From positions 1,860,001 to 1,924,000 of the forward strand of contig NZ_CP117449.1 in assembly GCF_030687835.1 (NCBI RefSeq): a stretch of 64,000 nt of DNA, given 5' to 3'. The notes below the pieces were generated by a model. That model was not told where the DNA came from. It worked only from the letters and a program-made list of their open reading frames with translations, and searched no databases. Each line of letters opens with the position of its first letter. The stretch's first letter is position 1. This DNA is from Pseudomonas hefeiensis (GTDB taxonomy: Bacteria; Pseudomonadota; Gammaproteobacteria; Pseudomonadales; Pseudomonadaceae). Positions 1 through 64,000 of this stretch are shown here, piece after piece. Both the position numbers and the translations under genes were made by a program.

Positions 1-2
1 CC

Positions 3-248
3 CGGGCCGTGGGCGCCACATCCGAAGAAGTGCCCGAGTTGAAACTCGCCGAAGAAAAGTTTGCCCGCGCCAGGTCCAACATGGCCGACGAGTCGTTCAA
101 GAAGGCCCGCATGCGCGCCGAGCAAGCCGAACTGGATGCACGCCTGGCCGAAGCGAAGGTGCTGACCCTCAAGAGCGAGGAACACCTGAACGTGCTCAAC
201 ACCCGCATCGAGCGTTTGCGCAAACAGCTGAGGGATGATGCCCAATGA
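3..248 (+). CDS. DUF4398-like protein, 5' end outside window
   Basis: The frame is open from the window edge and ends with TGA at 246-248. The visible ~80 residues are charged and helical, with heptad-like runs (LAEEKFARARSNMADE, AELDARLAEAKVL), as in periplasmic DUF4398 proteins. The stop overlaps the ATG of the next gene (ATGA), so the two are translationally coupled. DUF4398 proteins are often encoded beside OmpA-like lipoproteins in Pseudomonas, which fits this pairing. The signal peptide would lie upstream of the window. The GTG at 9 is probably an internal codon, not the start. Confidence 0.7.
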   Translation, partial: RAVGATSEEVPELKLAEEKFARARSNMADESFKKARMRAEQAELDARLAEAKVLTLKSEEHLNVLNTRIERLRKQLRDDAQ

Positions 249-1054
249 AGCAGTCCCAAGTATTTGGCGGCCTGATCCTCGCAGGCCTGGCCAGCTTGTA
301 CGGTTGCGCGGGTCAGCGCAGCGAGGTGGCGCTGGAAAAGGCGGGTACCGACTTCCAGAAGGTCAAAGAAGATTCCAATGTATTACGTGCCGCGCCCAAG
401 GACGTGATCCGCGCCAGCGAGTCCCTGGCCCGGGCCGATCGCTTGTCCAGCTACTGGGGCAGCGGCGGGGACGTACTGCATTACGCCTACCTGAGCCAGC
501 GCTACAGTGCGATTGCTCGGGAGCACAGCAACCAGGTGCTCAACGAAGAGCGCGCAGCAAAGCTCGAGCTGGAACGCCAGCGCCTGCAACTGGCCCTGCG
601 CGAGTCCAAGCTGCTGAGCGTCCAGCAACAGGGCAAGTGGCTGGAAGAGCAGATCATGGCGATGGCGACCACCCAGACCGATCGCGGCCTGGTGATGACG
701 CTCGGTGACGTGCTGTTCGACACTGGCCAAGCGCAGTTGAAGAACTCGGCTAACCGGGTTGTGCTCAAGATTGTGCAATTCTTGCAGCTCAACCCCAAGC
801 GCGTGGTGCGTATCGAAGGTTACACCGACAGCACTGGCGGCAAGCAGGAGAACCTCAAGCTGTCCCGTAACCGTGCCCAGGCGGTGGCGGACGTGCTGGT
901 GGACTTGGGGATCGACGAAAAGCGTATTCAGGTCGAAGGCTACGGTGATGAGTTCCCGGTCGACGTCAACGCTTCCGAGCGTGGTCGGGCACAGAACCGT
1001 CGGGTTGAAATTGTGTTCTCCGACGAGAAAGGCCAGCTCGGCGCCACCCGCTAA
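245..1054 (+). CDS. OmpA-family lipoprotein
   Basis: Predicted 269-residue peptidoglycan-associating outer-membrane lipoprotein. The N-terminus is a type II signal peptide with a lipobox (LYGC, Cys about residue 21). Residues ~25-150 are a DUF4398-like helical, coiled-coil-prone region. The C-terminal ~115 residues are an OmpA/MotB domain, seen from DVLFDTGQAQL, the IEGYTDSTG motif, LSRNRAQAV and the end motif RAQNRRVEIV. The domain binds diaminopimelate of peptidoglycan in characterised relatives. Overlaps the preceding gene by four bases and is followed by a strong hairpin terminator, so the pair closes an operon. Confidence 0.88.
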   Translation: MKQSQVFGGLILAGLASLYGCAGQRSEVALEKAGTDFQKVKEDSNVLRAAPKDVIRASESLARADRLSSYWGSGGDVLHYAYLSQRYSAIAREHSNQVLNEERAAKLELERQRLQLALRESKLLSVQQQGKWLEEQIMAMATTQTDRGLVMTLGDVLFDTGQAQLKNSANRVVLKIVQFLQLNPKRVVRIEGYTDSTGGKQENLKLSRNRAQAVADVLVDLGIDEKRIQVEGYGDEFPVDVNASERGRAQNRRVEIVFSDEKGQLGATR

Positions 1055-1071
1055 GGGCTGCGTTGCTGGAG

Positions 1072-1108
1072 AACCCGGCCCCCTTCAGAGGTGCCGGGTT
1101 TTTTTTGC
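1072..1108 (+). terminator. Rho-independent terminator after OmpA-family gene
   Basis: The stem AACCCGGC...GCCGGGTT is followed directly by eight T residues, 18 bases after the stop codon of the OmpA-family gene. Confidence 0.9.
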
Positions 1109-1254
1109 CTGCGGATCGGTGATTAATGAGTACAGTTGGGGCTGTCACTGCACTGTATGGTCGAGTAATCTGGCAACTGTCCCCGTACACTTCTAAACTG
1201 TTCCGGTATTGTCTCTCACAAGAATAAAATGCCCGTGAAATCGAGTGCTGCGTC

Positions 1255-2694
1255 ATGACCAACCTCCTGCTCTATCAACGTATTGCCCAACAACTGGCTG
1301 AAGACATCCGGCGTGGTGTGTATCAGCCTGGTGAACGTGTGCCTTCGGTGCGCAAGATGAGCTCGCAGCTCAACGTCAGTCATGCGACGGTGCTGCAGGC
1401 CTACGCCAACCTTGAAGATCAGGGGCTGATCCGCGCGCGGCCACAATCGGGTTACTACGTGCATCAAACCCCGGCCCTGACGGCGCCGACGCCGGACATC
1501 GCCCGGGTCGAGCGTCCGGGGCTGGTCACGCGCAGCAGCATCATCCAGCAGGTATTGGTCGAGTCACGCCGCGAAGGGGTATTTCCCCTGGGCGCGGCGG
1601 TGCCAAGCGTCGACTACCTGCCTGTACGGGCCCTGCACCAGCAATTGGCCAAGGTGACGCGCTTCCACAGCCCGCGGGCGTTCAGCTACATGTTCAGCCC
1701 GGGCTTCGAGCCCCTGCGGCGCCAGGTGGCGATTCGCATGCGCGATGCCGGGGTGGTGGTGGATCCCTCCGAAGTAGTGATCACTCACGGTTGTGTGGAT
1801 GCGCTGCAAATGTCCTTGCGGGTACTGACCCGGCCAGGAGACCTGATCGCCGCCGAATCGCCGACCTACTACGGTTTGCTGCAATTGGCGGATCTGCTGG
1901 GCCTCAAGGTCATCGAGATCCCCAGCGACCCGGTCACCGGCATGAGCCTGGAAGCCCTGCAACTGGCGGCCAACCAGTGGTCGATCAAGGCGTTGGTGCT
2001 GACCACGCGCTTGAGCAATCCCCTTGGCGGGACGATGCCCGAGGAGCGGCAAAAGCAACTGTTGCGCCTGGCTTCGGATTTCGACATCCAGATCGTCGAA
2101 GATGATATTTATGGCGAGTTGATGTTCGAACAGGGACGCACCAAGGCGCTCAAGGCCTATGACCGGTTGGACCGGGTCATCTACTGTTCGAGTTTTTCCA
2201 AGACATTGTCGCCAGGCGTACGTATCGGCTGGATGATCGCTGGCAAGTTCCAGCAGGAAATTCAGCGGCTCCAGACCTTCAGCACGCACTCGGCGTGCAG
2301 CGTCACGCAGATGGGCATCGCGGCGTACCTGGAAAATGGCGGCTATGACCGGCACTTGCGTTATATCCGCCAGGAGTATCGCAAAAACCTCAGCGCCTTT
2401 CAGTTGGCAGTGCAGCAATACTTCCCCGAGGGTACGCAAATGAGCCGTCCCACCGGCGGCTTCATTCTGTGGGTCAGCCTGCCGGGACGGGTCAACACCC
2501 AGGAGTTGCATGTGCGGGCGTTGCAGCAAGGTATCAGCATTGCACCAGGGCTGATTTTCAGTAACACCGAGCAGTTCAACCACTGCATCCGCCTCAATTG
2601 CGGAACGTCCTGGAACCGTGAGGCCGAACGGGCCTTGATGACGCTAGGCCTGCTGGCCACCCAACTGTGCCAGGAGACCGCCAGCGGTTTTTGA
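1255..2694 (+). CDS. MocR-type regulator: GntR HTH plus PLP aminotransferase domain
   Basis: 479 residues. Residues ~5-75 form a GntR winged helix (YQRIAQQLAEDIRRGVYQPG, LPSVRK-type segment, YANLEDQGLI). Residues ~110-465 are a fold-type I aminotransferase domain used as an effector sensor. It contains SNPLGG and the PLP-binding lysine in SSFSKTLSPG (Lys316). MocR/YdcR proteins are usually activators or repressors of an adjacent metabolic gene, but neither neighbour here is an obvious target. The length is normal for the family. The ATG at 1255 begins the HTH directly. The specific ligand cannot be inferred. Confidence 0.88.
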   Translation: MTNLLLYQRIAQQLAEDIRRGVYQPGERVPSVRKMSSQLNVSHATVLQAYANLEDQGLIRARPQSGYYVHQTPALTAPTPDIARVERPGLVTRSSIIQQVLVESRREGVFPLGAAVPSVDYLPVRALHQQLAKVTRFHSPRAFSYMFSPGFEPLRRQVAIRMRDAGVVVDPSEVVITHGCVDALQMSLRVLTRPGDLIAAESPTYYGLLQLADLLGLKVIEIPSDPVTGMSLEALQLAANQWSIKALVLTTRLSNPLGGTMPEERQKQLLRLASDFDIQIVEDDIYGELMFEQGRTKALKAYDRLDRVIYCSSFSKTLSPGVRIGWMIAGKFQQEIQRLQTFSTHSACSVTQMGIAAYLENGGYDRHLRYIRQEYRKNLSAFQLAVQQYFPEGTQMSRPTGGFILWVSLPGRVNTQELHVRALQQGISIAPGLIFSNTEQFNHCIRLNCGTSWNREAERALMTLGLLATQLCQETASGF

Positions 2695-2783
2695 TAGAAA
2701 CGGGTGGACCCGGTCTGATGTGCTTGTCAGCGACGGATTAACAGGCGAGCATGGGGATCTCTGCCGTAAGTGCCGTAGTGTCT

Positions 2784-3260
2784 ATGAAAGCCATTGCTCC
2801 TGCCGCCTGGGTTTTGATCGGCCTGTTGACTGCCTTCCCTTCGGAAGGCGTCGTGGCTGCGTCGGCGCAGGAGAAACCGGCCGCCAGCGCCACTAAAAAC
2901 GCGTCGAAGAAAAAACCGGCAGTTGTTAAAAAAGCGCCCGTAAAAAAAGCCGCAGCAGCGAAGAAAAAACGTGCCCCTGTTGCCTCCAAGAGCACATCTG
3001 CCCGCGAGATCGCCAAGACCCGGTTACCGCCGGCCAAGCTCGACTTGAGCCTGCCTCAAGACATGGTCGAGAATCTACAGCCTCCGGGTACGGTGCCGTT
3101 ACCCAAGCGTGAACCTTTGTTGCCGTCCATGTTTGGGGAAAAACCGGGACCGTTTCAACTCAATGGCCGTTTGCTGAGCAACGAAATGCAGTTGCCGCTG
3201 CGCAATCAAGAGCGCAATGAAGTGGAAGGCGCGGCGCTGGAGTTTGAGTTCAAGCAGTAA
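2784..3260 (+). CDS. Ala/Lys-rich secreted hypothetical protein
   Basis: The start at 2784 gives MKAIAPAAWVLIGLLTAFP, a good Sec signal peptide; an upstream in-frame ATG at 2751 would add 11 residues. The mature N-terminus (~residues 30-75) is a low-complexity lysine/alanine/proline stretch of the kind found in histone-like or IF2-linker segments. The C-terminal ~80 residues (LPPAKLDLSLPQDMVENLQP to FEFKQ) are of ordinary composition and are probably the conserved part. The export signal argues against a translation factor. Function unknown; it sits alone between the MocR regulator and the YkgJ gene. Confidence 0.65.
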   Translation: MKAIAPAAWVLIGLLTAFPSEGVVAASAQEKPAASATKNASKKKPAVVKKAPVKKAAAAKKKRAPVASKSTSAREIAKTRLPPAKLDLSLPQDMVENLQPPGTVPLPKREPLLPSMFGEKPGPFQLNGRLLSNEMQLPLRNQERNEVEGAALEFEFKQ

Positions 3261-3398
3261 TCCTGTGCAGCGAATCGCTGACTGTATGGTCACCCTGTCG
3301 TGATAGAAAAAACACCTGAACGGTAATTTAAAACGAGTGTTTTAGCCGTTACTCTGTATCTGTTACCAATCATTACCTGTCGTGAGGATGTCGTCGTC

Positions 3399-3653
3399 AT
3401 GAAATGCCGTGAAGGCTGTGGCGCCTGCTGCATCGCCCCTTCCATCAGTTCGCCGATTCCTGGCATGCCCCACGGCAAGCCGGCGGGAGAACGTTGCGTG
3501 CAGTTGTCGGTCGATAATCTGTGCCGGATCTTCGGCCAGACGGAACGCCCGGCGGTGTGTTCGGCATTCGAAGCTGACATCGAGGTCTGTGGCAACAGCA
3601 CTGAAGACGCCATCCGGCTGATCGGTTGGTGGGAGCAAATCACGGCAGCGTAA
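3399..3653 (+). CDS. YkgJ-family cysteine-cluster protein
   Basis: 84 residues with the Cys arrangement CREGCGACCIAP near the N-terminus, then ERCVQL, LCRIF and PAVCSAF. Together these form the CxxxCxxCC...C...C pattern of the YkgJ/Fli-B zinc- or iron-sulfur-binding family. Members are short and soluble, with no settled function. A GTGAGGA-like ribosome site lies 12-18 bases before the ATG. The next gene (START domain) begins 40 bases downstream on the same strand and may be co-transcribed. Confidence 0.85.
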   Translation: MKCREGCGACCIAPSISSPIPGMPHGKPAGERCVQLSVDNLCRIFGQTERPAVCSAFEADIEVCGNSTEDAIRLIGWWEQITAA

Positions 3654-3692
3654 TGGGGCAAGTCCGGAACGTCGACAACAAGGAAAATAATT

Positions 3693-4301
3693 ATGGGTTC
3701 GCTGCATCGTATGGCTGTGTTGTGTGGTTTGACCGTGCTGCTGGCAACGGCAACCGTTCAGGCAGAAGACTGGAAAGTCGTCAAGGAAGAGGACGGCATC
3801 AAGGTGTCGCTCAGTGACGTGGCCGGTTCCAAGTACAAGGCCTACCAAGGCGTGACTGTCATGAAAACCACCATGGCCAAGCTGCAAGCGCTTCAGGAGG
3901 ACGTTTCGGCCGCCTGTGCCTGGATTCACGAGTGCAAGAGCCAGGAGCTGCTCAAGCATGAAGGTGACCAGAGCTGGACCTACACCCAGTTCAACACGCC
4001 CTGGCCGGTTACCGCGCGAGACTCGGTGTTGCAAGTGACCACCGTCAAAGGTGCCGATGGCAGCCTGACCCGCAACCTCAAAGGTGTGCCAACGTATTTG
4101 CCTGAAAAAAAGGGGTTTGTGCGGGTCACTCAAGTCGAAGGCTTCTGGAAATTCACGCCCAAGGACGCCGGTCAGATCGAAGTGATCTACCAGGTCCACA
4201 CCGAACCGGGTGGCGATGTTCCTTCCTGGCTGGCCAACAAATTCGTGGTGGATGCACCGTTCAACACCTTGAAAGCCTTGAAAGAACTCGCCGAAAAATA
4301 A
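3693..4301 (+). CDS. START-domain periplasmic protein
   Basis: 202 residues with a Sec signal (ends ...TVQA before EDWKVV). The rest is a single START/SRPBCC lipid-binding fold: WKVVKEEDGIKVSLSDV at the start, the ARDSVLQVTT and GFWKFTPKDAG strands, and a C-terminal helix (NTLKALKELAEK) that typically closes the ligand cavity. Bacterial START proteins bind hydrophobic ligands, but the ligand of this group is not known. A perfect bidirectional hairpin terminator follows. Confidence 0.83.
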   Translation: MGSLHRMAVLCGLTVLLATATVQAEDWKVVKEEDGIKVSLSDVAGSKYKAYQGVTVMKTTMAKLQALQEDVSAACAWIHECKSQELLKHEGDQSWTYTQFNTPWPVTARDSVLQVTTVKGADGSLTRNLKGVPTYLPEKKGFVRVTQVEGFWKFTPKDAGQIEVIYQVHTEPGGDVPSWLANKFVVDAPFNTLKALKELAEK

Positions 4302-4314
4302 TCGTCGGCGTTGC

Positions 4315-4348
4315 ATGAAAAAACCGCCTGTGAGGCGGTTTTTTCATG
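4315..4348 (+). terminator. Palindromic rho-independent terminator
   Basis: ATGAAAAAACCGCC-TGTGA-GGCGGTTTTTTCAT forms a near-perfect hairpin with A and T tracts on both sides. It lies 14 bases after the START-domain gene. Confidence 0.92.
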
Positions 4349-4439
4349 CGTGCCGTCCAACGCCTGAGTGGAACGATTGTTCAGCCCTCAATGTCGAGAT
4401 AAAGGTAAGCCTGGCCCTGAATCGATCAAGGAGACACCG

Positions 4440-4676
4440 ATGCAAAAGTGGGAAATCACTTTCGTTGATGACCACGGCGAAGCCATCGCCGAGCAATTCG
4501 ACTATGACCAGGAGCCCACCATGGAGCAGGCTGCCCAATTGATTCGCCAAAAGCTGCTGCCCGTGCCCACCCAGCTTGATCTCAATGACCTGGAGGGTCG
4601 CACCGCAGACCCCACCGTCAAGAATCTCAAGTCCCAGCACAGTATAGAAATCATCAGCATTACACCGGTTTCATGA
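4440..4676 (+). CDS. Small hypothetical protein (78 aa)
   Basis: The start ATG at 4440 is set by AAGGAGA nine bases upstream; an earlier in-frame ATG at 4368 lacks such a site. The product is a soluble acidic protein (MQKWEITFVDDHGEAIAEQ...) with a beta-strand-rich N-terminus and a helix around MEQAAQLIRQKLL. No family is recognised. It lies after a terminator and has its own upstream region, so it is probably monocistronic. Confidence 0.7.
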   Translation: MQKWEITFVDDHGEAIAEQFDYDQEPTMEQAAQLIRQKLLPVPTQLDLNDLEGRTADPTVKNLKSQHSIEIISITPVS

Positions 4677-4877
4677 AGTCACTGCCTGGCCCCGCTTGGC
4701 AGTGACCACGACTTGCAGCTACTCTGCAATTGAGATCAGCGAAAGGATCGCGTAGGTCCGGTCTTGTCAGCTACATGCTTGTGTCCCGACGGTAATTTGA
4801 TGCCGTATCGCTGCAACCCAAGGGTTGCCCGCACGGGAAGACGGAAAGTCTATCCATCGGTTTGAGGAGGACGTTTC

Positions 4878-5219
4878 ATGAGCACAGCCTATCAAGAAGA
4901 CATCAGCACCAGCGTGCTTCGCCGCATGAAAGAAGGCGGTTTCGATTTCTCACAATTTCATCCCATCGAGTTCTACGCCATTTTCCCGGATGAGGAGCGG
5001 GCGCGCAGGGCAGCAGGTCAATTTCGGGGTGAGTCATTGAATGCACAGATCAGCGCACGGGACGACGGGGCCTGGTCATTGGAGTTGAGCCGGGTGATGT
5101 ACGCCACCTACGATGACATTGGAGACTTCGAACAAAACTTCGAGGCGGTGGTGGAGCCTTTGGGTGGCATCATCGAAGGTTGGGGTGTCAAACAGGAAAT
5201 ACGGCGTCTGCACGCCTGA
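4878..5219 (+). CDS. RraB-like ribonuclease E inhibitor family protein
   Basis: 113 residues. The pattern IEFYAIFPDEERARRAAGQF, a central WSLELSRVMYATYDDIGDFE and the closing GGIIEGWGVK matches the RraB (ribonuclease E regulator) fold, as in Pseudomonas homologues. RraB proteins bind RNase E and alter mRNA decay in enteric bacteria; that role is an assumption here. A strong GAGGAGG site lies about eight bases before the ATG. The ~200-base leader (4677-4877) holds a small perfect hairpin (GCAACCC-AA-GGGTTGC, 4813-4828) but no recognised riboswitch. Confidence 0.8.
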   Translation: MSTAYQEDISTSVLRRMKEGGFDFSQFHPIEFYAIFPDEERARRAAGQFRGESLNAQISARDDGAWSLELSRVMYATYDDIGDFEQNFEAVVEPLGGIIEGWGVKQEIRRLHA

Positions 5220-5315
5220 AAACTCATTCACGCAACCCGAGCAACGGCTGACCTATGTGTCGGCCGTTTTCATAAGGTGTGCTCCTGCAAGGTCACCTCA
5301 GCCACAAAACCGACT

Positions 5316-6128
5316 TCATGGGGCCAACGGCTGTTTACGCCCCGCCATGTGCTTGAGATACCCCACCAGCAGATCCAGCTCCGAATCCGGCAGCACCGTG
5401 GCCGAGAACCCCGGCATCTTCCCTTGGGGCCAGCGACGCAGGCTTTGTGGGTCGCGGATATAGCGCTTGAGGAAATCCCCGGAAAAGTACTCGGTAGGAT
5501 TGAAGGGGATGTTCAGATCCGGGCCAAACTGCGCGTCGCCTGCGCCGTTGAGCCGATGGCAAGCCAGGCAGTTTTTCTGGAACAGTTCAAAGCCCTTATA
5601 GACTGGATCATCCTGAGTCACCGTGGGCGCTGGCAGCAGGGCAGGGAAACGTTCGGCTACCGCTGACAGGCGCTTGATGGTTGCCACCGCGTACGGCCAT
5701 TGTTCGGGGCTGATGTGGCCTGCCTGGGGGTTGGTCCAGACCAGGTAGAACGGCCCGGCGCTACCCTTGCCTTCACCCAGTGGGGGCCAGGGCTGGGTCG
5801 GGTCTTCAATTGCCAGCCAGGCTCGAGCACCGTTGGTGTTGAGTAACGGTGCCGCCGGCAATTCGGCGGCAAATCCGTCCAGCGCCACGGCCTGGAGATG
5901 GTCGTCAGGTTCGACGCCAGCCAACAGCGCTGTCAGCGGCACGGCGCGATAATTCATCGGTTTTTTGTAGGAAACGTCTTCAGCGATCTGGATCGTTCGG
6001 GCTTCAGGATGCTGGAGCAGTTCTTCGGTCTGCCAGGTACGAGCAGTCGTGCCCAGCTCCAGCACCAGCTGCGCGGCAAACAAGGGCGTGCTGAGCAGCA
6101 GCGCCCCGAACACAATGAGAGCTTTCAC
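5316..6128 (-). CDS. c-type cytochrome with N-terminal molybdopterin-oxidoreductase-like domain
   Basis: 270 residues with a Sec signal (MKALIVFGALLLSTPLFAA). Residues ~20-170 resemble the sulfite-oxidase-fold (PF00174-like) domain (VPLTALLAGVEPDD, ...GPFYLVWTNPQAG) but lack an obvious Moco-ligand cysteine. Residues ~175-265 are a class I cytochrome c domain with haem motif CLACH and a distal methionine in GKMPGFSA. It is therefore a periplasmic electron carrier with a possibly cofactor-free accessory domain. No partner oxidoreductase is adjacent. The C-terminal haem assignment is firm; the N-terminal one is moderate. Confidence 0.8.
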   Translation of the reverse strand: MKALIVFGALLLSTPLFAAQLVLELGTTARTWQTEELLQHPEARTIQIAEDVSYKKPMNYRAVPLTALLAGVEPDDHLQAVALDGFAAELPAAPLLNTNGARAWLAIEDPTQPWPPLGEGKGSAGPFYLVWTNPQAGHISPEQWPYAVATIKRLSAVAERFPALLPAPTVTQDDPVYKGFELFQKNCLACHRLNGAGDAQFGPDLNIPFNPTEYFSGDFLKRYIRDPQSLRRWPQGKMPGFSATVLPDSELDLLVGYLKHMAGRKQPLAP

Positions 6129-6263
6129 GAGGATCGTCTTCCATGTCGAGGGAGTGCCGCAAAGGTTGGCACAGCCACCGCGACTCGAACAACGAACTCG
6201 TCACATTTTTTGACGATACAAGCACTACCGCTTGCCGATGATACGGACGTCCACGTGCAGGAC

Positions 6264-6359
6264 TCAGCCGATCATCTTGGTGATATTCGGCACAATCAAC
6301 AGCAGCGTCGTGGCGAAGAGAATGAGTCCGGCTTGGCGAACTTTCGAATGTTTGAACAT
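6264..6359 (-). CDS. 31-residue membrane microprotein
   Basis: MFKHSKVRQAGLILFATTLL followed by LIVPNITKMIG is a basic N-terminus plus one transmembrane helix. It is too short for ordinary ORF cut-offs, but has a purine-rich AAGGCGGG site 6-13 bases upstream and its own spacing from the cytochrome gene. It could be a small inner-membrane subunit or regulator. Function unknown. An in-frame upstream extension to 6452 looks non-coding. Confidence 0.6.
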   Translation of the reverse strand: MFKHSKVRQAGLILFATTLLLIVPNITKMIG

Positions 6360-6745
6360 GGCTGACCCGCCTTTTTTGTTATTTCCTGAGGCCAGCCTGC
6401 ATATCTCCTGACGGCTGGCGTTGCACTTCCTGTCTGACAAGCGCCTCGGCAAAACCCGACGACTATCTTGTACAAGGATTACATTAGGGGCCTCAGCCGC
6501 CTTTACTTAGATCCAATTCGTATCAATTCTCTACCGATCGCTATTAAACGGATATGAGGCCTAGTGCCACCTTCGTGAAGGCCCTTTTGCTAGACACTTT
6601 GCTCACCTGAATCGGTTAACCCGATAGCATGCTACCGTTCGTCTGAGCGTGGCCGTCAACGTCGTTGAGCACTGCGGTCATTGAATCTCGGGCTGCTGGG
6701 CTTATGGTTGGAGCCATTGCATTGTCCCAGTGGTTTGAGGATGTC
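6360..6745. other. Intergenic region upstream of thiolase
   Basis: About 385 bases, AT-richer than the flanking genes, between the divergent microprotein and thiolase genes. It must hold both promoters. No riboswitch, known operator or additional gene could be recognised. Confidence 0.5.
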
Positions 6746-7952
6746 ATGACCGAAGCTTTGATTTTTGACGCATTACGCACCCCCCGTGGCAAGGGCAAGA
6801 CCGATGGTGCTTTGCACAGCGTCAAGCCGGTGAATCTGGTGGGTGGCTTGCTCAATGCCATGCAGCAGCGCATGGGCCTGGACACCAGTCAGGTAGACGA
6901 TATTGTGCTCGGTTGCGTGACGCCGATAGGTGATCAGGGCGCCGACATCGCCAAGACCGCCGCGCTGATTGCCGACTGGGATGTCAGCGTGGCAGGCGTG
7001 CAGCTCAACCGGTTCTGCGCCTCGGGCCTGGAGGCGGTGAACCTGGCGGCCATGAAAGTGCGCTCCGGGTTCGAGGATCTGGTGGTGGCCGGAGGTGTTG
7101 AATCCATGTCTCGCGTGCCTATGGGCAGCGACGGCGGTGCTTGGGCGCTTGACCCCCAATCCAACCTGCAGGGCCACTTCACGCCTCAGGGGATCGGCGC
7201 TGACCTGATCGCAACCCTGGAGGGCTTCAGTCGCGAGGACGTCGATGCGTTCGCGCTGCACTCCCAGCAAAAGGCCGCCCGGGCCCGGGCCGACGGCTCG
7301 TTCAACAAATCCCTGGTGGCGGTTCGGGATCAGAACGGCATCGTGCTGCTGGATCATGACGAATTTATCCGTGCTGACTCGACCCTGGAGGGCCTGGGCA
7401 AGCTCAAACCAAGCTTCGAAGCCATGGGCCAGATGGGCTTCGACGCTACGGCGCTGCGGGTCTACAGCCATGTGGAACGGATCCACCATGTCCACACGCC
7501 GGGCAACAGTTCCGGCATCGTCGATGGGGGCGGCGCTGATGCTGATCGGTTCCGAAGCCAAGGGGCAGGCGCTGGGGCTGCAACCGCGGGCGCGGATTGT
7601 CGCCACGGCTGTCACCAGCACTGATCCGACCATCATGCTCACCGGCCCGGCGCCGGCTACCCGCAAGGCTCTGGTCAAGGCTGGGCTGCGGGTGGAGGAC
7701 ATCGACCTGTTCGAAGTCAACGAAGCGTTCGCCTCAGTGGTGCTCAAGTTCATCAAAGACATGGCCATCGACCCCGCCAAGGTCAACGTCAACGGCGGCT
7801 CCATCGCCATGGGGCATCCTTTGGGGGCTACAGGCTGCGCAATCCTCGGCACCTTGCTCGATGAGTTGGAGGCGCGTCGCCTGCGTTATGGCCTGGCGAC
7901 CCTGTGTGTCGGCGGCGGCATGGGCATTGCCACCGTTATCGAACGTCTCTGA
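6746..7952 (+). pseudogene. Acetyl-CoA C-acyltransferase (thiolase), frameshifted
   Basis: Thiolase of the beta-oxidation type. The first frame (6746 to ~7530) runs from [18 protein letters not shown] through the acylation Cys in [12 protein letters not shown] (Cys91). The second frame (~7527-7952) carries [15 protein letters not shown] and the second catalytic Cys in LCVGGGMG. Homology switches frame at a run of five G (7526-7530): removing one G gives a continuous 401-codon enzyme. All catalytic residues are present, so the break is either a recent inactivating mutation or a sequencing error. The start is ATG at 6746 with GAGG upstream. It is paired with the downstream FadJ-like gene. Confidence 0.88.
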
Positions 7953-7978
7953 GCCCCCGACTTCAAGGAATACTTTTC

Positions 7979-10123
7979 ATGAGCGATGCCATCCGTTACG
8001 AAACCGGCCAGGACCGGATCGTCGTCCTGACCCTGGACATGCCAGGCCAGAGCGCCAACACCATGAATGCGACGTACCGCGAGGCCATGGCCGCCTGCGT
8101 CGCCCGGCTGACTGCCGAAAGAGACTCGATTGCCGGGGTGATCATTACCTCGGCCAAGAAAACCTTCTTCGCTGGCGGCGACCTCAACGAACTGGTCAAG
8201 GTCGGTAAACCCCAAGCCAAGGCATTCTATGACATGGTTCTCGGGCTCAAGGCGCAACTGCGTGCCCTGGAAACCCTGGGAAAACCGGTGGTGGCGGCCA
8301 TCAATGGCGCAGCCCTGGGCGGTGGCTGGGAAATCTGCCTGGCTTGCCATCATCGTGTGGCACTGGATCACCCGTCGGTGCAGATTGGCCTGCCGGAAGT
8401 CACTCTGGGCCTGTTGCCCGGTGGCGGCGGGGTGGTGCGGATGGTGCGGTTGCTTGGCTTGGAAAAGGCCTTGCCGTATCTGCTCGAGGGTAAGAAGGTG
8501 CGCCCGCAACAGGCGCTGCAGGCCGGTCTGGTCGATGAGCTGGCGGTGGATCGCGAGGACCTGTTGAACAAGTCCAGGGCCTGGATTCTCGCCAACCCAA
8601 GCGTGGTCCAGCCTTGGGACATGAAGGGCTATCAGATCCCGGGTGGCACGCCGTCTCATCCGAAAGTCGCGCAAATGCTGGCGATAGCACCTTCGATCCT
8701 GCGCAACAAAACCCAGGGTTGCCTGCCCGCGCCCGAGAAAATTCTCTGCGCGGCGGTGGAAGGTGCCCAGGTGGATTTCGACACCGCCCACGTGATCGAA
8801 ACCCGCTACTTCACCGAGCTGACCACCGGCCAGGTGGCCAAGAACCTGATTGGCACTTTCTGGTTCCAGCTCAACGAAATCAAGGCCGGTGGTTCGCGTC
8901 CGCAGGGCTTTGCACCTCATCTGACGCAAAAACTCGGGGTACTCGGCGCCGGCATGATGGGGGCTGGTATCGCCTGCGTCAGCGCTATAGCCGGCATTGA
9001 AGTGGTGCTCAAGGACGTCAGCCTTGCCGCCGCCGAGAAGGGTAAGGCCCGTGCGGTGGCGCTGCTGGATAAACAGGTCGCCCGCGGGCGGCTCACCGCC
9101 GAACAGCGCGACGCCACGCTGGCGCGGATTCAAGCCACTGACAGCGGCGCTGACTTGGCCGGTTGCGATCTGATCATCGAGGCCGTGTTTGAAGATCGCG
9201 CCCTGAAAGCCAGCGTCTCAGCCGCTGCGCAAGCGGTTGTTGGGGCGGACGCGGTGATCGCCTCCAACACCTCGACCTTGCCCATCACCGGCCTGGCGAC
9301 GGCTGTGCCGGACCAGACGAAGTTCATCGGCCTGCATTTCTTCAGCCCGGTGGAGAAAATGCCTCTGGTGGAAATCATCAAGGGCGCCCGCACCAGCGAC
9401 GAGACCTTGGCACGAGGTTTCGATTTCGTTCTGCAAATCAACAAGACGCCGATTGTGGTCAACGACAGTCGTGGCTTCTTCACCTCCCGGGTATTCGGCA
9501 CCTTTACCAACGAAGGCATCGCCATGCTGGGCGAGGGCGTGAGCGCACCGATGATCGAGACCGAGGCGCGCAAGGCCGGGATGCCGATTGGACCTCTGGC
9601 AATCTCTGATGAAGTTTCCCTCAGCCTGATGAGCCATATCCGCGAGCAAACCGCCAAGGACCTGCGAGCGGAAGGGAAAACGCCGATCGAGCACCCCGCG
9701 TTCGCCGTGATTGACTTGCTGCTCAACGAATACAAACGACCAGGCAAAGCCGCCGGGGGCGGTTTCTATGAGTACCCGGCCGACGGGCAAAAGCACCTGT
9801 GGCCGGAACTCAAAAGCCGTTTCGAGAAAGCCGACGGGCAGATTTCGCCACAGGACATCCGCGATCGCCTGCTGTTCATCCAGGCCCTGGAAACCGTGCG
9901 TTGTGTGGAGGAGGGCGTGCTCACCGCGACGGCGGACGCCAACGTCGGCTCGGTCTTCGGTATCGGTTTCGCAGCCTGGACCGGCGGTGCGTTGCAGTTC
10001 ATCAACCAGTACGGCCTGGAGGATTTTGTCGCCCGCGCTCAGTATCTGGCCGAGCAGTATGGCGAGCGTTTCTCGCCACCGGGCTTGTTACTGGAGAAAG
10101 CCGCCAGGCAAGAACTGTTCTGA
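7979..10123 (+). CDS. FadJ-type enoyl-CoA hydratase / 3-hydroxyacyl-CoA dehydrogenase
   Basis: 714 residues. The N-terminal ~190 residues are a crotonase domain (AGGDLNEL, then GAALGGGWEICLAC forming the oxyanion hole). From ~315 comes the NAD-binding 3-hydroxyacyl-CoA dehydrogenase domain (GVLGAGMMGAGIA), with catalytic HFFSPVEKMPLVEI and then NDSRGFFTSRV. The C-terminal HAD domains end in ...EKAARQELF. It performs the hydration and oxidation steps of fatty acid beta-oxidation. The gene starts 26 bases after the thiolase gene with AAGGAA upstream. The pair would form a complete cycle if the thiolase is functional. Confidence 0.92.
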   Translation: MSDAIRYETGQDRIVVLTLDMPGQSANTMNATYREAMAACVARLTAERDSIAGVIITSAKKTFFAGGDLNELVKVGKPQAKAFYDMVLGLKAQLRALETLGKPVVAAINGAALGGGWEICLACHHRVALDHPSVQIGLPEVTLGLLPGGGGVVRMVRLLGLEKALPYLLEGKKVRPQQALQAGLVDELAVDREDLLNKSRAWILANPSVVQPWDMKGYQIPGGTPSHPKVAQMLAIAPSILRNKTQGCLPAPEKILCAAVEGAQVDFDTAHVIETRYFTELTTGQVAKNLIGTFWFQLNEIKAGGSRPQGFAPHLTQKLGVLGAGMMGAGIACVSAIAGIEVVLKDVSLAAAEKGKARAVALLDKQVARGRLTAEQRDATLARIQATDSGADLAGCDLIIEAVFEDRALKASVSAAAQAVVGADAVIASNTSTLPITGLATAVPDQTKFIGLHFFSPVEKMPLVEIIKGARTSDETLARGFDFVLQINKTPIVVNDSRGFFTSRVFGTFTNEGIAMLGEGVSAPMIETEARKAGMPIGPLAISDEVSLSLMSHIREQTAKDLRAEGKTPIEHPAFAVIDLLLNEYKRPGKAAGGGFYEYPADGQKHLWPELKSRFEKADGQISPQDIRDRLLFIQALETVRCVEEGVLTATADANVGSVFGIGFAAWTGGALQFINQYGLEDFVARAQYLAEQYGERFSPPGLLLEKAARQELF

Positions 10124-10210
10124 CCGGCAGGGAAGGGGCTTGCCTTGAGGCGGTGTTTCAAGGCACGCTCAGGGTGTGCATTATTCCCATCATCGTGTCA
10201 GGTATTTTTT

Positions 10211-10945
10211 ATGTCGCTGCGCATCTGCATTTTGGAAACCGATATCTTGCGTGCGGAACTGATTGACCAATATCAGGGTTACGGGCAGATGTTCCAGCGC
10301 CTGTTTTCACAACAGCCCGTCGCGGCTGAGTTCATTGTGTATAACGTCATGCAGGGGCAATACCCCAACGATGATGAGCAGTTCGACGCGTACCTGGTGA
10401 CCGGCAGCAAAGCCGATTCCTTCGGCACCGACCCCTGGATTCAAACCCTCAAGACCTTCCTGCTGGACCGCTACCAGCGAGGCGACAAGTTACTGGGCGT
10501 GTGCTTCGGTCATCAACTGCTGGCGCTGTTGCTGGGCGGCAAGGCCGAGCGCGCCACTCAGGGCTGGGGCGTGGGCACGCACCGCTACAAGCTCGCGGCC
10601 AAGGCGCCATGGATGAGCCCGGTGATGGAAGAACTGACCCTGCTGATCAGTCACCAGGACCAGGTCACCGAATTGCCGGAAAACGCCACGGTCATCGCGT
10701 CCAGTGATTTTTGCCCGTTCGCCGCCTACCACATCAACGATCAGGTGCTGTGCTTCCAGGGCCACCCGGAATTCATCCACGATTATTCCCGGGCGCTGCT
10801 GGAGATTCGCCAGCAACACCTGGGTGAGCAGATCTACAGTCAAGGCATGGCCAGTCTTGAACAGGCGCATCACGGCACAACAGTAGCTGAATGGATGATG
10901 CGTTTTGTCGCGCACAAGCCTGAGACCGAAGCGGCCCAAGGCTAA
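10211..10945 (+). CDS. Class I glutamine amidotransferase-like protein
   Basis: 244 residues. Catalytic Cys98 is in GVCFGHQLLALLLGG, and the His/Glu pair is in CFQGHPEF near residue 190, giving a complete triad. The family (GMP-synthase-like amidotransferases, some acting as gamma-glutamyl hydrolases) transfers or hydrolyses glutamine amide; the acceptor is unknown. There is no synthetase domain or adjacent synthetase gene. The start at 10211 (ATGTCGCTG) gives the usual SLRICILETD beginning; in-frame sequence upstream is not conserved-looking. Confidence 0.82.
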   Translation: MSLRICILETDILRAELIDQYQGYGQMFQRLFSQQPVAAEFIVYNVMQGQYPNDDEQFDAYLVTGSKADSFGTDPWIQTLKTFLLDRYQRGDKLLGVCFGHQLLALLLGGKAERATQGWGVGTHRYKLAAKAPWMSPVMEELTLLISHQDQVTELPENATVIASSDFCPFAAYHINDQVLCFQGHPEFIHDYSRALLEIRQQHLGEQIYSQGMASLEQAHHGTTVAEWMMRFVAHKPETEAAQG

Positions 10946-10983
10946 AACACCCTCGCCCCCCACATTTGACAGGCAGGCGATCA

Positions 10984-11010
10984 AATGTGGGTGCGAGCCT
11001 GCTCGCGATG
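10984..11010 (+). repeat. Single REP (GTGGGAGCGAGC family, diverged)
   Basis: ATGTGGGTGCGAGCCTGCTCGCGATG matches the core of the second REP family in this window, with one mismatch. It lies between the convergent amidotransferase and corA genes. Confidence 0.7.
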
Positions 11011-11045
11011 AATGTCACGCCAGCCTCAACTGCATACACGCTCGC

Positions 11046-12017
11046 CTACAACCACCCCGAACGCTTGAAGCTCCCCCACAACGCGGTACAGCCCACCGCA
11101 ATAAACCCCAGTACCAGAAAGTACCCGTAGTGCCATGTCAATTCCGGCATGTTCTCGAAGTTCATCCCATAGATTCCGGCCACCGCGGTGGGAAACGCCA
11201 GGATCGCCGCCCACGCCGCGAACTTGCGCTGTACCACGCTCTGGCGCGACGCTTCGAGCAGCACGCCGATTTCAATGGTCTGGCTGGCAATGTCCGCCAG
11301 CGTCGCCAGGTCTTCCATTTGCCGCGTGACATGAATCTGCACATCACGGAAGTACGGGCTCATGTTTTTGTCGATGAAGGGGAAGTCCAGTCTTTGCAGT
11401 TCTTCGCTGATTTCCACCATGGGTGCTGCGTAACGACGCAGGCGTAATACGTCACGGCGCAAACTGTGCAAGTTCTGAATATCCCGCTCGTTCAGGGCGC
11501 TGCACAGTACGTTGCGCTCCAGTTCATCGATCTCGGCGTGAATGGCTTCACCCACCGGCTGGTAGTTTTCAATGACGAAATCCAGGATGGCATAGAGAAC
11601 GAAATCTTCCCCGTGCTCCAGCAGAATGGGCCGCGCCTCACAGCGCTGTCGCACATGGGCGTAGGACGCCGAGTGGCCATTGCGGGCGGTGATGATGTAG
11701 CCGTTGCCGGCGAAGATATGAGTCTCGATGAACTGCAGCTTGCCGTCCTTGCGCACTGGTGAATACGTGACGATAAACAGCGCATCGCCAAAGGTCTCCA
11801 GCTTGGGGCGGCTGTGCTTCTCCATCGCGTCTTCAATCGCCAATTCATGCAGATTGAATTGACGTTGCAGGTTGGTCAGCTCCTGGGTGCTGGGCTCTTC
11901 AAGCCCGATCCAGACAAAATGACCGGGTTTGGCTGCCCAGGTGCTGCCTTCGTCGAGGGTGATGTTGGTGACTTTCTTACCGGCGCTGTAAACCGCAGCA
12001 GCAACGACTCTACCCAT
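11046..12017 (-). CDS. CorA-family magnesium/divalent cation transporter
   Basis: 323 residues. A large cytoplasmic N-terminal domain is followed by two C-terminal membrane helices separated by the signature YGMNFENMPEL (about residue 283). This is the selectivity-filter GMN loop of CorA/MIT channels. Basic residues (FKRSGWL) end the protein, as in the family. It is a monocistronic-looking gene; a 312-base upstream region holds a REPIN (12164-12293). Confidence 0.9.
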   Translation of the reverse strand: MGRVVAAAVYSAGKKVTNITLDEGSTWAAKPGHFVWIGLEEPSTQELTNLQRQFNLHELAIEDAMEKHSRPKLETFGDALFIVTYSPVRKDGKLQFIETHIFAGNGYIITARNGHSASYAHVRQRCEARPILLEHGEDFVLYAILDFVIENYQPVGEAIHAEIDELERNVLCSALNERDIQNLHSLRRDVLRLRRYAAPMVEISEELQRLDFPFIDKNMSPYFRDVQIHVTRQMEDLATLADIASQTIEIGVLLEASRQSVVQRKFAAWAAILAFPTAVAGIYGMNFENMPELTWHYGYFLVLGFIAVGCTALWGSFKRSGWL

Positions 12018-12163
12018 GATGGTGGTTCACTTCTTCTTGGAAAATGGCAGTGGCAGGCAATCTGTAGCTTAGTGTGCCCTGCTGCTTGAGAGTCAGCAAA
12101 ATCCGCTGAGTTCGCCGGTAGAGTCAAATGCCATACAGGTAAAATCAGAATCGTGCGGGCTTT

Positions 12164-12293
12164 TGTGGCGAGGGGATTTATCCCCGCTGGCTGCGCAGCA
12201 GCCATCTCACAGCGAACTCAACCTACCTGACACTCCGAGTTGCCTGTCTTTGGGCTGCTGCGCAGCCAGCGGGGATAAATCCCCTCGCCACAG
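12164..12293. repeat. REPIN (GTGGCGAGGGGATTTATCCCC family)
   Basis: Two inverted REP arms: TGTGGCGAGGGGATTTATCC...GCTGCGCAGC, and its reverse complement ending ...CCCCTCGCCACA. They are separated by ~45 bases. It sits between corA and plsC (12018-12330); no gene is seen in that gap. Confidence 0.9.
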
Positions 12294-12330
12294 GGTTATG
12301 TGCCCGGCTGGCTATTGTTTAACGGGCGCG

Positions 12331-13057
12331 TTAAACAGCCTGCACCTGCCGGTCCATCGCCGCGATGCACTCGCGCATCTGTTCACGGCATTGGGCGATG
12401 AGCTGGGGCATGTCGTCCAGGCTCAAGCCCGCCGTGGGAATGGCCGGTAGCGAGCGTATGAGGATGTCGCCGCTTCGCCAGCGATTGAGGCGCGTGTGCT
12501 TGATGTAGCTGCTGACGCACACCGGAACAATCGGCACCCCGGCAGCGATCGCCATCTGGAACGCGCCTTTCTTGAATGGCAGCAGATCCTCGCCAAGATT
12601 ACGCGTGCCTTCCGGGAACACCCAGATTGATGTGTCCTCGTGCTGCAAGGTATGAGTGGTGGTCAACATCGACTGGCGCGCCTTGATCGCGTTGCCCCGG
12701 TCGATCAGCACATTGCCCGCCAGCCAGCCAGAACAACTGCCCGAACAACGGCACCCACTTCAGGCTCTTCTTGCCGATGCACACGGTGCGATACGGCACC
12801 ACGTTGCCGAACACGAACAGGTCATAGTTGGATTGATGGTTGGCAATGATCACGCAGCTCTGGGATTTATTCACCAGCGTGTCGACCTCGGCCTTTACCC
12901 GCAGACGCAAAATGCACATGGCGGGCCACGCATACAGCCTGGCGCATAAACGGCTGTTGTCCGGATTGAACGGGCGACACAGCCCCAGGATTACCCCGAG
13001 CACACCCGCCAGCACAAAATGCAGACCCATCAACAACATACGCAATAAAAACAGCAT
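12331..13057 (-). pseudogene. plsC: 1-acyl-sn-glycerol-3-phosphate acyltransferase, frameshifted
   Basis: PlsC makes phosphatidate at the inner membrane. The N-terminal half (from 13057) has membrane helices and the catalytic NHQSNYD (HX4D, His74). The C-terminal half, in another frame (from ~12711), has FPEGTRNLG and GVPIVPVCVSSY. Homology breaks in three tandem copies of CTGG (minus strand; 12720-12731): removing one copy restores FWLAGNVLIDRGN and a 240-residue protein, the usual family size. Both motifs survive, so it would be active if read through. The gene is either a phase-variable or recently mutated copy. Other acyltransferases elsewhere could compensate. Confidence 0.88.
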
Positions 13058-13223
13058 CTACAGGCCCCATCGGGACAAAAGGTGGCGCAGTGTACGGATG
13101 TGCACTGTTTTCGGCAATTGCCGCTATAGATGTAGGAGATGGGCGATGTTTGAGCGCATGTTTCCGAATAACGTGACAGAAGCAGGCTAGAGCGGTTGTC
13201 GGTTTTTAAACGGAGCCTGTAAG

Positions 13224-13254
13224 AAAAAGCCCGACGCAGAGGTCGGGCTTTTCG
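13224..13254. terminator. Rho-independent terminator of the crotonase gene
   Basis: AAAAAGCCCGAC-GCAGAG-GTCGGGCTTTT is a near-symmetric hairpin with A and T tracts. It lies just after the minus-strand crotonase stop codon and can act on both strands. Confidence 0.85.
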
Positions 13255-13271
13255 TTTTGCGCTGTGGAGCG

Positions 13272-13961
13272 CTAACCCATGTGCTCCTGATCCAGCAGGA
13301 TTGCACTGTCCAGCGTCTCCAGCAGAGCCTTGCGCACTTTCAGCTTGGTGTTCTTGTGGGCGGTCATGTTGATTTTCTTCAACTGACGCGCGGCCTCCAG
13401 CGCCGCGCCCTGCAGTTCTTCGGCTGATACCACCTTGTCGAGGAAACCGGCATCCACAGCGCTCTGCGGGTTGAACATCTCGCCATTGATCACCGAGCGA
13501 TGGAACGCAGACTTGCGCAGACGATCACGGGCCAGCTCAATGCCTGCGTGGTGCATGGTCATGCCGATCTGCACCTCGTTCAGGCCAATGCTGAACGGTC
13601 CATCGACACCGATGCGATAGTCCGCCGACAGCAGCAGGAACGCACCCTTGGCCACCGCATGCCCGGGGCACGCGACAACGACGGGGAAGGGGTGCGACAA
13701 CAGGCGACGGGCCAGGGTCGAGCCGGCCGTAACCAGGCTCACCGCTTCCTTGGGACCGGCGGTCATCACCTTCAAATCGTAACCACCGGACAAAATCCCC
13801 GGTTGCCCGGTAATGATCACCACCGCCCGATCCGTCACAGCCTGATCCAGCGCAGTGTTGAACGCGGCAATCACATCCGGCGAGATGGCATTGACCTTGC
13901 CGTTGTTCAAGGTCAGGGTCGCGATACCGTCTTCGAGATGGTAGGCAATCAGGTCGCTCAT
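13272..13961 (-). CDS. Crotonase (enoyl-CoA hydratase/isomerase) family protein
   Basis: 229 residues. The crotonase fold is seen from IATLTLNNGKVNAIS, SGGYDLKVM (first oxyanion loop) and GHAVAKGAFLLLSADYRIG (second oxyanion loop). Shorter than the 255-260 residues of most hydratases, and the usual pair of acidic catalytic residues in the EVQIGM region is not complete, so substrate and reaction are unclear. The start at 13961 is set by ACAAGGAAT upstream; the in-frame ATG at 14039 is probably spurious. Confidence 0.83.
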   Translation of the reverse strand: MSDLIAYHLEDGIATLTLNNGKVNAISPDVIAAFNTALDQAVTDRAVVIITGQPGILSGGYDLKVMTAGPKEAVSLVTAGSTLARRLLSHPFPVVVACPGHAVAKGAFLLLSADYRIGVDGPFSIGLNEVQIGMTMHHAGIELARDRLRKSAFHRSVINGEMFNPQSAVDAGFLDKVVSAEELQGAALEAARQLKKINMTAHKNTKLKVRKALLETLDSAILLDQEHMG

Positions 13962-14202
13962 GGCGCTATTCCTTGTAAGAGAAGTGACGCAGACGTTACC
14001 CACCGCCGCAGGCCAGGTAAAGCGCTGTGACTGACTCACCGGTCAGCCCCCGGCCCCCACAAACCGCCTGACCGCCCCATCGCTCGCGCCTTGCTCCATG
14101 GAACACTGCGCGCACCAACCCGAAGATTGGCCGGTTTGCCATGCCCCGATGCGTTTGAAATGCCCGATCACCTTAACCGCATGAAAATTCTGAAAAAAAC
14201 CT

Positions 14203-14231
14203 TTGCCATCGGAAAAGCTTTCGACTACATT
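14203..14231 (+). promoter_or_regulatory. Sigma70 promoter of tRNA-Ser
   Basis: TTGCCA (14203-14208) and TACATT (14226-14231) are separated by exactly 17 bases. Transcription would start about 30 bases before the tRNA 5' end. Confidence 0.75.
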
Positions 14232-14268
14232 AGCGCGCCTCGACAGACTGAACAGTTTGCCGAGACAC

Positions 14269-14358
14269 GGTGAAGTGTCCGAGTGGCTTAAGGAGCACGC
14301 CTGGAAAGTGTGTATACAGGAAACTGTATCGAGAGTTCGAATCTCTCCTTCACCGCCA
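14269..14358 (+). tRNA. tRNA-Ser (anticodon GGA)
   Basis: 90-base class II tRNA. The acceptor stem GGTGAAG pairs with CTTCACC, with discriminator G and encoded CCA. The anticodon loop CTGGAAA gives GGA. There is a long variable arm, and the T-arm GAGAGTTCGAATCTCTC is canonical. Confidence 0.95.
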
Positions 14359-14370
14359 TATTCTGCAAAC

Positions 14371-14410
14371 ACAAACCCCCGATTTTCCTAGAGAAAGTCG
14401 GGGGTTTGTG
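14371..14410 (+). terminator. Rho-independent terminator of tRNA-Ser
   Basis: ACAAACCCCCGA...TCGGGGGTTTGT forms a 12-bp stem with a ~15-base loop, starting 12 bases after the tRNA CCA end. Downstream T-runs are short. Confidence 0.85.
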
Positions 14411-14625
14411 GTTTTTGGCGTCTGGAAAAGGGTGATATGGGACCGGGGGGCTACCCGCGTGGTGGCAGCAACCACGCATAGGAACCAGGCCCAGGTGTCC
14501 GCGCCGTTCCACTAAACAGCATCAGGCAACCTCTCAGCAGCATCAAGCAAAAGCTTCCGAGCCCATGCCGTTAAGGTTCCTCTTGAAGAGGTTCCTATCA
14601 ACGATATTGTTGTGAGAGAAAGATC

Positions 14626-15126
14626 ATGACCCCATGGATGAGTTTGGCTGTGCGCCTTCAGGCTGTCGCGCTGTGTTTGATGCTTTCAACGAACACGGTC
14701 TCAGCGTCGCAAGCCGCTGACCAAAACACCAATACCGACTTGGTGCGCCAAGCATTTACTAACTGGCAGCAAGGCCAAGGCACTGCTTTCGATCTGCTGG
14801 CGCCCGACGCAACGTGGACCGTATCTGGATCAAGCCCTGTTTCCGGTGTGTATAACAGCAAGTCGGATTTAATCGAGCGAGCCGTACGACCGATCACCGC
14901 TCGGCTGGCGACACCCATTTCCCCTACCGTGCAAAGCATTGTGGCCGAGGACGATGTCGTGGTGGTTCTCTGGAAGGGAGAAGCCATGGCGCTTGACCGC
15001 AAGCCCTACAACAACACTTACCTGTGGCACATGACATTCAAAGATGGCCAGATCACCGAAGTAAATGCCTTTCTGGACACCTACGTGTTGAATGACCTTA
15101 TGCGTCGGGTTGATCCTGTTCGGTAA
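14626..15126 (+). CDS. Secreted SnoaL/NTF2-like protein
   Basis: 166 residues with a signal peptide (LCLMLSTNTVSASQA). The remainder is a nuclear-transport-factor-2-like barrel: LVRQAFTNWQQGQGTAFDLLAPDATW, then the central VVVLWKGEAM strand and the FKDGQITEVNAFLDTY end typical of SnoaL-like proteins. Some members are hydrolases or polyketide cyclases, but catalytic residues cannot be assigned here. ATG at 14626 has GAGAGAAAG upstream. A bidirectional terminator separates it from the convergent hydrolase. Confidence 0.8.
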   Translation: MTPWMSLAVRLQAVALCLMLSTNTVSASQAADQNTNTDLVRQAFTNWQQGQGTAFDLLAPDATWTVSGSSPVSGVYNSKSDLIERAVRPITARLATPISPTVQSIVAEDDVVVVLWKGEAMALDRKPYNNTYLWHMTFKDGQITEVNAFLDTYVLNDLMRRVDPVR

Positions 15127-15196
15127 TACCCGTACAGCGCCAGGAAACAAAGTACGGTCTTATCGTCGGGCCCGCGCATGTGGTGTGAATGGCCCG

Positions 15197-15233
15197 AAAA
15201 AACGGCTCGTTGAATAAACGAGCCGTTTTTTTA
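15197..15233. terminator. Bidirectional terminator between SnoaL-like and hydrolase genes
   Basis: AAAAAACGGCTCGTT-GAATA-AACGAGCCGTTTTTTT is a near-perfect palindrome serving two convergent genes. Confidence 0.9.
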
Positions 15234-15264
15234 TGCCGGTGTTATCCAGACAAGTGCCTGGCTA

Positions 15265-16332
15265 TCAAAGATGATCGGCATCGATCACGGCCTTGGCAAA
15301 CGCCTGCGGATCTTCCTGCGGCAAGTTGTGGCCGATGCCGCCGCTGATCAACCGGAATTCGTATTTGCCAGTGAAGCGCTTGGCGTAATCCTCGGGAGCT
15401 GGGTGCGGCGCGCCGTTGGCATCGCCTTCAAGGGTGATGGTCGGCACGCTGATGGAAGGCGCCGTCGCCAGTTTCTGTTCCAGCGCGTCGTACCGGGTCT
15501 CGCCCTGGACCAAGCCGAGACGCCAACGGTAGTTGAACACGGTGATCTCGACATGGTCGGGGTTTTCCAGCGCCTTGGCGCTGCGGTCGAAGGTGGTGTC
15601 ATCGAATGCCCATTTTGGCGACGCCAGTTGCCAGATCAACTTGGCGAAGTCGTGGGTGTTTTTCTCGTACCCGGCGCGGCCCCGGTCAGTGGCGAAATAA
15701 AACTGATACCACCACTGCAACTCAGCCTTGGGCGGTAGCGGGTTCTGGCCGGCGGCCTGGCTGCCGATCAGATAGCCACTGACCGCGACCAGCGCCTTGA
15801 CCCGCTCCGGCCACAGGGCCGCGACGATGTCCGCCGAACGTGCGCCCCAATCGTAGCCACCGAGCACGGCTTGCTTGATCTTCAGCGCATCGATGAAGTC
15901 GATCACGTCACTGGCCAGCGCGGCCGGTTGACCGTTGCGAAGTGTCTTCTCGGACAGAAAATGCGTATCGCCGTAGCCTCGGGCGTACGGCATCAGCACG
16001 CGGTATCCCTTCGCTGCGAGCAAGGGCGCGACTTCGTCATAGCTGTGAATGTCGTACGGCCAGCCGTGCAGCAGAATCACCACCGGCCCATCGGCGGGGC
16101 CGGTTTCAGCGTACGCCACGTCCAGCAGACCGGCCTTGACATGCTTCAGCGCACCGAACGGGGAGGGCGTTGTATGTGTGACGCCGGACTTGATCGCGGT
16201 TGGCTGCGCGGCGCTGGTGGATTGCCCATGGGCAACCCCGAGCGCGCCGAGCAGACTGAGCGCGAGGATGGATGAGCCGAGCACGCGGCGATGGGTTTTA
16301 CCGGTTTTGCTGTGCTGCCGTGCCGTTTTCAT
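15265..16332 (-). CDS. Exported alpha/beta hydrolase, epoxide-hydrolase-like
   Basis: 355 residues. The N-terminus has HRRVLGSSILALSLL with a twin-arginine-like pair before a hydrophobic stretch, so Tat export is plausible. The catalytic region follows the haloalkane dehalogenase/epoxide hydrolase scheme: HGWPYDIHSYDEV (oxyanion), GGYDWGARSAD (aspartate nucleophile), and the C-terminal GIGHNLPQE histidine. The start at 16332 is chosen for ACGGAGGC upstream; an ORF extension to 16572 lacks any signal and looks non-coding. Substrate unknown. Confidence 0.82.
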   Translation of the reverse strand: MKTARQHSKTGKTHRRVLGSSILALSLLGALGVAHGQSTSAAQPTAIKSGVTHTTPSPFGALKHVKAGLLDVAYAETGPADGPVVILLHGWPYDIHSYDEVAPLLAAKGYRVLMPYARGYGDTHFLSEKTLRNGQPAALASDVIDFIDALKIKQAVLGGYDWGARSADIVAALWPERVKALVAVSGYLIGSQAAGQNPLPPKAELQWWYQFYFATDRGRAGYEKNTHDFAKLIWQLASPKWAFDDTTFDRSAKALENPDHVEITVFNYRWRLGLVQGETRYDALEQKLATAPSISVPTITLEGDANGAPHPAPEDYAKRFTGKYEFRLISGGIGHNLPQEDPQAFAKAVIDADHL

Positions 16333-16643
16333 AGTGATGCCTCCGTTGCGAGCGTGGGTCAGGGGCTCTGGTTGATGCCCTTGAAACCTTGGGTGCATTT
16401 GAACGGGGCAACGTATCCGGGCTGTGTCGAATGGGAGGCAAAAGTGCAAGGTTATGTAGCGAAGTATCCTCGGGATACACGAGGATACATGGCAGCAGAA
16501 TATGTGGCTGAGAACAGCAGAGCCTACCTCTGATCCTTGCGCGTTCGGTTGCGCGTACAAGTGGTCAAGCAAGAGTGCATTGTCGTAATGACTTCCACTG
16601 TCATGCGTCTATGATCACTGATCACCTGGAGCGAGAACTTGAA

Positions 16644-17684
16644 ATGGATGCCCACATTCGCCTCGCAACAATCGAGGACGCGCAAGCAATAAGCAACGTT
16701 GTGATCAGCGCTCTGCGCCAATCCAATGCGAAAGATTACCCGGCCGATGTAATCGCCCGTGTGGAGCAGAGCTTTTCTCCACTGGCGATTGAGCGATTGA
16801 TGGCGCGGCGTCGGGTGTATGTGGCATCTGTCGAACAGCGGGTTGTCGCGACGGCCAGCCTCGATGGGGATGTGATCAGAAGTGTTTTTGTAGAGCCGAG
16901 CTATCAAGGAGCAGGCGTTGGCAGGCGGCTAATGTCAGTCCTGTGTTCAGCCGCTCTCGACTTGGGCCTGGAGACTTTGCATGTGCCATCCTCTATTACA
17001 GCTGAGAGTTTTTACACCGCGCTGGGATTCCATAAGGTACGTGACGAATTCAACGGCGCCGAGCGCACGATCATCATGCGTAAATCCATGACGCAAACCA
17101 CCCCCACGCTCCAGACCCGCCGCCTTATCCTCACGCCTTTGCAACTGGTCGATGCAGCGGCTATTCAACAGCTGTTTCCCCATTGGGAAGTGGTGCGTTA
17201 TCTCGACAGTCGCGTGCCATGGCCCTATCCGAAAGACGGCGCTCTGACGTACGTTCGCGACCATGCCCTTCCCGCCATTGCGGCGGGGCGTGAGTGGCAT
17301 TGGATGATCCGCACTTGCGAAGATCCGGCACATTGCATCGGGAGCATCAGCCTGTATGACCAACCTGGGAACAACCGGGGTTTCTGGCTGGCGCCTCAAT
17401 GGCAGGGAAAGGGCTACATGCGCGAGGCTTGTGAGGTTATCAACGCCTATTGGTTTGAAACCCTGGGGCGTCCCGTCATGCAAGTGCCCAAGGCGGAGGG
17501 CAATCATGCTTCGCGTAAAGTTTCGGAACACGAAGGCATGCGCATGATCGCGACACAGCAGGGTGATTTTGTCTGTGGGCCATTGCTTAAGGAAGTCTGG
17601 GAAATAACGCGGGAAGCGTGGCTTGAGAAAAAATCGGCTTTGGAGGCAATTGAGCAGGGTGCAAATGAGCCCGGTCGCCTTTGA
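16644..17684 (+). CDS. Double GNAT-domain acetyltransferase (RimI-type plus RimJ-type)
   Basis: 346 residues with no stop between the two domains. Domain 1 (~1-150) is a RimI-like GNAT with VEPSYQGAGVGRRLM as acetyl-CoA loop. Domain 2 begins at MTQTTPTLQTRRLILTPL (~residue 152), a typical start of a RimJ/RimL-type GNAT; its acetyl-CoA loop is LAPQWQGKGYMREA. The second ATG (in GTAAATCCATGACGC) sits where a separate gene would begin, so this may be a gene fusion. The start at 16644 follows GGAGCGAG. Substrates unknown. Confidence 0.8.
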   Translation: MDAHIRLATIEDAQAISNVVISALRQSNAKDYPADVIARVEQSFSPLAIERLMARRRVYVASVEQRVVATASLDGDVIRSVFVEPSYQGAGVGRRLMSVLCSAALDLGLETLHVPSSITAESFYTALGFHKVRDEFNGAERTIIMRKSMTQTTPTLQTRRLILTPLQLVDAAAIQQLFPHWEVVRYLDSRVPWPYPKDGALTYVRDHALPAIAAGREWHWMIRTCEDPAHCIGSISLYDQPGNNRGFWLAPQWQGKGYMREACEVINAYWFETLGRPVMQVPKAEGNHASRKVSEHEGMRMIATQQGDFVCGPLLKEVWEITREAWLEKKSALEAIEQGANEPGRL

Positions 17685-17740
17685 CGGTCATTCACTGCAG
17701 TCGCCAGACCTGACTATGACTACAGGCAAAGGAGTGTGAA

Positions 17741-18142
17741 TTGGATATTCCACAGGGCTTCAAACCGTTATTTCGCAGCAGTCCTTTTCTTGATCTACTA
17801 GGCCCTTTCTACTATCGGGAAAACGCCGAAGGATTCACCGTTGGGATTCGGGTCGAGAAGAAACACACCAATGCGCGTGGACTCGCTCACGGAGGGTTGT
17901 TCATGGCGCTGGCTGATATTGCTTTGGGCTACAGCGCTGCCTTCTCGAAAGATCCGCCACTCAAGCTCGTGACCACCACAATGACCACTGATTTCGCTGG
18001 CTCCGCTAAGGTAGGCGATTGGTTGGAGGCTGCCGTTGATATTCAAAAGTCCGGTAGCCGACTGGTTTTCGCCAATACCTATATAAGCGCTGGAGAGGAG
18101 CGCGTGGTACGAGCCAGTGCGTCTTTTCTTGTGGTTGGTTGA
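17741..18142 (+). CDS. PaaI-family hotdog thioesterase
   Basis: 133 residues starting with TTG at 17741, which is preceded by AAAGGAG six bases away. The hotdog signature NARGLAHGGLFMALADIALG holds the family's HGG segment; the acid residue after it (ALAD) is the usual catalytic base. PaaI-type enzymes hydrolyse small acyl- or aryl-acyl-CoA. Acts in the cytoplasm. Confidence 0.85.
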   Translation: MDIPQGFKPLFRSSPFLDLLGPFYYRENAEGFTVGIRVEKKHTNARGLAHGGLFMALADIALGYSAAFSKDPPLKLVTTTMTTDFAGSAKVGDWLEAAVDIQKSGSRLVFANTYISAGEERVVRASASFLVVG

Positions 18143-18249
18143 AAGCATCTGGGGACGCACTACAGACGTCGAGCTTTGCATTCAAGCCCCCGCTGCGATG
18201 ATGCGCGGGGTGCTAAGTTTTACCGTCAGCAGTGATCAAGGAAGAACGC

Positions 18250-18615
18250 ATGGAACCGATACTTAATCGAATAATGCTGTATGTACGGGATGTCCAGGCG
18301 ACCTGCGTTTTTTATGAGCGTCATTTCGGCTTTGTCAGTGAAAAACATGCCGATGATCGCGTCACGGAGTTGGGGTCTGCAAACGGAGGCGCGATTCTGA
18401 TGGTTCACCCGGCAGGGAAGGGCGTTAAAACGGGACAAGTCACAGTCAAGCTTGTTTTTGATACCCGGGATGTTGAGGGCTTCAAGGAGAAGTGCATGGC
18501 CCAAGGCTTGAAGTTTGGCGCCACCCACAAGGCCGACGGCTATTCATTCGCCAATGCCAAAGACCCTGACGGCAACGTCATCTCTATCTCCAGTAGAGCG
18601 TTTGCATGCCGCTGA
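18250..18615 (+). CDS. VOC-superfamily (glyoxalase-like) protein
   Basis: 121 residues, two betaalphabetabetabeta modules: NRIMLYVRDVQATCVFYERHFGF, and the second strand set with YSFANAKDPDGNVISIS, the usual metal-binding end of VOC proteins. The start at 18250 is set by AAGGAAGA nine bases upstream rather than the GTG at 18232. Its last 10 bases overlap the start of the DapF-like gene, implying translational coupling. The shared function is unknown. Confidence 0.8.
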   Translation: MEPILNRIMLYVRDVQATCVFYERHFGFVSEKHADDRVTELGSANGGAILMVHPAGKGVKTGQVTVKLVFDTRDVEGFKEKCMAQGLKFGATHKADGYSFANAKDPDGNVISISSRAFACR

Positions 18616-19427
18616 GCTTTCATAAAATGCACGCCAATGGCGATGATTTTGTTGTCGTGGACGCGCGAAACTCAACCAATCCCATAACAAATGCCATGGC
18701 CCGGCGGATGGGGGATCGCAACCGAGGCATCGGTTTTAATCAACTCGCGGTGATGCTCGATTGTGAGGATGCAGACGCGCGCCTGATGTTCTGGAATGCA
18801 GATGGCTCCACGCTGGACGTTTGCGGCAGCGCGACGCGGGGCGCCGCGGATCGGTTGATGCGCGAATCGAATGTGACTTCGATAACGCTACGCACCCATC
18901 GCGGTTTGCTCACTTGCGAACGAACTTCACCCGACGCAATTTCCGTCAACATGGGGCAGCCGCTTTTCGGCTGGTCGGACATTCCCTTGGCTGGGGACCT
19001 GGACACCGCTGTTCTGCCACTGGCTGGCAGCCCGATTGCGTGCAGCATGGGCAACCCACACTGCACTTACTTTGTGGAGGATCTGGCGGACGTTGATATC
19101 GCGACCATAGGACCTGCAATCGAAACCAGCCCTTTGTTCCCGCTCAAGACCAACGTGCATTTCGTTCAGGTCATCAATCGAAAGCACATTCGTTTGCGCA
19201 TATGGGAGCGGGGCGGTGGCATCGCACTCGGCTCAGGTTCCTGCTCTTGTGGCGCCGCTGTGAACGGGATTCGTCGTGGCTTGTTGGATCATTGCGTTGA
19301 GGTTGAATGTGATGGTGGCAGCGTGACGGTTCAATGGGATGGCCTGGGACCGGTTTTTCTCATCGGGCCGGTAGAGGCAACGTTTTCGGGAGTTATCACC
19401 GATAGTTTTCAGCAAATCTCAACCTGA
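18606..19427 (+). CDS. DapF-like epimerase paralogue with altered active site
   Basis: 273 residues, the length of diaminopimelate epimerase, with the matching N-terminus (FHKMHANGDDFVVVDAR) and NADGS motif. The first catalytic Cys is kept as Cys73 in DVCGSATRG. In the second half, the family motif ERGxGETxxCGTG is replaced by ERGGGIALGSGSCSCG. The catalytic Cys position is Ser210 and the substrate-binding Glu is Ile206. The CGNGARC motif has also changed. DapF activity is therefore doubtful; a different racemisation, isomerisation or dehydration reaction is possible. It overlaps the VOC gene upstream. Its 3' end overlaps the convergent GntR gene by 19 bases. Confidence 0.82.
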   Translation: MPLSFHKMHANGDDFVVVDARNSTNPITNAMARRMGDRNRGIGFNQLAVMLDCEDADARLMFWNADGSTLDVCGSATRGAADRLMRESNVTSITLRTHRGLLTCERTSPDAISVNMGQPLFGWSDIPLAGDLDTAVLPLAGSPIACSMGNPHCTYFVEDLADVDIATIGPAIETSPLFPLKTNVHFVQVINRKHIRLRIWERGGGIALGSGSCSCGAAVNGIRRGLLDHCVEVECDGGSVTVQWDGLGPVFLIGPVEATFSGVITDSFQQIST

Positions 19428-20146
19428 TAGCGAAAAGTGCCAGCCGCTCCCCGTGACAGCCGATATTCCAGGGGTTGACGGTCGTAGCCCAGGGCAACCC
19501 GTTCAACTACCACCACCGGGCTGCCGGCCGTCACTCCCAGCGTGGCGGCCAGTGGCTCGTCGGCCGAGGCGACGGTGAGGGTTTCCCGGGCTGATGCGAC
19601 GCGCATGCCGCAGCGTTCTTCGTAGAAGGGGTAGAGCAGGGTGCCGAAGTCGTTCAGGTCAGTGTCGAGTAGGGCGCCGAATTGAGTGGCCGGCAGCCAG
19701 ATTTGCTCGTGGAACAGCGGCCGACCGTCCATGAGGCGCAGGCGCTCCAGGCGGATGGTGGAGTCGTGCTCGGTCAGATTCAGCGCCTGGCGCACGTGGG
19801 TGTCCGGGGCTTCCTGGGTGCGACTCAGTATGCGGCTTTGCGGCACTTGCGATTGACCGCTGGCATCGACCTGTCGAAAGAAACGAAACAGTGAACCGTC
19901 GAAGTTGGGCCGGCGCACGAACGTGCCACGGCCCTGGGCACGCAGCAGCAGTCCTTCCCCGACCAGCGTTTCCACCGCTTTGCGCACCGTGCCCACCGCA
20001 ACGCCGTAGTGACGGGTCAGTTCTGCCTCGGTGGGAATGGCTTCACCGGGCAGCCATTCACCTGCGGCGATTTTCGCCAGCATCTCTTCGCGCAGTCGTT
20101 GATAGAGCGGCAGTCGCTCGTCATGTCCAAGGTGTGTAAGGGCCAT
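19409..20146 (-). CDS. HutC-type GntR regulator (UTRA domain)
   Basis: 245 residues. The wHTH covers ~10-75 (LPLYQRLREEMLAKIAAGEWL, AVGTVRKAVETLVGEGLL, GRGTFV). A UTRA ligand-binding domain follows (RLERLRLMDGRPLFHEQIWLP, ... EYRLSRGAAGTFRYQVEI). HutC-family regulators bind small catabolic ligands. It is divergent from the amidohydrolase and MatC-type permease genes and probably controls them. A 7-bp perfect inverted repeat overlapping their promoter is a candidate operator. Confidence 0.85.
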   Translation of the reverse strand: MALTHLGHDERLPLYQRLREEMLAKIAAGEWLPGEAIPTEAELTRHYGVAVGTVRKAVETLVGEGLLLRAQGRGTFVRRPNFDGSLFRFFRQVDASGQSQVPQSRILSRTQEAPDTHVRQALNLTEHDSTIRLERLRLMDGRPLFHEQIWLPATQFGALLDTDLNDFGTLLYPFYEERCGMRVASARETLTVASADEPLAATLGVTAGSPVVVVERVALGYDRQPLEYRLSRGAAGTFRYQVEIC

Positions 20147-20195
20147 ACCGTCAATCCGATTCCAAGCAATGCACCACTTTACCTCACTGGGCGCG

Positions 20196-20225
20196 TTGAC
20201 AGGGATGGTTGTTTATAGATATGGT
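20196..20225 (+). promoter_or_regulatory. Candidate promoter of the amidohydrolase/permease unit
   Basis: Consensus -35 TTGACA (20196-20201) and -10 TATGGT (20220-20225) with 18-base spacing, on the strand of the amidohydrolase. Confidence 0.55.
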
Positions 20226-20241
20226 CATTCAGTCATCTATA
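20214..20241. promoter_or_regulatory. Candidate operator for the HutC-type regulator
   Basis: TATAGAT and ATCTATA arms (20214-20220 and 20235-20241) are perfect inverted repeats around a 14-base centre. They overlap the -10 of the promoter above in the divergent intergenic region. Confidence 0.5.
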
Positions 20242-20312
20242 TGAATTTCAGGTCTGTAATCACCTTACATGCCTGGCAGGCTTCCACAAAAATCAACAAA
20301 GGCAGCTTCCTG

Positions 20313-21137
20313 ATGTCCCTGTCGTTCGAAGGCATAGATACTCACGCCCACATATTCCGGCATGACTTGCCCATGGCGAGTGATCGCCGCTACAGCCCTG
20401 ATTACGACGCCTTGGCCGAGCACTATCTGGGGCATCTGGATCGCTGCAGCCTTGCCCAGGGTGTGCTCATCCAGCCGAGCTTCTTGGGAACCGACAACCG
20501 TTTCATGGTTGAGGCCCTGCAACGTTACCCACAGCGCTTGCGAGGTATCGCGGTGGTCGAGCCGGACATCGAGGATGCGCAGCTCCAAGCATTGGCCAAG
20601 GCTGGCGTGGTAGGCGTTCGCTTGAATCTGATTGGCAAGGCGCCGCAGGACTACATCGGTGCGCGTTGGCAGACTTTTTACCAGCGACTGGCCCGGCTTG
20701 GCTGGCAGGTTGAAATCCAGTGTGGCTTCGATGCCTTGGTCCTGGTTGTGCCGTTCGTTCTGGCGACCGGCGTCACGGTGGTCGTGGACCACTTTGGTCT
20801 TCCCTCTAATGGTATCGACCCGAGTAACCCCGCCCATCAGGGCTTTCTGGCCTTGCTCGGCGAGGACAGGCTGTGGGTCAAGTTGTCCGCCGCCTATCGC
20901 AGTCAGTCAGACCTGCCCCGCGCTGCCTGCGTGCTGGCGCAACTGCGCCAGGCGTGTGGCGGTATTGATCGTTTTGTCTGGGGCAGTGATTGGCCCCATA
21001 CCCAGTTCGAGTCGCGTACCGGCTACGACGCGCAATTGGCCTTTCTGCACGCCTTGTTTCCCGACCCGGTGGAGCGCCGGCAGGTGTTGGTGGATAACCC
21101 CACGATCCTGTTCGGCTTTGCTGCGTCGACGCGTTGA
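20313..21137 (+). CDS. Amidohydrolase, PDC-hydrolase/LigI-like
   Basis: 274 residues. IDTHAHIF is the metal-binding His-X-His start of the TIM-barrel amidohydrolase fold, then VEPDI, VVDHFG (barrel His) and the late strand FVWGSDWPHTQF with its conserved Asp. The order matches 2-pyrone-4,6-dicarboxylate hydrolase and related lactonases; these often work without a bound metal. The substrate is probably a lactone or dicarboxylate taken up by the adjacent permease. The start is ATG at 20313; the upstream extension has no site. Confidence 0.82.
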   Translation: MSLSFEGIDTHAHIFRHDLPMASDRRYSPDYDALAEHYLGHLDRCSLAQGVLIQPSFLGTDNRFMVEALQRYPQRLRGIAVVEPDIEDAQLQALAKAGVVGVRLNLIGKAPQDYIGARWQTFYQRLARLGWQVEIQCGFDALVLVVPFVLATGVTVVVDHFGLPSNGIDPSNPAHQGFLALLGEDRLWVKLSAAYRSQSDLPRAACVLAQLRQACGGIDRFVWGSDWPHTQFESRTGYDAQLAFLHALFPDPVERRQVLVDNPTILFGFAASTR

Positions 21138-21171
21138 ATTTCCCATAACAAAATAATACGGAACACACATC

Positions 21172-22470
21172 ATGATGAGCCTGTACGTCGTCGCCGCGAT
21201 CGTTCTTGCTGTCGCGCTGGGATACACCACCAAAATCAACATCGGCCTGTTCGCCATCGCCTTTGCCTATCTACTGGGCTGCTTCGGCATGGGCTTGAGT
21301 CCTTCTGAAATCATCGGCATGTGGCCGCTGAAGATTTTCTTCATCATCTTCTCGGTCTGCCTGTTCTACAGCTTCGCCATCGTCAACGGCACGCTGGAGA
21401 AACTGGCCGAACACCTGCTCTATCTCTGTCGTAACGTGCCGCACCTGTTGCCTTATGCGGTGTTTCTGACCGCTTGCCTGATTGCCGGGCTCGGCGCGGG
21501 TTACTACACGGTGCTGGCTTTCATGGCCCCGCTGACGCTGCTGCTGTGCCAGCGCACGGGCATGAGCCTGATACTCGGTGGCATGGCGGTGAACTACGGG
21601 GCCCTGGGCGGTGCCAACTTTGTTTCCAGCCAGAGCGGCATCATCTTCCGTGGCCTGATGACCGGCCTGGGTGTTCCCGAAAGTGAAGCCTTCATCAATG
21701 GCCTGGCCATCTTTGCCAGCACCATGGTCATTCCACTGGTGGTCATCACCGCGTTCGTATTCTTCGCTGGCCACGGCCGTGCGCTGAAGAACGCGGCGGT
21801 CGCGATCGAGACGCCGAGCCCGCTCAATCGTGAGCAAAGAATCACCTTGTGGCTGACCCTGCTGATGATGCTGATCGTGTTGGCCGGTCCCATCGCGCAC
21901 ATCCTGTTCCCGGACAATGCGACGGTGACGTTCGTCAACTCGAAGGTGGACATCGGCCTGATCGCCAGCGTGTTCTCGGTGATCGCGCTGATGCTCAAGC
22001 TCGGCGACGAGCGCAAAGCCATCGCCTCGCTGCCTTGGGGCACGCTGATCATGATTTGTGGTGTGGGCATGCTGATTTCGGTGGCGATCAAGGCTGGCGC
22101 CATTGACGCTTTGGCATCGTGGATCGGCGGCAACATCCCACCGGTGCTGGTAGCCCTGGTGTTCGGTGTCGTCGCTGCGCTGATGTCGATTTTCGCCAGC
22201 ACCTTGGGAGTGGTCACCCCCGCGCTGTTCCCCATGGTGCCGCCGCTGGCCGCCGCCATGTCGATCGACCCCATGGTGCTGTTCATCAGCATCGTGGTTG
22301 GCGCCCAAGCCACCTCGATCTCGCCGTTCTCCTCTGGCGGCAGTCTGATCCTGAGCTCTTGCGCCGATGAGCAGAGCCGAACCCGGCTGTTTCCCCAATT
22401 GCTGCTGCGTGCCGCGCCCATCGGTTTTGTTGTGGCGATGCTGTTTAACCTTGCGCTGACTTTTGCCTGA
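21172..22470 (+). CDS. MatC-type (SLC13-like) dicarboxylate permease
   Basis: 432 residues with about 12 hydrophobic helices. The conserved pore-region motif GALGGANFVSSQSG lies after MAVNY, and the second half repeats SISPFSSGGSLILSSC. Similar to malonate/dicarboxylate carriers (MatC N-terminal family). It lies 34 bases after the amidohydrolase gene, same strand, so uptake and hydrolysis are probably co-regulated. The codon pair ATGATG at 21172 leaves one residue of start ambiguity. Confidence 0.85.
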   Translation: MMSLYVVAAIVLAVALGYTTKINIGLFAIAFAYLLGCFGMGLSPSEIIGMWPLKIFFIIFSVCLFYSFAIVNGTLEKLAEHLLYLCRNVPHLLPYAVFLTACLIAGLGAGYYTVLAFMAPLTLLLCQRTGMSLILGGMAVNYGALGGANFVSSQSGIIFRGLMTGLGVPESEAFINGLAIFASTMVIPLVVITAFVFFAGHGRALKNAAVAIETPSPLNREQRITLWLTLLMMLIVLAGPIAHILFPDNATVTFVNSKVDIGLIASVFSVIALMLKLGDERKAIASLPWGTLIMICGVGMLISVAIKAGAIDALASWIGGNIPPVLVALVFGVVAALMSIFASTLGVVTPALFPMVPPLAAAMSIDPMVLFISIVVGAQATSISPFSSGGSLILSSCADEQSRTRLFPQLLLRAAPIGFVVAMLFNLALTFA

Positions 22471-22488
22471 AGCGTTTTGGCTTTGGCA

Positions 22489-22533
22489 GGTCTGGGAAGT
22501 GCAGGTCTGGAAGGTGCAGGTCTGGGAGGTGCA
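22489..22533 (+). repeat. Three tandem 15-bp repeats
   Basis: GGTCTGGGAAGTGCA, GGTCTGGAAGGTGCA and GGTCTGGGAGGTGCA follow one another just after the permease stop codon. They are non-coding in the sense strand of the permease. Confidence 0.85.
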
Positions 22534-22560
22534 ATTCACTCAAGGCCTGCCCGAACCCCT

Positions 22561-22634
22561 TGTGGCGAGGGGATTTATCCCCGCTGGGCTGCGCAGCAGC
22601 CCCAAACCAGCTGGGATAAATCCCCCTCGCAACA
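22561..22634. repeat. REP pair (GTGGCGAGGGGATTTATCCCC family, short)
   Basis: TGTGGCGAGGGGATTTATCC and a degenerate opposite arm TGGGATAAATCCCCCTCGCA flank a GCTGCGCAGC core. It is compressed compared with the other REPINs of this family in the window. Confidence 0.85.
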
Positions 22635-22655
22635 AAGACGCTTAAGATCGACGGC

Positions 22656-22817
22656 TCAGCTCTCAGGGGTAATGACTGAATCTGGACCGGGCTCGGCAGC
22701 CAGCTTTAACCGGTCAGCCTTACTGATGTATTTGGATTTCTTTGGCGGGGCCAGTTTGGCACTCGCCTTTTTTGCGTGAGCCTTGAGTAACTGATTTAGT
22801 TTTTTACGACGATTCAT
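22656..22817 (-). CDS. DUF2986-type small basic protein
   Basis: 53 residues starting at MNRRKKLNQLLKAHAKKA, then PPKKSKYISKADRLKLAAEP. This matches the DUF2986 pattern of a lysine-rich N-terminus followed by YISKADR. Soluble; function unknown. The start at 22817 matches the family beginning; in-frame codons upstream to 22928 do not. Confidence 0.75.
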   Translation of the reverse strand: MNRRKKLNQLLKAHAKKASAKLAPPKKSKYISKADRLKLAAEPGPDSVITPES

Positions 22818-22918
22818 ACTTTCTACCCGGTTTGTAAAGTCTTGGATGATGGTGAACGTTTGGGCGTGAAGCCAAGCAGTGATTTTGCGCTTCACAGGCG
22901 GCCTTGCTGCCCGGAAGC

Positions 22919-23692
22919 CTACCCCCAACCCTCAAGCCGCATGGTCGCGCGCACCAGGCGTTGCTCCTCCTGTTCGATCTCCTTGAGGTTGTCGCGGATG
23001 CTGTGGATGTGTTCGCGCGCAGCGCGCTGAGCTTGTTCTGGCAGGCGCTCGATGACGGCGTGATAGAGCCGCGAGTGCTGGCGGTCGATCTGGCGTTTTT
23101 GCATGGGGCGATGGTAGAGGTTGTTGACCGAGGCGAACACCGTACTGAGCATCAAGTCGGTCAACGACTGCAGGGTGTGCAGCAACACCGGATTGTGCGA
23201 GGCCTCGCAGATCGCCAGGTGGAAGGCGTGGTCAAGGCGAGCATGTTCGCGCGGCTCGGCAGGTACGGGCTGGCTGTGGGCGGCGAGCATTTCTTCGTAG
23301 CGCCGGGTGAGCAGGACAAAGTCCGCATCTGTGCCGCGCAAGGCGGCCAGGCGCGCTGATTCGGCTTCCAGCAGTGCGCGCACTTCCAGAAGATCAAACA
23401 GGGTACGTGGCTGCGAATTGAACAGGTGCATCAGTGGGCTGGCATCGCGGCTCCCATTCAGCGTGGCCACCCGTGAGTCGCGGCCTTGGGCGGTCTCGAT
23501 AATGCCGCGCCCGCGCAGCACTTTCAGCCCCTCACGCAGCGCCGAGCGGGATATCCCCAGCTTCTCGCACAGGCGGCGCTCCGAGGGCAGTGCCTGGCCA
23601 ACCTTGAGCACGCCATCGACGATCAATCGTTCGATCCGCTCGGCGACCACATCACTGACCTGGCGGCGAACGGCGGATGTTTCTTCGAGCAT
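22919..23692 (-). CDS. glcC: GlcC, FadR-type regulator of the glycolate operon
   Basis: 257 residues. The GntR wHTH (~15-70) contains ALPSERRLCEKLGISRSALREGL. An all-helical FCD effector domain follows (EVRALLEAESARLAALR, DHAFHLAICEASHNPVL, with the metal-ligand histidines). FCD-type GlcC proteins respond to glycolate/glyoxylate and activate glcDEFGBA. It is divergent from glcD. Two TGGTxxTACCA-type palindromes in the shared region fit FadR/LldR-like operators. Confidence 0.88.
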   Translation of the reverse strand: MLEETSAVRRQVSDVVAERIERLIVDGVLKVGQALPSERRLCEKLGISRSALREGLKVLRGRGIIETAQGRDSRVATLNGSRDASPLMHLFNSQPRTLFDLLEVRALLEAESARLAALRGTDADFVLLTRRYEEMLAAHSQPVPAEPREHARLDHAFHLAICEASHNPVLLHTLQSLTDLMLSTVFASVNNLYHRPMQKRQIDRQHSRLYHAVIERLPEQAQRAAREHIHSIRDNLKEIEQEEQRLVRATMRLEGWG

Positions 23693-23708
23693 GTCAGAGG
23701 CCTCGGCT

Positions 23709-23725
23709 AACTGGTAGTACCAGTT
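23709..23725. promoter_or_regulatory. Candidate GlcC operator 1
   Basis: AACTGGTAGTACCAGTT is a 17-bp near-perfect palindrome, 16 bases before the glcC start. Same pattern as site 2. Confidence 0.75.
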
Positions 23726-23817
23726 CTAAATGGTCATTCACGCTGCACCCAATATAGCTATCAACCCCTTTATATGTAAGGCCGTTGGCAAGGAGAGGCT
23801 AGAGGTTTGCTTAAACA

Positions 23818-23834
23818 AACTGGTCATACCAGTT
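23818..23834. promoter_or_regulatory. Candidate GlcC operator 2
   Basis: AACTGGTCATACCAGTT differs from site 1 only in the central bases. It lies 109 bases from it (about 10 helical turns) and 108 bases before glcD. Confidence 0.75.
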
Positions 23835-23942
23835 CATTCGGTAATGGACGACCGCCCTGCAAGGCTCTACATATAGCGCATAACAAGCGGCCGGCTCGCT
23901 ACCGGCGCCGCACAAAAGAACAATAAAGCGAGAAAGCCTGCC

Positions 23943-25442
23943 ATGAGTATTTTGTACGACGAGCGCGTTGATGGGGCGTTGCCGGAGGTGGATAAGTCAG
24001 CGCTGCTGGCCGAATTGCGGCAGCAGCTTCCGGACCTGGAAGTGCTGCACACCCAGGAAGACCTCAAACCCTACGAGTGCGACGGGCTCTCTGCCTACAC
24101 CACTACGCCGATGCTGGTGGTATTGCCTGAGCGCATCGAACAAGTCGAACGCCTGCTCAAACTCTGCTATCAACGCCGTGTGCCCGTGGTGGCACGCGGG
24201 GCCGGGACGGGCTTGTCCGGTGGTGCGCTGCCGTTGGTCCAGGGGATTTTGCTGGTGATGGCGCGCTTCAAGCACATCCTTGAAGTCAATCCAGAGGGGC
24301 GTTTCGCCCGTGTTCAGCCGGGCGTTCGCAACCTGGCCATCTCCCAGGCGGCCGCCCCTTACGACCTGTATTACGCACCGGACCCATCCTCACAGATCGC
24401 CTGTTCGATTGGCGGGAACGTCGCCGAGAACGCCGGAGGCGTGCACTGCCTCAAATATGGCCTGACCGTGCACAACCTGCTCAAGGTGGAAATCCTCACG
24501 GTCGAAGGCGAGCGCATGACCCTGGGCAGCGATGCCCTGGATTCGCCCGGCTTCGACCTGCTCGCCTTGTTCACAGGCTCCGAAGGCATGCTGGGGATCA
24601 TCACCGAAGTCACGGTCAAGCTGCTGCCCAAGCCGCAGGTGGCCAAGGTGTTGCTGGCCAGCTTTGATTCGGTGGAGAAAGCCGGTCGCGCAGTGGGTGA
24701 AATCATTGCGGCCGGCATCATCCCCGGCGGCCTGGAGATGATGGACAACCTGGCCATTCGCGCCGCCGAAGACTTTATTCACGCCGGTTATCCGGTGGAT
24801 GCCGAAGCCATCCTGCTGTGCGAGCTGGACGGTGTGGAGGCCGACGTGCATGACGATTGCGAGCGTGTCCGCGCAGTGCTGGGCGAGGCCGGCGCCACCG
24901 AAGTGCGCATGGCCCGCGATGAGGTTGAACGGGTCAAGTTTTGGGCCGGGCGCAAGAACGCCTTCCCGGCCGTCGGGCGTATCTCGCCGGACTATTACTG
25001 CATGGATGGCACCATTCCACGTCGAGAACTGCCCGGGGTGCTCAAGGGCATCAGTGAGCTGTCCGAGGCGTTCGGCCTGCGTGTGGCCAACGTGTTCCAT
25101 GCCGGTGACGGCAACATGCACCCCTTGATTCTGTTTGATGCCAACCAACCCGGCGAGCTGGAGCGGGCCGAGTCCCTGGGCGGCAAGATTCTTGAACTGT
25201 GCGTCAAGGTGGGCGGCAGCATCACCGGCGAACATGGCGTGGGGCGCGAGAAGATCAATCAGATGTGTGTTCAATTCAACAGTGATGAACTGACCCTGTT
25301 TCACGCGGTGAAAGCCGCCTTCGATCCGCGTGGCCTGCTCAACCCCGGCAAGAACATTCCGACCCTGCACCGCTGCGCCGAATTCGGCGCCATGCACGTG
25401 CATCACGGCCAACTGCCCTTTCCTGAACTGGAGCGCTTCTAA
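23943..25442 (+). CDS. glcD: Glycolate oxidase subunit GlcD
   Basis: 499 residues. FAD-binding PCMH-type domain (VARGAGTGLSGGALP, then SIGGNVAENAGGVHCLKYG), followed by the FAD-oxidase C-terminal domain (VFHAGDGNMHPLIL and TGEHGVGREKI, both conserved in GlcD/D-lactate dehydrogenase types). GlcD holds the active site that oxidises glycolate to glyoxylate. Its TAA overlaps the glcE start by one base, so glcD and glcE are coupled. Confidence 0.94.
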   Translation: MSILYDERVDGALPEVDKSALLAELRQQLPDLEVLHTQEDLKPYECDGLSAYTTTPMLVVLPERIEQVERLLKLCYQRRVPVVARGAGTGLSGGALPLVQGILLVMARFKHILEVNPEGRFARVQPGVRNLAISQAAAPYDLYYAPDPSSQIACSIGGNVAENAGGVHCLKYGLTVHNLLKVEILTVEGERMTLGSDALDSPGFDLLALFTGSEGMLGIITEVTVKLLPKPQVAKVLLASFDSVEKAGRAVGEIIAAGIIPGGLEMMDNLAIRAAEDFIHAGYPVDAEAILLCELDGVEADVHDDCERVRAVLGEAGATEVRMARDEVERVKFWAGRKNAFPAVGRISPDYYCMDGTIPRRELPGVLKGISELSEAFGLRVANVFHAGDGNMHPLILFDANQPGELERAESLGGKILELCVKVGGSITGEHGVGREKINQMCVQFNSDELTLFHAVKAAFDPRGLLNPGKNIPTLHRCAEFGAMHVHHGQLPFPELERF

Positions 25443-26506
25443 TGGTGATGCAGCACGACTGCGACGCCAGCGAGGCGCTGCTGGAACAAGTCAATCACGC
25501 CCTCAACAGTGCTACGGCGTTGCGTATTCAGGGGGGCAACAGCAAGGCGTTTCTCGGTCGCAAGGTCGAAGGCGAAGTGCTCGATACCCGTGCTCACCGC
25601 GGCATCGTCAGCTACGACCCGACCGAGTTGGTGATCACCGCCCGCGCCGGCACGCCGCTGGTTGAGCTGGAGGCGGCGCTGGACGCGGCCGGGCAGATGC
25701 TCACCTGCGAACCTGCGCAATTTGGCGGCGCCGCGACCCTCGGCGGGATGGTTGCGGCAGGTCTGTCGGGCCCGCGCCGGCCCTGGTCCGGCGCGGTTCG
25801 TGACCTGGTCCTGGGCACTCGCTTGATCACCGGAACGGGCAAGCACCTGCGCTTTGGCGGCGAGGTGATGAAGAACGTCGCCGGCTACGACCTGTCGCGG
25901 CTGCTGGCCGGTAGCTTTGGCTGCCTGGGGGTGATTACCGAGGTGTCGCTCAAAGTGCTGCCCAAGCCGCGGCAGTGCCTCAGTCTGCGGCTGGAGATGG
26001 ACGCCGCCCTGGCCTTGCGCAAACTGGCCGAGTGGGGCCAGCAACCCCTTTCGCTGAGCGCCGCCAGCCATGATGGTCAGGCGCTGCACCTGCGCCTGGA
26101 AGGCGGTGAAGGCTCGGTCGCAGCGGCCCGCGAGCGCCTCGGTGGTGAGCTACTTGACAGCTCGTACTGGGTTGACCTGCGCGAGCAGCGCCTGGACTTC
26201 TTCGCGGACCCGCGCCCGCTCTGGCGTTTGTCGGTGCCGACCAACACTGGCGTGCTAGCGCTGCCCGGTGAGCAACTGATCGACTGGGGGGGCGCCCAGC
26301 GCTGGCTCAAGTCTGATGCCGATGTCGCGCTGATCCGCCAGATCGCCGCCCAAGCCGGTGGACACGCCACCTGCTTCACCGCCGGCCACGGCGACAGTCC
26401 GTTCCATCCGCTGGCCGCTCCGTTGCTGCGCTACCACCGACAGCTCAAAACCCAGCTTGACCCCCAGGGCATCTTCAACCCTGGCCGCATGTATCGCGAG
26501 GTGTAG
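25442..26506 (+). CDS. glcE: Glycolate oxidase subunit GlcE
   Basis: 354 residues; second, smaller FAD-binding subunit. The N-terminal RIQGGNSKAFLGRKVEG and PAQFGGAATLGGMVAAGLSG segments bind FAD, and the end (FNPGRMYREV) is typical. Needed with GlcD and GlcF for activity in E. coli. There is an alternative in-frame ATG at 25448. glcF follows two bases after its stop. Confidence 0.93.
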   Translation: MVMQHDCDASEALLEQVNHALNSATALRIQGGNSKAFLGRKVEGEVLDTRAHRGIVSYDPTELVITARAGTPLVELEAALDAAGQMLTCEPAQFGGAATLGGMVAAGLSGPRRPWSGAVRDLVLGTRLITGTGKHLRFGGEVMKNVAGYDLSRLLAGSFGCLGVITEVSLKVLPKPRQCLSLRLEMDAALALRKLAEWGQQPLSLSAASHDGQALHLRLEGGEGSVAAARERLGGELLDSSYWVDLREQRLDFFADPRPLWRLSVPTNTGVLALPGEQLIDWGGAQRWLKSDADVALIRQIAAQAGGHATCFTAGHGDSPFHPLAAPLLRYHRQLKTQLDPQGIFNPGRMYREV

Positions 26507-26508
26507 CA

Positions 26509-27726
26509 GTGCAGACCCATCTGAGTGAACAGGCCAAGCACCTGCCGCGTGCCGAGGAAGCCGAACGCGTCCTGCGTAGCTGCGTGCATTGCGGCTTTTG
26601 CAACGCCACCTGCCCGACCTACCAGCTCATTGGCGACGAGCTGGATGGCCCACGTGGGCGCATTTACCTGATCAAGCAAGTGCTGGAAGGCAACGAAGTC
26701 ACGGCCAAGACCCAACTGCACCTGGATCGCTGCCTGAGCTGTCGCAACTGTGAGACCACCTGCCCGTCAGGCGTGCAGTACCACAACTTGCTGGATATCG
26801 GCCGCGCGGTCGTCGATGCCGCCGTGCCGCGCCCGCTGGCTCAGCGTGTACTGCGTCAAAGCCTGCGGGCCGTGGTGCCCCATGCGCGGCTGTTCAAAGG
26901 GCTGATTGAGGTCGGCCAGGTTTTCCGTCCGCTGTTGCCGGCCAGTCTCAAGGCCAAATTGCCGCGCACTGCCAATGCCGCCAAACCCCGCCCCGAGCCA
27001 CGCCATGCTCGCCGTATGCTGATGCTTGAGGGCTGTGTGCAGCCTGGCCTGGCACCTAACACCAATGCCGCCACGGCGCGGGTGCTCGATCGCCTCGGCA
27101 TCAGCGTCACACCGATCAATGAAGCTGGTTGCTGCGGCGCGGTGGACTACCACCTCGACGCCCAGGAGCAAGGCTTGCAGCGTGCGCGGCGCAACATCGA
27201 TGCCTGGTGGCCCGCCATCGAGCAGGGCGCCGAGGCTATTGTGCAGACCGCCAGCGGCTGCGGCGCCTTCGTCAAGGATTACGGCCATTTGTTGGCGCAG
27301 GACCCGGCCTACGCCGAGAAAGCCAGGCGCGTCAGTGCGCTGGCCAAAGACTTGGTTGAGGTGCTCAGCGTCGAACCTCTGGAGCAACTGGGTGTGCATG
27401 CCGACAAGCGCGTGGCTTTCCATTGCCCCTGCACCTTGCAGCATGCGCAGAAGCTGGGCGGCGCCGTAGAGAGCGTGCTCGCTCGCCTTGGTTTCGGCCT
27501 GACGGCTGTGCCCGACGGCCACCTGTGTTGCGGCTCGGCGGGGACCTATTCGTTGACCCAGCCGCAGCTGTCCAGGCAGTTGCGCGACAACCGACTCAAT
27601 GCCCTGGAAAGCGGTAAGCCGCAAGTGATCGTCACCGCCAACATCGGCTGCCAGACCCACCTCGACGGCGCCGGCCGCACCCCTGTGCGGCACTGGATCG
27701 AACTGGTCGAAGAAGCCCTGAACTAA
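26509..27726 (+). CDS. glcF: Glycolate oxidase iron-sulfur subunit GlcF
   Basis: 405 residues starting with GTG, two bases after glcE. Two 4Fe-4S motifs (CVHCGFCNATCPTY and CLSCRNCETTCPSGV) are followed by two CCG-type motifs (EAGCCGAVDYH and HLCCGSAGTYS), as in electron-relay Fe-S subunits that pass electrons to the quinone pool. Part of the GlcDEF complex. Confidence 0.94.
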   Translation: MQTHLSEQAKHLPRAEEAERVLRSCVHCGFCNATCPTYQLIGDELDGPRGRIYLIKQVLEGNEVTAKTQLHLDRCLSCRNCETTCPSGVQYHNLLDIGRAVVDAAVPRPLAQRVLRQSLRAVVPHARLFKGLIEVGQVFRPLLPASLKAKLPRTANAAKPRPEPRHARRMLMLEGCVQPGLAPNTNAATARVLDRLGISVTPINEAGCCGAVDYHLDAQEQGLQRARRNIDAWWPAIEQGAEAIVQTASGCGAFVKDYGHLLAQDPAYAEKARRVSALAKDLVEVLSVEPLEQLGVHADKRVAFHCPCTLQHAQKLGGAVESVLARLGFGLTAVPDGHLCCGSAGTYSLTQPQLSRQLRDNRLNALESGKPQVIVTANIGCQTHLDGAGRTPVRHWIELVEEALN

Positions 27727-27738
27727 CCGGAGAACAGC

Positions 27739-28140
27739 ATGCTTAGCAAAGCCGTATTGAGCCAGACCGAAGTCAGCAAAATTCTCGCCGCTGCCCGCAG
27801 TGAAGCCGAGAAAAACCACTGGGCCGTGACCATCAGCGTGGTCGACGACGGCGGTCACCCACTGGCCCTGGAGCGGCTGGATGGCTGTGCACCGATCGCC
27901 GCCTACATCGCCGCCGAGAAGGCCCGCAGCGCCGCCATCGGGCGTCGTGAAACCAAAGGTTATGAAGACATGGTCAATGGCGGGCGTAGCGCGTTCCTGT
28001 CGGCGCCGCTGCTGACTTCGCTGGAAGGTGGCGTGCCGGTGATTGTCGACGGCCAGGTGATTGGCGCGGTGGGTGTTTCCGGGGTCAAGGCCGATCAGGA
28101 CGCTCAAGTGGCCAAAGCCGGTATCGCCGCACTGGGCTGA
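27739..28140 (+). CDS. glcG: GlcG/HbpS-like heme-binding family protein
   Basis: 133 residues of the GlcG/HbpS fold: VVDDGGHPLALERLDG, the RSAAIGRRETKGYEDM helix, and the terminal VIGAVGVSGVKADQDAQVAKAGI. It is regularly found in glc operons, without a proven role in glycolate oxidation. Twelve bases after glcF with GGAG before the ATG. Confidence 0.9.
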   Translation: MLSKAVLSQTEVSKILAAARSEAEKNHWAVTISVVDDGGHPLALERLDGCAPIAAYIAAEKARSAAIGRRETKGYEDMVNGGRSAFLSAPLLTSLEGGVPVIVDGQVIGAVGVSGVKADQDAQVAKAGIAALG

Positions 28141-28251
28141 TTGCAAGGGCTAGGCGCTTGTTCAGTGAGCCGCTTGTTCAGTGAGTCGCTTGCTCGGTGA
28201 GCCGCGCTGACACCTGACGCCGGCCATCTACTGTTTTTTTGGAGAGTGAAA

Positions 28252-30429
28252 ATGACTGATCGCGTGAACTGCCAGCGTTTGCAAGTGGCCGTCAACCTGC
28301 AACGTTTCGTCGACGAGCAAGTGCTGCCCGGCACCGGGATTGAACGCGAGGCGTTCTGGGCCGGTTTCGACGCCCTGGTGCATGACCTGGCGCCGCACAA
28401 TCGTGCGCTGCTGGCCGAGCGCGATGCGCTGCAGGCGAAGCTGGACAGCTGGCACCGCGCGCACCCAGGCCCGATCAGCGACATGGCGGCCTATCGCGAC
28501 TTTCTCGAGTCCATCGGCTACCTGTTGCCGCAGCCAGACACGGTGCGGGTCAGCACCGCCAACGTCGACAGCGAAATCACCCACCAAGCCGGTCCACAGC
28601 TGGTAGTGCCGATGATGAATGCCCGCTACGCCTTGAACGCCGCCAATGCGCGCTGGGGTTCTTTGTACGATGCGTTGTACGGCACCGATGCCATCGCTGA
28701 AGACGGTGGTGCTCAAAAGGGCCCGGGCTACAACCAGGTGCGTGGTGACAAAGTCATCGCGTTCGCCCGCGCGTTTCTCGATCAGGCCGCGCCGCTGGGC
28801 ATGGGTTCCCATGCCGATTCGGTCAATTACCGGGTCAGTGAGGGGCAACTGCAGGTGACCCTGGCTGACGGCACCCAGACCGGTTTGGCCCAGGCTGACA
28901 AGTTCGTCGGTTATCAGGGCCAGGCCAGCGCACCGACAGCGGTGCTGCTGAAAAACAACGGCCTGCACGTGGAAATCCAGATCGATGCCGGCAGCCTGAT
29001 CGGCGCCAGCGATGGCGCAGGGGTCAAGGACCTGTTGGTGGAGTCCGCACTGTCGACCATTCTCGACTGCGAAGACTCCGTCGCGGCAGTCGATGCGGCC
29101 GATAAAGTGCTGATCTACCGCAACTGGCTCGGCCTGATGAAAGGCGACCTCAGCGAAGCGCTGGAAAAGGGCGGCAAGTCTATCGTGCGCCGTCTCAACC
29201 CGGACCGCGAGTACACCGCTGCCGCTGGCGGTGCGTTGACGCTACACGGCCGCTCGTTGCTGTTTGTGCGTAACGTCGGGCACCTGATGAGCAACCCGGC
29301 GATCCTCGACGGCGAAGGCCACGAGATCCCCGAAGGTATCCTCGACGGCGTGATGACCAGCTTGATCGCCCTGCATGACCTCCAGCGCCACGGGAACTCG
29401 CGTACCGGCAGCGTCTATATCGTCAAGCCGAAAATGCACGGCCCGGCTGAAGTGGCCTTTGCCGATCAGTTGTTCACGCGCATCGAGGACCTGCTGCAGT
29501 TGCCCCGGCACACCCTGAAGATGGGAATCATGGACGAGGAGCGCCGCACCAGTATCAACCTCAAGGCGTGTATCGCCAGCGCGGCGGCGCGGGTGGCCTT
29601 CATCAACACCGGCTTTCTCGACCGCACCGGTGATGAGATGCACACCGCCATGGAGGCCGGCGCAATGCTGCGCAAGGGCGATATGAAGGGCAGCGCCTGG
29701 ATCCAGGCCTACGAGCGCAACAACGTGCTGGTTGGCTTGAGCTGCGGTCTGCGTGGCCGGGCGCAGATAGGTAAGGGAATGTGGGCCATGCCGGACCTGA
29801 TGGCGGCCATGCTCGAGCAGAAGATCGCCCATCCCCAGGCCGGCGCCAATACGGCCTGGGTACCGTCGCCGACCGCCGCCACCTTGCATGCCTTGCACTA
29901 CCATCAAGTGGATGTGCAGGCGGTGCAACGCGAGCTGGAAGCCATCGACCTCAACAGTCAGCGCGACGACCTGCTCAATGGCCTGCTCAGCGTGCCGGTG
30001 GTGGCCGAGCCTGACTGGAGCGCCAGCCAGATCCAGCAAGAGCTGGACAACAACTGCCAGGGCATCCTCGGCTATGTGGTGCGCTGGGTCGAGCAGGGCG
30101 TGGGTTGCTCCAAAGTGCCGGATATTCACAACGTCGGCCTGATGGAAGACCGCGCCACGCTGCGTATTTCCAGCCAGCACATTGCTAACTGGCTGCACCA
30201 CAACGTCGTCAGCCAGACGCAGGTGCGCGCAAGCCTTGAGCGCATGGCCAAGGTGGTCGATCAGCAGAACGCCGGCGATCCGCTGTATCGCCCCATGGCC
30301 GCCGACTATGCTGCTTCGATGGCGTTCCAGGCCGCCTGCGACCTGGTGTTCAAGGGCCGCGAGCAACCCAGCGGCTACACCGAACCGCTGCTGCACGCCT
30401 GGCGTCTACGGTTCAAGCAACAGGCCTGA
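28252..30429 (+). CDS. glcB: Malate synthase G
   Basis: 725 residues, exactly the length of MSG. Condenses glyoxylate with acetyl-CoA to malate. Signatures include [25 protein letters not shown], the catalytic region [28 protein letters not shown], and the cysteine- and Asp-rich end. The ATG at 28252 follows GGAG. Follows glcG by 111 bases and completes the path from glycolate to central metabolism. Confidence 0.95.
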
Positions 30430-30670
30430 GGGAGGTTAATTGTCGAGGGTGCTGCGGTGTCCATCGTGACCGCAGCCCCGAAAACCCTTGCCTTAGCAGG
30501 GGCGCAATACAACAGGCCCCGACAGCCCATGGCTGCCGGGGCCCTTGAGCATGAGCGCGGCGACGGGTGATCCCTGTCGACGCGGTTCGCGGAGCACATG
30601 TGCTCTGGATGCGTGGCGCCGGAAACCCCCGGCAAACTGTGGTTCACAACAATAAAAAGGAACCAAAACC
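30430..30670. other. glcB-permease intergenic region
   Basis: About 240 bases with several GC-rich inverted segments (for example CAGCCCATGGCTG near 30522) but no convincing T-run terminator, REP or gene. It may hold a secondary promoter for the permease. Confidence 0.5.
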
Positions 30671-32368
30671 ATGAGTCAAACACTGCTGTCCATCTTGGCC
30701 TTCGTACCGCTGGTACTGGCGGGCGTGTTACTGATCGGCTTTCGCTGGCCAGCCAAATACGCCATGCCCGTGGTTTTCGTACTTACGGCTCTGATCGGCC
30801 TTGGGGCCTGGGACATGACGTTGAATCGGGTCCTGGCGTCCTCGCTGCAGGGCCTCGTCCTCACGGCGGCGATCCTGTGGATTGTTTTCGGCGCCATTCT
30901 GTTGCTCAACACCCTCAAGCATTCCGGCGGCATCAGCTCCATTCGCCGTGGCTTTGCCAATATCAGCCCGGACCGGCGGGTCCAGGCGCTGATCGTGGCC
31001 TGGCTGTTCGGCTGCTTTATCGAGGGCGCTTCCGGCTTTGGTACGCCTGCCGCGGTAGTCGCGCCGTTGATGGTTGCGTTGGGCTTCCCGGCCATGGCTG
31101 CAGTGGTACTCGGCATGCTGGTGCAGTCCACGCCGGTGTCTTTTGGTGCCGTCGGCACACCCATGGTGGTCGGGGTCACCGGCGGCCTTGACCAGACTGG
31201 TCTCGGCGCGCAACTGGCTGCGGTCGGCAGCAACTGGGACGTGTTCTTCCATCTGATCGTCTCGCGGGTGGCGATCATCCATGCCCTTTGCGGGATTCTC
31301 ATGCCGCTGATCATGATCAGCATCATGACCCGCTTCTTCGGCAAGAACCAATCCTGGCGCGAAGGCCTGGTCATGGCGCCGTTTGCGATCTTCACCGGGT
31401 TCGCCTTCGTCATTCCTTACGCAGCCGCCGGGGTGTTCCTCGGTCCGGAATTCCCCTCGATGATTGGTGCCCTGGTGGGCCTGAGCATTGTGATCCCGGC
31501 TGCCAAAGCGCGCTTCCTGTTGCCCAAGACCACCTGGGATTTTGCCCCGGCCAGCGAGTGGCCAGCGGAGTGGATGGGCAAGATCGAGATGAAACTCGAC
31601 GACATGGCCGGCAAGAAAGCGATTTCCGTCCCCATGGCCTGGGCTCCCTATGTGCTGCTGGCCGTGTTGTTGGTGCTGTCGCGCAACATTCCACCGCTCA
31701 AGGCCTGGCTGCTGTCACTGAGCTTCGGGGCCAAAGACATTCTGGGTGAAACCGGCGTGTCTGCCAGCCTGGAATTGCTCTACCTGCCAGGTGGCCTGCT
31801 CTGCGTGGTTGCGCTGATGACATTCTTCTTGCACCGCATGCGCGCCAGCGAATTGGTTGCCGCCGTGAGCGAATCGAGCAAAACCTTGCTGGGCGCCGGT
31901 TTCGTGTTGATCTTCACCATCCCGATGGTGCGTATCCTGATCAACTCAGGGGTGAACGGATCGGACCTGGTGTCGATGCCGGTGGCAATGGCGCGTCTGG
32001 TCGCAGACAGTGTCGGCAGCGTGTACCCGTTCTTCGCCCCGGCGGTGGGCGCACTGGGCGCATTCATCGCCGGCTCCAACACCGTGTCCAACCTGATGCT
32101 GGCGCAGTTCCAGTTCAACACCGCGCACCTGTTGGGCATCTCTGGCGCGCTAATGGTGGCGTTGCAATCGGTAGGCGCGGCGGCCGGTAACATGATCGCC
32201 ATCCACAACGTGGTGGCGGCGTCGGCGACAGTCGGCCTGCTGGGTCGCGAAGGCATCACCCTGCGCAAGACCATGCTGCCGACGCTGTACTACATCGTCC
32301 TGGCCGGTATCATCGGCATGATCGGCTTCTATTTGCTGGGTATCAGCGATCCGCTGATGAAATCCTGA
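30671..32368 (+). CDS. glcA: LctP-family glycolate/lactate permease
   Basis: 565 residues with 12-14 hydrophobic helices. The LctP signature [16 protein letters not shown] and the [11 protein letters not shown] loop are present. LctP/GlcA proteins carry L-lactate, D-lactate and glycolate by proton symport; the position right after glcB favours glycolate. The symbol glcA is assigned from context. ATG follows AAAAGGAACC. Confidence 0.88.
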
Positions 32369-32460
32369 AACCTGCCGGCTGCCCGCCGATGGGGCGGGCA
32401 GCTTCGGTCAGGCGAGTCCGCCTGAGCTAAACCAGCGCATCTGTTGACAGGTTGTAAATG

Positions 32461-32494
32461 AAAGCCCCTGATTCGTGATGAATCAGGGGGCTTT
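32461..32494. terminator. Hairpin terminator between glcA and DUF3077-like gene
   Basis: AAAGCCCCTGATTC-GTGAT-GAATCAGGGGGCTTT pairs almost fully and suits convergent transcripts. A second GC-rich hairpin (CTGCCCGCC...GGGCGGGCAG, 32380-32402) lies just upstream without a T-run. Confidence 0.75.
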
Positions 32495-32509
32495 GTTGTG
32501 TCTGGCGTT

Positions 32510-32788
32510 TTATAGAAGGGTACCTGCCGGCGCCGCATCCAGCCGTCTTGCAATCACATCCATCACGTCGCAACCGTCCCGCAGTGGAATGCAGCAAAGC
32601 TGTGCCAAATCCTGAAGAGTCGCAGGGTCGACGCTCTGTTCATCACGCATCGCAAAATTCTCAAGAAACTGAGTAGCGGCGCGGATTCGGTAGGCGGCTG
32701 CATCGAGCAGGATGTGTAGCGGGGCGCAAGTATCGACATAGAGGGGTTGGTCGTCGGCGTTGCTGGTAAGGCTCATGTATTGGTTCAT
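32510..32788 (-). CDS. Small hypothetical protein, DUF3077/DUF6124-like
   Basis: 92 residues: N-terminal NADDQPLYVDTCAPLHILLDAA, then an alpha-helical AAYRIRAATQFLENFA. This resembles the family common in fluorescent pseudomonads, but with weak identity. The start at 32788 is set by GTGGAGC upstream. Confidence 0.55.
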   Translation of the reverse strand: MNQYMSLTSNADDQPLYVDTCAPLHILLDAAAYRIRAATQFLENFAMRDEQSVDPATLQDLAQLCCIPLRDGCDVMDVIARRLDAAPAGTLL

Positions 32789-33097
32789 AAGTAAGCTCCA
32801 CTGGATAGTTTTGCCCACTGCGGGTCGCCAAACCCGGTCGCCATTTTGGGCGACGCCGAGACTATAGGCGCCACCGCAAAAAATACGCAAGGGATTGATA
32901 GCGCGGAGGTTTCCCAATCACATGTGGGATATTTCCGTAGCTCAATTAGCCAGTTTCGCCATTCCTCCCCCATTTACGACCCTACACGTCCCACAATCCA
33001 ATCGCGCATTCCCCTCCGGCGCGAGATAATACGGCCCGGCTTGGGGTCACAACCGCTTCCCCCTGATTGTATTGGCGACTGAGAGGGATCGATCGCA
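32789..33097. other. Divergent intergenic region before the hybrid kinase
   Basis: About 310 bases. The only structured element seen is TCCCA...TGGGA around 32912-32929 (TCCCAATCACATGTGGGA). Promoters for two divergent genes must lie here; no known operator was recognised. Confidence 0.45.
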
Positions 33098-35290
33098 ATG
33101 ACAGACTGGCTGCAAAGCTATGGAGAGATGGCTGAACGGGTGCGCGGCCACGATTGGGAGGCCAGCCCGCTCGGGCCGCCGAAGCAGTGGCCCGATGTGC
33201 TGAAGACCACCGTAGCGCTGAGCCTCGCCTCTCATTTTCCCCAGGCCATCGTGTGGGGACCGGACCTGATCACGTTGTACAACGATGCCTTCGTGCCCAT
33301 CCTCGGCCATAAACCCCAAGCGCTGGGCCGGCGGTTCGATGAGGTGTGGAAGGAAGTCTGGAGCGACATCGGCCCGATTGTGCGGGCGGCTTTCGAGGGG
33401 CAGGCGACTTATATCGAGAACTTCCCTCTGATCATCGAGCGTGGCGGCGGCCTGGAACAGGCGTACTTCACGTTCTGCTACAGCCCCATCCGTGATCAGT
33501 TCGGCAAGGTCGTGGGCATGCTGGACACCGTCACCGAGACCACCTCCACGGTGTTCATGACCCAACGCCTGGCGGTGCTGGATGCCATTGGCAATGCCGT
33601 GGCGAATGCCACCGACCCGCAGGCCATCATGGCAACCACCACGCGGATTCTGGCGGCGCACCTGAACCTGTCCAATTGCGCCTATGCGGATATGGATGAG
33701 GACGAGGATGGCTTCACCATTCGCGGTGATTGGGCTCGGGCGGGGTCACCCAGTATTGTCGGGCATTACCGGCTGGCGGATTTCGGTCGGCTGGCGGTTG
33801 CCAACCTGCGGGCCGGCAAACCACTGGTGGTCAACGATAACCTCAAGGAGCTGGCGCCCGAGGAAGCGGCGACGTTCCAGGCGATCGGTATCGCCGCGAC
33901 CATTTGCGTGCCGCTGATCAAGAACGGACGTTTGACCGCATTGATGGCCATCCACGATAAAACCCCGCGGGTCTGGTCCAGCAACGATCTGGCGCTGCTG
34001 ATGGAAGTGACCGAGCGCTCCTGGGCTCACATCGAGCGGACCCGTGCGGACGCCGCCGTGCGCGAGGGGCTCACGGCCCTGGCGGAACTGAACGCGACGC
34101 TGGAGCAGCGGGTCGAGGAACGCACCACGCGCCTGAAGCAGACCGAAGCGGCCCTGCGCCAGTCGCAGAAACTTGAAGCCATCGGCCAGCTCACCGGCGG
34201 CGTGGCCCACGACTTCAACAACCTGTTGACGATCATTCGTTCCTCCGTCGACTTTCTGCGCATGCCCAACCTGTCCGATGAGCGTCGCAACCGCTACATG
34301 ACGGCGGTGTCCGAGACGGTGGAGCGTGCCGCCAAGCTGACCAGCCAGTTGCTCGCCTTCGCCCGGCGTCAGCCGTTGAAGCCGCAAGTCATCGATGTGG
34401 GCAAGCAGGTGCAAAGCCTCGGCGACATGCTGCAAACCGTCACGGGCGCGCGGATTCAGGTCAAGGTCGAACTGAGCAACCGGCCTTGTTACATCCGCGC
34501 TGACGTGAGCCAGTTTGAAACGGCGCTGATCAACATGGCCCTCAATGCCAGGGATGCCATGGACGGGCAAGGCACGCTGTCGCTGCGGCTCATTGGCGGT
34601 GCTGGCATGCCGCCGATCCGTGGTCACTCGGGAGCCGGGCAGTCTTTTGCCGCCATTGCTCTGGCGGACACCGGCACCGGTATTGCGGCAGAAGTCCTGG
34701 AGCATATTTTCGAGCCGTTTTTTACCACCAAGGAGGTGGGCAAGGGCACCGGGCTGGGGTTGTCCCAAGTGTTTGGCTTTGCCAAACAGTCTGGCGGCAA
34801 TGTGGATGTTTCGACCGTGGTTGGGGAGGGCACGGTGTTTACCTTGTACCTGCCGGAAGTCGAGCCTGAAGAGATTCATGAGCCCATTCAGGAGGAAACC
34901 ACGCCCCTGCTGCTGGAAAAGGGCAAGCGTCGGGTGTTGATCGTGGAGGACAACCTGGAGGTCGGGCGTTTTGCCAATCAGATCCTGCAGGATCTGGGCT
35001 ACGAAACGGCCTGGGCGACCAATGCCGAGGAGGCACTGGACATGGTTGGCCCGGATGCGATGGCGTTCGACGCGATATTCTCCGACGTCGTCATGCCCGG
35101 CATCAGTGGGATTGCCCTGGCCAAGGCACTGCGCCGGCGCCGCCCGGATCTGCCGGTGGTTCTGACGTCGGGTTATAGCGAAGAGTTGGCTCACCGTGGC
35201 CACGAAGATTTCGAGTTTCTATCCAAGCCCTATTCGGCCGATCAGGTTTCCCGGATTTTAAGCCGCACGATGGCCGGGCGGATTGAATAA
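33098..35290 (+). CDS. Hybrid histidine kinase/response regulator (PAS-GAF-HisKA-HATPase-REC)
   Basis: 730 residues. An N-terminal PAS-like domain (residues ~15-145) is followed by a GAF domain (~160-325) and a helical linker ([20 protein letters not shown]). HisKA has His371 in [11 protein letters not shown]. The HATPase_c domain has MNALNARD-type N-box sequence, DTGTGI and KGTGLGLS. The C-terminal receiver has Asp663 in [12 protein letters not shown] and the conserved Lys in FLSKPYS. There are no membrane segments, so it is a cytoplasmic sensor. No cognate regulator is adjacent. The GAF ligand is unknown. Confidence 0.9.
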
Positions 35291-35449
35291 AGCTGTCCGT
35301 GCGCAAATCACGCAGCTCCATTCGTCGGCCAAACGTCTACCTGAATAATCAGTCCGTTGATGACCGGCTAGTCTGAAAGTCGTGAAGGCCGATATTTTTC
35401 AGGCAACGGGTTGTTGCCGGTGTGGGCCTCGACGAAAAGGGGAAAGGCG

Positions 35450-35635
35450 ATGGGAGCACCGTACAGCGAGGATAACGGAGCCGCATATCCGATCAATGAA
35501 GGTTTGCAGTGTGGTCAATCGGCCTACAGGGCTGACTTTGGCGACGAGCCGATCAAATCCATCAGGACCAAGGTGTCAAAAGTGCCGCGAGGGGAAAAGG
35601 CCAAGTTCCTGCCCAGGGTCCCGGTCAGCAAGTAA
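35450..35635 (+). CDS. Small hypothetical protein (61 aa)
   Basis: Starts at MGAPYSEDNGAAYPINEG after AAAAGGGGAAAGG, a strong but rather close ribosome site. The C-terminal half is basic (KSIRTKVSKVPRGEKAKF). No family recognised; coding potential is moderate. Confidence 0.45.
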   Translation: MGAPYSEDNGAAYPINEGLQCGQSAYRADFGDEPIKSIRTKVSKVPRGEKAKFLPRVPVSK

Positions 35636-35665
35636 TGTTACAACTCTTCAATGCAGCCCCGTCAT

Positions 35666-35813
35666 CGTGGCGAGGGAGCTTGCTCCCGCTGGGCTGCGCA
35701 GCAGCCCCCAAACCAGGCAACTCGGTGTGCCAGGAAGATTGACTTAACTGCTTTAGGGCTGCTGCGCAGCCCAACGGGGCGGTGCGACGCTTCGCTAAAT
35801 CCCCTCGCCACAA
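35666..35813. repeat. REPIN (GTGGCGAGGG family) with disrupted right arm
   Basis: The left arm GTGGCGAGGGAGCTTGCTCC and the core GGGCTGCGCAGCAGCCC are intact. The right arm is GGGCTGCTGCGCAGCCCAACGGGGCGGTGCGACGCTTCGCTAAATCCCCTCGCCAC, where the usual CGGGGATAAATCCCC is interrupted by about 15 extra bases. Confidence 0.85.
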
Positions 35814-35815
35814 CA

Positions 35816-35965
35816 CCATTCCAGCCTCTGGCAAAAAAAATCCTCATCTTTTTTCTCGCGACGGTTTCTTTCACGTTTCTTTCACAACCGCACGCGTAGT
35901 CTTGGCTCATCCGTTAGAAAGCAGTAAAAGCAGTACCTGCCCGTTTCCCCAGCGGGCTTTTTTTT
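35816..35965 (+). ncRNA. Region with orphan terminator, possible small RNA
   Basis: A clear hairpin GCCCG-TTTCCCCAG-CGGGC followed by eight T (35939-35965) has no recognisable coding gene closely upstream: the last ORF stops at 35635 and a REPIN lies between. A short transcript ending here is the simplest reading. No convincing promoter was identified, so the RNA start is not placed. The alternative is a long 3' UTR of the 61-residue gene. Confidence 0.35.
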
Positions 35966-36089
35966 GCCTGTCATAAAACTACCTCACCGATTGTTGTCCA
36001 ACTGACATGGCCCAACGCTATCTGGCGTAGACTGACGCCCGCGCGCGCTGGCCATCTTTCCCCGATGCGGCATTCTTGAGGTTTTTATC

Positions 36090-36512
36090 ATGCGTTTAAC
36101 TTTATCCAGCTTGGTACTTGGGCTTTTGGTTGCTCAGGGCGCTATGGCCGCCGGCGACGGCACTGCCGCGGTTGGCGGTGGCCTGGGCGGTGCGTTGGGT
36201 AACGTAGTCGGCCAGCAGATGGGCGGCAGCACAGGCGCGGCCATTGGCGCCGGTGTCGGCGGTGCAGCCGGCAGTGCGGTGGGGGCTCGTAAGGGCAGCC
36301 GTACGGAAGCGGCGATTGGCGGTGGCTTGGGGTCGGCCGGTGGTTCGATTGTCGGTAACAGCCTGGGCGGCTCGACGGGCTCCACCATCGGCGCAGGCAT
36401 TGGTGGCGCGGCGGGTGGTGCGTTGGGCAGCAACCTGTCCAATGACAATGATGGTCATTCGGGTGGTAAGAAGCACAAACACAAGAACAAGCATAAGAAC
36501 AAGCATCGTTAA
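36090..36512 (+). CDS. Secreted glycine-zipper protein
   Basis: 140 residues. A Sec signal (ends ...GAMAA) is followed by GxxxG-rich repeats (GGGLGGALGNVVGQQMGG; SAVGARKGSRTEAAIGGGLG; GAGIGGAAGGALG) of the glycine-zipper outer-membrane type. The tail is a Lys/His run (KKHKHKNKHKNKHR) that might bind metal or anionic polymers. A rho-independent hairpin follows. Confidence 0.75.
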   Translation: MRLTLSSLVLGLLVAQGAMAAGDGTAAVGGGLGGALGNVVGQQMGGSTGAAIGAGVGGAAGSAVGARKGSRTEAAIGGGLGSAGGSIVGNSLGGSTGSTIGAGIGGAAGGALGSNLSNDNDGHSGGKKHKHKNKHKNKHR

Positions 36513-36533
36513 TCTGGTGTTTGGATGAGAAAG

Positions 36534-36560
36534 ACCCGGCCTTGAGCCGGGTTTTTTGTT
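36534..36560 (+). terminator. Terminator after the glycine-zipper gene
   Basis: ACCCGGC-CTTGA-GCCGGGT followed by TTTTT is a perfect hairpin with a T-tract. Confidence 0.9.
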
Positions 36561-36684
36561 CTCAATAGGTTCGCAGCTTATCTGCTCACAGTCCTGTGGC
36601 GTTTCTTTGCGTGGTTATTCACCGGAACGTTTCCCCTCTCTGCACCTCGAATTCATACACCCATCAGCAATTGAGAGGTACGTC

Positions 36685-36852
36685 ATGACCCCGGAAACCG
36701 AAGGTACGGAAGAAAAAGGCCCCTCGGGCGTTCCTTTCGTCAATGACCCGGGCAATGAAGACCCCGGCTCGCTGATGGACGACGCCCAAGTGCCCTTGAT
36801 CGAGGGTGAGGAGGTTGAAGACGCTGAGATTGAGGACGAGTCCTACGATTGA
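36685..36852 (+). CDS. Small acidic hypothetical protein (55 aa)
   Basis: ATG at 36685 follows GAGAGGT. The 55-residue product is strongly acidic (MTPETEGTEEKG ... EGEEVEDAEIEDESYD), with no hydrophobic stretch and probably disordered. It belongs with the next gene in style. Function unknown. Confidence 0.55.
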   Translation: MTPETEGTEEKGPSGVPFVNDPGNEDPGSLMDDAQVPLIEGEEVEDAEIEDESYD

Positions 36853-36921
36853 AGTCGCTCAAGCTGACTGTCTGTGTTCTCAAAACTGCATGGCGTGTTG
36901 TCCCGTCATCAGGAGGTTGCC

Positions 36922-37125
36922 ATGACTGCCGATTCGCCTGTCCCTGACGATGATGAAACCCCGGAATACCCGCTACCCTCGCCAACCGACTCCCTGAGTC
37001 GGGACCAGCGGCCGCCTGACGACGAAGCCGGGGTAGAGCAAGTGCCGAGTGAGGGTGAGGATATCGAGGCGAGCCCGGACGATCCGGACATTGCCGGTAA
37101 CGACGCCTCTGGCGAACCGAGCTGA
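36922..37125 (+). CDS. Small acidic, Pro/Ser-rich hypothetical protein (67 aa)
   Basis: ATG at 36922 follows AGGAGG at about six bases, so translation is well supported. The product (MTADSPVPDDDETPEYPLPS...) is acidic, proline-rich and disordered-looking; no fold is recognised. It lies 70 bases after the 55-residue acidic protein and is probably co-transcribed. Confidence 0.6.
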   Translation: MTADSPVPDDDETPEYPLPSPTDSLSRDQRPPDDEAGVEQVPSEGEDIEASPDDPDIAGNDASGEPS

Positions 37126-37215
37126 TTGCCGGTTCCGCCCGTCGATTTATCGGCACCATCGGTCAGGCACGATTGCCACACATCAGGTAGGTAACCTTAA
37201 AAAGGGAGACTCACC

Positions 37216-37575
37216 ATGATGAAATCAAATGTGACAGCGCTGACTCTGGCCGGGATTCTGTCGGTCAGTTCCATTACAGTTTTCGCCGAGACTTCGGGCG
37301 GCAATCCCCCTGTAGATAAGGGCGGGATGCCACCCTCCACCGAGATGGAAGCCGGCACCCCCTCGGGCACGGGGGGCGCTTTGCCGCCGGGTTCAGTGGA
37401 GGGCGGTAATGGCAGCGACGCCAGTGGTAGCAGCACCAGTCCTGGCACGGGCAGCGACTCAATGAGCGGCGGCAGTTCCATGGGCGGCGATTCCTCCAGC
37501 AGCGGAACCGGGGCCGGAACCAGCGACAGCGGTGGTAGCTCCGGTGACGGCGGTTCGAGTGGTTCCAGCCAATAA
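37216..37575 (+). CDS. Secreted Gly/Ser-rich low-complexity protein
   Basis: 119 residues. The Sec signal (MMKSNVTALTLAGILSVSS..TVFAET) has a predicted cut at VFA-ET. The mature part is nearly all Gly, Ser, Pro, Thr and acidic residues (GSSTSPGTGSDSMSGGSSMG), hence disordered. AAAGGGAGA precedes the ATG. Similar Gly/Ser-rich exported proteins occur in pseudomonads, without known function. Confidence 0.7.
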   Translation: MMKSNVTALTLAGILSVSSITVFAETSGGNPPVDKGGMPPSTEMEAGTPSGTGGALPPGSVEGGNGSDASGSSTSPGTGSDSMSGGSSMGGDSSSSGTGAGTSDSGGSSGDGGSSGSSQ

Positions 37576-37608
37576 CGCATCGCTTATCAACTGAACCTGA
37601 TCTTTGTT

Positions 37609-37636
37609 ATGGCGAGGGGGCACGCTCCCTCGCCTA
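37609..37636. repeat. Degenerate REP-like hairpin
   Basis: ATGGCGAGGGGGCACGCTCCCTCGCCTAT is an inverted repeat similar to the short REP arm of the GTGGCGAGGGG family, lying between two genes. Confidence 0.5.
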
Positions 37637-37776
37637 TGACCGTCGCCCACACAGATTTCCCATTGCCTGTACCAAGCCCCTCTCGTTATCCTGCTGAATC
37701 CTTTAAGGCGAACACTTTTGCCTTGGCCAAACCGGGGCCATCTCTGGAACCTTGTGTTGATAACGGATCAGATGCG

Positions 37777-38472
37777 ATGAAAGCACCGCTGCAAGAGTTT
37801 GGCCCGATCAAGGCTGTGATTTTCGACATGGATGGGCTGTTGCTGGACACCGAGGGCATTTACACCGAGGTGACTTCCATCATCGCCGAGCGCTACGGGC
37901 GCACGTTCGACTGGAGCGTCAAGCAGAACATCATCGGGCGCGGTGCCGGGGATCTGGCCAACTATGTGGTCCAGGCGCTGGAGTTGCCGATCACCCCGGA
38001 AGAATTCCTGGTGATCCGCGAGCCCTTGATGCGCGAACGCTTTCCGCACGCCCTGGCGATGCCCGGCGCTGAAGAGTTGGTGCGCCATTTGAAGGCCCAT
38101 GACGTTCCGATTGCGGTGGGCACCAGTTCGTCGAGCCAGTCGTTTGCGCTGAAAACCACGCTGCACCGGGACTGGTTCGCGTTGTTCGATTTCATCGTCA
38201 CGGCGGATGACCCGGAGGTCGGCGCGGCGAAACCGGCACCGGATATCTTCCTGACAGCCGCCCGACGCCTGGGTGTTGCACCCCGCGATTGCCTGGTGTT
38301 CGAGGATTCACCGTTCGGGGTGACCGCGGCGAAAGCGGCGGGGATGACCGCCATTGCCATTCCGGATTCGGCCATGGCCGATGAAAAATACGCCCATGCC
38401 GACGCGATCATTCGTTCCCTGAACATGTTCCAGCCAGGCCTGTGTGGTTTGCCAGAACTGGAATGGGCCTGA
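37777..38472 (+). CDS. HAD-IA family hydrolase (phosphatase-like)
   Basis: 231 residues. HAD motif I is in VIFDMDGLLLDTEG (nucleophile Asp). Motif II is VGTSSSS, motif III is the Lys in AAKPAPDIF, and motif IV is CLVFEDSPFGV. The capped helical region lies between motifs I and II. Similar to GS1-like/beta-phosphoglucomutase-type HADs; the phosphate ester substrate is not determined. The start at 37777 gives the usual distance to motif I; a longer ORF to 37609 is unlikely. Confidence 0.88.
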   Translation: MKAPLQEFGPIKAVIFDMDGLLLDTEGIYTEVTSIIAERYGRTFDWSVKQNIIGRGAGDLANYVVQALELPITPEEFLVIREPLMRERFPHALAMPGAEELVRHLKAHDVPIAVGTSSSSQSFALKTTLHRDWFALFDFIVTADDPEVGAAKPAPDIFLTAARRLGVAPRDCLVFEDSPFGVTAAKAAGMTAIAIPDSAMADEKYAHADAIIRSLNMFQPGLCGLPELEWA

Positions 38473-38491
38473 CGACACAGCGACCCATAAT

Positions 38492-38535
38492 AAAAAACGC
38501 CGATCATGGTAGAACCCATGACCGGCGTTTTTTAT
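38492..38535. terminator. Bidirectional terminator between HAD and SDR genes
   Basis: AAAAAACGCCG...CGGCGTTTTTT with inner ATCATGG/CCATGAC pairing forms a long palindrome between convergent genes. Confidence 0.9.
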
Positions 38536-38543
38536 GGCCTGGA

Positions 38544-39290
38544 TCAGGCGCCGAAACCCCCGTCGATAGTCAGGCTGGCACCGGTGATGTAAGCCGCTTC
38601 CGGGCCTGCCAGGTAGGCGACGAAACTGGCGATTTCTTCGACGGTGCCGTAACGGCCGATCGCCATCAATGCCATCAGGCTAGGGGCGAAATCGCCGTCG
38701 GCCGGGTTCATGTCGGTGTCCACCGGGCCGGGCTGCACGTTGTTGACGGTAATGCCGCGCGGGCCCAGGTCGCGGGCCAGGCCTTTGGTCAGGCCCACCA
38801 GGGCGGACTTGCTCATGGCATAGGGGCCACCGCCGGCGAAGGGCATGCGGTCGGCGTTGGTGCTGCCGATGTTGATGACTCGTCCACCTTCGCTCATGTG
38901 CCGAGCCGCTGCCTGGGTGGCGATGAATACGCTACGCACGTTGATCGCCAGGGTCTGGTCGAAGTCTTCGAGTTTGAACTCGTCCAGCGGTGCCATCGCC
39001 AGCACGCCGGCGTTGTTGACCAGGATGTCCAGCCGGCCAAAGGCTTCGACGGTGGCATTGACGGCGTTGCGGATGGCCTCTGCGTCGGCGCTGTCGGCCT
39101 TGATTGCCAGGGCCTTGCCGCCGGCTGCGATGATACTGTTCTGCAGTTCTTCGGACTTGGCCGCGGAGCTGACGTAGGTGAAGGCCACGGCGGCGCCTTC
39201 TGCTGCCAGGCGCTTGACGATGGCGGCGCCGATGCCGCGAGAACCGCCCTGGATCAAGGCGACTTTACCGCTCAGTGCTTGGTTACTCAT
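38544..39290 (-). CDS. SDR-family oxidoreductase
   Basis: 248 residues. Rossmann signature GGSRGIGAAI, NNAG in ILVNNAGVLAMAP, catalytic Ser near INIGSTN, YAMSKSAL with Tyr and Lys, and NNVQPGPVDTD. Classical short-chain dehydrogenase, likely NADP-type. The start at 39290 follows GGAGAT. It is divergent from a LysR regulator that probably controls it. Confidence 0.88.
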   Translation of the reverse strand: MSNQALSGKVALIQGGSRGIGAAIVKRLAAEGAAVAFTYVSSAAKSEELQNSIIAAGGKALAIKADSADAEAIRNAVNATVEAFGRLDILVNNAGVLAMAPLDEFKLEDFDQTLAINVRSVFIATQAAARHMSEGGRVINIGSTNADRMPFAGGGPYAMSKSALVGLTKGLARDLGPRGITVNNVQPGPVDTDMNPADGDFAPSLMALMAIGRYGTVEEIASFVAYLAGPEAAYITGASLTIDGGFGA

Positions 39291-39388
39291 GATGATCTCC
39301 AAAAAGTGCCGGGGCGAGATGCCGCGGTGATGGGGCGAGTATCAAGAAGGTGCGGTGGGCTGTGTAGACCGCCATTGCTATAGTCTGT

Positions 39389-39405
39389 CTAAACCAAAAG
39401 TTTAG
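39389..39405. promoter_or_regulatory. Candidate LysR-type operator
   Basis: CTAAAC-CAAAA-GTTTAG is a perfect 6-bp inverted repeat just upstream of the LysR start, in the region shared with the divergent SDR gene. Confidence 0.55.
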
Positions 39406-39415
39406 AGTGAGTCTC

Positions 39416-40339
39416 ATGGAGACCTTCAACAGTATCGAATGTTTTGTGCGCAGCGCCGAAGTCGGCAGTTTTGCCGAGGCGGCGCGACGTTTGAGCGTGA
39501 CCCCGGCCGCGGTGGGTAAAAGCGTCGCCAAGCTGGAGGCTCGAATGGGCGTACGCCTGTTCCAGCGCAGCACCCGCAGCCTGAGGCTGACCGAAGCCGG
39601 CCAGTTGTTCTTGAGGGAGGTCGGCAGCAGCTTCAACACCATTCAGAACGCCGTCGCCAACCTGGCCAGCGCCGGAGGGCAACCGGCAGGGACGCTGAAG
39701 GTGAGCATGGGCACGGCGTTCGGCCGATTGTTTGTCGTGCCGTTGCTGGGGGAATTTCTGCGACGTTATCCGGCGATCAACCCGGACTGGCATTTCGATA
39801 ATCGCCAGGTGGACCTGATCGGCCAGGGCTTCGATGCGGCCATTGGTGGCGGCTTCGAGTTGCCCCAGGGGGTGGTGGCGCGCAAATTGACGGTGGCTCA
39901 TCGAGTGCTGGTTGCCTCAACCGAGTACCTGCAAACCCATGCCGCGGTGACAGAGCCGGAAGATCTTTCACAGCATCAAGGCATCCTGATTCGTTCACCA
40001 CAAACCGGGCGCGTGCGTTCCTGGCAACTGACCAGCCGTAATCGGGAACACAGCCCGCTGACGCTCAAGACGCGCATGACCATGAGTGATTCGGAAGCCG
40101 ATTGCGCCGCCGCCGCCCAAGGGCTGGGCATCGGGCTGGTGAGCATGCCGATCGCCGTTCCCTTTCTGGAAACCGGGGCGCTGCAGCGGGTGCTGCCGGA
40201 CTGGTATGTAGACGATGGCAACATCTCCATCTACTACGCCGAGCACAAACTGTTGCCGGGCAAGACCCGGGCGTTTGTGGATTTCATCATCGAGCAGTTT
40301 GCCGGGCAGGGGTTGGCGCGGCGGTTTAGTGCGGTTTGA
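39416..40339 (+). CDS. LysR-family transcriptional regulator
   Basis: 307 residues. The HTH (~1-65) contains SFAEAARRLSVTPAAVGKSVAKLE, followed by LysR substrate-binding halves (GEFLRRYPAINPDWHF; GIGLVSMPIAVPFLE). The ATG at 39416 is chosen over GTG at 39407 because it gives the usual METFNS beginning. Likely regulates the divergent SDR. The inducer is unknown. Confidence 0.87.
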   Translation: METFNSIECFVRSAEVGSFAEAARRLSVTPAAVGKSVAKLEARMGVRLFQRSTRSLRLTEAGQLFLREVGSSFNTIQNAVANLASAGGQPAGTLKVSMGTAFGRLFVVPLLGEFLRRYPAINPDWHFDNRQVDLIGQGFDAAIGGGFELPQGVVARKLTVAHRVLVASTEYLQTHAAVTEPEDLSQHQGILIRSPQTGRVRSWQLTSRNREHSPLTLKTRMTMSDSEADCAAAAQGLGIGLVSMPIAVPFLETGALQRVLPDWYVDDGNISIYYAEHKLLPGKTRAFVDFIIEQFAGQGLARRFSAV

Positions 40340-40360
40340 GCTGGGCTCTGGGCTGGGTTG

Positions 40361-40462
40361 CTCCCATCGCGAGCAGGCTCGCTCCCACACGGGTTTTGTG
40401 GTGATCGCACATGTTGCGTCCACCCAAAATCCCTGTGGGAGCGAGCCTGCTCGCGATGGGAG
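40361..40462. repeat. REPIN (GTGGGAGCGAGC family)
   Basis: CTCCCATCGCGAGCAGGCTCGCTCCCAC and GTGGGAGCGAGCCTGCTCGCGATGGGAG form two inverted arms of ~28 bases around a ~45-base centre. Confidence 0.9.
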
Positions 40463-40485
40463 CGATGCGATTCAGAGCGGTGAAC

Positions 40486-41214
40486 TCACCGCCCAAACCG
40501 CCCCGGCCAGCCAATGATGGTCTTGGGCCGAGGCGTGGCATAGGTGCGCACTTTCGAGGTGGATAACCCCAGCCGTACCAGGGATTCGGCAATGGTCACC
40601 GCCGCCGTCACGCCATCGACCACCGGCACCCCGGTGCGCTGGCGGATCTGCTCACCGAGCCCGGCCATGCCGCCGCAACCCAGGCAGATCACTTCGGCCT
40701 TGTCCTGACTGATCGCCAGCTCTGCCTGTTGCACGATGGCTTCGACCGCCCGTTGCGGGTCTTGCTCAAGCTCCAGCACCGCCAGGCCACTGGCGCGCAC
40801 CGAGGCGCAGCGATCGAACAGGCCGGAGAGCTTGAGGCGGTCTTCGATCAGCGGCACGGTGCGGTCCAGAGTCGTGACCACCGAATAGGCGTGACCCAGG
40901 AACATCGCGGTGCTGGCGCCAGCGTCGGTGATGTCCACCACCGGCACATTGAGCAGTTCCTGCAAGCCTTCGCGCCCATGTTCGCCGTAACCGGCCTGGA
41001 TTACCGCATCAAACGGTTGATCGTAGGACATCACCCGGTCCATCACCGCAATGGCGGCCAGGTAGCTTTCGAAATTGCCTTCGATTGAGTCGGCGCCGAA
41101 GTAGGGCGTGAGCCCGACGATCTCGGTGCCCGGCGCGGCCACGGCCTGGGCTTGTTGGGCGATGGCCTGGGTGATGGATTCGGTGGTGTTGACGTTGACT
41201 ACAAGAATTCGCAT
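40486..41214 (-). CDS. Asp/Glu/hydantoin racemase-family protein
   Basis: 242 residues. MRILVVNVNTTESIT is the family start; the two active-site cysteine segments are represented by the YGEHGREG region and ICLGCGGMAGLG. It resembles hydantoin racemases, which invert hydantoin stereocentres without PLP. No hydantoinase or carbamoylase is nearby, so the name rests on sequence pattern only. TTG/ATG choice: ATG at 41214. Confidence 0.78.
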   Translation of the reverse strand: MRILVVNVNTTESITQAIAQQAQAVAAPGTEIVGLTPYFGADSIEGNFESYLAAIAVMDRVMSYDQPFDAVIQAGYGEHGREGLQELLNVPVVDITDAGASTAMFLGHAYSVVTTLDRTVPLIEDRLKLSGLFDRCASVRASGLAVLELEQDPQRAVEAIVQQAELAISQDKAEVICLGCGGMAGLGEQIRQRTGVPVVDGVTAAVTIAESLVRLGLSTSKVRTYATPRPKTIIGWPGRFGR

Positions 41215-41355
41215 GAGCTGTCCTTTTCCATAAGCGCAAGTAGGCGGCCCGTCTGGCGGGCCGTTTTAACAATCAGCGGCAGAGGTTATCCACAGGGATG
41301 GAAAAATGTCAGGTTCTTGCGGTCCGCATGGTTTTTGTAGGCACTGCGGTTTTTT

Positions 41356-42096
41356 TCAGGCCTTGGATTTGCTGATGATATTGCCAGCGTGCAGCCCGCA
41401 TTCTTTCTGCGTGGCTTCTTCCCACCACCAACGGCCTTCGCGTTCATGCTGGTTCGGCAGCACCGGGCGGGTGCAGGGCTCGCAGCCGATGCTGATGAAG
41501 CCGCGTTCATGCAGGCTGTTGTAGGGCAGTTCCAACATGCGGATGTAGCCCCAGACTTCTTCGCTGGTCATCTGCGACAGCGGGTTGAACTTGTACAGGG
41601 TGCGCTCAGGGGTGGAAAACGCCGTGTCGATTTCCAGTGCGGCTACCTGGCTGCGGGTGCCGGGGCTCTGGTCGCGACGCTGGCCGGTGGCCCAGGCGCG
41701 GACATCGGACAGCTTGCGCCGCAGCGGCTCGATCTTGCGAATGCCGCAGCACTCGCCGTGACCGTCCTTGTAGAAGCTGAACAGGCCTTTTTCCTTCACG
41801 AAGGGCTCGAGTTTCGCCGGGTCCGGCGAGATCAGTTCGATATCGATCTTGTAGTGTTCGCGCACCTGTTCGATGAACCGATAGGTTTCCGGGTGCAGGC
41901 GACCGGTGTCGAGGCTGAACACCTTGACGTTCTTGTTCAGCTTCCAGGCCATGTCCACCAGCACCACGTCTTCGGCGCCGCTGAAAGATATCCACAGGTC
42001 ATCGCCGAATTCGGCGAAGGCCAGTTTGAGGATGTCCTGTGGGGACTTGTTGGCATAGGTCGTGGCGAGTTCCACGACGTCAAACGTTGGGCTCAT
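41356..42096 (-). CDS. cysH: Phosphoadenylyl/adenylyl-sulfate reductase, Fe-S type
   Basis: 246 residues. N-terminal [16 protein letters not shown] (PP-loop) and [11 protein letters not shown] bind the nucleotide. The 4Fe-4S ligands are in GECCGIRK and [11 protein letters not shown], and the catalytic Cys is in the C-terminal tail KECGLH. This arrangement is the APS-reductase type found in Pseudomonas assimilatory sulfate reduction (APS or PAPS to sulfite, thioredoxin-dependent). Gene stands alone. Confidence 0.93.
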
Positions 42097-42268
42097 CAGG
42101 GCGGCTTCCTACAGGTCGGTGGCGCTGGGCGCTCTATATGGGGCTGATGGTAACAAAAGCTGTCGGGGCTGGCGCGCTCCTGTGCGTTGCGCAGGCATCG
42201 ACGAATGGCTAGAGTCGGCAGTCCTTTTGTTCGCTCAACCGATAAACAGCAAAAAATGGGAGTGTCTT

Positions 42269-42886
42269 GTGGAAATTGCCTGTCTCGACCTGGAAGGTGT
42301 GCTGGTCCCGGAAATCTGGATCGCCTTCGCTGAAAAAACCGGTATTGAATCCCTCAGGGCAACCACGCGGGACATTCCCGACTACGACGTGTTGATGAAG
42401 CAACGGTTGCGCATCCTCGATGAGCACGGCCTCAAGCTCTCCGATATTCAGGAAGTCATCGCCACCCTCAAGCCGCTGGACGGCGCCATTGAGTTTGTCG
42501 ACTGGCTGCGCGAGCGCTTCCAGGTGGTGATTCTTTCCGACACCTTCTACGAATTCTCCCAACCCCTGATGCGTCAGTTGGGTTTTCCAACGTTGCTCTG
42601 CCATCGTCTGATTACTGATGACAGCGGGCGGGTAAGCGGATACCAGCTGCGTCAGAAAGATCCCAAGCGCCAGTCGGTATTGGCCTTCAAGAGCCTGTAC
42701 TACCGGGTGATCGCCGCAGGGGACTCCTACAACGACACCACGATGCTGGGTGAAGCCGATGCCGGGATTCTGTTCCATGCGCCGGACAATGTGATTCAAG
42801 AGTTCCCGCAATTCCCGGCAGTGCACAGTTTTGCCGAATTGAAGCAGGAATTCATCAAGGCCTCGAACCGTAGCCTGAGCCTGTAA
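42269..42886 (+). CDS. thrH: ThrH, phosphoserine/homoserine phosphotransferase
   Basis: 205 residues, the usual ThrH length. HAD motif in CLDLEGVLVPEIW (Asp nucleophile; the second Asp is replaced by Glu as in ThrH), KQRLRILDEHG, ILSDTFYEF (motif II) and AAGDSYNDTTML (motif IV). ThrH takes part in phosphoserine dephosphorylation and transfers phosphate to homoserine. The GTG start at 42269 follows GGGAG. Confidence 0.88.
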   Translation: MEIACLDLEGVLVPEIWIAFAEKTGIESLRATTRDIPDYDVLMKQRLRILDEHGLKLSDIQEVIATLKPLDGAIEFVDWLRERFQVVILSDTFYEFSQPLMRQLGFPTLLCHRLITDDSGRVSGYQLRQKDPKRQSVLAFKSLYYRVIAAGDSYNDTTMLGEADAGILFHAPDNVIQEFPQFPAVHSFAELKQEFIKASNRSLSL

Positions 42887-42901
42887 GACTGTCGCAAGAC
42901 C

Positions 42902-43082
42902 TGTGTGGGCTTGCTCGCGAAAGCGGTGTCTCAGCCAGCATGGATGGTGACTGACACGACGTCATCGCGGGCAAGCCTTGCTCCCACAGGGGTATGACGC
43001 AATCCTGTGGGAGCGCACCTGCTCAGCCTTGCTCCCACAGGGGGATGACGCGAGCCTGTGGGAGCAAGGCTTGCCCGCGATG
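42902..43082. repeat. REP cluster (GTGGGAGCGAGC family, mixed)
   Basis: At least four partial REP arms: GTGTGGGCTTGCTCGCG, GCGGGCAAGCCTTGCTCCCACAGG, CCTGTGGGAGCGCACCTGCTC, and GTGGGAGCAAGGCTTGCCCGCGATG. They alternate orientation with short GATGACGC links. Fills the gap between thrH and pabB; no gene seen. Confidence 0.85.
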
Positions 43083-43085
43083 CTT

Positions 43086-44429
<1,344 letters not shown>

Positions 44430-44553
44430 GGGCGGGGCGGGTCAGCCGTTCAGGCGGGGTGGCGATTGTAATCCCTCTGTAGGATTTGCTCCTAGAGGGA
44501 TGTCGGAGATGAGTAAGTATGGGGCCATCGAAAACATCTGGCTGTGAACACCT

Positions 44554-44684
44554 TGTGGCGAGGGGATTTATCCCCGCTGGGTTGCGCAGCAACCCTAAAA
44601 CTTACCACCTCGGTGTATCAGGCTGACTGCATCTGCCTGTTTGGGGCTGCTTCAACCCAGCGGGGATAAATCCCCTCGCCACAG
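44554..44684. repeat. REPIN (GTGGCGAGGGGATTTATCCCC family)
   Basis: Left arm TGTGGCGAGGGGATTTATCC; right arm CGGGGATAAATCCCCTCGCCACA. Same family and spacing as the 12.2-kb copy; fills the 44430-44698 gap. Confidence 0.92.
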
Positions 44685-44698
44685 GGGTGTTTCAGCCT

Positions 44699-45685
44699 TC
44701 AACCCTCAACCGGCGGAATATGCCCAAACAACTCCTGGGCAAACGCCACGCGTTCCTCGACGGTTTCAACCACGCCACGGGCCTTGAGTTCTTCCAGGCG
44801 CGCTTCCACGGCGTGGGTGCGCAGGGTCAGGCCGCAGTCGTTGGCGATCTGGATGTTCAGCCCCGGTCGGGCGTTGAGTTCCAGGATCAACGGACCTTTT
44901 TCCTGGTCCAGCACCATGTCCACGCCGATGTAGCCCAGCCCGCACAGTTCATAGCAACCGGCGGCCAGTTTCATGAAGCCATCCCAGTAGGGCAGTTGCA
45001 CGCCGTCCACCGCGTTGGTGGTGTCAGGGTGTTTGGTGATGATGTTGTTCAGCCAGGTGCCGCGCAGGGTCAGGCCGGTGGCGAGATCTACGCCGACACC
45101 GATGGCGCCCTGGTGCAGGTTGGCCTTGCCGCCGGACTGGCGGGTCGGCAAGCGCAGCATGGCCATCACCGGGTAGCCCATCAGTACGATGATGCGAATG
45201 TCCGGCACTCCTTCATAACTGATGCTCTTGAAGATCTGGTCCGGCGTCACGCGATATTCGATCAGCGCCCGGTCACGGTGTCCACCCAGGGAATACAGGC
45301 CGGTGAGGATGCTGGACACATGGTGTTCGATTTCTTCATGGCTGATGATCTTGCCGGACACCGTGCGATAGCGGCCCTCAAAGCGGTCGGCAATGACGAT
45401 GATGCCGTCGCCGCCGGCGCCCTGGGCCGGCTTGATCACGAAGTCGGTCCGCCCGTCGATGATCTCGTCGAGCTTTTCGATTTCCTTCTCGGTGGAGATC
45501 ACCCCATACAGCTCCGGCACATGGATGCCGGCAATGATGGCCCGTTCCTTGGTGATGATTTTGTCATCGACGATCGGGTACAGGCTGCGCTTGTTGTATT
45601 TGAGCACATAGTCGGCGTTACGCCGGTTGATGCCCATGATGCCCCGGGCCTCCAGGGCCTTCCAGGTCTTCCACAGGCCGAACAT
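44699..45685 (-). CDS. Alpha-L-glutamate-ligase-like ATP-grasp protein (RimK-like)
   Basis: 328 residues. ATP-grasp segments: FVIKPAQGAGGDGIIVI, PDIRIIVLMGYPVMAML, and LELNARPGLNIQIAN (Mg/ATP-binding). Related to RimK/LysX peptide-bond-forming ligases, which join amino acids or modify protein tails. The preceding membrane-protein gene overlaps by one base (TAATG). Part of a three-gene unit with a 7TM inactive transglutaminase and a retropepsin-like protease; in related pseudomonads this unit is annotated as osmotic-stress tolerance rlo genes. The true substrate is not established. Confidence 0.82.
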   Translation of the reverse strand: MFGLWKTWKALEARGIMGINRRNADYVLKYNKRSLYPIVDDKIITKERAIIAGIHVPELYGVISTEKEIEKLDEIIDGRTDFVIKPAQGAGGDGIIVIADRFEGRYRTVSGKIISHEEIEHHVSSILTGLYSLGGHRDRALIEYRVTPDQIFKSISYEGVPDIRIIVLMGYPVMAMLRLPTRQSGGKANLHQGAIGVGVDLATGLTLRGTWLNNIITKHPDTTNAVDGVQLPYWDGFMKLAAGCYELCGLGYIGVDMVLDQEKGPLILELNARPGLNIQIANDCGLTLRTHAVEARLEELKARGVVETVEERVAFAQELFGHIPPVEG

Positions 45686-47217
45686 TATGAGTCAGCCTTG
45701 ACGAAGGCCTTGAACCGCACCAGCTCGGTCAGGCGGTAGCCGCGGTAGCGACCCATGGCCAGCATGAAACCTACCAGAATCAGCAGGATGGCCGGGAAGG
45801 TGAACACGAAGTAGATCAGTTCCGGCACGCTCATGATCAGGTGCGCCAGGGCGGCGGCGAACAGGGTGCCGATGGCCACCTTCATGGCGTGGCTGGCGCC
45901 GCGCTCTTCCCAGGTAATGGACAGGCGTTCGATGGTCATGGTCAGAATCACCATCGGGAACAGCGCTACCGACAGCCCGCGTTCCAGGCCCAGCTTGTGG
46001 CTGAACAGGCTGATGGCGGCGATCAGCACCACCACGAACGTCAGCACCACCGAAAGCCTTGGCAGCATTTGCAGCTTGAGATGTTCCAGGTAGGAGCGCA
46101 GTGACAGGCCCAGCGCCGTGATGACCGTGAACAGGATGATCCCGAAGCCCAGCTGGGTTTCGCGGAAGGCCAGGGCGATCAACACCGGTGTGAACGTGCC
46201 CAGGGTCTGCAGGCCGATCAGGTTGCGCAGCACCAGAATCACCAGCACGCCGATCGGGATCATCACCATGATCATGAACGTCTGCTGGGTTTGCAGCGGC
46301 AGGCCGTAGAGCGAGTATTCGAGGAAGTTGGCGTCGGTGTTTTCGTCCGTCAGCTTGGCCAGGCGAATGGCGTTCATTTCGCTGTTGTTCATGGTGAAGG
46401 TGACGTTGGCTTTCTTGCCGCCATCGACGGTGATCAGGCTTTCATCACCGGTCCACCACAGCAGGCGGTCGCTGGGCAGGCCCCGTTCACCGGTGTCCGG
46501 GTTGAAGTACAACCAGTCGGCGCCGTTGAAACTGCGCAGCCACAGTTCAGGCGACTGCGGTTGGTCGGCGACCAGGCGGATGGTGTGGACCTTCTCCACC
46601 GGCACGTGGGCGATGGACAGCACCAGCTCGACGACTCTCGCCTTGCTGGCCGTGGACGGATCGCCGGCCAGCAGCAACTTGACGTTGTCATCGTTGGGGT
46701 TGTTGACCCGTTTGATCGCTTCACTGATGAAGGTCTCGACGTCGGCCGAGTGCTGGCGGATCGGCGCGAGCAGGGCTTCGGCGGCCAGCTTCTCGGGGCC
46801 TTCGACGGCGATGCTGTCGCGGAAGGTCGGGCCCTTGATCTTGGATTTTTCCGAGGTATAGCGCTTGGTCAGCACCAGGCGGTAATACAGCGTCTGGTTG
46901 CCCTTGGCCCGGCGGGCCGACCATGTGACCTTGCGGTTACCGTCCACCCGGTTTACCGCCACACCGTAGTTATTGGAAATGAAACTCTCGTTGAGACTGA
47001 CATAGTCCATGCTCAGTGGCGGCACGAACATCTGGATCTTCACCGGATCCTTGGCATTGGGGACGAACTCGACCTTGGCGTCGATGTTCCACAAGTCGTC
47101 GGTGGCGTCTTCGGTCACGGGGATGCCGAGCACGAAAATCTGATAGGCCGTCACCGACACGCCCAGCACCACCAAGATGGCGATCAGCATTTTCAAATGG
47201 AGGGTAAGAGAGCGCAT
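45685..47217 (-). CDS. Inactive transglutaminase fused to a 7TM region (UUP1 family)
   Basis: 510 residues. One N-terminal membrane helix, then a periplasmic domain of the transglutaminase/UUP1 type without an evident catalytic cysteine. From ~residue 310 seven hydrophobic helices end in ...VRFKAFVKADS. It is the membrane component of the three-gene ATP-grasp/retropepsin unit; the loss of the catalytic triad suggests a binding or scaffold role. The next gene downstream (ligase) overlaps by one base. Confidence 0.8.
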   Translation of the reverse strand: MRSLTLHLKMLIAILVVLGVSVTAYQIFVLGIPVTEDATDDLWNIDAKVEFVPNAKDPVKIQMFVPPLSMDYVSLNESFISNNYGVAVNRVDGNRKVTWSARRAKGNQTLYYRLVLTKRYTSEKSKIKGPTFRDSIAVEGPEKLAAEALLAPIRQHSADVETFISEAIKRVNNPNDDNVKLLLAGDPSTASKARVVELVLSIAHVPVEKVHTIRLVADQPQSPELWLRSFNGADWLYFNPDTGERGLPSDRLLWWTGDESLITVDGGKKANVTFTMNNSEMNAIRLAKLTDENTDANFLEYSLYGLPLQTQQTFMIMVMIPIGVLVILVLRNLIGLQTLGTFTPVLIALAFRETQLGFGIILFTVITALGLSLRSYLEHLKLQMLPRLSVVLTFVVVLIAAISLFSHKLGLERGLSVALFPMVILTMTIERLSITWEERGASHAMKVAIGTLFAAALAHLIMSVPELIYFVFTFPAILLILVGFMLAMGRYRGYRLTELVRFKAFVKADS

Positions 47218-47222
47218 TGGAA

Positions 47223-47759
47223 TTACTCTGCGGTTTGAGCGGCATTGGCGCAGGCGGGTTTGCCGGCAGCGTATTTGAGACTGGGGTCGACCAGCGCGTC
47301 GAAGCGTTTGAGCGCTTCGGAGCCGATCAGTAGCGGGTATTGGAATGCGCTGCGGTCGGTGAGGTTCACTTCGATGCTGCGCAGGGCCGAGCCCATGCAG
47401 ATGTCCAGTTCGATGACCGGCCGAGCCGTGTAGTTCTTGCCTTCTTCGGGGTCATAGTCCCCGGCGCGGCGTTTAATCTTGCTGACCCGGGCCAGCGGAC
47501 GTTCGATAGGGTGCGAATGCGCCGCGTCGATGGCCAGGTAAAAGCGTACCCAGGATTCGCCATCGCGTTTGAAGCGCTTGATGTCCCGGGCGCTGAGCGA
47601 AGCGGTTTTGGCGCCGGTGTCCAACTTGGCGGCAACCTCCAGGTCGATGCCCTGCAGGGCGGCGTATTCATTGAGACCATACACGGTTTTTTCACCCGCC
47701 AAGGCAAGCCCCGGCAGGCACATGAAACAAAGAACAGCAGATAAGGGCTTGAGTGTCAT
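47223..47759 (-). CDS. Retropepsin-like aspartic protease, secreted
   Basis: 178 residues. Signal peptide (ending LALAGEK), then a single-lobe retropepsin domain with the active-site LDTGAKTASL and a late LLIGSEALKRFDALVD. Such proteins need dimers, like viral proteases, and are also annotated as ATP-dependent zinc proteases. First gene of the unit with the membrane protein five bases downstream. It may trim a product made by the ligase; this is inference. Confidence 0.82.
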   Translation of the reverse strand: MTLKPLSAVLCFMCLPGLALAGEKTVYGLNEYAALQGIDLEVAAKLDTGAKTASLSARDIKRFKRDGESWVRFYLAIDAAHSHPIERPLARVSKIKRRAGDYDPEEGKNYTARPVIELDICMGSALRSIEVNLTDRSAFQYPLLIGSEALKRFDALVDPSLKYAAGKPACANAAQTAE

Positions 47760-47956
47760 AAATCCTGGTGCACAGTGTTCCGTTTGTCGGTTCAGGCCCT
47801 GGCATTACTGCACAAGCTCCCTGGATTGCCTTCTCTAATAGAAGGAGAGCGGCAAATTGCGGCGGCATTCTAGCACGGTGGTTTTCTGACGCCACCGCCG
47901 GCCGGATCCTACGACTCATCCGGGTGGACGGTTATGGTGGGAGCGACTCTTAGACG

Positions 47957-47968
47957 ATTGTCGACAAT
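47957..47968. promoter_or_regulatory. Candidate PrpR operator 1
   Basis: ATTGTCGACAAT, a 12-bp perfect palindrome, lies 74 bases before the GntR-type regulator start. Confidence 0.65.
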
Positions 47969-48030
47969 GTTCAATTTTTCTTTGACGTAAGCGCGGCGAT
48001 TGGTTAGTTTTTGCCTTGTAGATATCAAAG

Positions 48031-48041
48031 GTGTCGACAAT
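48031..48041. promoter_or_regulatory. Candidate PrpR operator 2
   Basis: GTGTCGACAAT repeats 10 of 11 bases of site 1 and lies directly over the regulator's ribosome-binding region, as expected for autorepression. Confidence 0.6.
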
Positions 48042-48755
48042 ATGCTCGATCAGCTCGAATCCCCGCCTCTGGTTCAGGACGATTCGGAAACCCTTTCCGA
48101 GAACGTCTTCCGGCGTATCCAGGCCGCAATCGTGCGAGGCGATATTGCCCCTGGCAGCAAGATTTCCGAGCCCGAACTGGCACGCACCTACGGCATCAGT
48201 CGTGGCCCGCTGCGCGAGGCGATCCATCGCCTGGAAGGCCAGCGCCTGCTGGTGCGGGTGCCTCACGTGGGCGCCAGGGTGGTGTCCCTGAGCCACGCCG
48301 AGTTGCTGGAACTCTACGAGATCCGCGAGTCCCTGGAAGGCATGGCCTGCCGTCTGGCGGCCGAGCGCATGACCCTGGAAGAAATCGATGAGCTGCGCCG
48401 GGTCCTGGAAACCCATGAGCGCGACGCGGCGTTCCAGGCCGGTGTCGGCTATTACCAGCAGGAAGGCGACTTCGACTTTCATTACCGGATCATTCAGGGC
48501 AGCGGCAACCGCACCTTGACGCAAATGCTCTGCGGCGAGCTGTATCAATTGGTGCGCATGTACCGCATCCAGTTTTCCACCACGCCCAACCGTCCGCGCC
48601 AGGCCTTTGCCGAGCACCACAGGATTCTTGATGCCATCGCCGACCGTGACGGTGAACTGGCTGAATTATTGATGCGCCGGCACATCGGCGCCTCCAAACG
48701 CAACATCGCGCGTCATTTCCAGGACAGCGCCGCCACTGAACGAGGTGAGTCATGA
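48042..48755 (+). CDS. GntR/FCD-family regulator of the methylcitrate operon
   Basis: 237 residues. HTH (~20-75: [26 protein letters not shown]) followed by an FCD domain ([24 protein letters not shown] and [13 protein letters not shown]). The four-base ATGA overlap with prpB makes it the first gene of the prp operon, a position typical of the Pseudomonas GntR-type prp regulator, unlike the sigma54-linked PrpR of enteric bacteria. The start at 48042 follows AAAGGTG; an upstream in-frame extension to 48000 is less likely. Confidence 0.87.
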
Positions 48756-49636
48756 GCAACAGCACTCCAGGCCAGCGTTTTCGCGATGCGGTCGCCAACG
48801 AGCATCCGCTGCAAGTGGTGGGCACGATCAACGCCAACCACGCGCTGCTGGCCAAACGCGCCGGTTTCAAGGCGATCTACCTGTCGGGCGGCGGCGTGGC
48901 GGCCGGCTCCCTTGGCGTGCCGGACCTGGGCATCACTGGCCTGGATGACGTGCTGACCGATGTGCGCCGTATCACCGACGTCTGCGACCTGCCGTTGCTG
49001 GTGGACGTGGACACCGGGTTTGGCTCCTCGGCGTTCAATGTGGCACGCACGGTCAAGTCGATGATCAAGTTCGGCGCGGCGGCCATTCATATTGAAGATC
49101 AGGTTGGCGCCAAGCGCTGCGGCCACCGTCCGAACAAAGAGATCGTCTCGCAACAGGAAATGGTCGACCGCATCAAAGCCGCCGTCGACGCGCGCACCGA
49201 TGACAGCTTCGTGATCATGGCCCGTACCGATGCCCTGGCCGTGGAAGGCTTGGAATCGGCCCTGGACCGCGCCGCCGCGTGCATCGAGGCCGGTGCCGAC
49301 ATGATCTTCCCGGAAGCTATTACCGAACTTGAGATGTACAAGCTGTTCGCCAGCCGGGTGAAAGCGCCGATCCTGGCCAACATCACTGAATTCGGCGCGA
49401 CCCCGCTGTACACCACCGAACAACTGGCGGGCGCTGACGTATCCCTGGTGCTGTACCCGCTGTCGGCCTTCCGCGCCATGAACAAAGCGGCCGAGAACGT
49501 CTACACCGCGATCCGCCGCGACGGTACGCAACAGAACGTCATCGACACCATGCAGACTCGCATGGAGCTTTACGATCGCATCGACTACCACACCTTCGAG
49601 CAAAAGCTCGATGCGTTGTTCGCGGCAAAAAAATGA
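48752..49636 (+). CDS. prpB: Methylisocitrate lyase
   Basis: 294 residues. VDVDTGFG (metal-binding Asp), [18 protein letters not shown] (catalytic KRCGH) and [13 protein letters not shown] are diagnostic. Cleaves 2-methylisocitrate to pyruvate and succinate in the final methylcitrate-cycle step. Starts inside the regulator stop. Confidence 0.94.
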
Positions 49637-49678
49637 ACAGAGCGCAGCCTCTACAAATCTAAAAAATGGAGACAGCAA

Positions 49679-50806
49679 ATGGCCGAAGCAAAAGTACTCA
49701 GTGGCGCCGGGCTCCGTGGCCAGGTGGCCGGGCAAACTGCATTGTCCACCGTAGGCCAGTCAGGTGCCGGCCTGACCTATCGCGGCTACGACGTTCGCGA
49801 GCTGGCGGCTGACGCGCAATTTGAAGAAGTGGCTTACCTGCTGTTGTACGGCGAGCTGCCGACCCGGGCGCAACTGGACGCCTACACAGGCAAACTGAGC
49901 CATTTGCGGGACCTGCCTCAGGCCTTGAAAGAGGTGCTGGAGCGCATTCCCGCCGACGCCCATCCGATGGACGTGATGCGCACCGGCTGCTCGTTCCTGG
50001 GCAACCTGGAACCGGAGCAGAATTTCTCCGAACAGCACGACAAGACCGACCGCCTGTTGGCCGCGTTCCCGGCGATCATGTGCTACTGGTATCGCTTTAG
50101 CCACGAAGGCCAGCGCATCGAGTGTGTGACTGACGAAATCTCCATCGGCGGCCATTTCCTGCACCTGCTGCATGGCAAGAAGCCGAGCGAGCTGCACGTC
50201 AAGGTGATGAACGTCTCGCTGATTCTGTATGCCGAGCACGAGTTCAACGCCTCGACCTTCACGGCGCGGGTGTGTGCCTCGACCCTCTCTGACCTGTTTT
50301 CCTGCATCACTGCCGCCATTGGTTCGCTGCGCGGCCCGTTGCATGGCGGGGCCAACGAAGCGGCGATGGAAATGATTGAGCGCTTCAAGTCGCCGGAGGA
50401 GGCGATCAAGGGCACTTTGGGGATGCTCGAGCGCAAGGACAAGATCATGGGCTTCGGCCACGCGATCTATAAGGACAACGACCCGCGCAACGAGGTGATC
50501 AAGGGTTGGTCGAAAAAACTTGCCGACGAGGTGGGTGACACGGTGCTGTTCCCGGTTTCCGAGGCCATCGACAAGACCATGTGGGAACAGAAAAAACTGT
50601 TTCCCAACGCCGATTTCTACCATGCCTCGGCGTATCACTTCATGGGCATCCCGACCAAGCTGTTCACACCGATCTTCGTTTGCTCGCGCCTGACCGGCTG
50701 GGCCGCCCATGTCTACGAACAACGTGCCAACAACCGCATCATCCGACCGAGCGCCGAATACACCGGCGTCGAACAGCGCAAGTTCGTGCCAATCGAACAA
50801 CGCTGA
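49679..50806 (+). CDS. prpC: 2-methylcitrate synthase
   Basis: 375 residues. Citrate-synthase fold with the catalytic histidines in LHGGANEAAM and MGFGHAIYKDNDPR; LSGAGLRGQVAGQTALSTVG is typical of the PrpC start. Condenses propionyl-CoA with oxaloacetate. AAAATGGAGA precedes the ATG, 42 bases after prpB. Confidence 0.94.
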   Translation: MAEAKVLSGAGLRGQVAGQTALSTVGQSGAGLTYRGYDVRELAADAQFEEVAYLLLYGELPTRAQLDAYTGKLSHLRDLPQALKEVLERIPADAHPMDVMRTGCSFLGNLEPEQNFSEQHDKTDRLLAAFPAIMCYWYRFSHEGQRIECVTDEISIGGHFLHLLHGKKPSELHVKVMNVSLILYAEHEFNASTFTARVCASTLSDLFSCITAAIGSLRGPLHGGANEAAMEMIERFKSPEEAIKGTLGMLERKDKIMGFGHAIYKDNDPRNEVIKGWSKKLADEVGDTVLFPVSEAIDKTMWEQKKLFPNADFYHASAYHFMGIPTKLFTPIFVCSRLTGWAAHVYEQRANNRIIRPSAEYTGVEQRKFVPIEQR

Positions 50807-50841
50807 ACTGGAGGGGCTGCAATTGAAGGAACAAAACCCCT

Positions 50842-50931
50842 TGTGGGAGCGGGCTTGCTCGCGAATGCGAACTGACATCCAACATTGATGCCGACTGATA
50901 CACCGCCTTCGCGAGCAAGCCCGCTCCCACA
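50842..50931. repeat. REPIN (GTGGGAGCGAGC family) between prpC and acnD
   Basis: GTGGGAGCGGGCTTGCTCGCG and CGCGAGCAAGCCCGCTCCCACA arms around a ~45-base centre containing TGATGCCGACTGATAC. It may influence the stability of the upstream prp transcript. Confidence 0.9.
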
Positions 50932-50996
50932 GTGGACCGAGTTCACTTCAGTAGCTCCAGCCCCTTCCTGAAACCACCGTGACCCGAGTGCTGACG

Positions 50997-53588
50997 ATGA
51001 ACACAGAATTTCGCAAACCGCTGCCCGGCACTTCGCTGGATTATTTCGACGTTCGCGGGGCCGTGGATGCCATCCGGCCTGGCGCTTACGACGGCCTGCC
51101 GTATACCTCCAGGGTGCTGGCGGAAAACCTGGTGCGTCGCTGCGACCCGGCGACCCTGAGCGAGTCGCTGCTGCAACTGATCGAGCGCAAGCGCGATCTG
51201 GACTTCCCGTGGTTTCCGGCCCGGGTGGTGTGCCATGACATCCTCGGCCAGACCGCCCTGGTGGATCTGGCCGGCCTGCGCGACGCCATCGCCCTGCAGG
51301 GGGGCGATCCGGCGCAGGTCAATCCGGTGGTGCCGACCCAACTGATCGTCGACCACTCGCTGGCCGTGGAAAGCGGCGGGTCCGATCCCCAGGCGTTCGC
51401 CAAGAACCGCGCCATTGAAGACCGGCGCAACGAAGACCGCTTCCACTTCATCAACTGGACCAAGAAAGCCTTCAAGAACGTCGACGTGATCCCGCCGGGC
51501 AACGGGATCATGCACCAGATCAACCTGGAAAAAATGTCACCGGTGATCCAGCAGCGTGACGGCGTGGCGTTTCCCGATACCTGCGTGGGCACTGACAGCC
51601 ACACCCCCCACGTCGATGCCTTGGGCGTGATCGCCATCGGCGTCGGCGGCCTGGAAGCCGAAAGCGTGATGCTGGGGCGTGCCTCGTGGATGCGCCTGCC
51701 GGAAATCATTGGCGTGGAGCTGACCGGCAAGCTGCAACCGGGCATCACCGCCACCGACATGGTGCTGGCGCTGACCGAATTCCTGCGCAAGCAAAAAGTC
51801 GTCGGTGCCTGGCTGGAATTTTTCGGTGAAGGCGCCAGTGCCCTGACCTTGGGCGACCGCGCGACCATTTCCAACATGGCCCCGGAATACGGCGCCACGG
51901 CGGCGATGTTCCATATCGATCAACAGACAATCGATTACCTGAAGCTCACCGGCCGCGAAGACACCCAGGTGCAGTTGGTGGAAACCTATGCCAAGCATGT
52001 GGGCTTATGGGCCGATAGCCTCAAAGGCGCGCAGTACGAGCGAGGGCTGACCTTCGACCTGTCGTCGGTGGTACGCAACATGGCCGGCCCGAGCAATCCT
52101 CACGCCCGCGTCGCGGTATCGGATCTGGCCGCCAAAGGCATCTCCGGCCAGTGGGACGATGTGCCCGGGCAAATGCCCGACGGCGCGGTGATCATCGCCG
52201 CGATCACCAGTTGCACCAACACCAGCAACCCGCGCAACGTGATCGCCGCCGGCCTGCTGGCGCGCAACGCCAACCGCCTGGGCCTGACCCGCAAGCCGTG
52301 GGTCAAGTCGTCCCTGGCGCCGGGCTCGAAAACTGTGGCGCTGTACCTGGATGAAGCCGGTCTGACCAAAGAGCTGGAGCAGTTGGGGTTTGGTGTCGTG
52401 GCCTTCGCTTGCACCACCTGCAATGGCATGTCCGGTGCGCTGGATCCACTGATCCAGCAGGAAATCATCGACCGCGACCTGTACGCCACAGCCGTGTTGT
52501 CGGGCAACCGCAACTTCGACGGGCGCATCCACCCGTATGCCAAGCAGGCGTTCCTTGCATCGCCGCCGCTGGTGGTGGCCTATGCCATCGCCGGGACCAT
52601 CCGTTTCGACATCGAGAAGGACGTGCTCGGCGTGGTGGATGGGCAGGAAGTCCGCCTCAAGGACATCTGGCCGAGCGACGAGGAGATCGACGCGGTGGTC
52701 AAGGCTTCGGTGAAGCCGGAGCAGTTCCGTCAGGTGTACATCCCGATGTTCGCCATCCAGGAGGACACCGGGCCAAAAGTGACGCCGCTGTATGACTGGC
52801 GCCCGCAAAGCACCTACATCCGCCGTCCGCCGTATTGGGAAGGGGCGCTGGCCGGTGCGCGGCCGCTCAAGGGCATGCGTCCGCTGGCGGTGCTGCCGGA
52901 CAACATCACCACCGATCACCTGTCGCCGTCCAACGCCATCATGCTTGACAGCGCCGCTGGCGAATACCTGGCGAAAATGGGCCTGCCGGAAGAAGACTTC
53001 AACTCATACGCAACCCATCGGGGCGACCATCTGACCGCCCAGCGTGCGACCTTCGCCAACCCGAAGCTGTTCAACGAGATGGTCCAGGAAAACGGCAAGG
53101 TCAAGCAAGGTTCTCTGGCCCGTGTCGAGCCGGAAGGCAAGGTCATGCGCATGTGGGAAGCCATCGAAACCTACATGGAGCGCAAGCAGCCGCTGATCAT
53201 CATCGCCGGTGCCGACTACGGCCAGGGCTCTTCCCGCGACTGGGCGGCCAAGGGCGTGCGCCTGGCCGGTGTCGAGGCGATTGCCGCCGAAGGCTTCGAG
53301 CGTATCCACCGCACCAATCTGGTAGGGATGGGGGTGTTGCCGCTGGAGTTCCAGCCGGGCACCGACCGCAAGACCCTGGGCATCGACGGCAGCGAGATCT
53401 ATGACGTAATCGGCGAGCGCACCCCGCGTGCGACGCTGACCCTGGTCATCACCCGTAAGAACGGTGAACGCGTTGAAGTGCCGGTGACTTGCCGCCTCGA
53501 TACCGCCGAAGAAGTGTCGATCTACGAAGCCGGCGGTGTGCTGCAACGCTTTGCCCAGGACTTCCTCGAATCGGCGGTTGCCGTTTAA
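50997..53588 (+). CDS. acnD: Fe/S-dependent 2-methylisocitrate dehydratase AcnD
   Basis: 863 residues of aconitase type. Cluster and substrate segments include CHDILGQTALVD, VPTQLIVDHS, GTDSHTPHVDALGV, ITSCTNTSNP, FACTTCNGMSG, and the swivel-domain loop GADYGQGSSRDWA. AcnD with PrpF replaces PrpD in dehydrating 2-methylcitrate to 2-methylaconitate-type intermediates. The ATG at 50997 was chosen over GTG at 50979. Confidence 0.93.
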   Translation: MNTEFRKPLPGTSLDYFDVRGAVDAIRPGAYDGLPYTSRVLAENLVRRCDPATLSESLLQLIERKRDLDFPWFPARVVCHDILGQTALVDLAGLRDAIALQGGDPAQVNPVVPTQLIVDHSLAVESGGSDPQAFAKNRAIEDRRNEDRFHFINWTKKAFKNVDVIPPGNGIMHQINLEKMSPVIQQRDGVAFPDTCVGTDSHTPHVDALGVIAIGVGGLEAESVMLGRASWMRLPEIIGVELTGKLQPGITATDMVLALTEFLRKQKVVGAWLEFFGEGASALTLGDRATISNMAPEYGATAAMFHIDQQTIDYLKLTGREDTQVQLVETYAKHVGLWADSLKGAQYERGLTFDLSSVVRNMAGPSNPHARVAVSDLAAKGISGQWDDVPGQMPDGAVIIAAITSCTNTSNPRNVIAAGLLARNANRLGLTRKPWVKSSLAPGSKTVALYLDEAGLTKELEQLGFGVVAFACTTCNGMSGALDPLIQQEIIDRDLYATAVLSGNRNFDGRIHPYAKQAFLASPPLVVAYAIAGTIRFDIEKDVLGVVDGQEVRLKDIWPSDEEIDAVVKASVKPEQFRQVYIPMFAIQEDTGPKVTPLYDWRPQSTYIRRPPYWEGALAGARPLKGMRPLAVLPDNITTDHLSPSNAIMLDSAAGEYLAKMGLPEEDFNSYATHRGDHLTAQRATFANPKLFNEMVQENGKVKQGSLARVEPEGKVMRMWEAIETYMERKQPLIIIAGADYGQGSSRDWAAKGVRLAGVEAIAAEGFERIHRTNLVGMGVLPLEFQPGTDRKTLGIDGSEIYDVIGERTPRATLTLVITRKNGERVEVPVTCRLDTAEEVSIYEAGGVLQRFAQDFLESAVAV

Positions 53589-53634
53589 ATCACTGCTGCG
53601 GACACCGGCTGGTGTCCGCTTAAGGAAGAGCATC

Positions 53635-54828
53635 ATGGCTCACGCACCTCAAATCAGAATCCCGGCCACTTATATGCGTGGTGGCACCAGCAAAGGCGTG
53701 TTTTTCAGTCTGCAAGACCTGCCGGAAGCGGCTCGCGTCCCCGGTCCGGCCCGGGATGCGTTGTTGCTGCGGGTGATCGGCAGCCCGGATCCGTACGAGA
53801 AGCAGATCGACGGCATGGGCGGTGCGACGTCCAGCACCAGCAAGACCGTGATCCTGTCCAAGAGCACTCGGGCGGACCACGACGTCGATTACCTGTTCGG
53901 TCAGGTGTCCATCGACAAGCCGTTCGTGGACTGGAGCGGCAATTGCGGCAACTTGTCGGCGGCGGTGGGTTCGTTTGCCATCGGCGGCGGTCTGGTGGAC
54001 GCCGCTCGTATCCCGCAAAACGGCGTGGCGGTGGTGCGGATCTGGCAGGCCAACATCGGCAAGACCATCATCGCCCATGTGCCGATCACCGACGGTGCGG
54101 TGCAGGAAACCGGTGACTTCGAACTCGACGGCGTGACCTTTGCGGCGGCTGAAGTGCAACTGGAATTCATGGACCCGGCGGCCGAGGAGGAGGGCGGTGG
54201 CGGCTCTATGTTTCCCACCGGTAACCTGGTGGATGATCTGCAAGTGCCTGGAGTCGGTACGCTCAAGGCGACCCTGATCAACGCCGGGATCCCGACGATT
54301 TTCATCAATGCCCGGGACGTTGGCTATACCGGGACCGAATTGCAGGGTGCTATCAACGGCGATCCGAAGGCTCTGGCGATGTTCGAAACCATCCGCGCCC
54401 ATGGCGCCTTGCGCATGGGCCTGATTCAGCATCTGGACGAAGCCGCCCAGCGCCAGCACACGCCGAAAGTGGCGTTTGTCGCACCGCCGGCGGACTACAT
54501 CTCCTCCAGCGGTAAGGCCGTGACGGCGCAGGACGTCGACTTGCTGGTGCGGGCGCTGTCCATGGGCAAACTGCACCACGCCATGATGGGCACCGCGGCA
54601 GTCGCCATCGGCACAGCGGCGGCGATCAGCGGCACGCTGGTGAACCTGGCGGCTGGCGGGATCGACCGCAACGCTGTGCGCTTCGGCCATCCCTCCGGCA
54701 CCTTGCGCGTCGGCGCCGAGGCCAGCCAGGTCAATGGCGAATGGACCGTGAAAAAGGCGATCATGAGCCGCAGCGCGCGGGTGTTGATGGAAGGGTTTGT
54801 GCGGGTGCCGGGGGATCTCCTGAGCTGA
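53635..54828 (+). CDS. prpF: 2-methylaconitate cis-trans isomerase PrpF
   Basis: 397 residues. IPATYMRGGTSKGVFF, GMGGATSSTSKTVIL, SGNCGNLSAAVGSFAI and the C-terminal FGHPSGTLRVGAE are family signatures (DapF/proline-racemase-like fold, acting without a second thiol). Isomerises the AcnD product. Follows acnD by 46 bases with AAGGAAGA upstream. prpD, often next, is not present; an IS follows. Confidence 0.93.
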   Translation: MAHAPQIRIPATYMRGGTSKGVFFSLQDLPEAARVPGPARDALLLRVIGSPDPYEKQIDGMGGATSSTSKTVILSKSTRADHDVDYLFGQVSIDKPFVDWSGNCGNLSAAVGSFAIGGGLVDAARIPQNGVAVVRIWQANIGKTIIAHVPITDGAVQETGDFELDGVTFAAAEVQLEFMDPAAEEEGGGGSMFPTGNLVDDLQVPGVGTLKATLINAGIPTIFINARDVGYTGTELQGAINGDPKALAMFETIRAHGALRMGLIQHLDEAAQRQHTPKVAFVAPPADYISSSGKAVTAQDVDLLVRALSMGKLHHAMMGTAAVAIGTAAAISGTLVNLAAGGIDRNAVRFGHPSGTLRVGAEASQVNGEWTVKKAIMSRSARVLMEGFVRVPGDLLS

Positions 54829-54887
54829 CACTTGACCCAGGCAAACCCGTGGTGAACGCGGAGTCTGCGAGCATCCGCGATCAAAAC

Positions 54888-54912
54888 TGTGGGAGCGAGC
54901 CTGCTCGCGATA
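54888..54912 (+). repeat. REP arm left of the IS
   Basis: TGTGGGAGCGAGCCTGCTCG plus CGATA. The ~60 bases around it (54850-54912) match 56652-56712 in the array on the far side of the IS. Confidence 0.85.
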
Positions 54913-54951
54913 GCGGCGTTTTTCAAGGTAGTTGTCGCGTACACCGTTTTG

Positions 54952-56001
54952 TTATGCCACTTTTGCAGTCACAGTAAGCTCTCTTTCAGGGTTCAGATAC
55001 ACCGTCCCTACTGGCCTCCAATTGCGTGTTTCTCCTGACCACCGTCCAGGATTTTTCGCTCTAGCTAATCTGTAAACAGTGTCGCGGCGGGCGAGGACTT
55101 CATTGTCCTTACCTTCATGACGCTGGGCCGGGGTGACGAAGCGGATTCTGCTATGGCGATGCACGGTGTTGTACCAGACCATAAAGTCCCGCACCCAGAC
55201 ACGTGCATCATCCAGACTGTCAAACCCGCCCAAGGGCCACTGCGGACAGTATTTCAATGTTCTGAACAACGACTCGGAATAAGGGTTGTCGTTGCTGACG
55301 CGAGGTCGCCCTCGCGAAGGCGTAATGCCCAAATCGTACATCTTGGACAGCAGGGTCACCGACTTCATGGGCGCGCCATTATCCGAGTGGAGCACCAACG
55401 GCTGCTGCCAACATTTTTCCTGAGTCACACTTCGCTGCAGTAATACCGCCGCTTTTTCTCCGCTTTCTGCTTCGTAGACTTCCCAGCCCACGGCTTTGCG
55501 GCTGTAGATGTCCTCGATCAAGTAGAGATAGTAAAACTGCCCACGAATCGGCGTGGGCAGATAGGTAATATCCCAGGACCACACCTGATTGGCCGACGTC
55601 GCGGCATACGTCGTCGGTGCAGCATGATGCTGTGGTCTCTTGGCTCGCGACCGATGTTGCTGTTGGTCCGCAGCCTTGAGCACCCGATAAAACGTGGCTT
55701 CCGAAGCGAGATAGCGCCCTTCATCTGCCAATTGCGGAACGATCTGACTCGGCGGCAGATGAGCATAGGCTTTGCTGTTGCACAGCATCAGGATGCTTTG
55801 GCGCTCCAACTCACTGAGCGCATTACAGGGTATTGGCCTGACCGTTGTCGTACGGCCATCGGCGAGGATTTCGGACGGTAAGCTCCAGCGTTGCAGCGTC
55901 CTGAGCGAAATACCAACTTCCTGACAAGCAGGCGCCCTACGGGCGCCCGCCGTGATGGCTTCGTTGAGCCAGCCCACGAGTAAATACCGTTCTGGCAACA
56001 A
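54952..56001 (-). CDS. IS3-family transposase OrfB (integrase catalytic domain)
   Basis: 349 residues beginning with TTG, five bases downstream of the orfA stop. The DDE integrase core is present: VWSWDITYLPTP (first Asp), LHSDNGAPMKS (second Asp) and NPYSESLFRTLKY (Glu). Upstream lies an HTH_21-like segment. Expression probably needs translational coupling or frameshifting from orfA. The catalytic triad is complete and there is no internal stop, so the element may be active. Confidence 0.9.
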   Translation of the reverse strand: MLPERYLLVGWLNEAITAGARRAPACQEVGISLRTLQRWSLPSEILADGRTTTVRPIPCNALSELERQSILMLCNSKAYAHLPPSQIVPQLADEGRYLASEATFYRVLKAADQQQHRSRAKRPQHHAAPTTYAATSANQVWSWDITYLPTPIRGQFYYLYLIEDIYSRKAVGWEVYEAESGEKAAVLLQRSVTQEKCWQQPLVLHSDNGAPMKSVTLLSKMYDLGITPSRGRPRVSNDNPYSESLFRTLKYCPQWPLGGFDSLDDARVWVRDFMVWYNTVHRHSRIRFVTPAQRHEGKDNEVLARRDTVYRLARAKNPGRWSGETRNWRPVGTVYLNPERELTVTAKVA

Positions 56002-56003
56002 GG

Positions 56004-56510
56004 TCAGTTGTCCCCGTCGTCGCTCCCCCAGTAGGCATTGAGCTTTTTTCGCAGCACCAGCAGGGCTGCGGTTTCAGCGAGAGCGGCATCTTTGCGGCGC
56101 AGTTCACGCTCCAGTTGTTGAATGCGTTTCTTGTCTTCGCGCACTTGCGCGGCATCAACTTTTTTAGCTGTAGGCTGATTGGCGCTGTTGGTGATAAACG
56201 CGTTGCGCCAAGCGGCAATCTGCTCAGGGAAAATGCCCATGCGGCGGCAATATTCACCCAGTTCCAGTTCCGACAGTGCTGATGTTTCGATGATCGCTGT
56301 CAGTTTTGACTCAGCTGACCAGTTCTCTATCGGTTGCTTTTTTTCGGACAATTGAGAGCCTCGGGCAGCAGCCTGTTTGCGCCATTGATAGAGAGAAAAA
56401 TCGCTACAACCCTCGCGGCGCGCGACCTCTTTTGCGGAGAGGCTAAGGGGCGGAAGCATCATTTTCAGTAGTGCGGCTTTACGTTCAGGTGAATAGAAAG
56501 GCATGACCAT
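56004..56510 (-). CDS. IS3-family transposase OrfA (DNA-binding subunit)
   Basis: 168 residues. An HTH-8-type N-terminal domain (SLSAKEVARREGCSDFSLYQWRKQAAARG) and a leucine-zipper-like C-terminal helix (DKKRIQQLERELRRKDAALAET). Typical orfA order before orfB. MVMPFYSPERK shows two possible starts (56510 or 56504). Confidence 0.87.
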   Translation of the reverse strand: MVMPFYSPERKAALLKMMLPPLSLSAKEVARREGCSDFSLYQWRKQAAARGSQLSEKKQPIENWSAESKLTAIIETSALSELELGEYCRRMGIFPEQIAAWRNAFITNSANQPTAKKVDAAQVREDKKRIQQLERELRRKDAALAETAALLVLRKKLNAYWGSDDGDN

Positions 56511-56574
56511 ACTCTTGCCGCCCCCGAAATGCTTTTAGGAATCTGGAGAGGCGACAACTAGCCTGACACCGGGG

Positions 56575-57302
56575 GATAGCGGTGGTACAGCCAGCAAAGA
56601 TATTGGATGTGCCGGCCTCATCGCGAGCAGGCTCGCTCCCACAGTGGATTTGTGGTGAACACAGAATCTGCGAGCATCCGCGATTAAACCTGTGGGAGCC
56701 GAGCCTGCTCGCGATGAAGCCGGCACAGTCAGCATTGATGTCGCCTGATCCACCGCAATCGCGAGCAAGCCCGCTCCCACAATTTATCTGTGATGGACTT
56801 GAGTTCTGGGTCCGCTGCAAATCCCTTGTGGGAGCGAGCCTGCTCGCGATGAGGCCGGCGCAGTCAGCATTGATGTCGCCTGATCCACCGCAATCGCGAG
56901 CAAGCCCGCTCCCACAAATTCATCTGTGATGGATTTGAGTTCTGGGTCCGATGCAAACCCCTTGTGGGAGCGAGCCTGCTCGCGATGAGGCTGGCACAGT
57001 CAGCATTGATGTTGCCTGATCCACCGCTTTCGCGAGCAAGCCCGCTCCCACAAATTAATCTGTGATGGATTTGAGTTCTGGGTCCGCTGCAAATCCCTTG
57101 TGGGAGCGAGCCTGCTCGCGATGAAGTCGGCACAGTCAGCATTGATGTCGCCTGATCCACCGCAATCGCGAGCAAGCCCACTCCCACAATTCATCTGTGA
57201 TGGACTTGAGTTCTGGGTCCGCTGCAAATTTTTTGTGGGAGCGAGCCTGCTCGCGATGAGGCCGGCACATCCAACATCTTTGCTGGCTGTACCACCGCTA
57301 TC
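56575..57302. repeat. Tandem 136-bp REPIN array bounded by 69-bp inverted repeats
   Basis: REP GTGGGAGCGAGCCTGCTCGC-type starts recur at 56692, 56828, 56964, 57100 and 57235 (spacings 136, 136, 136, 135), each unit with an inverted arm and a TGTGATGGA...TTGAGTTCTGGGTCCG spacer. The whole is framed by 56575-56643 and its reverse complement at 57234-57302, 69 bases with one mismatch. No gene is coded in 56561-57341. Confidence 0.9.
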
Positions 57303-57341
57303 GCGAGCAAGCTGCTCCCACAGTGGATCGCATTCCTGCTG

Positions 57342-58241
57342 TCAGCCCTCTGTCAACGCCGTGATGACCAGGTCCACATTGCTTTCCAGCTCCGCCACGG
57401 GATCGGCGGCGTCGGTGCTCAGGACCAGTAACTGACTGCCGCCCTCGGTGATGGCCGCTTTCACGGTATCCGAGGGCTGACGATGATGCAGCACCCGCTT
57501 CACGTCGTTGTCTTTCAACGTGGCGGTCAGCTGCTGGAGGGCTTCGGGTGTCCATTCGGCGTCGGGTCGGGCATCGGTGCTGATTCCGTCCAGATTCAAG
57601 CCACTGATCAAGTAACCGAAATGCTCGCTCAGGCTGACCACGCTCAGGTTGTCGGCACTGGCGAGGCGCTTTTCACTGTCGGCGCTGAGTTTTAGCAGGC
57701 GTTGCTTGAGCGCCGCCAGGTTGGCGTCGATCTTCGGTTTGGCCGTTGGCGCCAGGCGCACCAGGTCGGCGGCGATTACATCAGCCATCCGCCCCAGGTT
57801 ATGGCTGGCCATCCACGGTTGGCTCGCCAGGCCATCGACCGACCCCGATTGCACGGCGATGCCGGGCAGGGCGCCGTCCACCGGGCGGGCAGCATCGACT
57901 TCGACGATGCGGATGTTGCTGCGTCGGGCCATGGGGTACAGCGGATCATCCGGCCACAACGAGCGCAGACCTATGACGGCGTCGGCATCGCGGGCCAGTT
58001 TGCTCAGCGCCGGCGCACCACGGCCGCTGAAGTAGGCATTCTGGCGCGTACCGGGCAGATTGGCCGGGGTGGCGCGCTCCAGGCTGACATCAGTGCCCTT
58101 GAGCAACGCCTCACCCAAGCCGTAGGTGACCGGCAACGAAGCAAGCAGGCGCACCGGTTTGCCTTCGGCGGCGAAAGAAGGGCTGGTTACCAGACCACAC
58201 AGGGCCACGGCCAATGCCAGTTGTCGCAATGAAAAAACCAT
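57342..58241 (-). CDS. Metal ABC transporter substrate-binding protein (second SBP)
   Basis: 299 residues. Signal peptide (ends ...SFAAE). Cluster A-I-like SBP layout, but without the acidic-histidine loop of ZnuA. Typical segments: VRLLASLPVTYGLGEALL, LRSLWPDDPLYP and FGYLISGLNLDGIS. Last gene of the eight-gene coupled operon, directly after the permease (one base gap). Metal ligand identity is not clear; it may bind another metal form or a chelate. Confidence 0.78.
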   Translation of the reverse strand: MVFSLRQLALAVALCGLVTSPSFAAEGKPVRLLASLPVTYGLGEALLKGTDVSLERATPANLPGTRQNAYFSGRGAPALSKLARDADAVIGLRSLWPDDPLYPMARRSNIRIVEVDAARPVDGALPGIAVQSGSVDGLASQPWMASHNLGRMADVIAADLVRLAPTAKPKIDANLAALKQRLLKLSADSEKRLASADNLSVVSLSEHFGYLISGLNLDGISTDARPDAEWTPEALQQLTATLKDNDVKRVLHHRQPSDTVKAAITEGGSQLLVLSTDAADPVAELESNVDLVITALTEG

Positions 58242-59141
58242 TTATCCAAGATTCCCTTTGAGGCTGGGGACAACACCCCGGGCGATGGCGGCCAGGGCGA
58301 ATGCGATGCCGGCCACCAGAATGATCGCGGCACCGGACGGGATCGGCAGGTCGAAGACAATCGGCGCGAGAATCCCGCACAGGGTGCTGACGGTTGCGAT
58401 CAGCACGGAGCACCAGAAAAACCCTTTCAGCGACTGGCTGAGCAGACGCGCTGCTGCTGCCGGAATCACCAGCAAGGCCCCCACCAGAATCGCGCCGATG
58501 ACTTTTACTGCCGCCACGGTGATCAGCGTCACCAACACCACGAACAGGTAATCCAGTGTCTTGACCGCTACCCCGCGCACCGCCGCCAGTTGCGGGTTGA
58601 AACTGGCGAGCATGATGCGGTTGTACAGCGGCAACGCCAAAGCCATCACCAGTGAACCGACCACCGCCAGCACCAGCAGGTCATTGCCATTGACCGTCAG
58701 CACCGAGCCGAACAGCACGTTCTCCAGGATGTGCACGTTGATCTTGCCCGCCAGGATCAGCAACAGGCTGGCGCCCAGGGCCAGGGACACCGAGAGGAAA
58801 ACGCCGATCAGCGTGTCCGGTGCCAGACCGGTGCGGTTGCGCAGGTAATTGAGCAGGATGCCGAACAGCAGGCAATAGCCGAACAGGCTGCCGTAGGGCC
58901 CGGTGTAGGGTTCGCCGAGCAGGATGCCGACCGCCACGCCGGTCAGCGCCGCGTGGCCCACCGCTTCGGAGAAAAACGCGAAGCGCTTGACCACCACCAG
59001 TGTGCCGAGGCCACCCAGGACCGGACCGATCAGCAGCCCGGCCAGCAACGCATTGACCACAAACCCGTAAGCCAGCGCTTCGGGCAGGTAGCCAGACGAC
59101 GCCCAGCCCTGGACCATCAAACGAAAGGCTTCGTAACTCAT
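58242..59141 (-). CDS. Metal ABC transporter permease (ZnuB type)
   Basis: 299 residues with about eight hydrophobic helices. FSEAVGHAALTGVAVGILLGEP and ...AAVKVIGAILVGALLVIPAAAARLL are ABC-3 (zinc/manganese) permease signatures. It overlaps the ATPase gene by one base. Forms the channel for the adjacent ATPase and SBPs. Confidence 0.88.
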   Translation of the reverse strand: MSYEAFRLMVQGWASSGYLPEALAYGFVVNALLAGLLIGPVLGGLGTLVVVKRFAFFSEAVGHAALTGVAVGILLGEPYTGPYGSLFGYCLLFGILLNYLRNRTGLAPDTLIGVFLSVSLALGASLLLILAGKINVHILENVLFGSVLTVNGNDLLVLAVVGSLVMALALPLYNRIMLASFNPQLAAVRGVAVKTLDYLFVVLVTLITVAAVKVIGAILVGALLVIPAAAARLLSQSLKGFFWCSVLIATVSTLCGILAPIVFDLPIPSGAAIILVAGIAFALAAIARGVVPSLKGNLG

Positions 59142-59893
59142 CAGGTGGCGCTCCCGTTCTGGCGTGGGTGAGTGGAAAACAGCGTCAGCAAGCGCTCCGG
59201 CGTCAGGGTCTGGCGCGGCGGGCCATCGAACAGCACGCGGCGGTTCAGGCCGGTGACGCGGTCAGCCAGGCGCCCGACGGCTTCCAGGTCGTGTTCGATC
59301 CACAGCACCGTGATCCCGGCTTGGCGCCAGTCTCGCAGCAGTTGTTCAAACACCTGGATGCCGGCCTCGTCCAGCGCTGACATCGGTTCATCCAGCACCA
59401 GCAGTTGCGGCGCGGGAATCAGCCCCTGGGCCAACAACACCCGCTGGCGCTCGCCGCCGGACAGCGCGCCCATGCGACGCTTGCGTTTGTCCTGCATGCC
59501 GACCCGTTCCAGGGCCTGGCCGATGGCGCCGACGTAATGCTTGCTCAGGCCGAGAAAGGCCGGCCGGCGTTGGCACATCGCTGCCATGAAATCATCCACG
59601 GTCATAGGCAGGCCCCGGTCGAATTCCAGGGCCTGGGGCACATAGCCGATGACACCGGGCTCACCCGGCCATTGCAGGCTCAAGCGTCCCTGGTGGGGCA
59701 TCTGTCCCAGCAAGGTCTTGATCAGCGAACTCTTGCCGCCGCCGTTCGGACCCACCAGTGCATGAATGCTACCGGGCTGCACCTGGAAGGTCACAGCGTC
59801 GAGAATCGTAGTGCGGCCCAGGTTCAGGCTGACGTCGCCGAACTCGATCAAGGGACCGACGTGTTGCAAGGTGAGCGTTTCCTGGACAGTCAT
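59141..59893 (-). CDS. Metal ABC transporter ATP-binding protein (ZnuC type)
   Basis: 250 residues. Walker A GPNGGGKSSLIK, signature LSGGERQRVLLA and Walker B LLVLDEPMSALDEAG with a switch His (IEHDL). The order with adjacent SBP and permease genes makes a full ABC importer. It overlaps the upstream ZnuA-like gene by four bases. Confidence 0.92.
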   Translation of the reverse strand: MTVQETLTLQHVGPLIEFGDVSLNLGRTTILDAVTFQVQPGSIHALVGPNGGGKSSLIKTLLGQMPHQGRLSLQWPGEPGVIGYVPQALEFDRGLPMTVDDFMAAMCQRRPAFLGLSKHYVGAIGQALERVGMQDKRKRRMGALSGGERQRVLLAQGLIPAPQLLVLDEPMSALDEAGIQVFEQLLRDWRQAGITVLWIEHDLEAVGRLADRVTGLNRRVLFDGPPRQTLTPERLLTLFSTHPRQNGSAT

Positions 59894-60825
59894 GCGCCGG
59901 ACTCCTGAATGGCCCGGACCACGGTGTCGAGGTTGCCAGTCATTTCCTTTTCATACTTCTCGGCGCTGTAGTCGCCGTAGGAAATGTGCGAGAGCGGGTA
60001 CAGTTTTACCCCCGACTCCCGCTGGATGGTGTCGACGTAGGTGGAGGGAAAGTCCATCTCCGAGAAGATCACTTTCACGTCCAGTTCGCGCAGTTGGTCG
60101 ATGGTCTTCTTCAACTGGCTAGGGCTCGGCTCGATGCCATGGGCCGGCTCGACCACGGCGGTGACCTCCAGGCCGAATTCGCGCAACAGGTAATCGTAGG
60201 CGGCGTGGACCGTGGCGACCCGCAACTCGGCATTGGGGGCCTGGGTCAGCTTTGCCAGGGCCGCAGCACGCATTTGCCTCAGGCGCTTGCCATAAGCGCG
60301 GGCGTTCTGGGTGTAGACCTTGGCGTTGTCCGGATCAAGCTTGCCCAGTTCCCGGGCGATGTTATTGACCTGGGCAATGGAGGCGCTGATGGACAGGAAA
60401 GTATGCGGGTTCACAACCTTGCCGGCGCCCCGGGCGGCGATCCCGGTGGCGGCCAGCAGCGGTACGTTTTCGTTGGCTTCGATCACGTTCACGTTCGGGG
60501 TTTCGCTGGCGGCGATCATCCGGTCGGCGAAATCGTCATGGCCCACGCCGTTGAGCACGATCACATCGAGACCGCTGATGCGCTTGATGTCCTCGGCACG
60601 AGGTTCGTAGGCGTGGGGGTTGAAACCGGCCGGGATCAGCGGCACCACTTCGGCCTTGTCGCCGACGATGTTGGCCACGTAGCTGTAATAAGGATGCAGG
60701 GTGATGCCGATACGCAGGCGCTTGGCCGCTTCGGCGCTGGCCAGTGGGGTGAACAGGCAGGCGAGCAGGCCGATCAGCAGAAGGCCCAGCAAGGGACGGC
60801 GTTGGAATGCAATAGACATGGGCAA
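59890..60825 (-). CDS. ZnuA-like metal ABC substrate-binding protein
   Basis: 311 residues; Sec signal (ends ...LASAEA). Metal-site residues are visible: His in GITLHPYYSYV, HAYEPRAEDIKRI (His), then VNPHTFLS and HAAYDYLLREFG, and the late FSEMDFPSTYV (Asp/Glu). Fits Zn- or Mn-binding cluster A-I proteins. First transporter gene of the operon. In-frame start 60819 is an alternative. Confidence 0.87.
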   Translation of the reverse strand: MPMSIAFQRRPLLGLLLIGLLACLFTPLASAEAAKRLRIGITLHPYYSYVANIVGDKAEVVPLIPAGFNPHAYEPRAEDIKRISGLDVIVLNGVGHDDFADRMIAASETPNVNVIEANENVPLLAATGIAARGAGKVVNPHTFLSISASIAQVNNIARELGKLDPDNAKVYTQNARAYGKRLRQMRAAALAKLTQAPNAELRVATVHAAYDYLLREFGLEVTAVVEPAHGIEPSPSQLKKTIDQLRELDVKVIFSEMDFPSTYVDTIQRESGVKLYPLSHISYGDYSAEKYEKEMTGNLDTVVRAIQESGA

Positions 60826-60854
60826 ACGGTCTTCTCTCGAATGAGGGCGTGGGG

Positions 60855-61430
60855 TCAGTGCCGATGCTGGCGCGTTACGCCGGCGTCGAACTGCGCGACG
60901 ATCTGTTTCCAGCCGGCGGCGGACAAGGCGGTATCGTCCAGATCGCTGGAGACGGCGACGCTGTTGTCGCGATTGAGCCAGATGTCCGGGGCGGCGTCGG
61001 ATGCTTCGTCGATGCGCATCAGAAATGAACCGGCGACGGATGGATTTGCACTGGCGCCGAAGTAGGCCCGGTTCTCCACTTGCCGCCAGACATGTCCGCC
61101 TCGGCTGACGGAACTGGCGTCCTGAGCGAACGGGGCAAAGCCTTCTTCGGCGAGGATTTGCGGGGTTGGCAGGGACTGCTGTTCTTCGCGTAGCAGACGG
61201 ATCTCATCCAGGGTCACCCGCAGATCGGCATAGATGCCTTGCTCGGCGGCGCTGAGATCGCGGCGGGCGTCGAGCTGATGGGCAGGCACATGGCTGACGT
61301 CCCGGGTTTCACCGTGCCAGGCCACCACCGATCCGGCCATCAGAACGATGATCAGGCACAGCAGCAACACATACAGGGTTTCATGGCCGGCGCCGGCGGG
61401 GCGGATCACTTGGGTGGTGGGATTACTCAT
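60855..61430 (-). CDS. DUF6162-like membrane-anchored, His-tailed protein
   Basis: 191 residues. One helix (ETLYVLLLCLIIVLMAGSVVAW) after a short cytoplasmic start; the periplasmic rest contains FAPFAQDASSVSRGGHVW and ends RQHRH, a His-rich tip suitable for metal handling. Recurs in Pseudomonas zinc-uptake operons (DUF6162). Overlaps the preceding gene by four bases. Role unproven. Confidence 0.75.
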   Translation of the reverse strand: MSNPTTQVIRPAGAGHETLYVLLLCLIIVLMAGSVVAWHGETRDVSHVPAHQLDARRDLSAAEQGIYADLRVTLDEIRLLREEQQSLPTPQILAEEGFAPFAQDASSVSRGGHVWRQVENRAYFGASANPSVAGSFLMRIDEASDAAPDIWLNRDNSVAVSSDLDDTALSAAGWKQIVAQFDAGVTRQHRH

Positions 61431-61753
61431 GGGGCCTCGATATCGGCTTGGTCGATTTCCACCACGTGGCCGGGGCCGGCGTCGAAGAGTACGTAGAACT
61501 CGGCATTGGGTTTCTTGAACGTCAGCGTTGAATCGGCGCCGAGCTTGCCCGGCACCAGGATGGTTTCGTCATAGCCGATCACATCCAGGGTCACCCCGGG
61601 CGCGCCGCTGCCATCGGAAAAACCGCCAGTGCACTGGATCTGCTCGGCATCAATGGCTTTGCATTCACACATCGGGTTGTGGGCCAGGGCGTTGCTGCTG
61701 GCGCCTGCGCAGAGCAGCAGCGCCAGGCTGTTGAGATAGCGGCGGGCAATCAT
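61427..61753 (-). CDS. Secreted 108-residue protein in the metal operon
   Basis: Signal peptide (ends ...SNALA). The mature part has a Cys-containing start (HNPMCECKAIDAEQIQCTGGFSDG) and a beta-rich body (GVTLDVIGYDETILVPGK). No family recognised. Overlaps both neighbours by four bases (ATGA), so it is firmly part of the operon. The Cys/His start may take part in metal delivery. Confidence 0.72.
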   Translation of the reverse strand: MIARRYLNSLALLLCAGASSNALAHNPMCECKAIDAEQIQCTGGFSDGSGAPGVTLDVIGYDETILVPGKLGADSTLTFKKPNAEFYVLFDAGPGHVVEIDQADIEAP

Positions 61754-62289
61754 GGTTGGGTTCCTTGGGTTTTCAGCCAGGCGATGGTGGCCGGCGAGGC
61801 CTGGCTCAGGGGAATGGAAGCCTGGTGCATCGAACCGTCCCAGCCTTCAAGGGTGATCCACAACTCAGCGTCGGGCCGGGTCTTTTGCGGCACCGGCAAC
61901 AAGGTGCCCATGCGATAGGGCGAACCGAAGAAAATCACCCCGGCGGCCCGCAGGCTGCGAGGTTTGCCGATGCGCAGATAAGTAGCCTTGACCTGGCTGA
62001 TGCAGCGTTGGCACAGCGCGGCAGTGAAGTGCTTCATAGGCCCTGCCGGCCCATTGAGGCGTGGCGCTTCGTCGCGAAATTCTGCAAGGCGCAAGCTCCA
62101 GGGGCCGACCTGGACTTCACCGACCTCCCGCTCACCCAGCCCGGCATCGCCGCGGAATAACGCGGCTTCGGAGAAGTACTTGGGCATGAAACCCAGGGGA
62201 ATCAGCAAGAGCAGCACGTTGAGGTGGAAGCGCCATTTGCGCCAGAACACACTCAGGCGCGATGGCGGTGCGGTGGTGGAAGGGGTCAC
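61750..62289 (-). CDS. Uncharacterised membrane-anchored 179-residue protein
   Basis: One N-terminal helix (FHLNVLLLLIPLGFMPKYF) after a positively charged start; the rest is periplasmic with a CQRC motif (AALCQRCISQVKAT) and a C-terminal domain rich in Trp (GWDGSMHQASIPLSQ). Coupled to both neighbours by ATGA overlaps. Function unknown; the Cys pair suggests metal or redox chemistry. Confidence 0.7.
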   Translation of the reverse strand: MTPSTTAPPSRLSVFWRKWRFHLNVLLLLIPLGFMPKYFSEAALFRGDAGLGEREVGEVQVGPWSLRLAEFRDEAPRLNGPAGPMKHFTAALCQRCISQVKATYLRIGKPRSLRAAGVIFFGSPYRMGTLLPVPQKTRPDAELWITLEGWDGSMHQASIPLSQASPATIAWLKTQGTQP

Positions 62290-63500
62290 AGGTTGCCCTC
62301 CGCTGATTCACGGTGGATGGACGGCTGCAATAACGGCGCAGGTTGGGCTTTCCGGGAAGGTTTTTGGCTGCGCTTGAAGGCATTTGCGGTGGCCAGGGCG
62401 GTGCGTTTGGTCCAGATCAGCAGCCCGCTGAGGACCATCATGCTCATGATCAAACCGAAGAAGAACCAGATGAGCTTGATCCAGAGGCCGCCGAAGTCCC
62501 CAGTGTGCAACGGGCGCATGGATTCGGTGACGAACTCCAGCGCTGTGCGGTCCGACAGCAGTCGCGAGGCGGCGACCTCACCGTTATAGGGATTGATGGT
62601 GGCGGTCTGGAACATCAGTGGATACCAACCGCGTCCACCGATTTCCAGATGGCTATAGGCGTTGCCGGGCAGGCTGACGAAGCTCGTTTCCAGGCCAGGG
62701 ATGCGTTGCTGGGCGATTTCAATCGCACGGTCCAGGTTCAGTTGCGGCGGCGCAACCCCTTCGGCTGACAGCGGAACACTTTCACGCGACACCACCGGGA
62801 TGACCGGTGCGCTGGAAATGGAAATCTGGTTGTCCGACAGTAGCGCCTGGATCAGGAACCAAGTGCCGGTAATGGAAATGACCGCGATGAACCAGATCGA
62901 CCAGATACCGCTGAGCCTATGGAAATCCCCCCAGAAAATGCGTGCGCCGTGGCGGATCCGCAGGGTCGGACGGAAAAACCCCTTCCAGAAACGCTTGTAG
63001 ACCACCAGCCCGGTCACCAGGGATGCCAGCAGCGGCAGGCCGAGGAGTGACACCAGGTACCAGCCCCAACTGAAACCGTTGGTGAACGGTACCAGCCACC
63101 AGCCATGCAGGGCACGGGTAAAGCCTCTGAAATTGAACGTCGGCGCCGAGCCCTGGACGATGCCGCTGTAAGGGTTGACGTAGATCTTGTCGGGGCGCCC
63201 GTCGGGGTAGGTCACGCCGACCTCCAGGGCAAAATGCGACTCATCCGGGCGCACGATGCTCTGCACTTGAGTTTGCGGCTGGGCTTGCTTGATGGCGGCG
63301 ACGACCTGATCGTAGCTGAGCAGCGTTGCGTCGTCCGAGGGTTTGCTGGCGCGCATCTCGGGATTGACCAGCCAGACGATTTCCTGGCTGACCACCGCCA
63401 GCGTGCCGGTGACGCAAACGATGAGTACGAAAAACCAGATGGGCAGTGCCAGCCAACTATGAACCAGGAACCAGAGTTTGGAGCGGGATTTCTTCGACAT
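62286..63500 (-). CDS. PepSY-domain membrane protein
   Basis: 404 residues with four membrane helices and two periplasmic PepSY-type regions. First helix in SWLALPIWFFVLIVCVTGT; the W-rich MLFQTATINPYNGEV end segment and HGWWLVPFTNGFSW are typical of PepSY-associated TM proteins of metal/siderophore reductase type. First gene of the eight-gene operon. May reduce or release metal or siderophore; this is inference. Confidence 0.82.
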   Translation of the reverse strand: MSKKSRSKLWFLVHSWLALPIWFFVLIVCVTGTLAVVSQEIVWLVNPEMRASKPSDDATLLSYDQVVAAIKQAQPQTQVQSIVRPDESHFALEVGVTYPDGRPDKIYVNPYSGIVQGSAPTFNFRGFTRALHGWWLVPFTNGFSWGWYLVSLLGLPLLASLVTGLVVYKRFWKGFFRPTLRIRHGARIFWGDFHRLSGIWSIWFIAVISITGTWFLIQALLSDNQISISSAPVIPVVSRESVPLSAEGVAPPQLNLDRAIEIAQQRIPGLETSFVSLPGNAYSHLEIGGRGWYPLMFQTATINPYNGEVAASRLLSDRTALEFVTESMRPLHTGDFGGLWIKLIWFFFGLIMSMMVLSGLLIWTKRTALATANAFKRSQKPSRKAQPAPLLQPSIHRESAEGNL

Positions 63501-63730
63501 GATTTGAACGTCTTGATTCGATGAAAGGTTCGGTATTAGGGGCTTCGTAATCCCCTGAACCCTGAAAAGCCGGCCGTGGCTTTTGCCGACGCGACCTGCT
63601 GCATCTAATTAAGACGAACGAGCAATGGAAATCCCGAAGCGAAAGCTGAAAGAAAATGTTTCGCGTTTGCGAACTGGATGTATTTCCACGTTTATTGGGG
63701 CAACCGGATGGACGGAAAACGCAAAAAACT

Positions 63731-63761
63731 GTGGCAAGGGGATAGGTCCCCTCGCCACAAG
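63731..63761. repeat. Hairpin, short REP of the GTGGCGAGGGG family
   Basis: CTGTGGCAAGGGGATAGGTCCCCTCGCCACAAG, a single hairpin with a terminal A; the only arm of that family here. Lies between the PepSY-operon promoter region and the final gene. The 63501-63730 gap shows no recognised Zur box. Confidence 0.75.
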
Positions 63762-63774
63762 AGCAGGTTAGCCG

Positions 63775-64000
63775 TCAGCCCTGCTGTTGAAACATCTCCC
63801 TGGCCCGCTGTTCAATCTGTTCCTGCGTCAGATCCTCCTTGTGCGTCGCCAGAAACCACACATGCCCATAGGGGTCTTTCAAGGTGCCGCTGCGATCACC
63901 ATAGAACTGATCCTTGACCTCGGATATCACCGTGCCACCGGCGGCAATCGCTTGGGCGAACGCATTGTCCACATCTTCGACATAGAGATGCAGGCCTACC
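63775..64000 (-). CDS. VOC-superfamily protein (PhnB-like), 5' end outside window
   Basis: Only the C-terminal 74 residues are in the window. Strand-helix pattern GLHLYVEDVDNAFAQAI, then YGDRSGTLKDPYGHVWFLATHKED. The last part is the VOC metal-ligand/substrate segment of the PhnB-like family. It reads off the window edge on the minus strand. Confidence 0.78.
   Translation of the reverse strand, partial: VGLHLYVEDVDNAFAQAIAAGGTVISEVKDQFYGDRSGTLKDPYGHVWFLATHKEDLTQEQIEQRAREMFQQQG

Follow-up and report, generated by a model that had tools for sequence, protein, structure and literature searches.

Diaminopimelate (DAP) epimerase, DapF, is the standard example of an epimerase that uses two cysteines, and it is also a drug target. 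A 64,000-nucleotide stretch of the Pseudomonas hefeiensis chromosome, referred to here as the window, carries a gene at 18606..19427 on the forward strand that encodes a DapF paralog of 273 amino acids with only the first of the two catalytic cysteines; serine stands in place of the second. The question raised by this locus is what such a protein does, and whether the missing cysteine is the feature that tells us.

A DapF paralog in addition to the housekeeping gene

The protein matches Pfam PF01678 and scores 195.5 bits against TIGR00652, for which NCBI's DapF cut-off is 114.65, and its AlphaFold2 model has a mean pLDDT of 94.2. Foldseek and VIA searches with the paralog returned the expected fold only. 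The families matched were DAP_epimerase/DapF, with PhzC-PhzF and bifunc_DapF below their cut-offs; membership in the PhzF family was rejected on sequence. Sources that name proteins of this group call them 'diaminopimelate epimerase'. The retained first catalytic cysteine is Cys73 (codon 18822..18824, + strand). Ser210 (19233..19235, +) replaces the residue that is C217 in H. influenzae DapF, and it pairs without gaps with the second catalytic cysteine of solved DapFs in three alignments. Cys213, Ser214 and Cys215 follow (19242..19250, +). A sequence-only reading of this DNA had described the gene, its kept Cys73, its Ser210 and the two nearby cysteines in the same way, and the open reading frame, family score and alignments bear this out.

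The paralog is not the housekeeping dapF, which sits elsewhere in the same 6.45-Mb chromosome (C1:6169947); that canonical DapF is 37% identical to the paralog and has its CGN and ACGTGAC motifs intact. A third DapF-fold protein of 330 amino acids is encoded outside the window in the C1:2018823 region (L007:919-1908). It scores 70.6 bits against TIGR00652, below the cut-off, and by eye has serine at both catalytic cysteine positions (RSGNG ... ASSGTSAS); a locus in another genome (L175) has a second motif similar to this one. The gene beside the third protein is presumably an amidohydrolase/cytosine deaminase.

Immediately upstream of the paralog and on the same strand, a VOC/glyoxalase-fold gene (18232..18615, starting at GTG 18232 or ATG 18250) ends at 18615 and overlaps the paralog by 10 bases, as had been noted from the sequence. 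The further suggestion that the two form a VOC operon and a functional pair was not upheld. The VOC gene adjoins the paralog in only 4 of 64 loci (the window, L037, L046 and L048), and among 149 sampled Pseudomonas genomes it was found in 7: adjacent in 4, present together with the paralog but apart in 2 (G049 and G083), and without the paralog in 1 (G146). It is a local neighbor with no conserved partnership. A hotdog-fold thioesterase-like gene further upstream (17741..18142, +) and a GntR/UTRA regulator gene that is convergent and tail-to-tail with the paralog (19409..20146, - strand) are likewise neighbors only. Elsewhere in the window, a single open reading frame at 16575-17684 contains two tandem GNAT acetyltransferase domains. 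A promoter scan of the whole window gave 2 promoter-like sites against 0.8 expected.

The serine is conserved

C73, S210, C213 and C215 are invariant in 121 of 121 aligned paralogs (the query and the best 120 of 630 matches). Pairwise dN/dS against four relatives is approximately 0.09-0.14, which indicates that the paralog is under purifying selection. Together, this invariance and the low dN/dS argue that Ser210 is neither a chance replacement nor a sequencing error. Close relatives with the normal second-cysteine motif, which the sequence-only reading had named as evidence against itself, were found outside the clade only, and none of the clade members read carries that motif. Copies with one internal TGA were observed in genomes G001 (L029/L058) and G061, and in the G001 copy the open match picks up again at the conserved Asn64; these are possibly decaying copies or sequence errors.

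Serine is also the second residue in most DapFs of a Rhodobacterales sample

A relative at locus L102, from an 'uncultured Rhodobacteraceae' MAG, is itself of the Ser type, and a homolog search with it found serine at the second position in all of the best 120 of 7999 proteins (119 by pattern and P0235 by eye), a sample biased toward the query. A less biased sample consisted of 101 genomes of the MAG's order, which is Rhodobacterales by record titles. Each of these genomes had exactly one DapF match, all over the cut-off, and the first catalytic cysteine was kept in 101/101. The second residue was serine in 83 of the 101 (76 SGSSSC and 7 SGSCSC, the latter identical to the motif of the window protein) and cysteine in 18. 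Ddh was over its cut-off in 0/101 genomes, with 14 weak partial matches, and DapL, searched with model TIGR03542 only, was also over its cut-off in 0/101, with other aminotransferases matching weakly in all. DapE of the succinylase route was over its cut-off in 97/101 genomes and within 5 bits of it in the other four. The dapF loci of the best-scoring 30 of the 101 genomes (13 Ser, 17 Cys) all share a same-strand downstream gene family, presumably MtaB-like, and because the locus is shared in 30/30 the Ser- and Cys-type genes look like orthologs. The gene content of these genomes suggests that the Ser-type Rhodobacterales DapF is very probably a working DAP epimerase.

Since the same replacement is present in the sole DapF of 83/101 Rhodobacterales genomes, the change from cysteine to serine is not the clue to the function of the paralog. 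The sequence-only reading had proposed a new reaction or substrate. The part of this that rested on the cysteine-to-serine change as evidence for dehydration falls with the Rhodobacterales result, whereas the part that concerns a divergent paralog beside a canonical DapF stands, and function has probably changed. A change from Glu to Ile206, which had also been singled out, proved ordinary, as alphaproteobacterial DapFs commonly have I or V at that position.

The serine is accompanied by a second change three residues on, a position occupied by Cys213 in the window protein. In 407 rows, a cysteine at the catalytic position goes with Gly or Ala at +3 in 74/74 and a serine goes with Ser or Cys at +3 in 333/333 (203 Rhodobacterales-type and 130 paralog rows); given that the rows share ancestry and include at least one protein twice, this coupling is to be read as a pattern and not as a statistical test. 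Among the 221 Rhodobacterales-type rows, +3 is serine in 195, and the full motif is SGSCSC in 8. The second catalytic sulfur of Anabaena DapF is described as close enough to hydrogen-bond with the backbone amide at +3 (PMC12039745, excerpts), so that a reshaped helix cap could plausibly compensate for loss of the thiol. Compensation would be needed: engineered Cys-to-Ser mutants of PddB are reported to keep <0.1% activity, a figure also given for M. tuberculosis DapF (PMC8225329, excerpts), so an epimerase with serine at this position requires that the coupled changes be real compensation. The portion available of an R. sphaeroides Tn-seq study (PMC5513736) does not mention dapF, and no description of the paralog or of a natural Ser-type DapF was seen among the papers listed by searches of the open PMC library.

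The catalytic subsite is altered and the distal site is kept

The features that separate the paralog from other DapFs lie at different positions. Set against a sample of 100 other DapFs, the 21 rows of the paralog clade show the changes G8 to A10, N11 to D13, D43 to N45, N75 to S75, C79 to G79 and A216 to G209, and these positions were otherwise invariant in the 100-row sample except C79, which was present in 98/100 (DapF numbering follows a row from an enterobacterium, in which N11, N75 and C217 have the same numbers as in H. influenzae). These clade-defining changes (D13, N45, S75, A10, G79 and G209) are absent from the sequence-only reading. In a larger alignment, D13 (codon 18642..18644, +), N45 (18738..18740, +) and S75 (18828..18830, +) were found in 142/142 paralog rows, 12 of them duplicates, while the corresponding residues were N, D and N in 277/277 other DapF rows.

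In characterized DapFs, backbone amides of G74, N75, G218 and T/S219 hold the carboxylate that reacts, the N11-equivalent is close to the reacting alpha-amine, and N64, N157, N190, E208 and R209 hold the distal amino acid (PMC12039745 and PMC8225329, excerpts of both). Eight contacts of C. glutamicum DapF, among them N15 (treated here as equivalent to N11) and N85 (equivalent to N75), were each replaced by alanine, and the mutants are reported to be almost inactive (PMC5296763, excerpts). The catalytic subsite of DapF (N11, N75 and D43) is thus replaced by Asp, Ser and Asn in the paralog rows, whereas the distal subsite is kept in sequence: N64 is present in 141/142 paralog rows and N150, N183, E201 and R202 in 142/142 each. 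The opposite exchanges N11D and D43N resemble a swapped hydrogen-bond pair, as far as can be judged from the aligned residues. Of the two cysteines expected of DapF (C73 and C217), the paralog has serine at the 217-equivalent in 121/121 proteins, but the missing second cysteine alone does not exclude DapF function, since Ser-type sole DapFs exist. What distinguishes the paralog, by alignment, is a predicted catalytic subsite that is altered next to a distal amino-acid site that appears intact.

Origin and distribution of the paralog

Trees were built with the motif columns excluded, a careful tree of 77 rows and a quick tree of 121 rows. In the 77-row tree the paralog forms one clade (100/100) inside the Rhodobacterales-type group (99/99), and its nearest relatives are Cys-type rows, Limibaculum and one other (L101 and L299; 99/91). 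The 121-row quick tree supports the same larger group. Placement of the paralog outside the Rhodobacterales-type group was rejected on the 77-row tree (p-AU 0.039), with groups that had been chosen after viewing the tree. A common origin of the serine motif was not rejected on that tree (p-AU 0.065). In the 121-row tree the Ser-type Rhodobacterales and the paralog fall in separate clades; their union has a p-AU of 0.67, and the joined tree is 16 log units better. At 0.62 changes per column, the paralog stem in the 77-row tree is long, which is what a change of function would be expected to produce. These trees are consistent with descent of the paralog from a Rhodobacterales-like DapF, which we propose as part of the overall reading given below.

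The paralog clade (at least 368 bits) was detected in 42/149 sampled Pseudomonas genomes, whereas some DapF match was present in 149/149. It also occurs, in single records and partly on plasmids, in Rhizobium, Burkholderia, Herbaspirillum, Sphingomonas, Pantoea and Paraburkholderia; the paralogs of two Rhizobium genomes, one Burkholderia and one Herbaspirillum are 64-68% identical to the window protein. A second DapF accompanies the paralog in those same two Rhizobium, one Burkholderia and one Herbaspirillum genomes, in one named Pseudomonas and in 'gamma proteobacterium L18'. This second DapF is of the Cys type in both Rhizobium and in Herbaspirillum, and the Burkholderia copy ends at a contig edge before the motif. 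Because a canonical DapF coexists with the paralog in its own genome, and a second DapF in the other hosts checked, DAP epimerization is already provided for.

In a plasmid collection, 8 of 112 matching records were 60-67% identical to the paralog: Burkholderia (3, on replicons of 3.2-3.5 Mb), Rhizobium phaseoli (2), Sphingomonas morindae, Pantoea dispersa and Paraburkholderia sprentiae. CGSATRG was present in 8/8 of these copies and the serine motif in 7/8. In the P. sprentiae record the match covers 74% of the query and IS1182/IS110 transposase genes are nearby; IS66/IS21 transposase genes lie near the P. dispersa copy, and one R. phaseoli copy (L317) changes frame.

Neighboring genes were clustered for 64 loci, some species being included twice, using a crude ORF caller that resolved the gene itself in 55/64. 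The 55 resolved loci have 37 distinct families of immediate-upstream ORFs, which include GNATs, a weak cupin match and, by eye, a peptidase and a transporter. No family recurs beyond local synteny (the largest spans 16 loci of a Pseudomonas subgroup), which led to rejection of a conserved pathway partner. Nor was a metallophore partner, which the sequence-only reading had considered, noticed on inspection of the loci. GNAT enrichment upstream is not claimed (3/37 upstream families compared with 24/716 families overall); the GNAT profile, which was home-made, failed to pick up the gene upstream in L084, a gene that looks by eye like the second of the two GNAT domains in the window ORF at 16575-17684. 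Adjacent upstream sequence was common to 66/1953 locus pairs, and in 23 of these it was short. Several of the short stretches (50-160 bases) are shared between loci with different neighbors and include, by eye, a promoter-like stretch and a ribosome site, which suggests that the moving unit is the gene with its own promoter. The window copy instead overlaps the VOC gene. The varied upstream families, plasmid copies, short shared upstream regions and tree placement are best explained by a mobile gene, though not one that is mobile everywhere, since a Pseudomonas subgroup keeps one locus in which up to 16 loci share a neighbor family.

Function of the paralog

The reading that we favor, to which we give roughly even chances, is that the paralog is a horizontally moving, neofunctionalized one-thiol racemase or epimerase of the DapF family for an amino acid other than DAP. 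That it works on a different amino acid is probable from the altered subsite residues. In this proposal the distal site would grip a free L-alpha-amino-acid head and a different group would be presented to Cys73, which would remove the alpha-proton from the L centre. A proton would then come back from the Ser210/Cys213 face, and the net result would be an epimerization or racemization biased from L to D. Assignment of Cys73 to the L centre is consistent with the binding of L,L-aziDAP to the first cysteine of Anabaena DapF (PMC12039745, excerpts), and a racemase with a Cys/Thr pair has been reported to run one way, from L to D (PMC8142540, excerpts). Serine at the second position looks compatible with epimerization, given that most genomes of the Rhodobacterales sample have it in their apparently only DapF. 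Against the favored reading, the paralog passes NCBI's DapF cut-off, no conserved pathway partner was found in 64 loci, and engineered Cys-to-Ser mutants are nearly inactive.

The loss of the second thiol could also mean that the enzyme is a dehydratase or eliminase, in which Cys73 removes the alpha-proton, a beta-leaving group departs and Ser210 is unable to return a proton. There is chemical precedent, as DapF eliminates from fluoro-substituted substrates and Cys-to-Ser mutants of glutamate racemase from 3-chloroglutamate (PMC8142540, excerpts), and a Cys-to-Thr change goes with dehydratase activity in the trans-3-hydroxyproline dehydratases of the proline racemase superfamily. However, serine is found in the only DapF of 83/101 Rhodobacterales genomes. 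In the proline racemase superfamily a Ser/Cys dyad epimerizes 4-hydroxyproline and it is the Ser/Thr dyad that is a dehydratase (PMC4113996, excerpts), although, judging from residue numbering, the serine of those dyads stands on the other face than Ser210. With no gene family recurring beside the paralog beyond local synteny, we consider elimination unlikely. The Rhodobacterales data also bear on the idea that the role of second catalytic thiol has passed to Cys213, a helix turn further along, which would leave a racemase with two thiols in a shifted geometry. All clade members have Cys213 (121/121 in one alignment, 130/130 in the other); it lies within the first turn of a helix that begins at residue 211 in the predicted model, and has a counterpart in the 8/221 Rhodobacterales-type rows that also read SGSCSC. 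Against this, serine rather than cysteine at +3 in 195/221 of those rows implies that a thiol there is not needed for a Ser-type enzyme, and such a takeover seems highly improbable.

Another possibility is that the paralog is an auxiliary and merely divergent second DAP epimerase. Its TIGR00652 score, its complete set of distal DAP contacts and the occurrence of the Ser-type motif in sole DapFs all agree with this. It is difficult to reconcile with replacement of N11, N75 and D43, all invariant in the 277 non-paralog rows, with the near inactivity of the C. glutamicum mutants at contact asparagines (to Ala, not Asp or Ser), or with a host that already has a canonical DapF, and we regard it as quite unlikely. 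On the favored reading of a mobile epimerase for another amino acid, the paralog would be a mis-annotated enzyme of new specificity.

A wider proposal, which we hold tentatively and at somewhat short of even chances, is that there is a second, one-thiol architecture of cofactor-independent amino-acid epimerases, made of a cysteine face and a Ser-Gly-Ser-[Ser/Cys] helix cap. It would run the essential DAP epimerase of most Rhodobacterales, an enzyme predicted to favor conversion of L,L- to meso-DAP, and the window gene would be a mobile offshoot, remodeled by N11D, D43N and N75S, that epimerizes another amino acid. Engineered Cys-to-Ser enzymes are almost dead, yet the change occurs naturally, with a coupled change at +3, in an apparently essential enzyme of most Rhodobacterales, and also in a mobile family of paralogs from bacteria associated with soil and plants. 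Provided that the Ser-type enzymes are active, how one thiol suffices becomes directly testable.

Comparison with known systems

The best solved relatives of the paralog are DapFs. The histidine racemase CntK has two catalytic cysteines. CntK and HisR (PDB 6jis and 9cr6) are 13-14% identical to the paralog, CntK is absent from its 18 sequence matches, and mutant entries C67S and C209S exist for HisR, whereas the paralog is without the second cysteine; identity with these racemases was rejected on these grounds. The O-ureidoserine racemase (PDB 7vdy) also differs, in that two cysteine residues are used (PMC8142540, excerpts). Members of the proline racemase superfamily, such as hydroxyproline epimerase (4lb0) and the dehydratases 4k7g and 6r76, are 11-15% identical, have other substrate contacts and, by their numbering, appear to carry serine at the other dyad residue (Ser90/93) and not at the C217 equivalent. 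Membership in this superfamily, or among the trans-3-hydroxyproline dehydratases, was rejected because no such family was matched and the residue is Ser, not Thr.

From DapF itself (TIGR00652, PF01678; PDB 9mro, 3ejx and 1gqz) the paralog differs by serine for the second cysteine and by N11D, D43N, N75S, A216G, G8A and C79G, and its host has a separate canonical DapF. The Ser-type Rhodobacterales DapFs share with it the serine at the second cysteine, Ser or Cys at +3 and the same larger tree group, but they keep CGN, GNDF and GFDQ, lie at the dapF locus and are presumably DAP epimerases.
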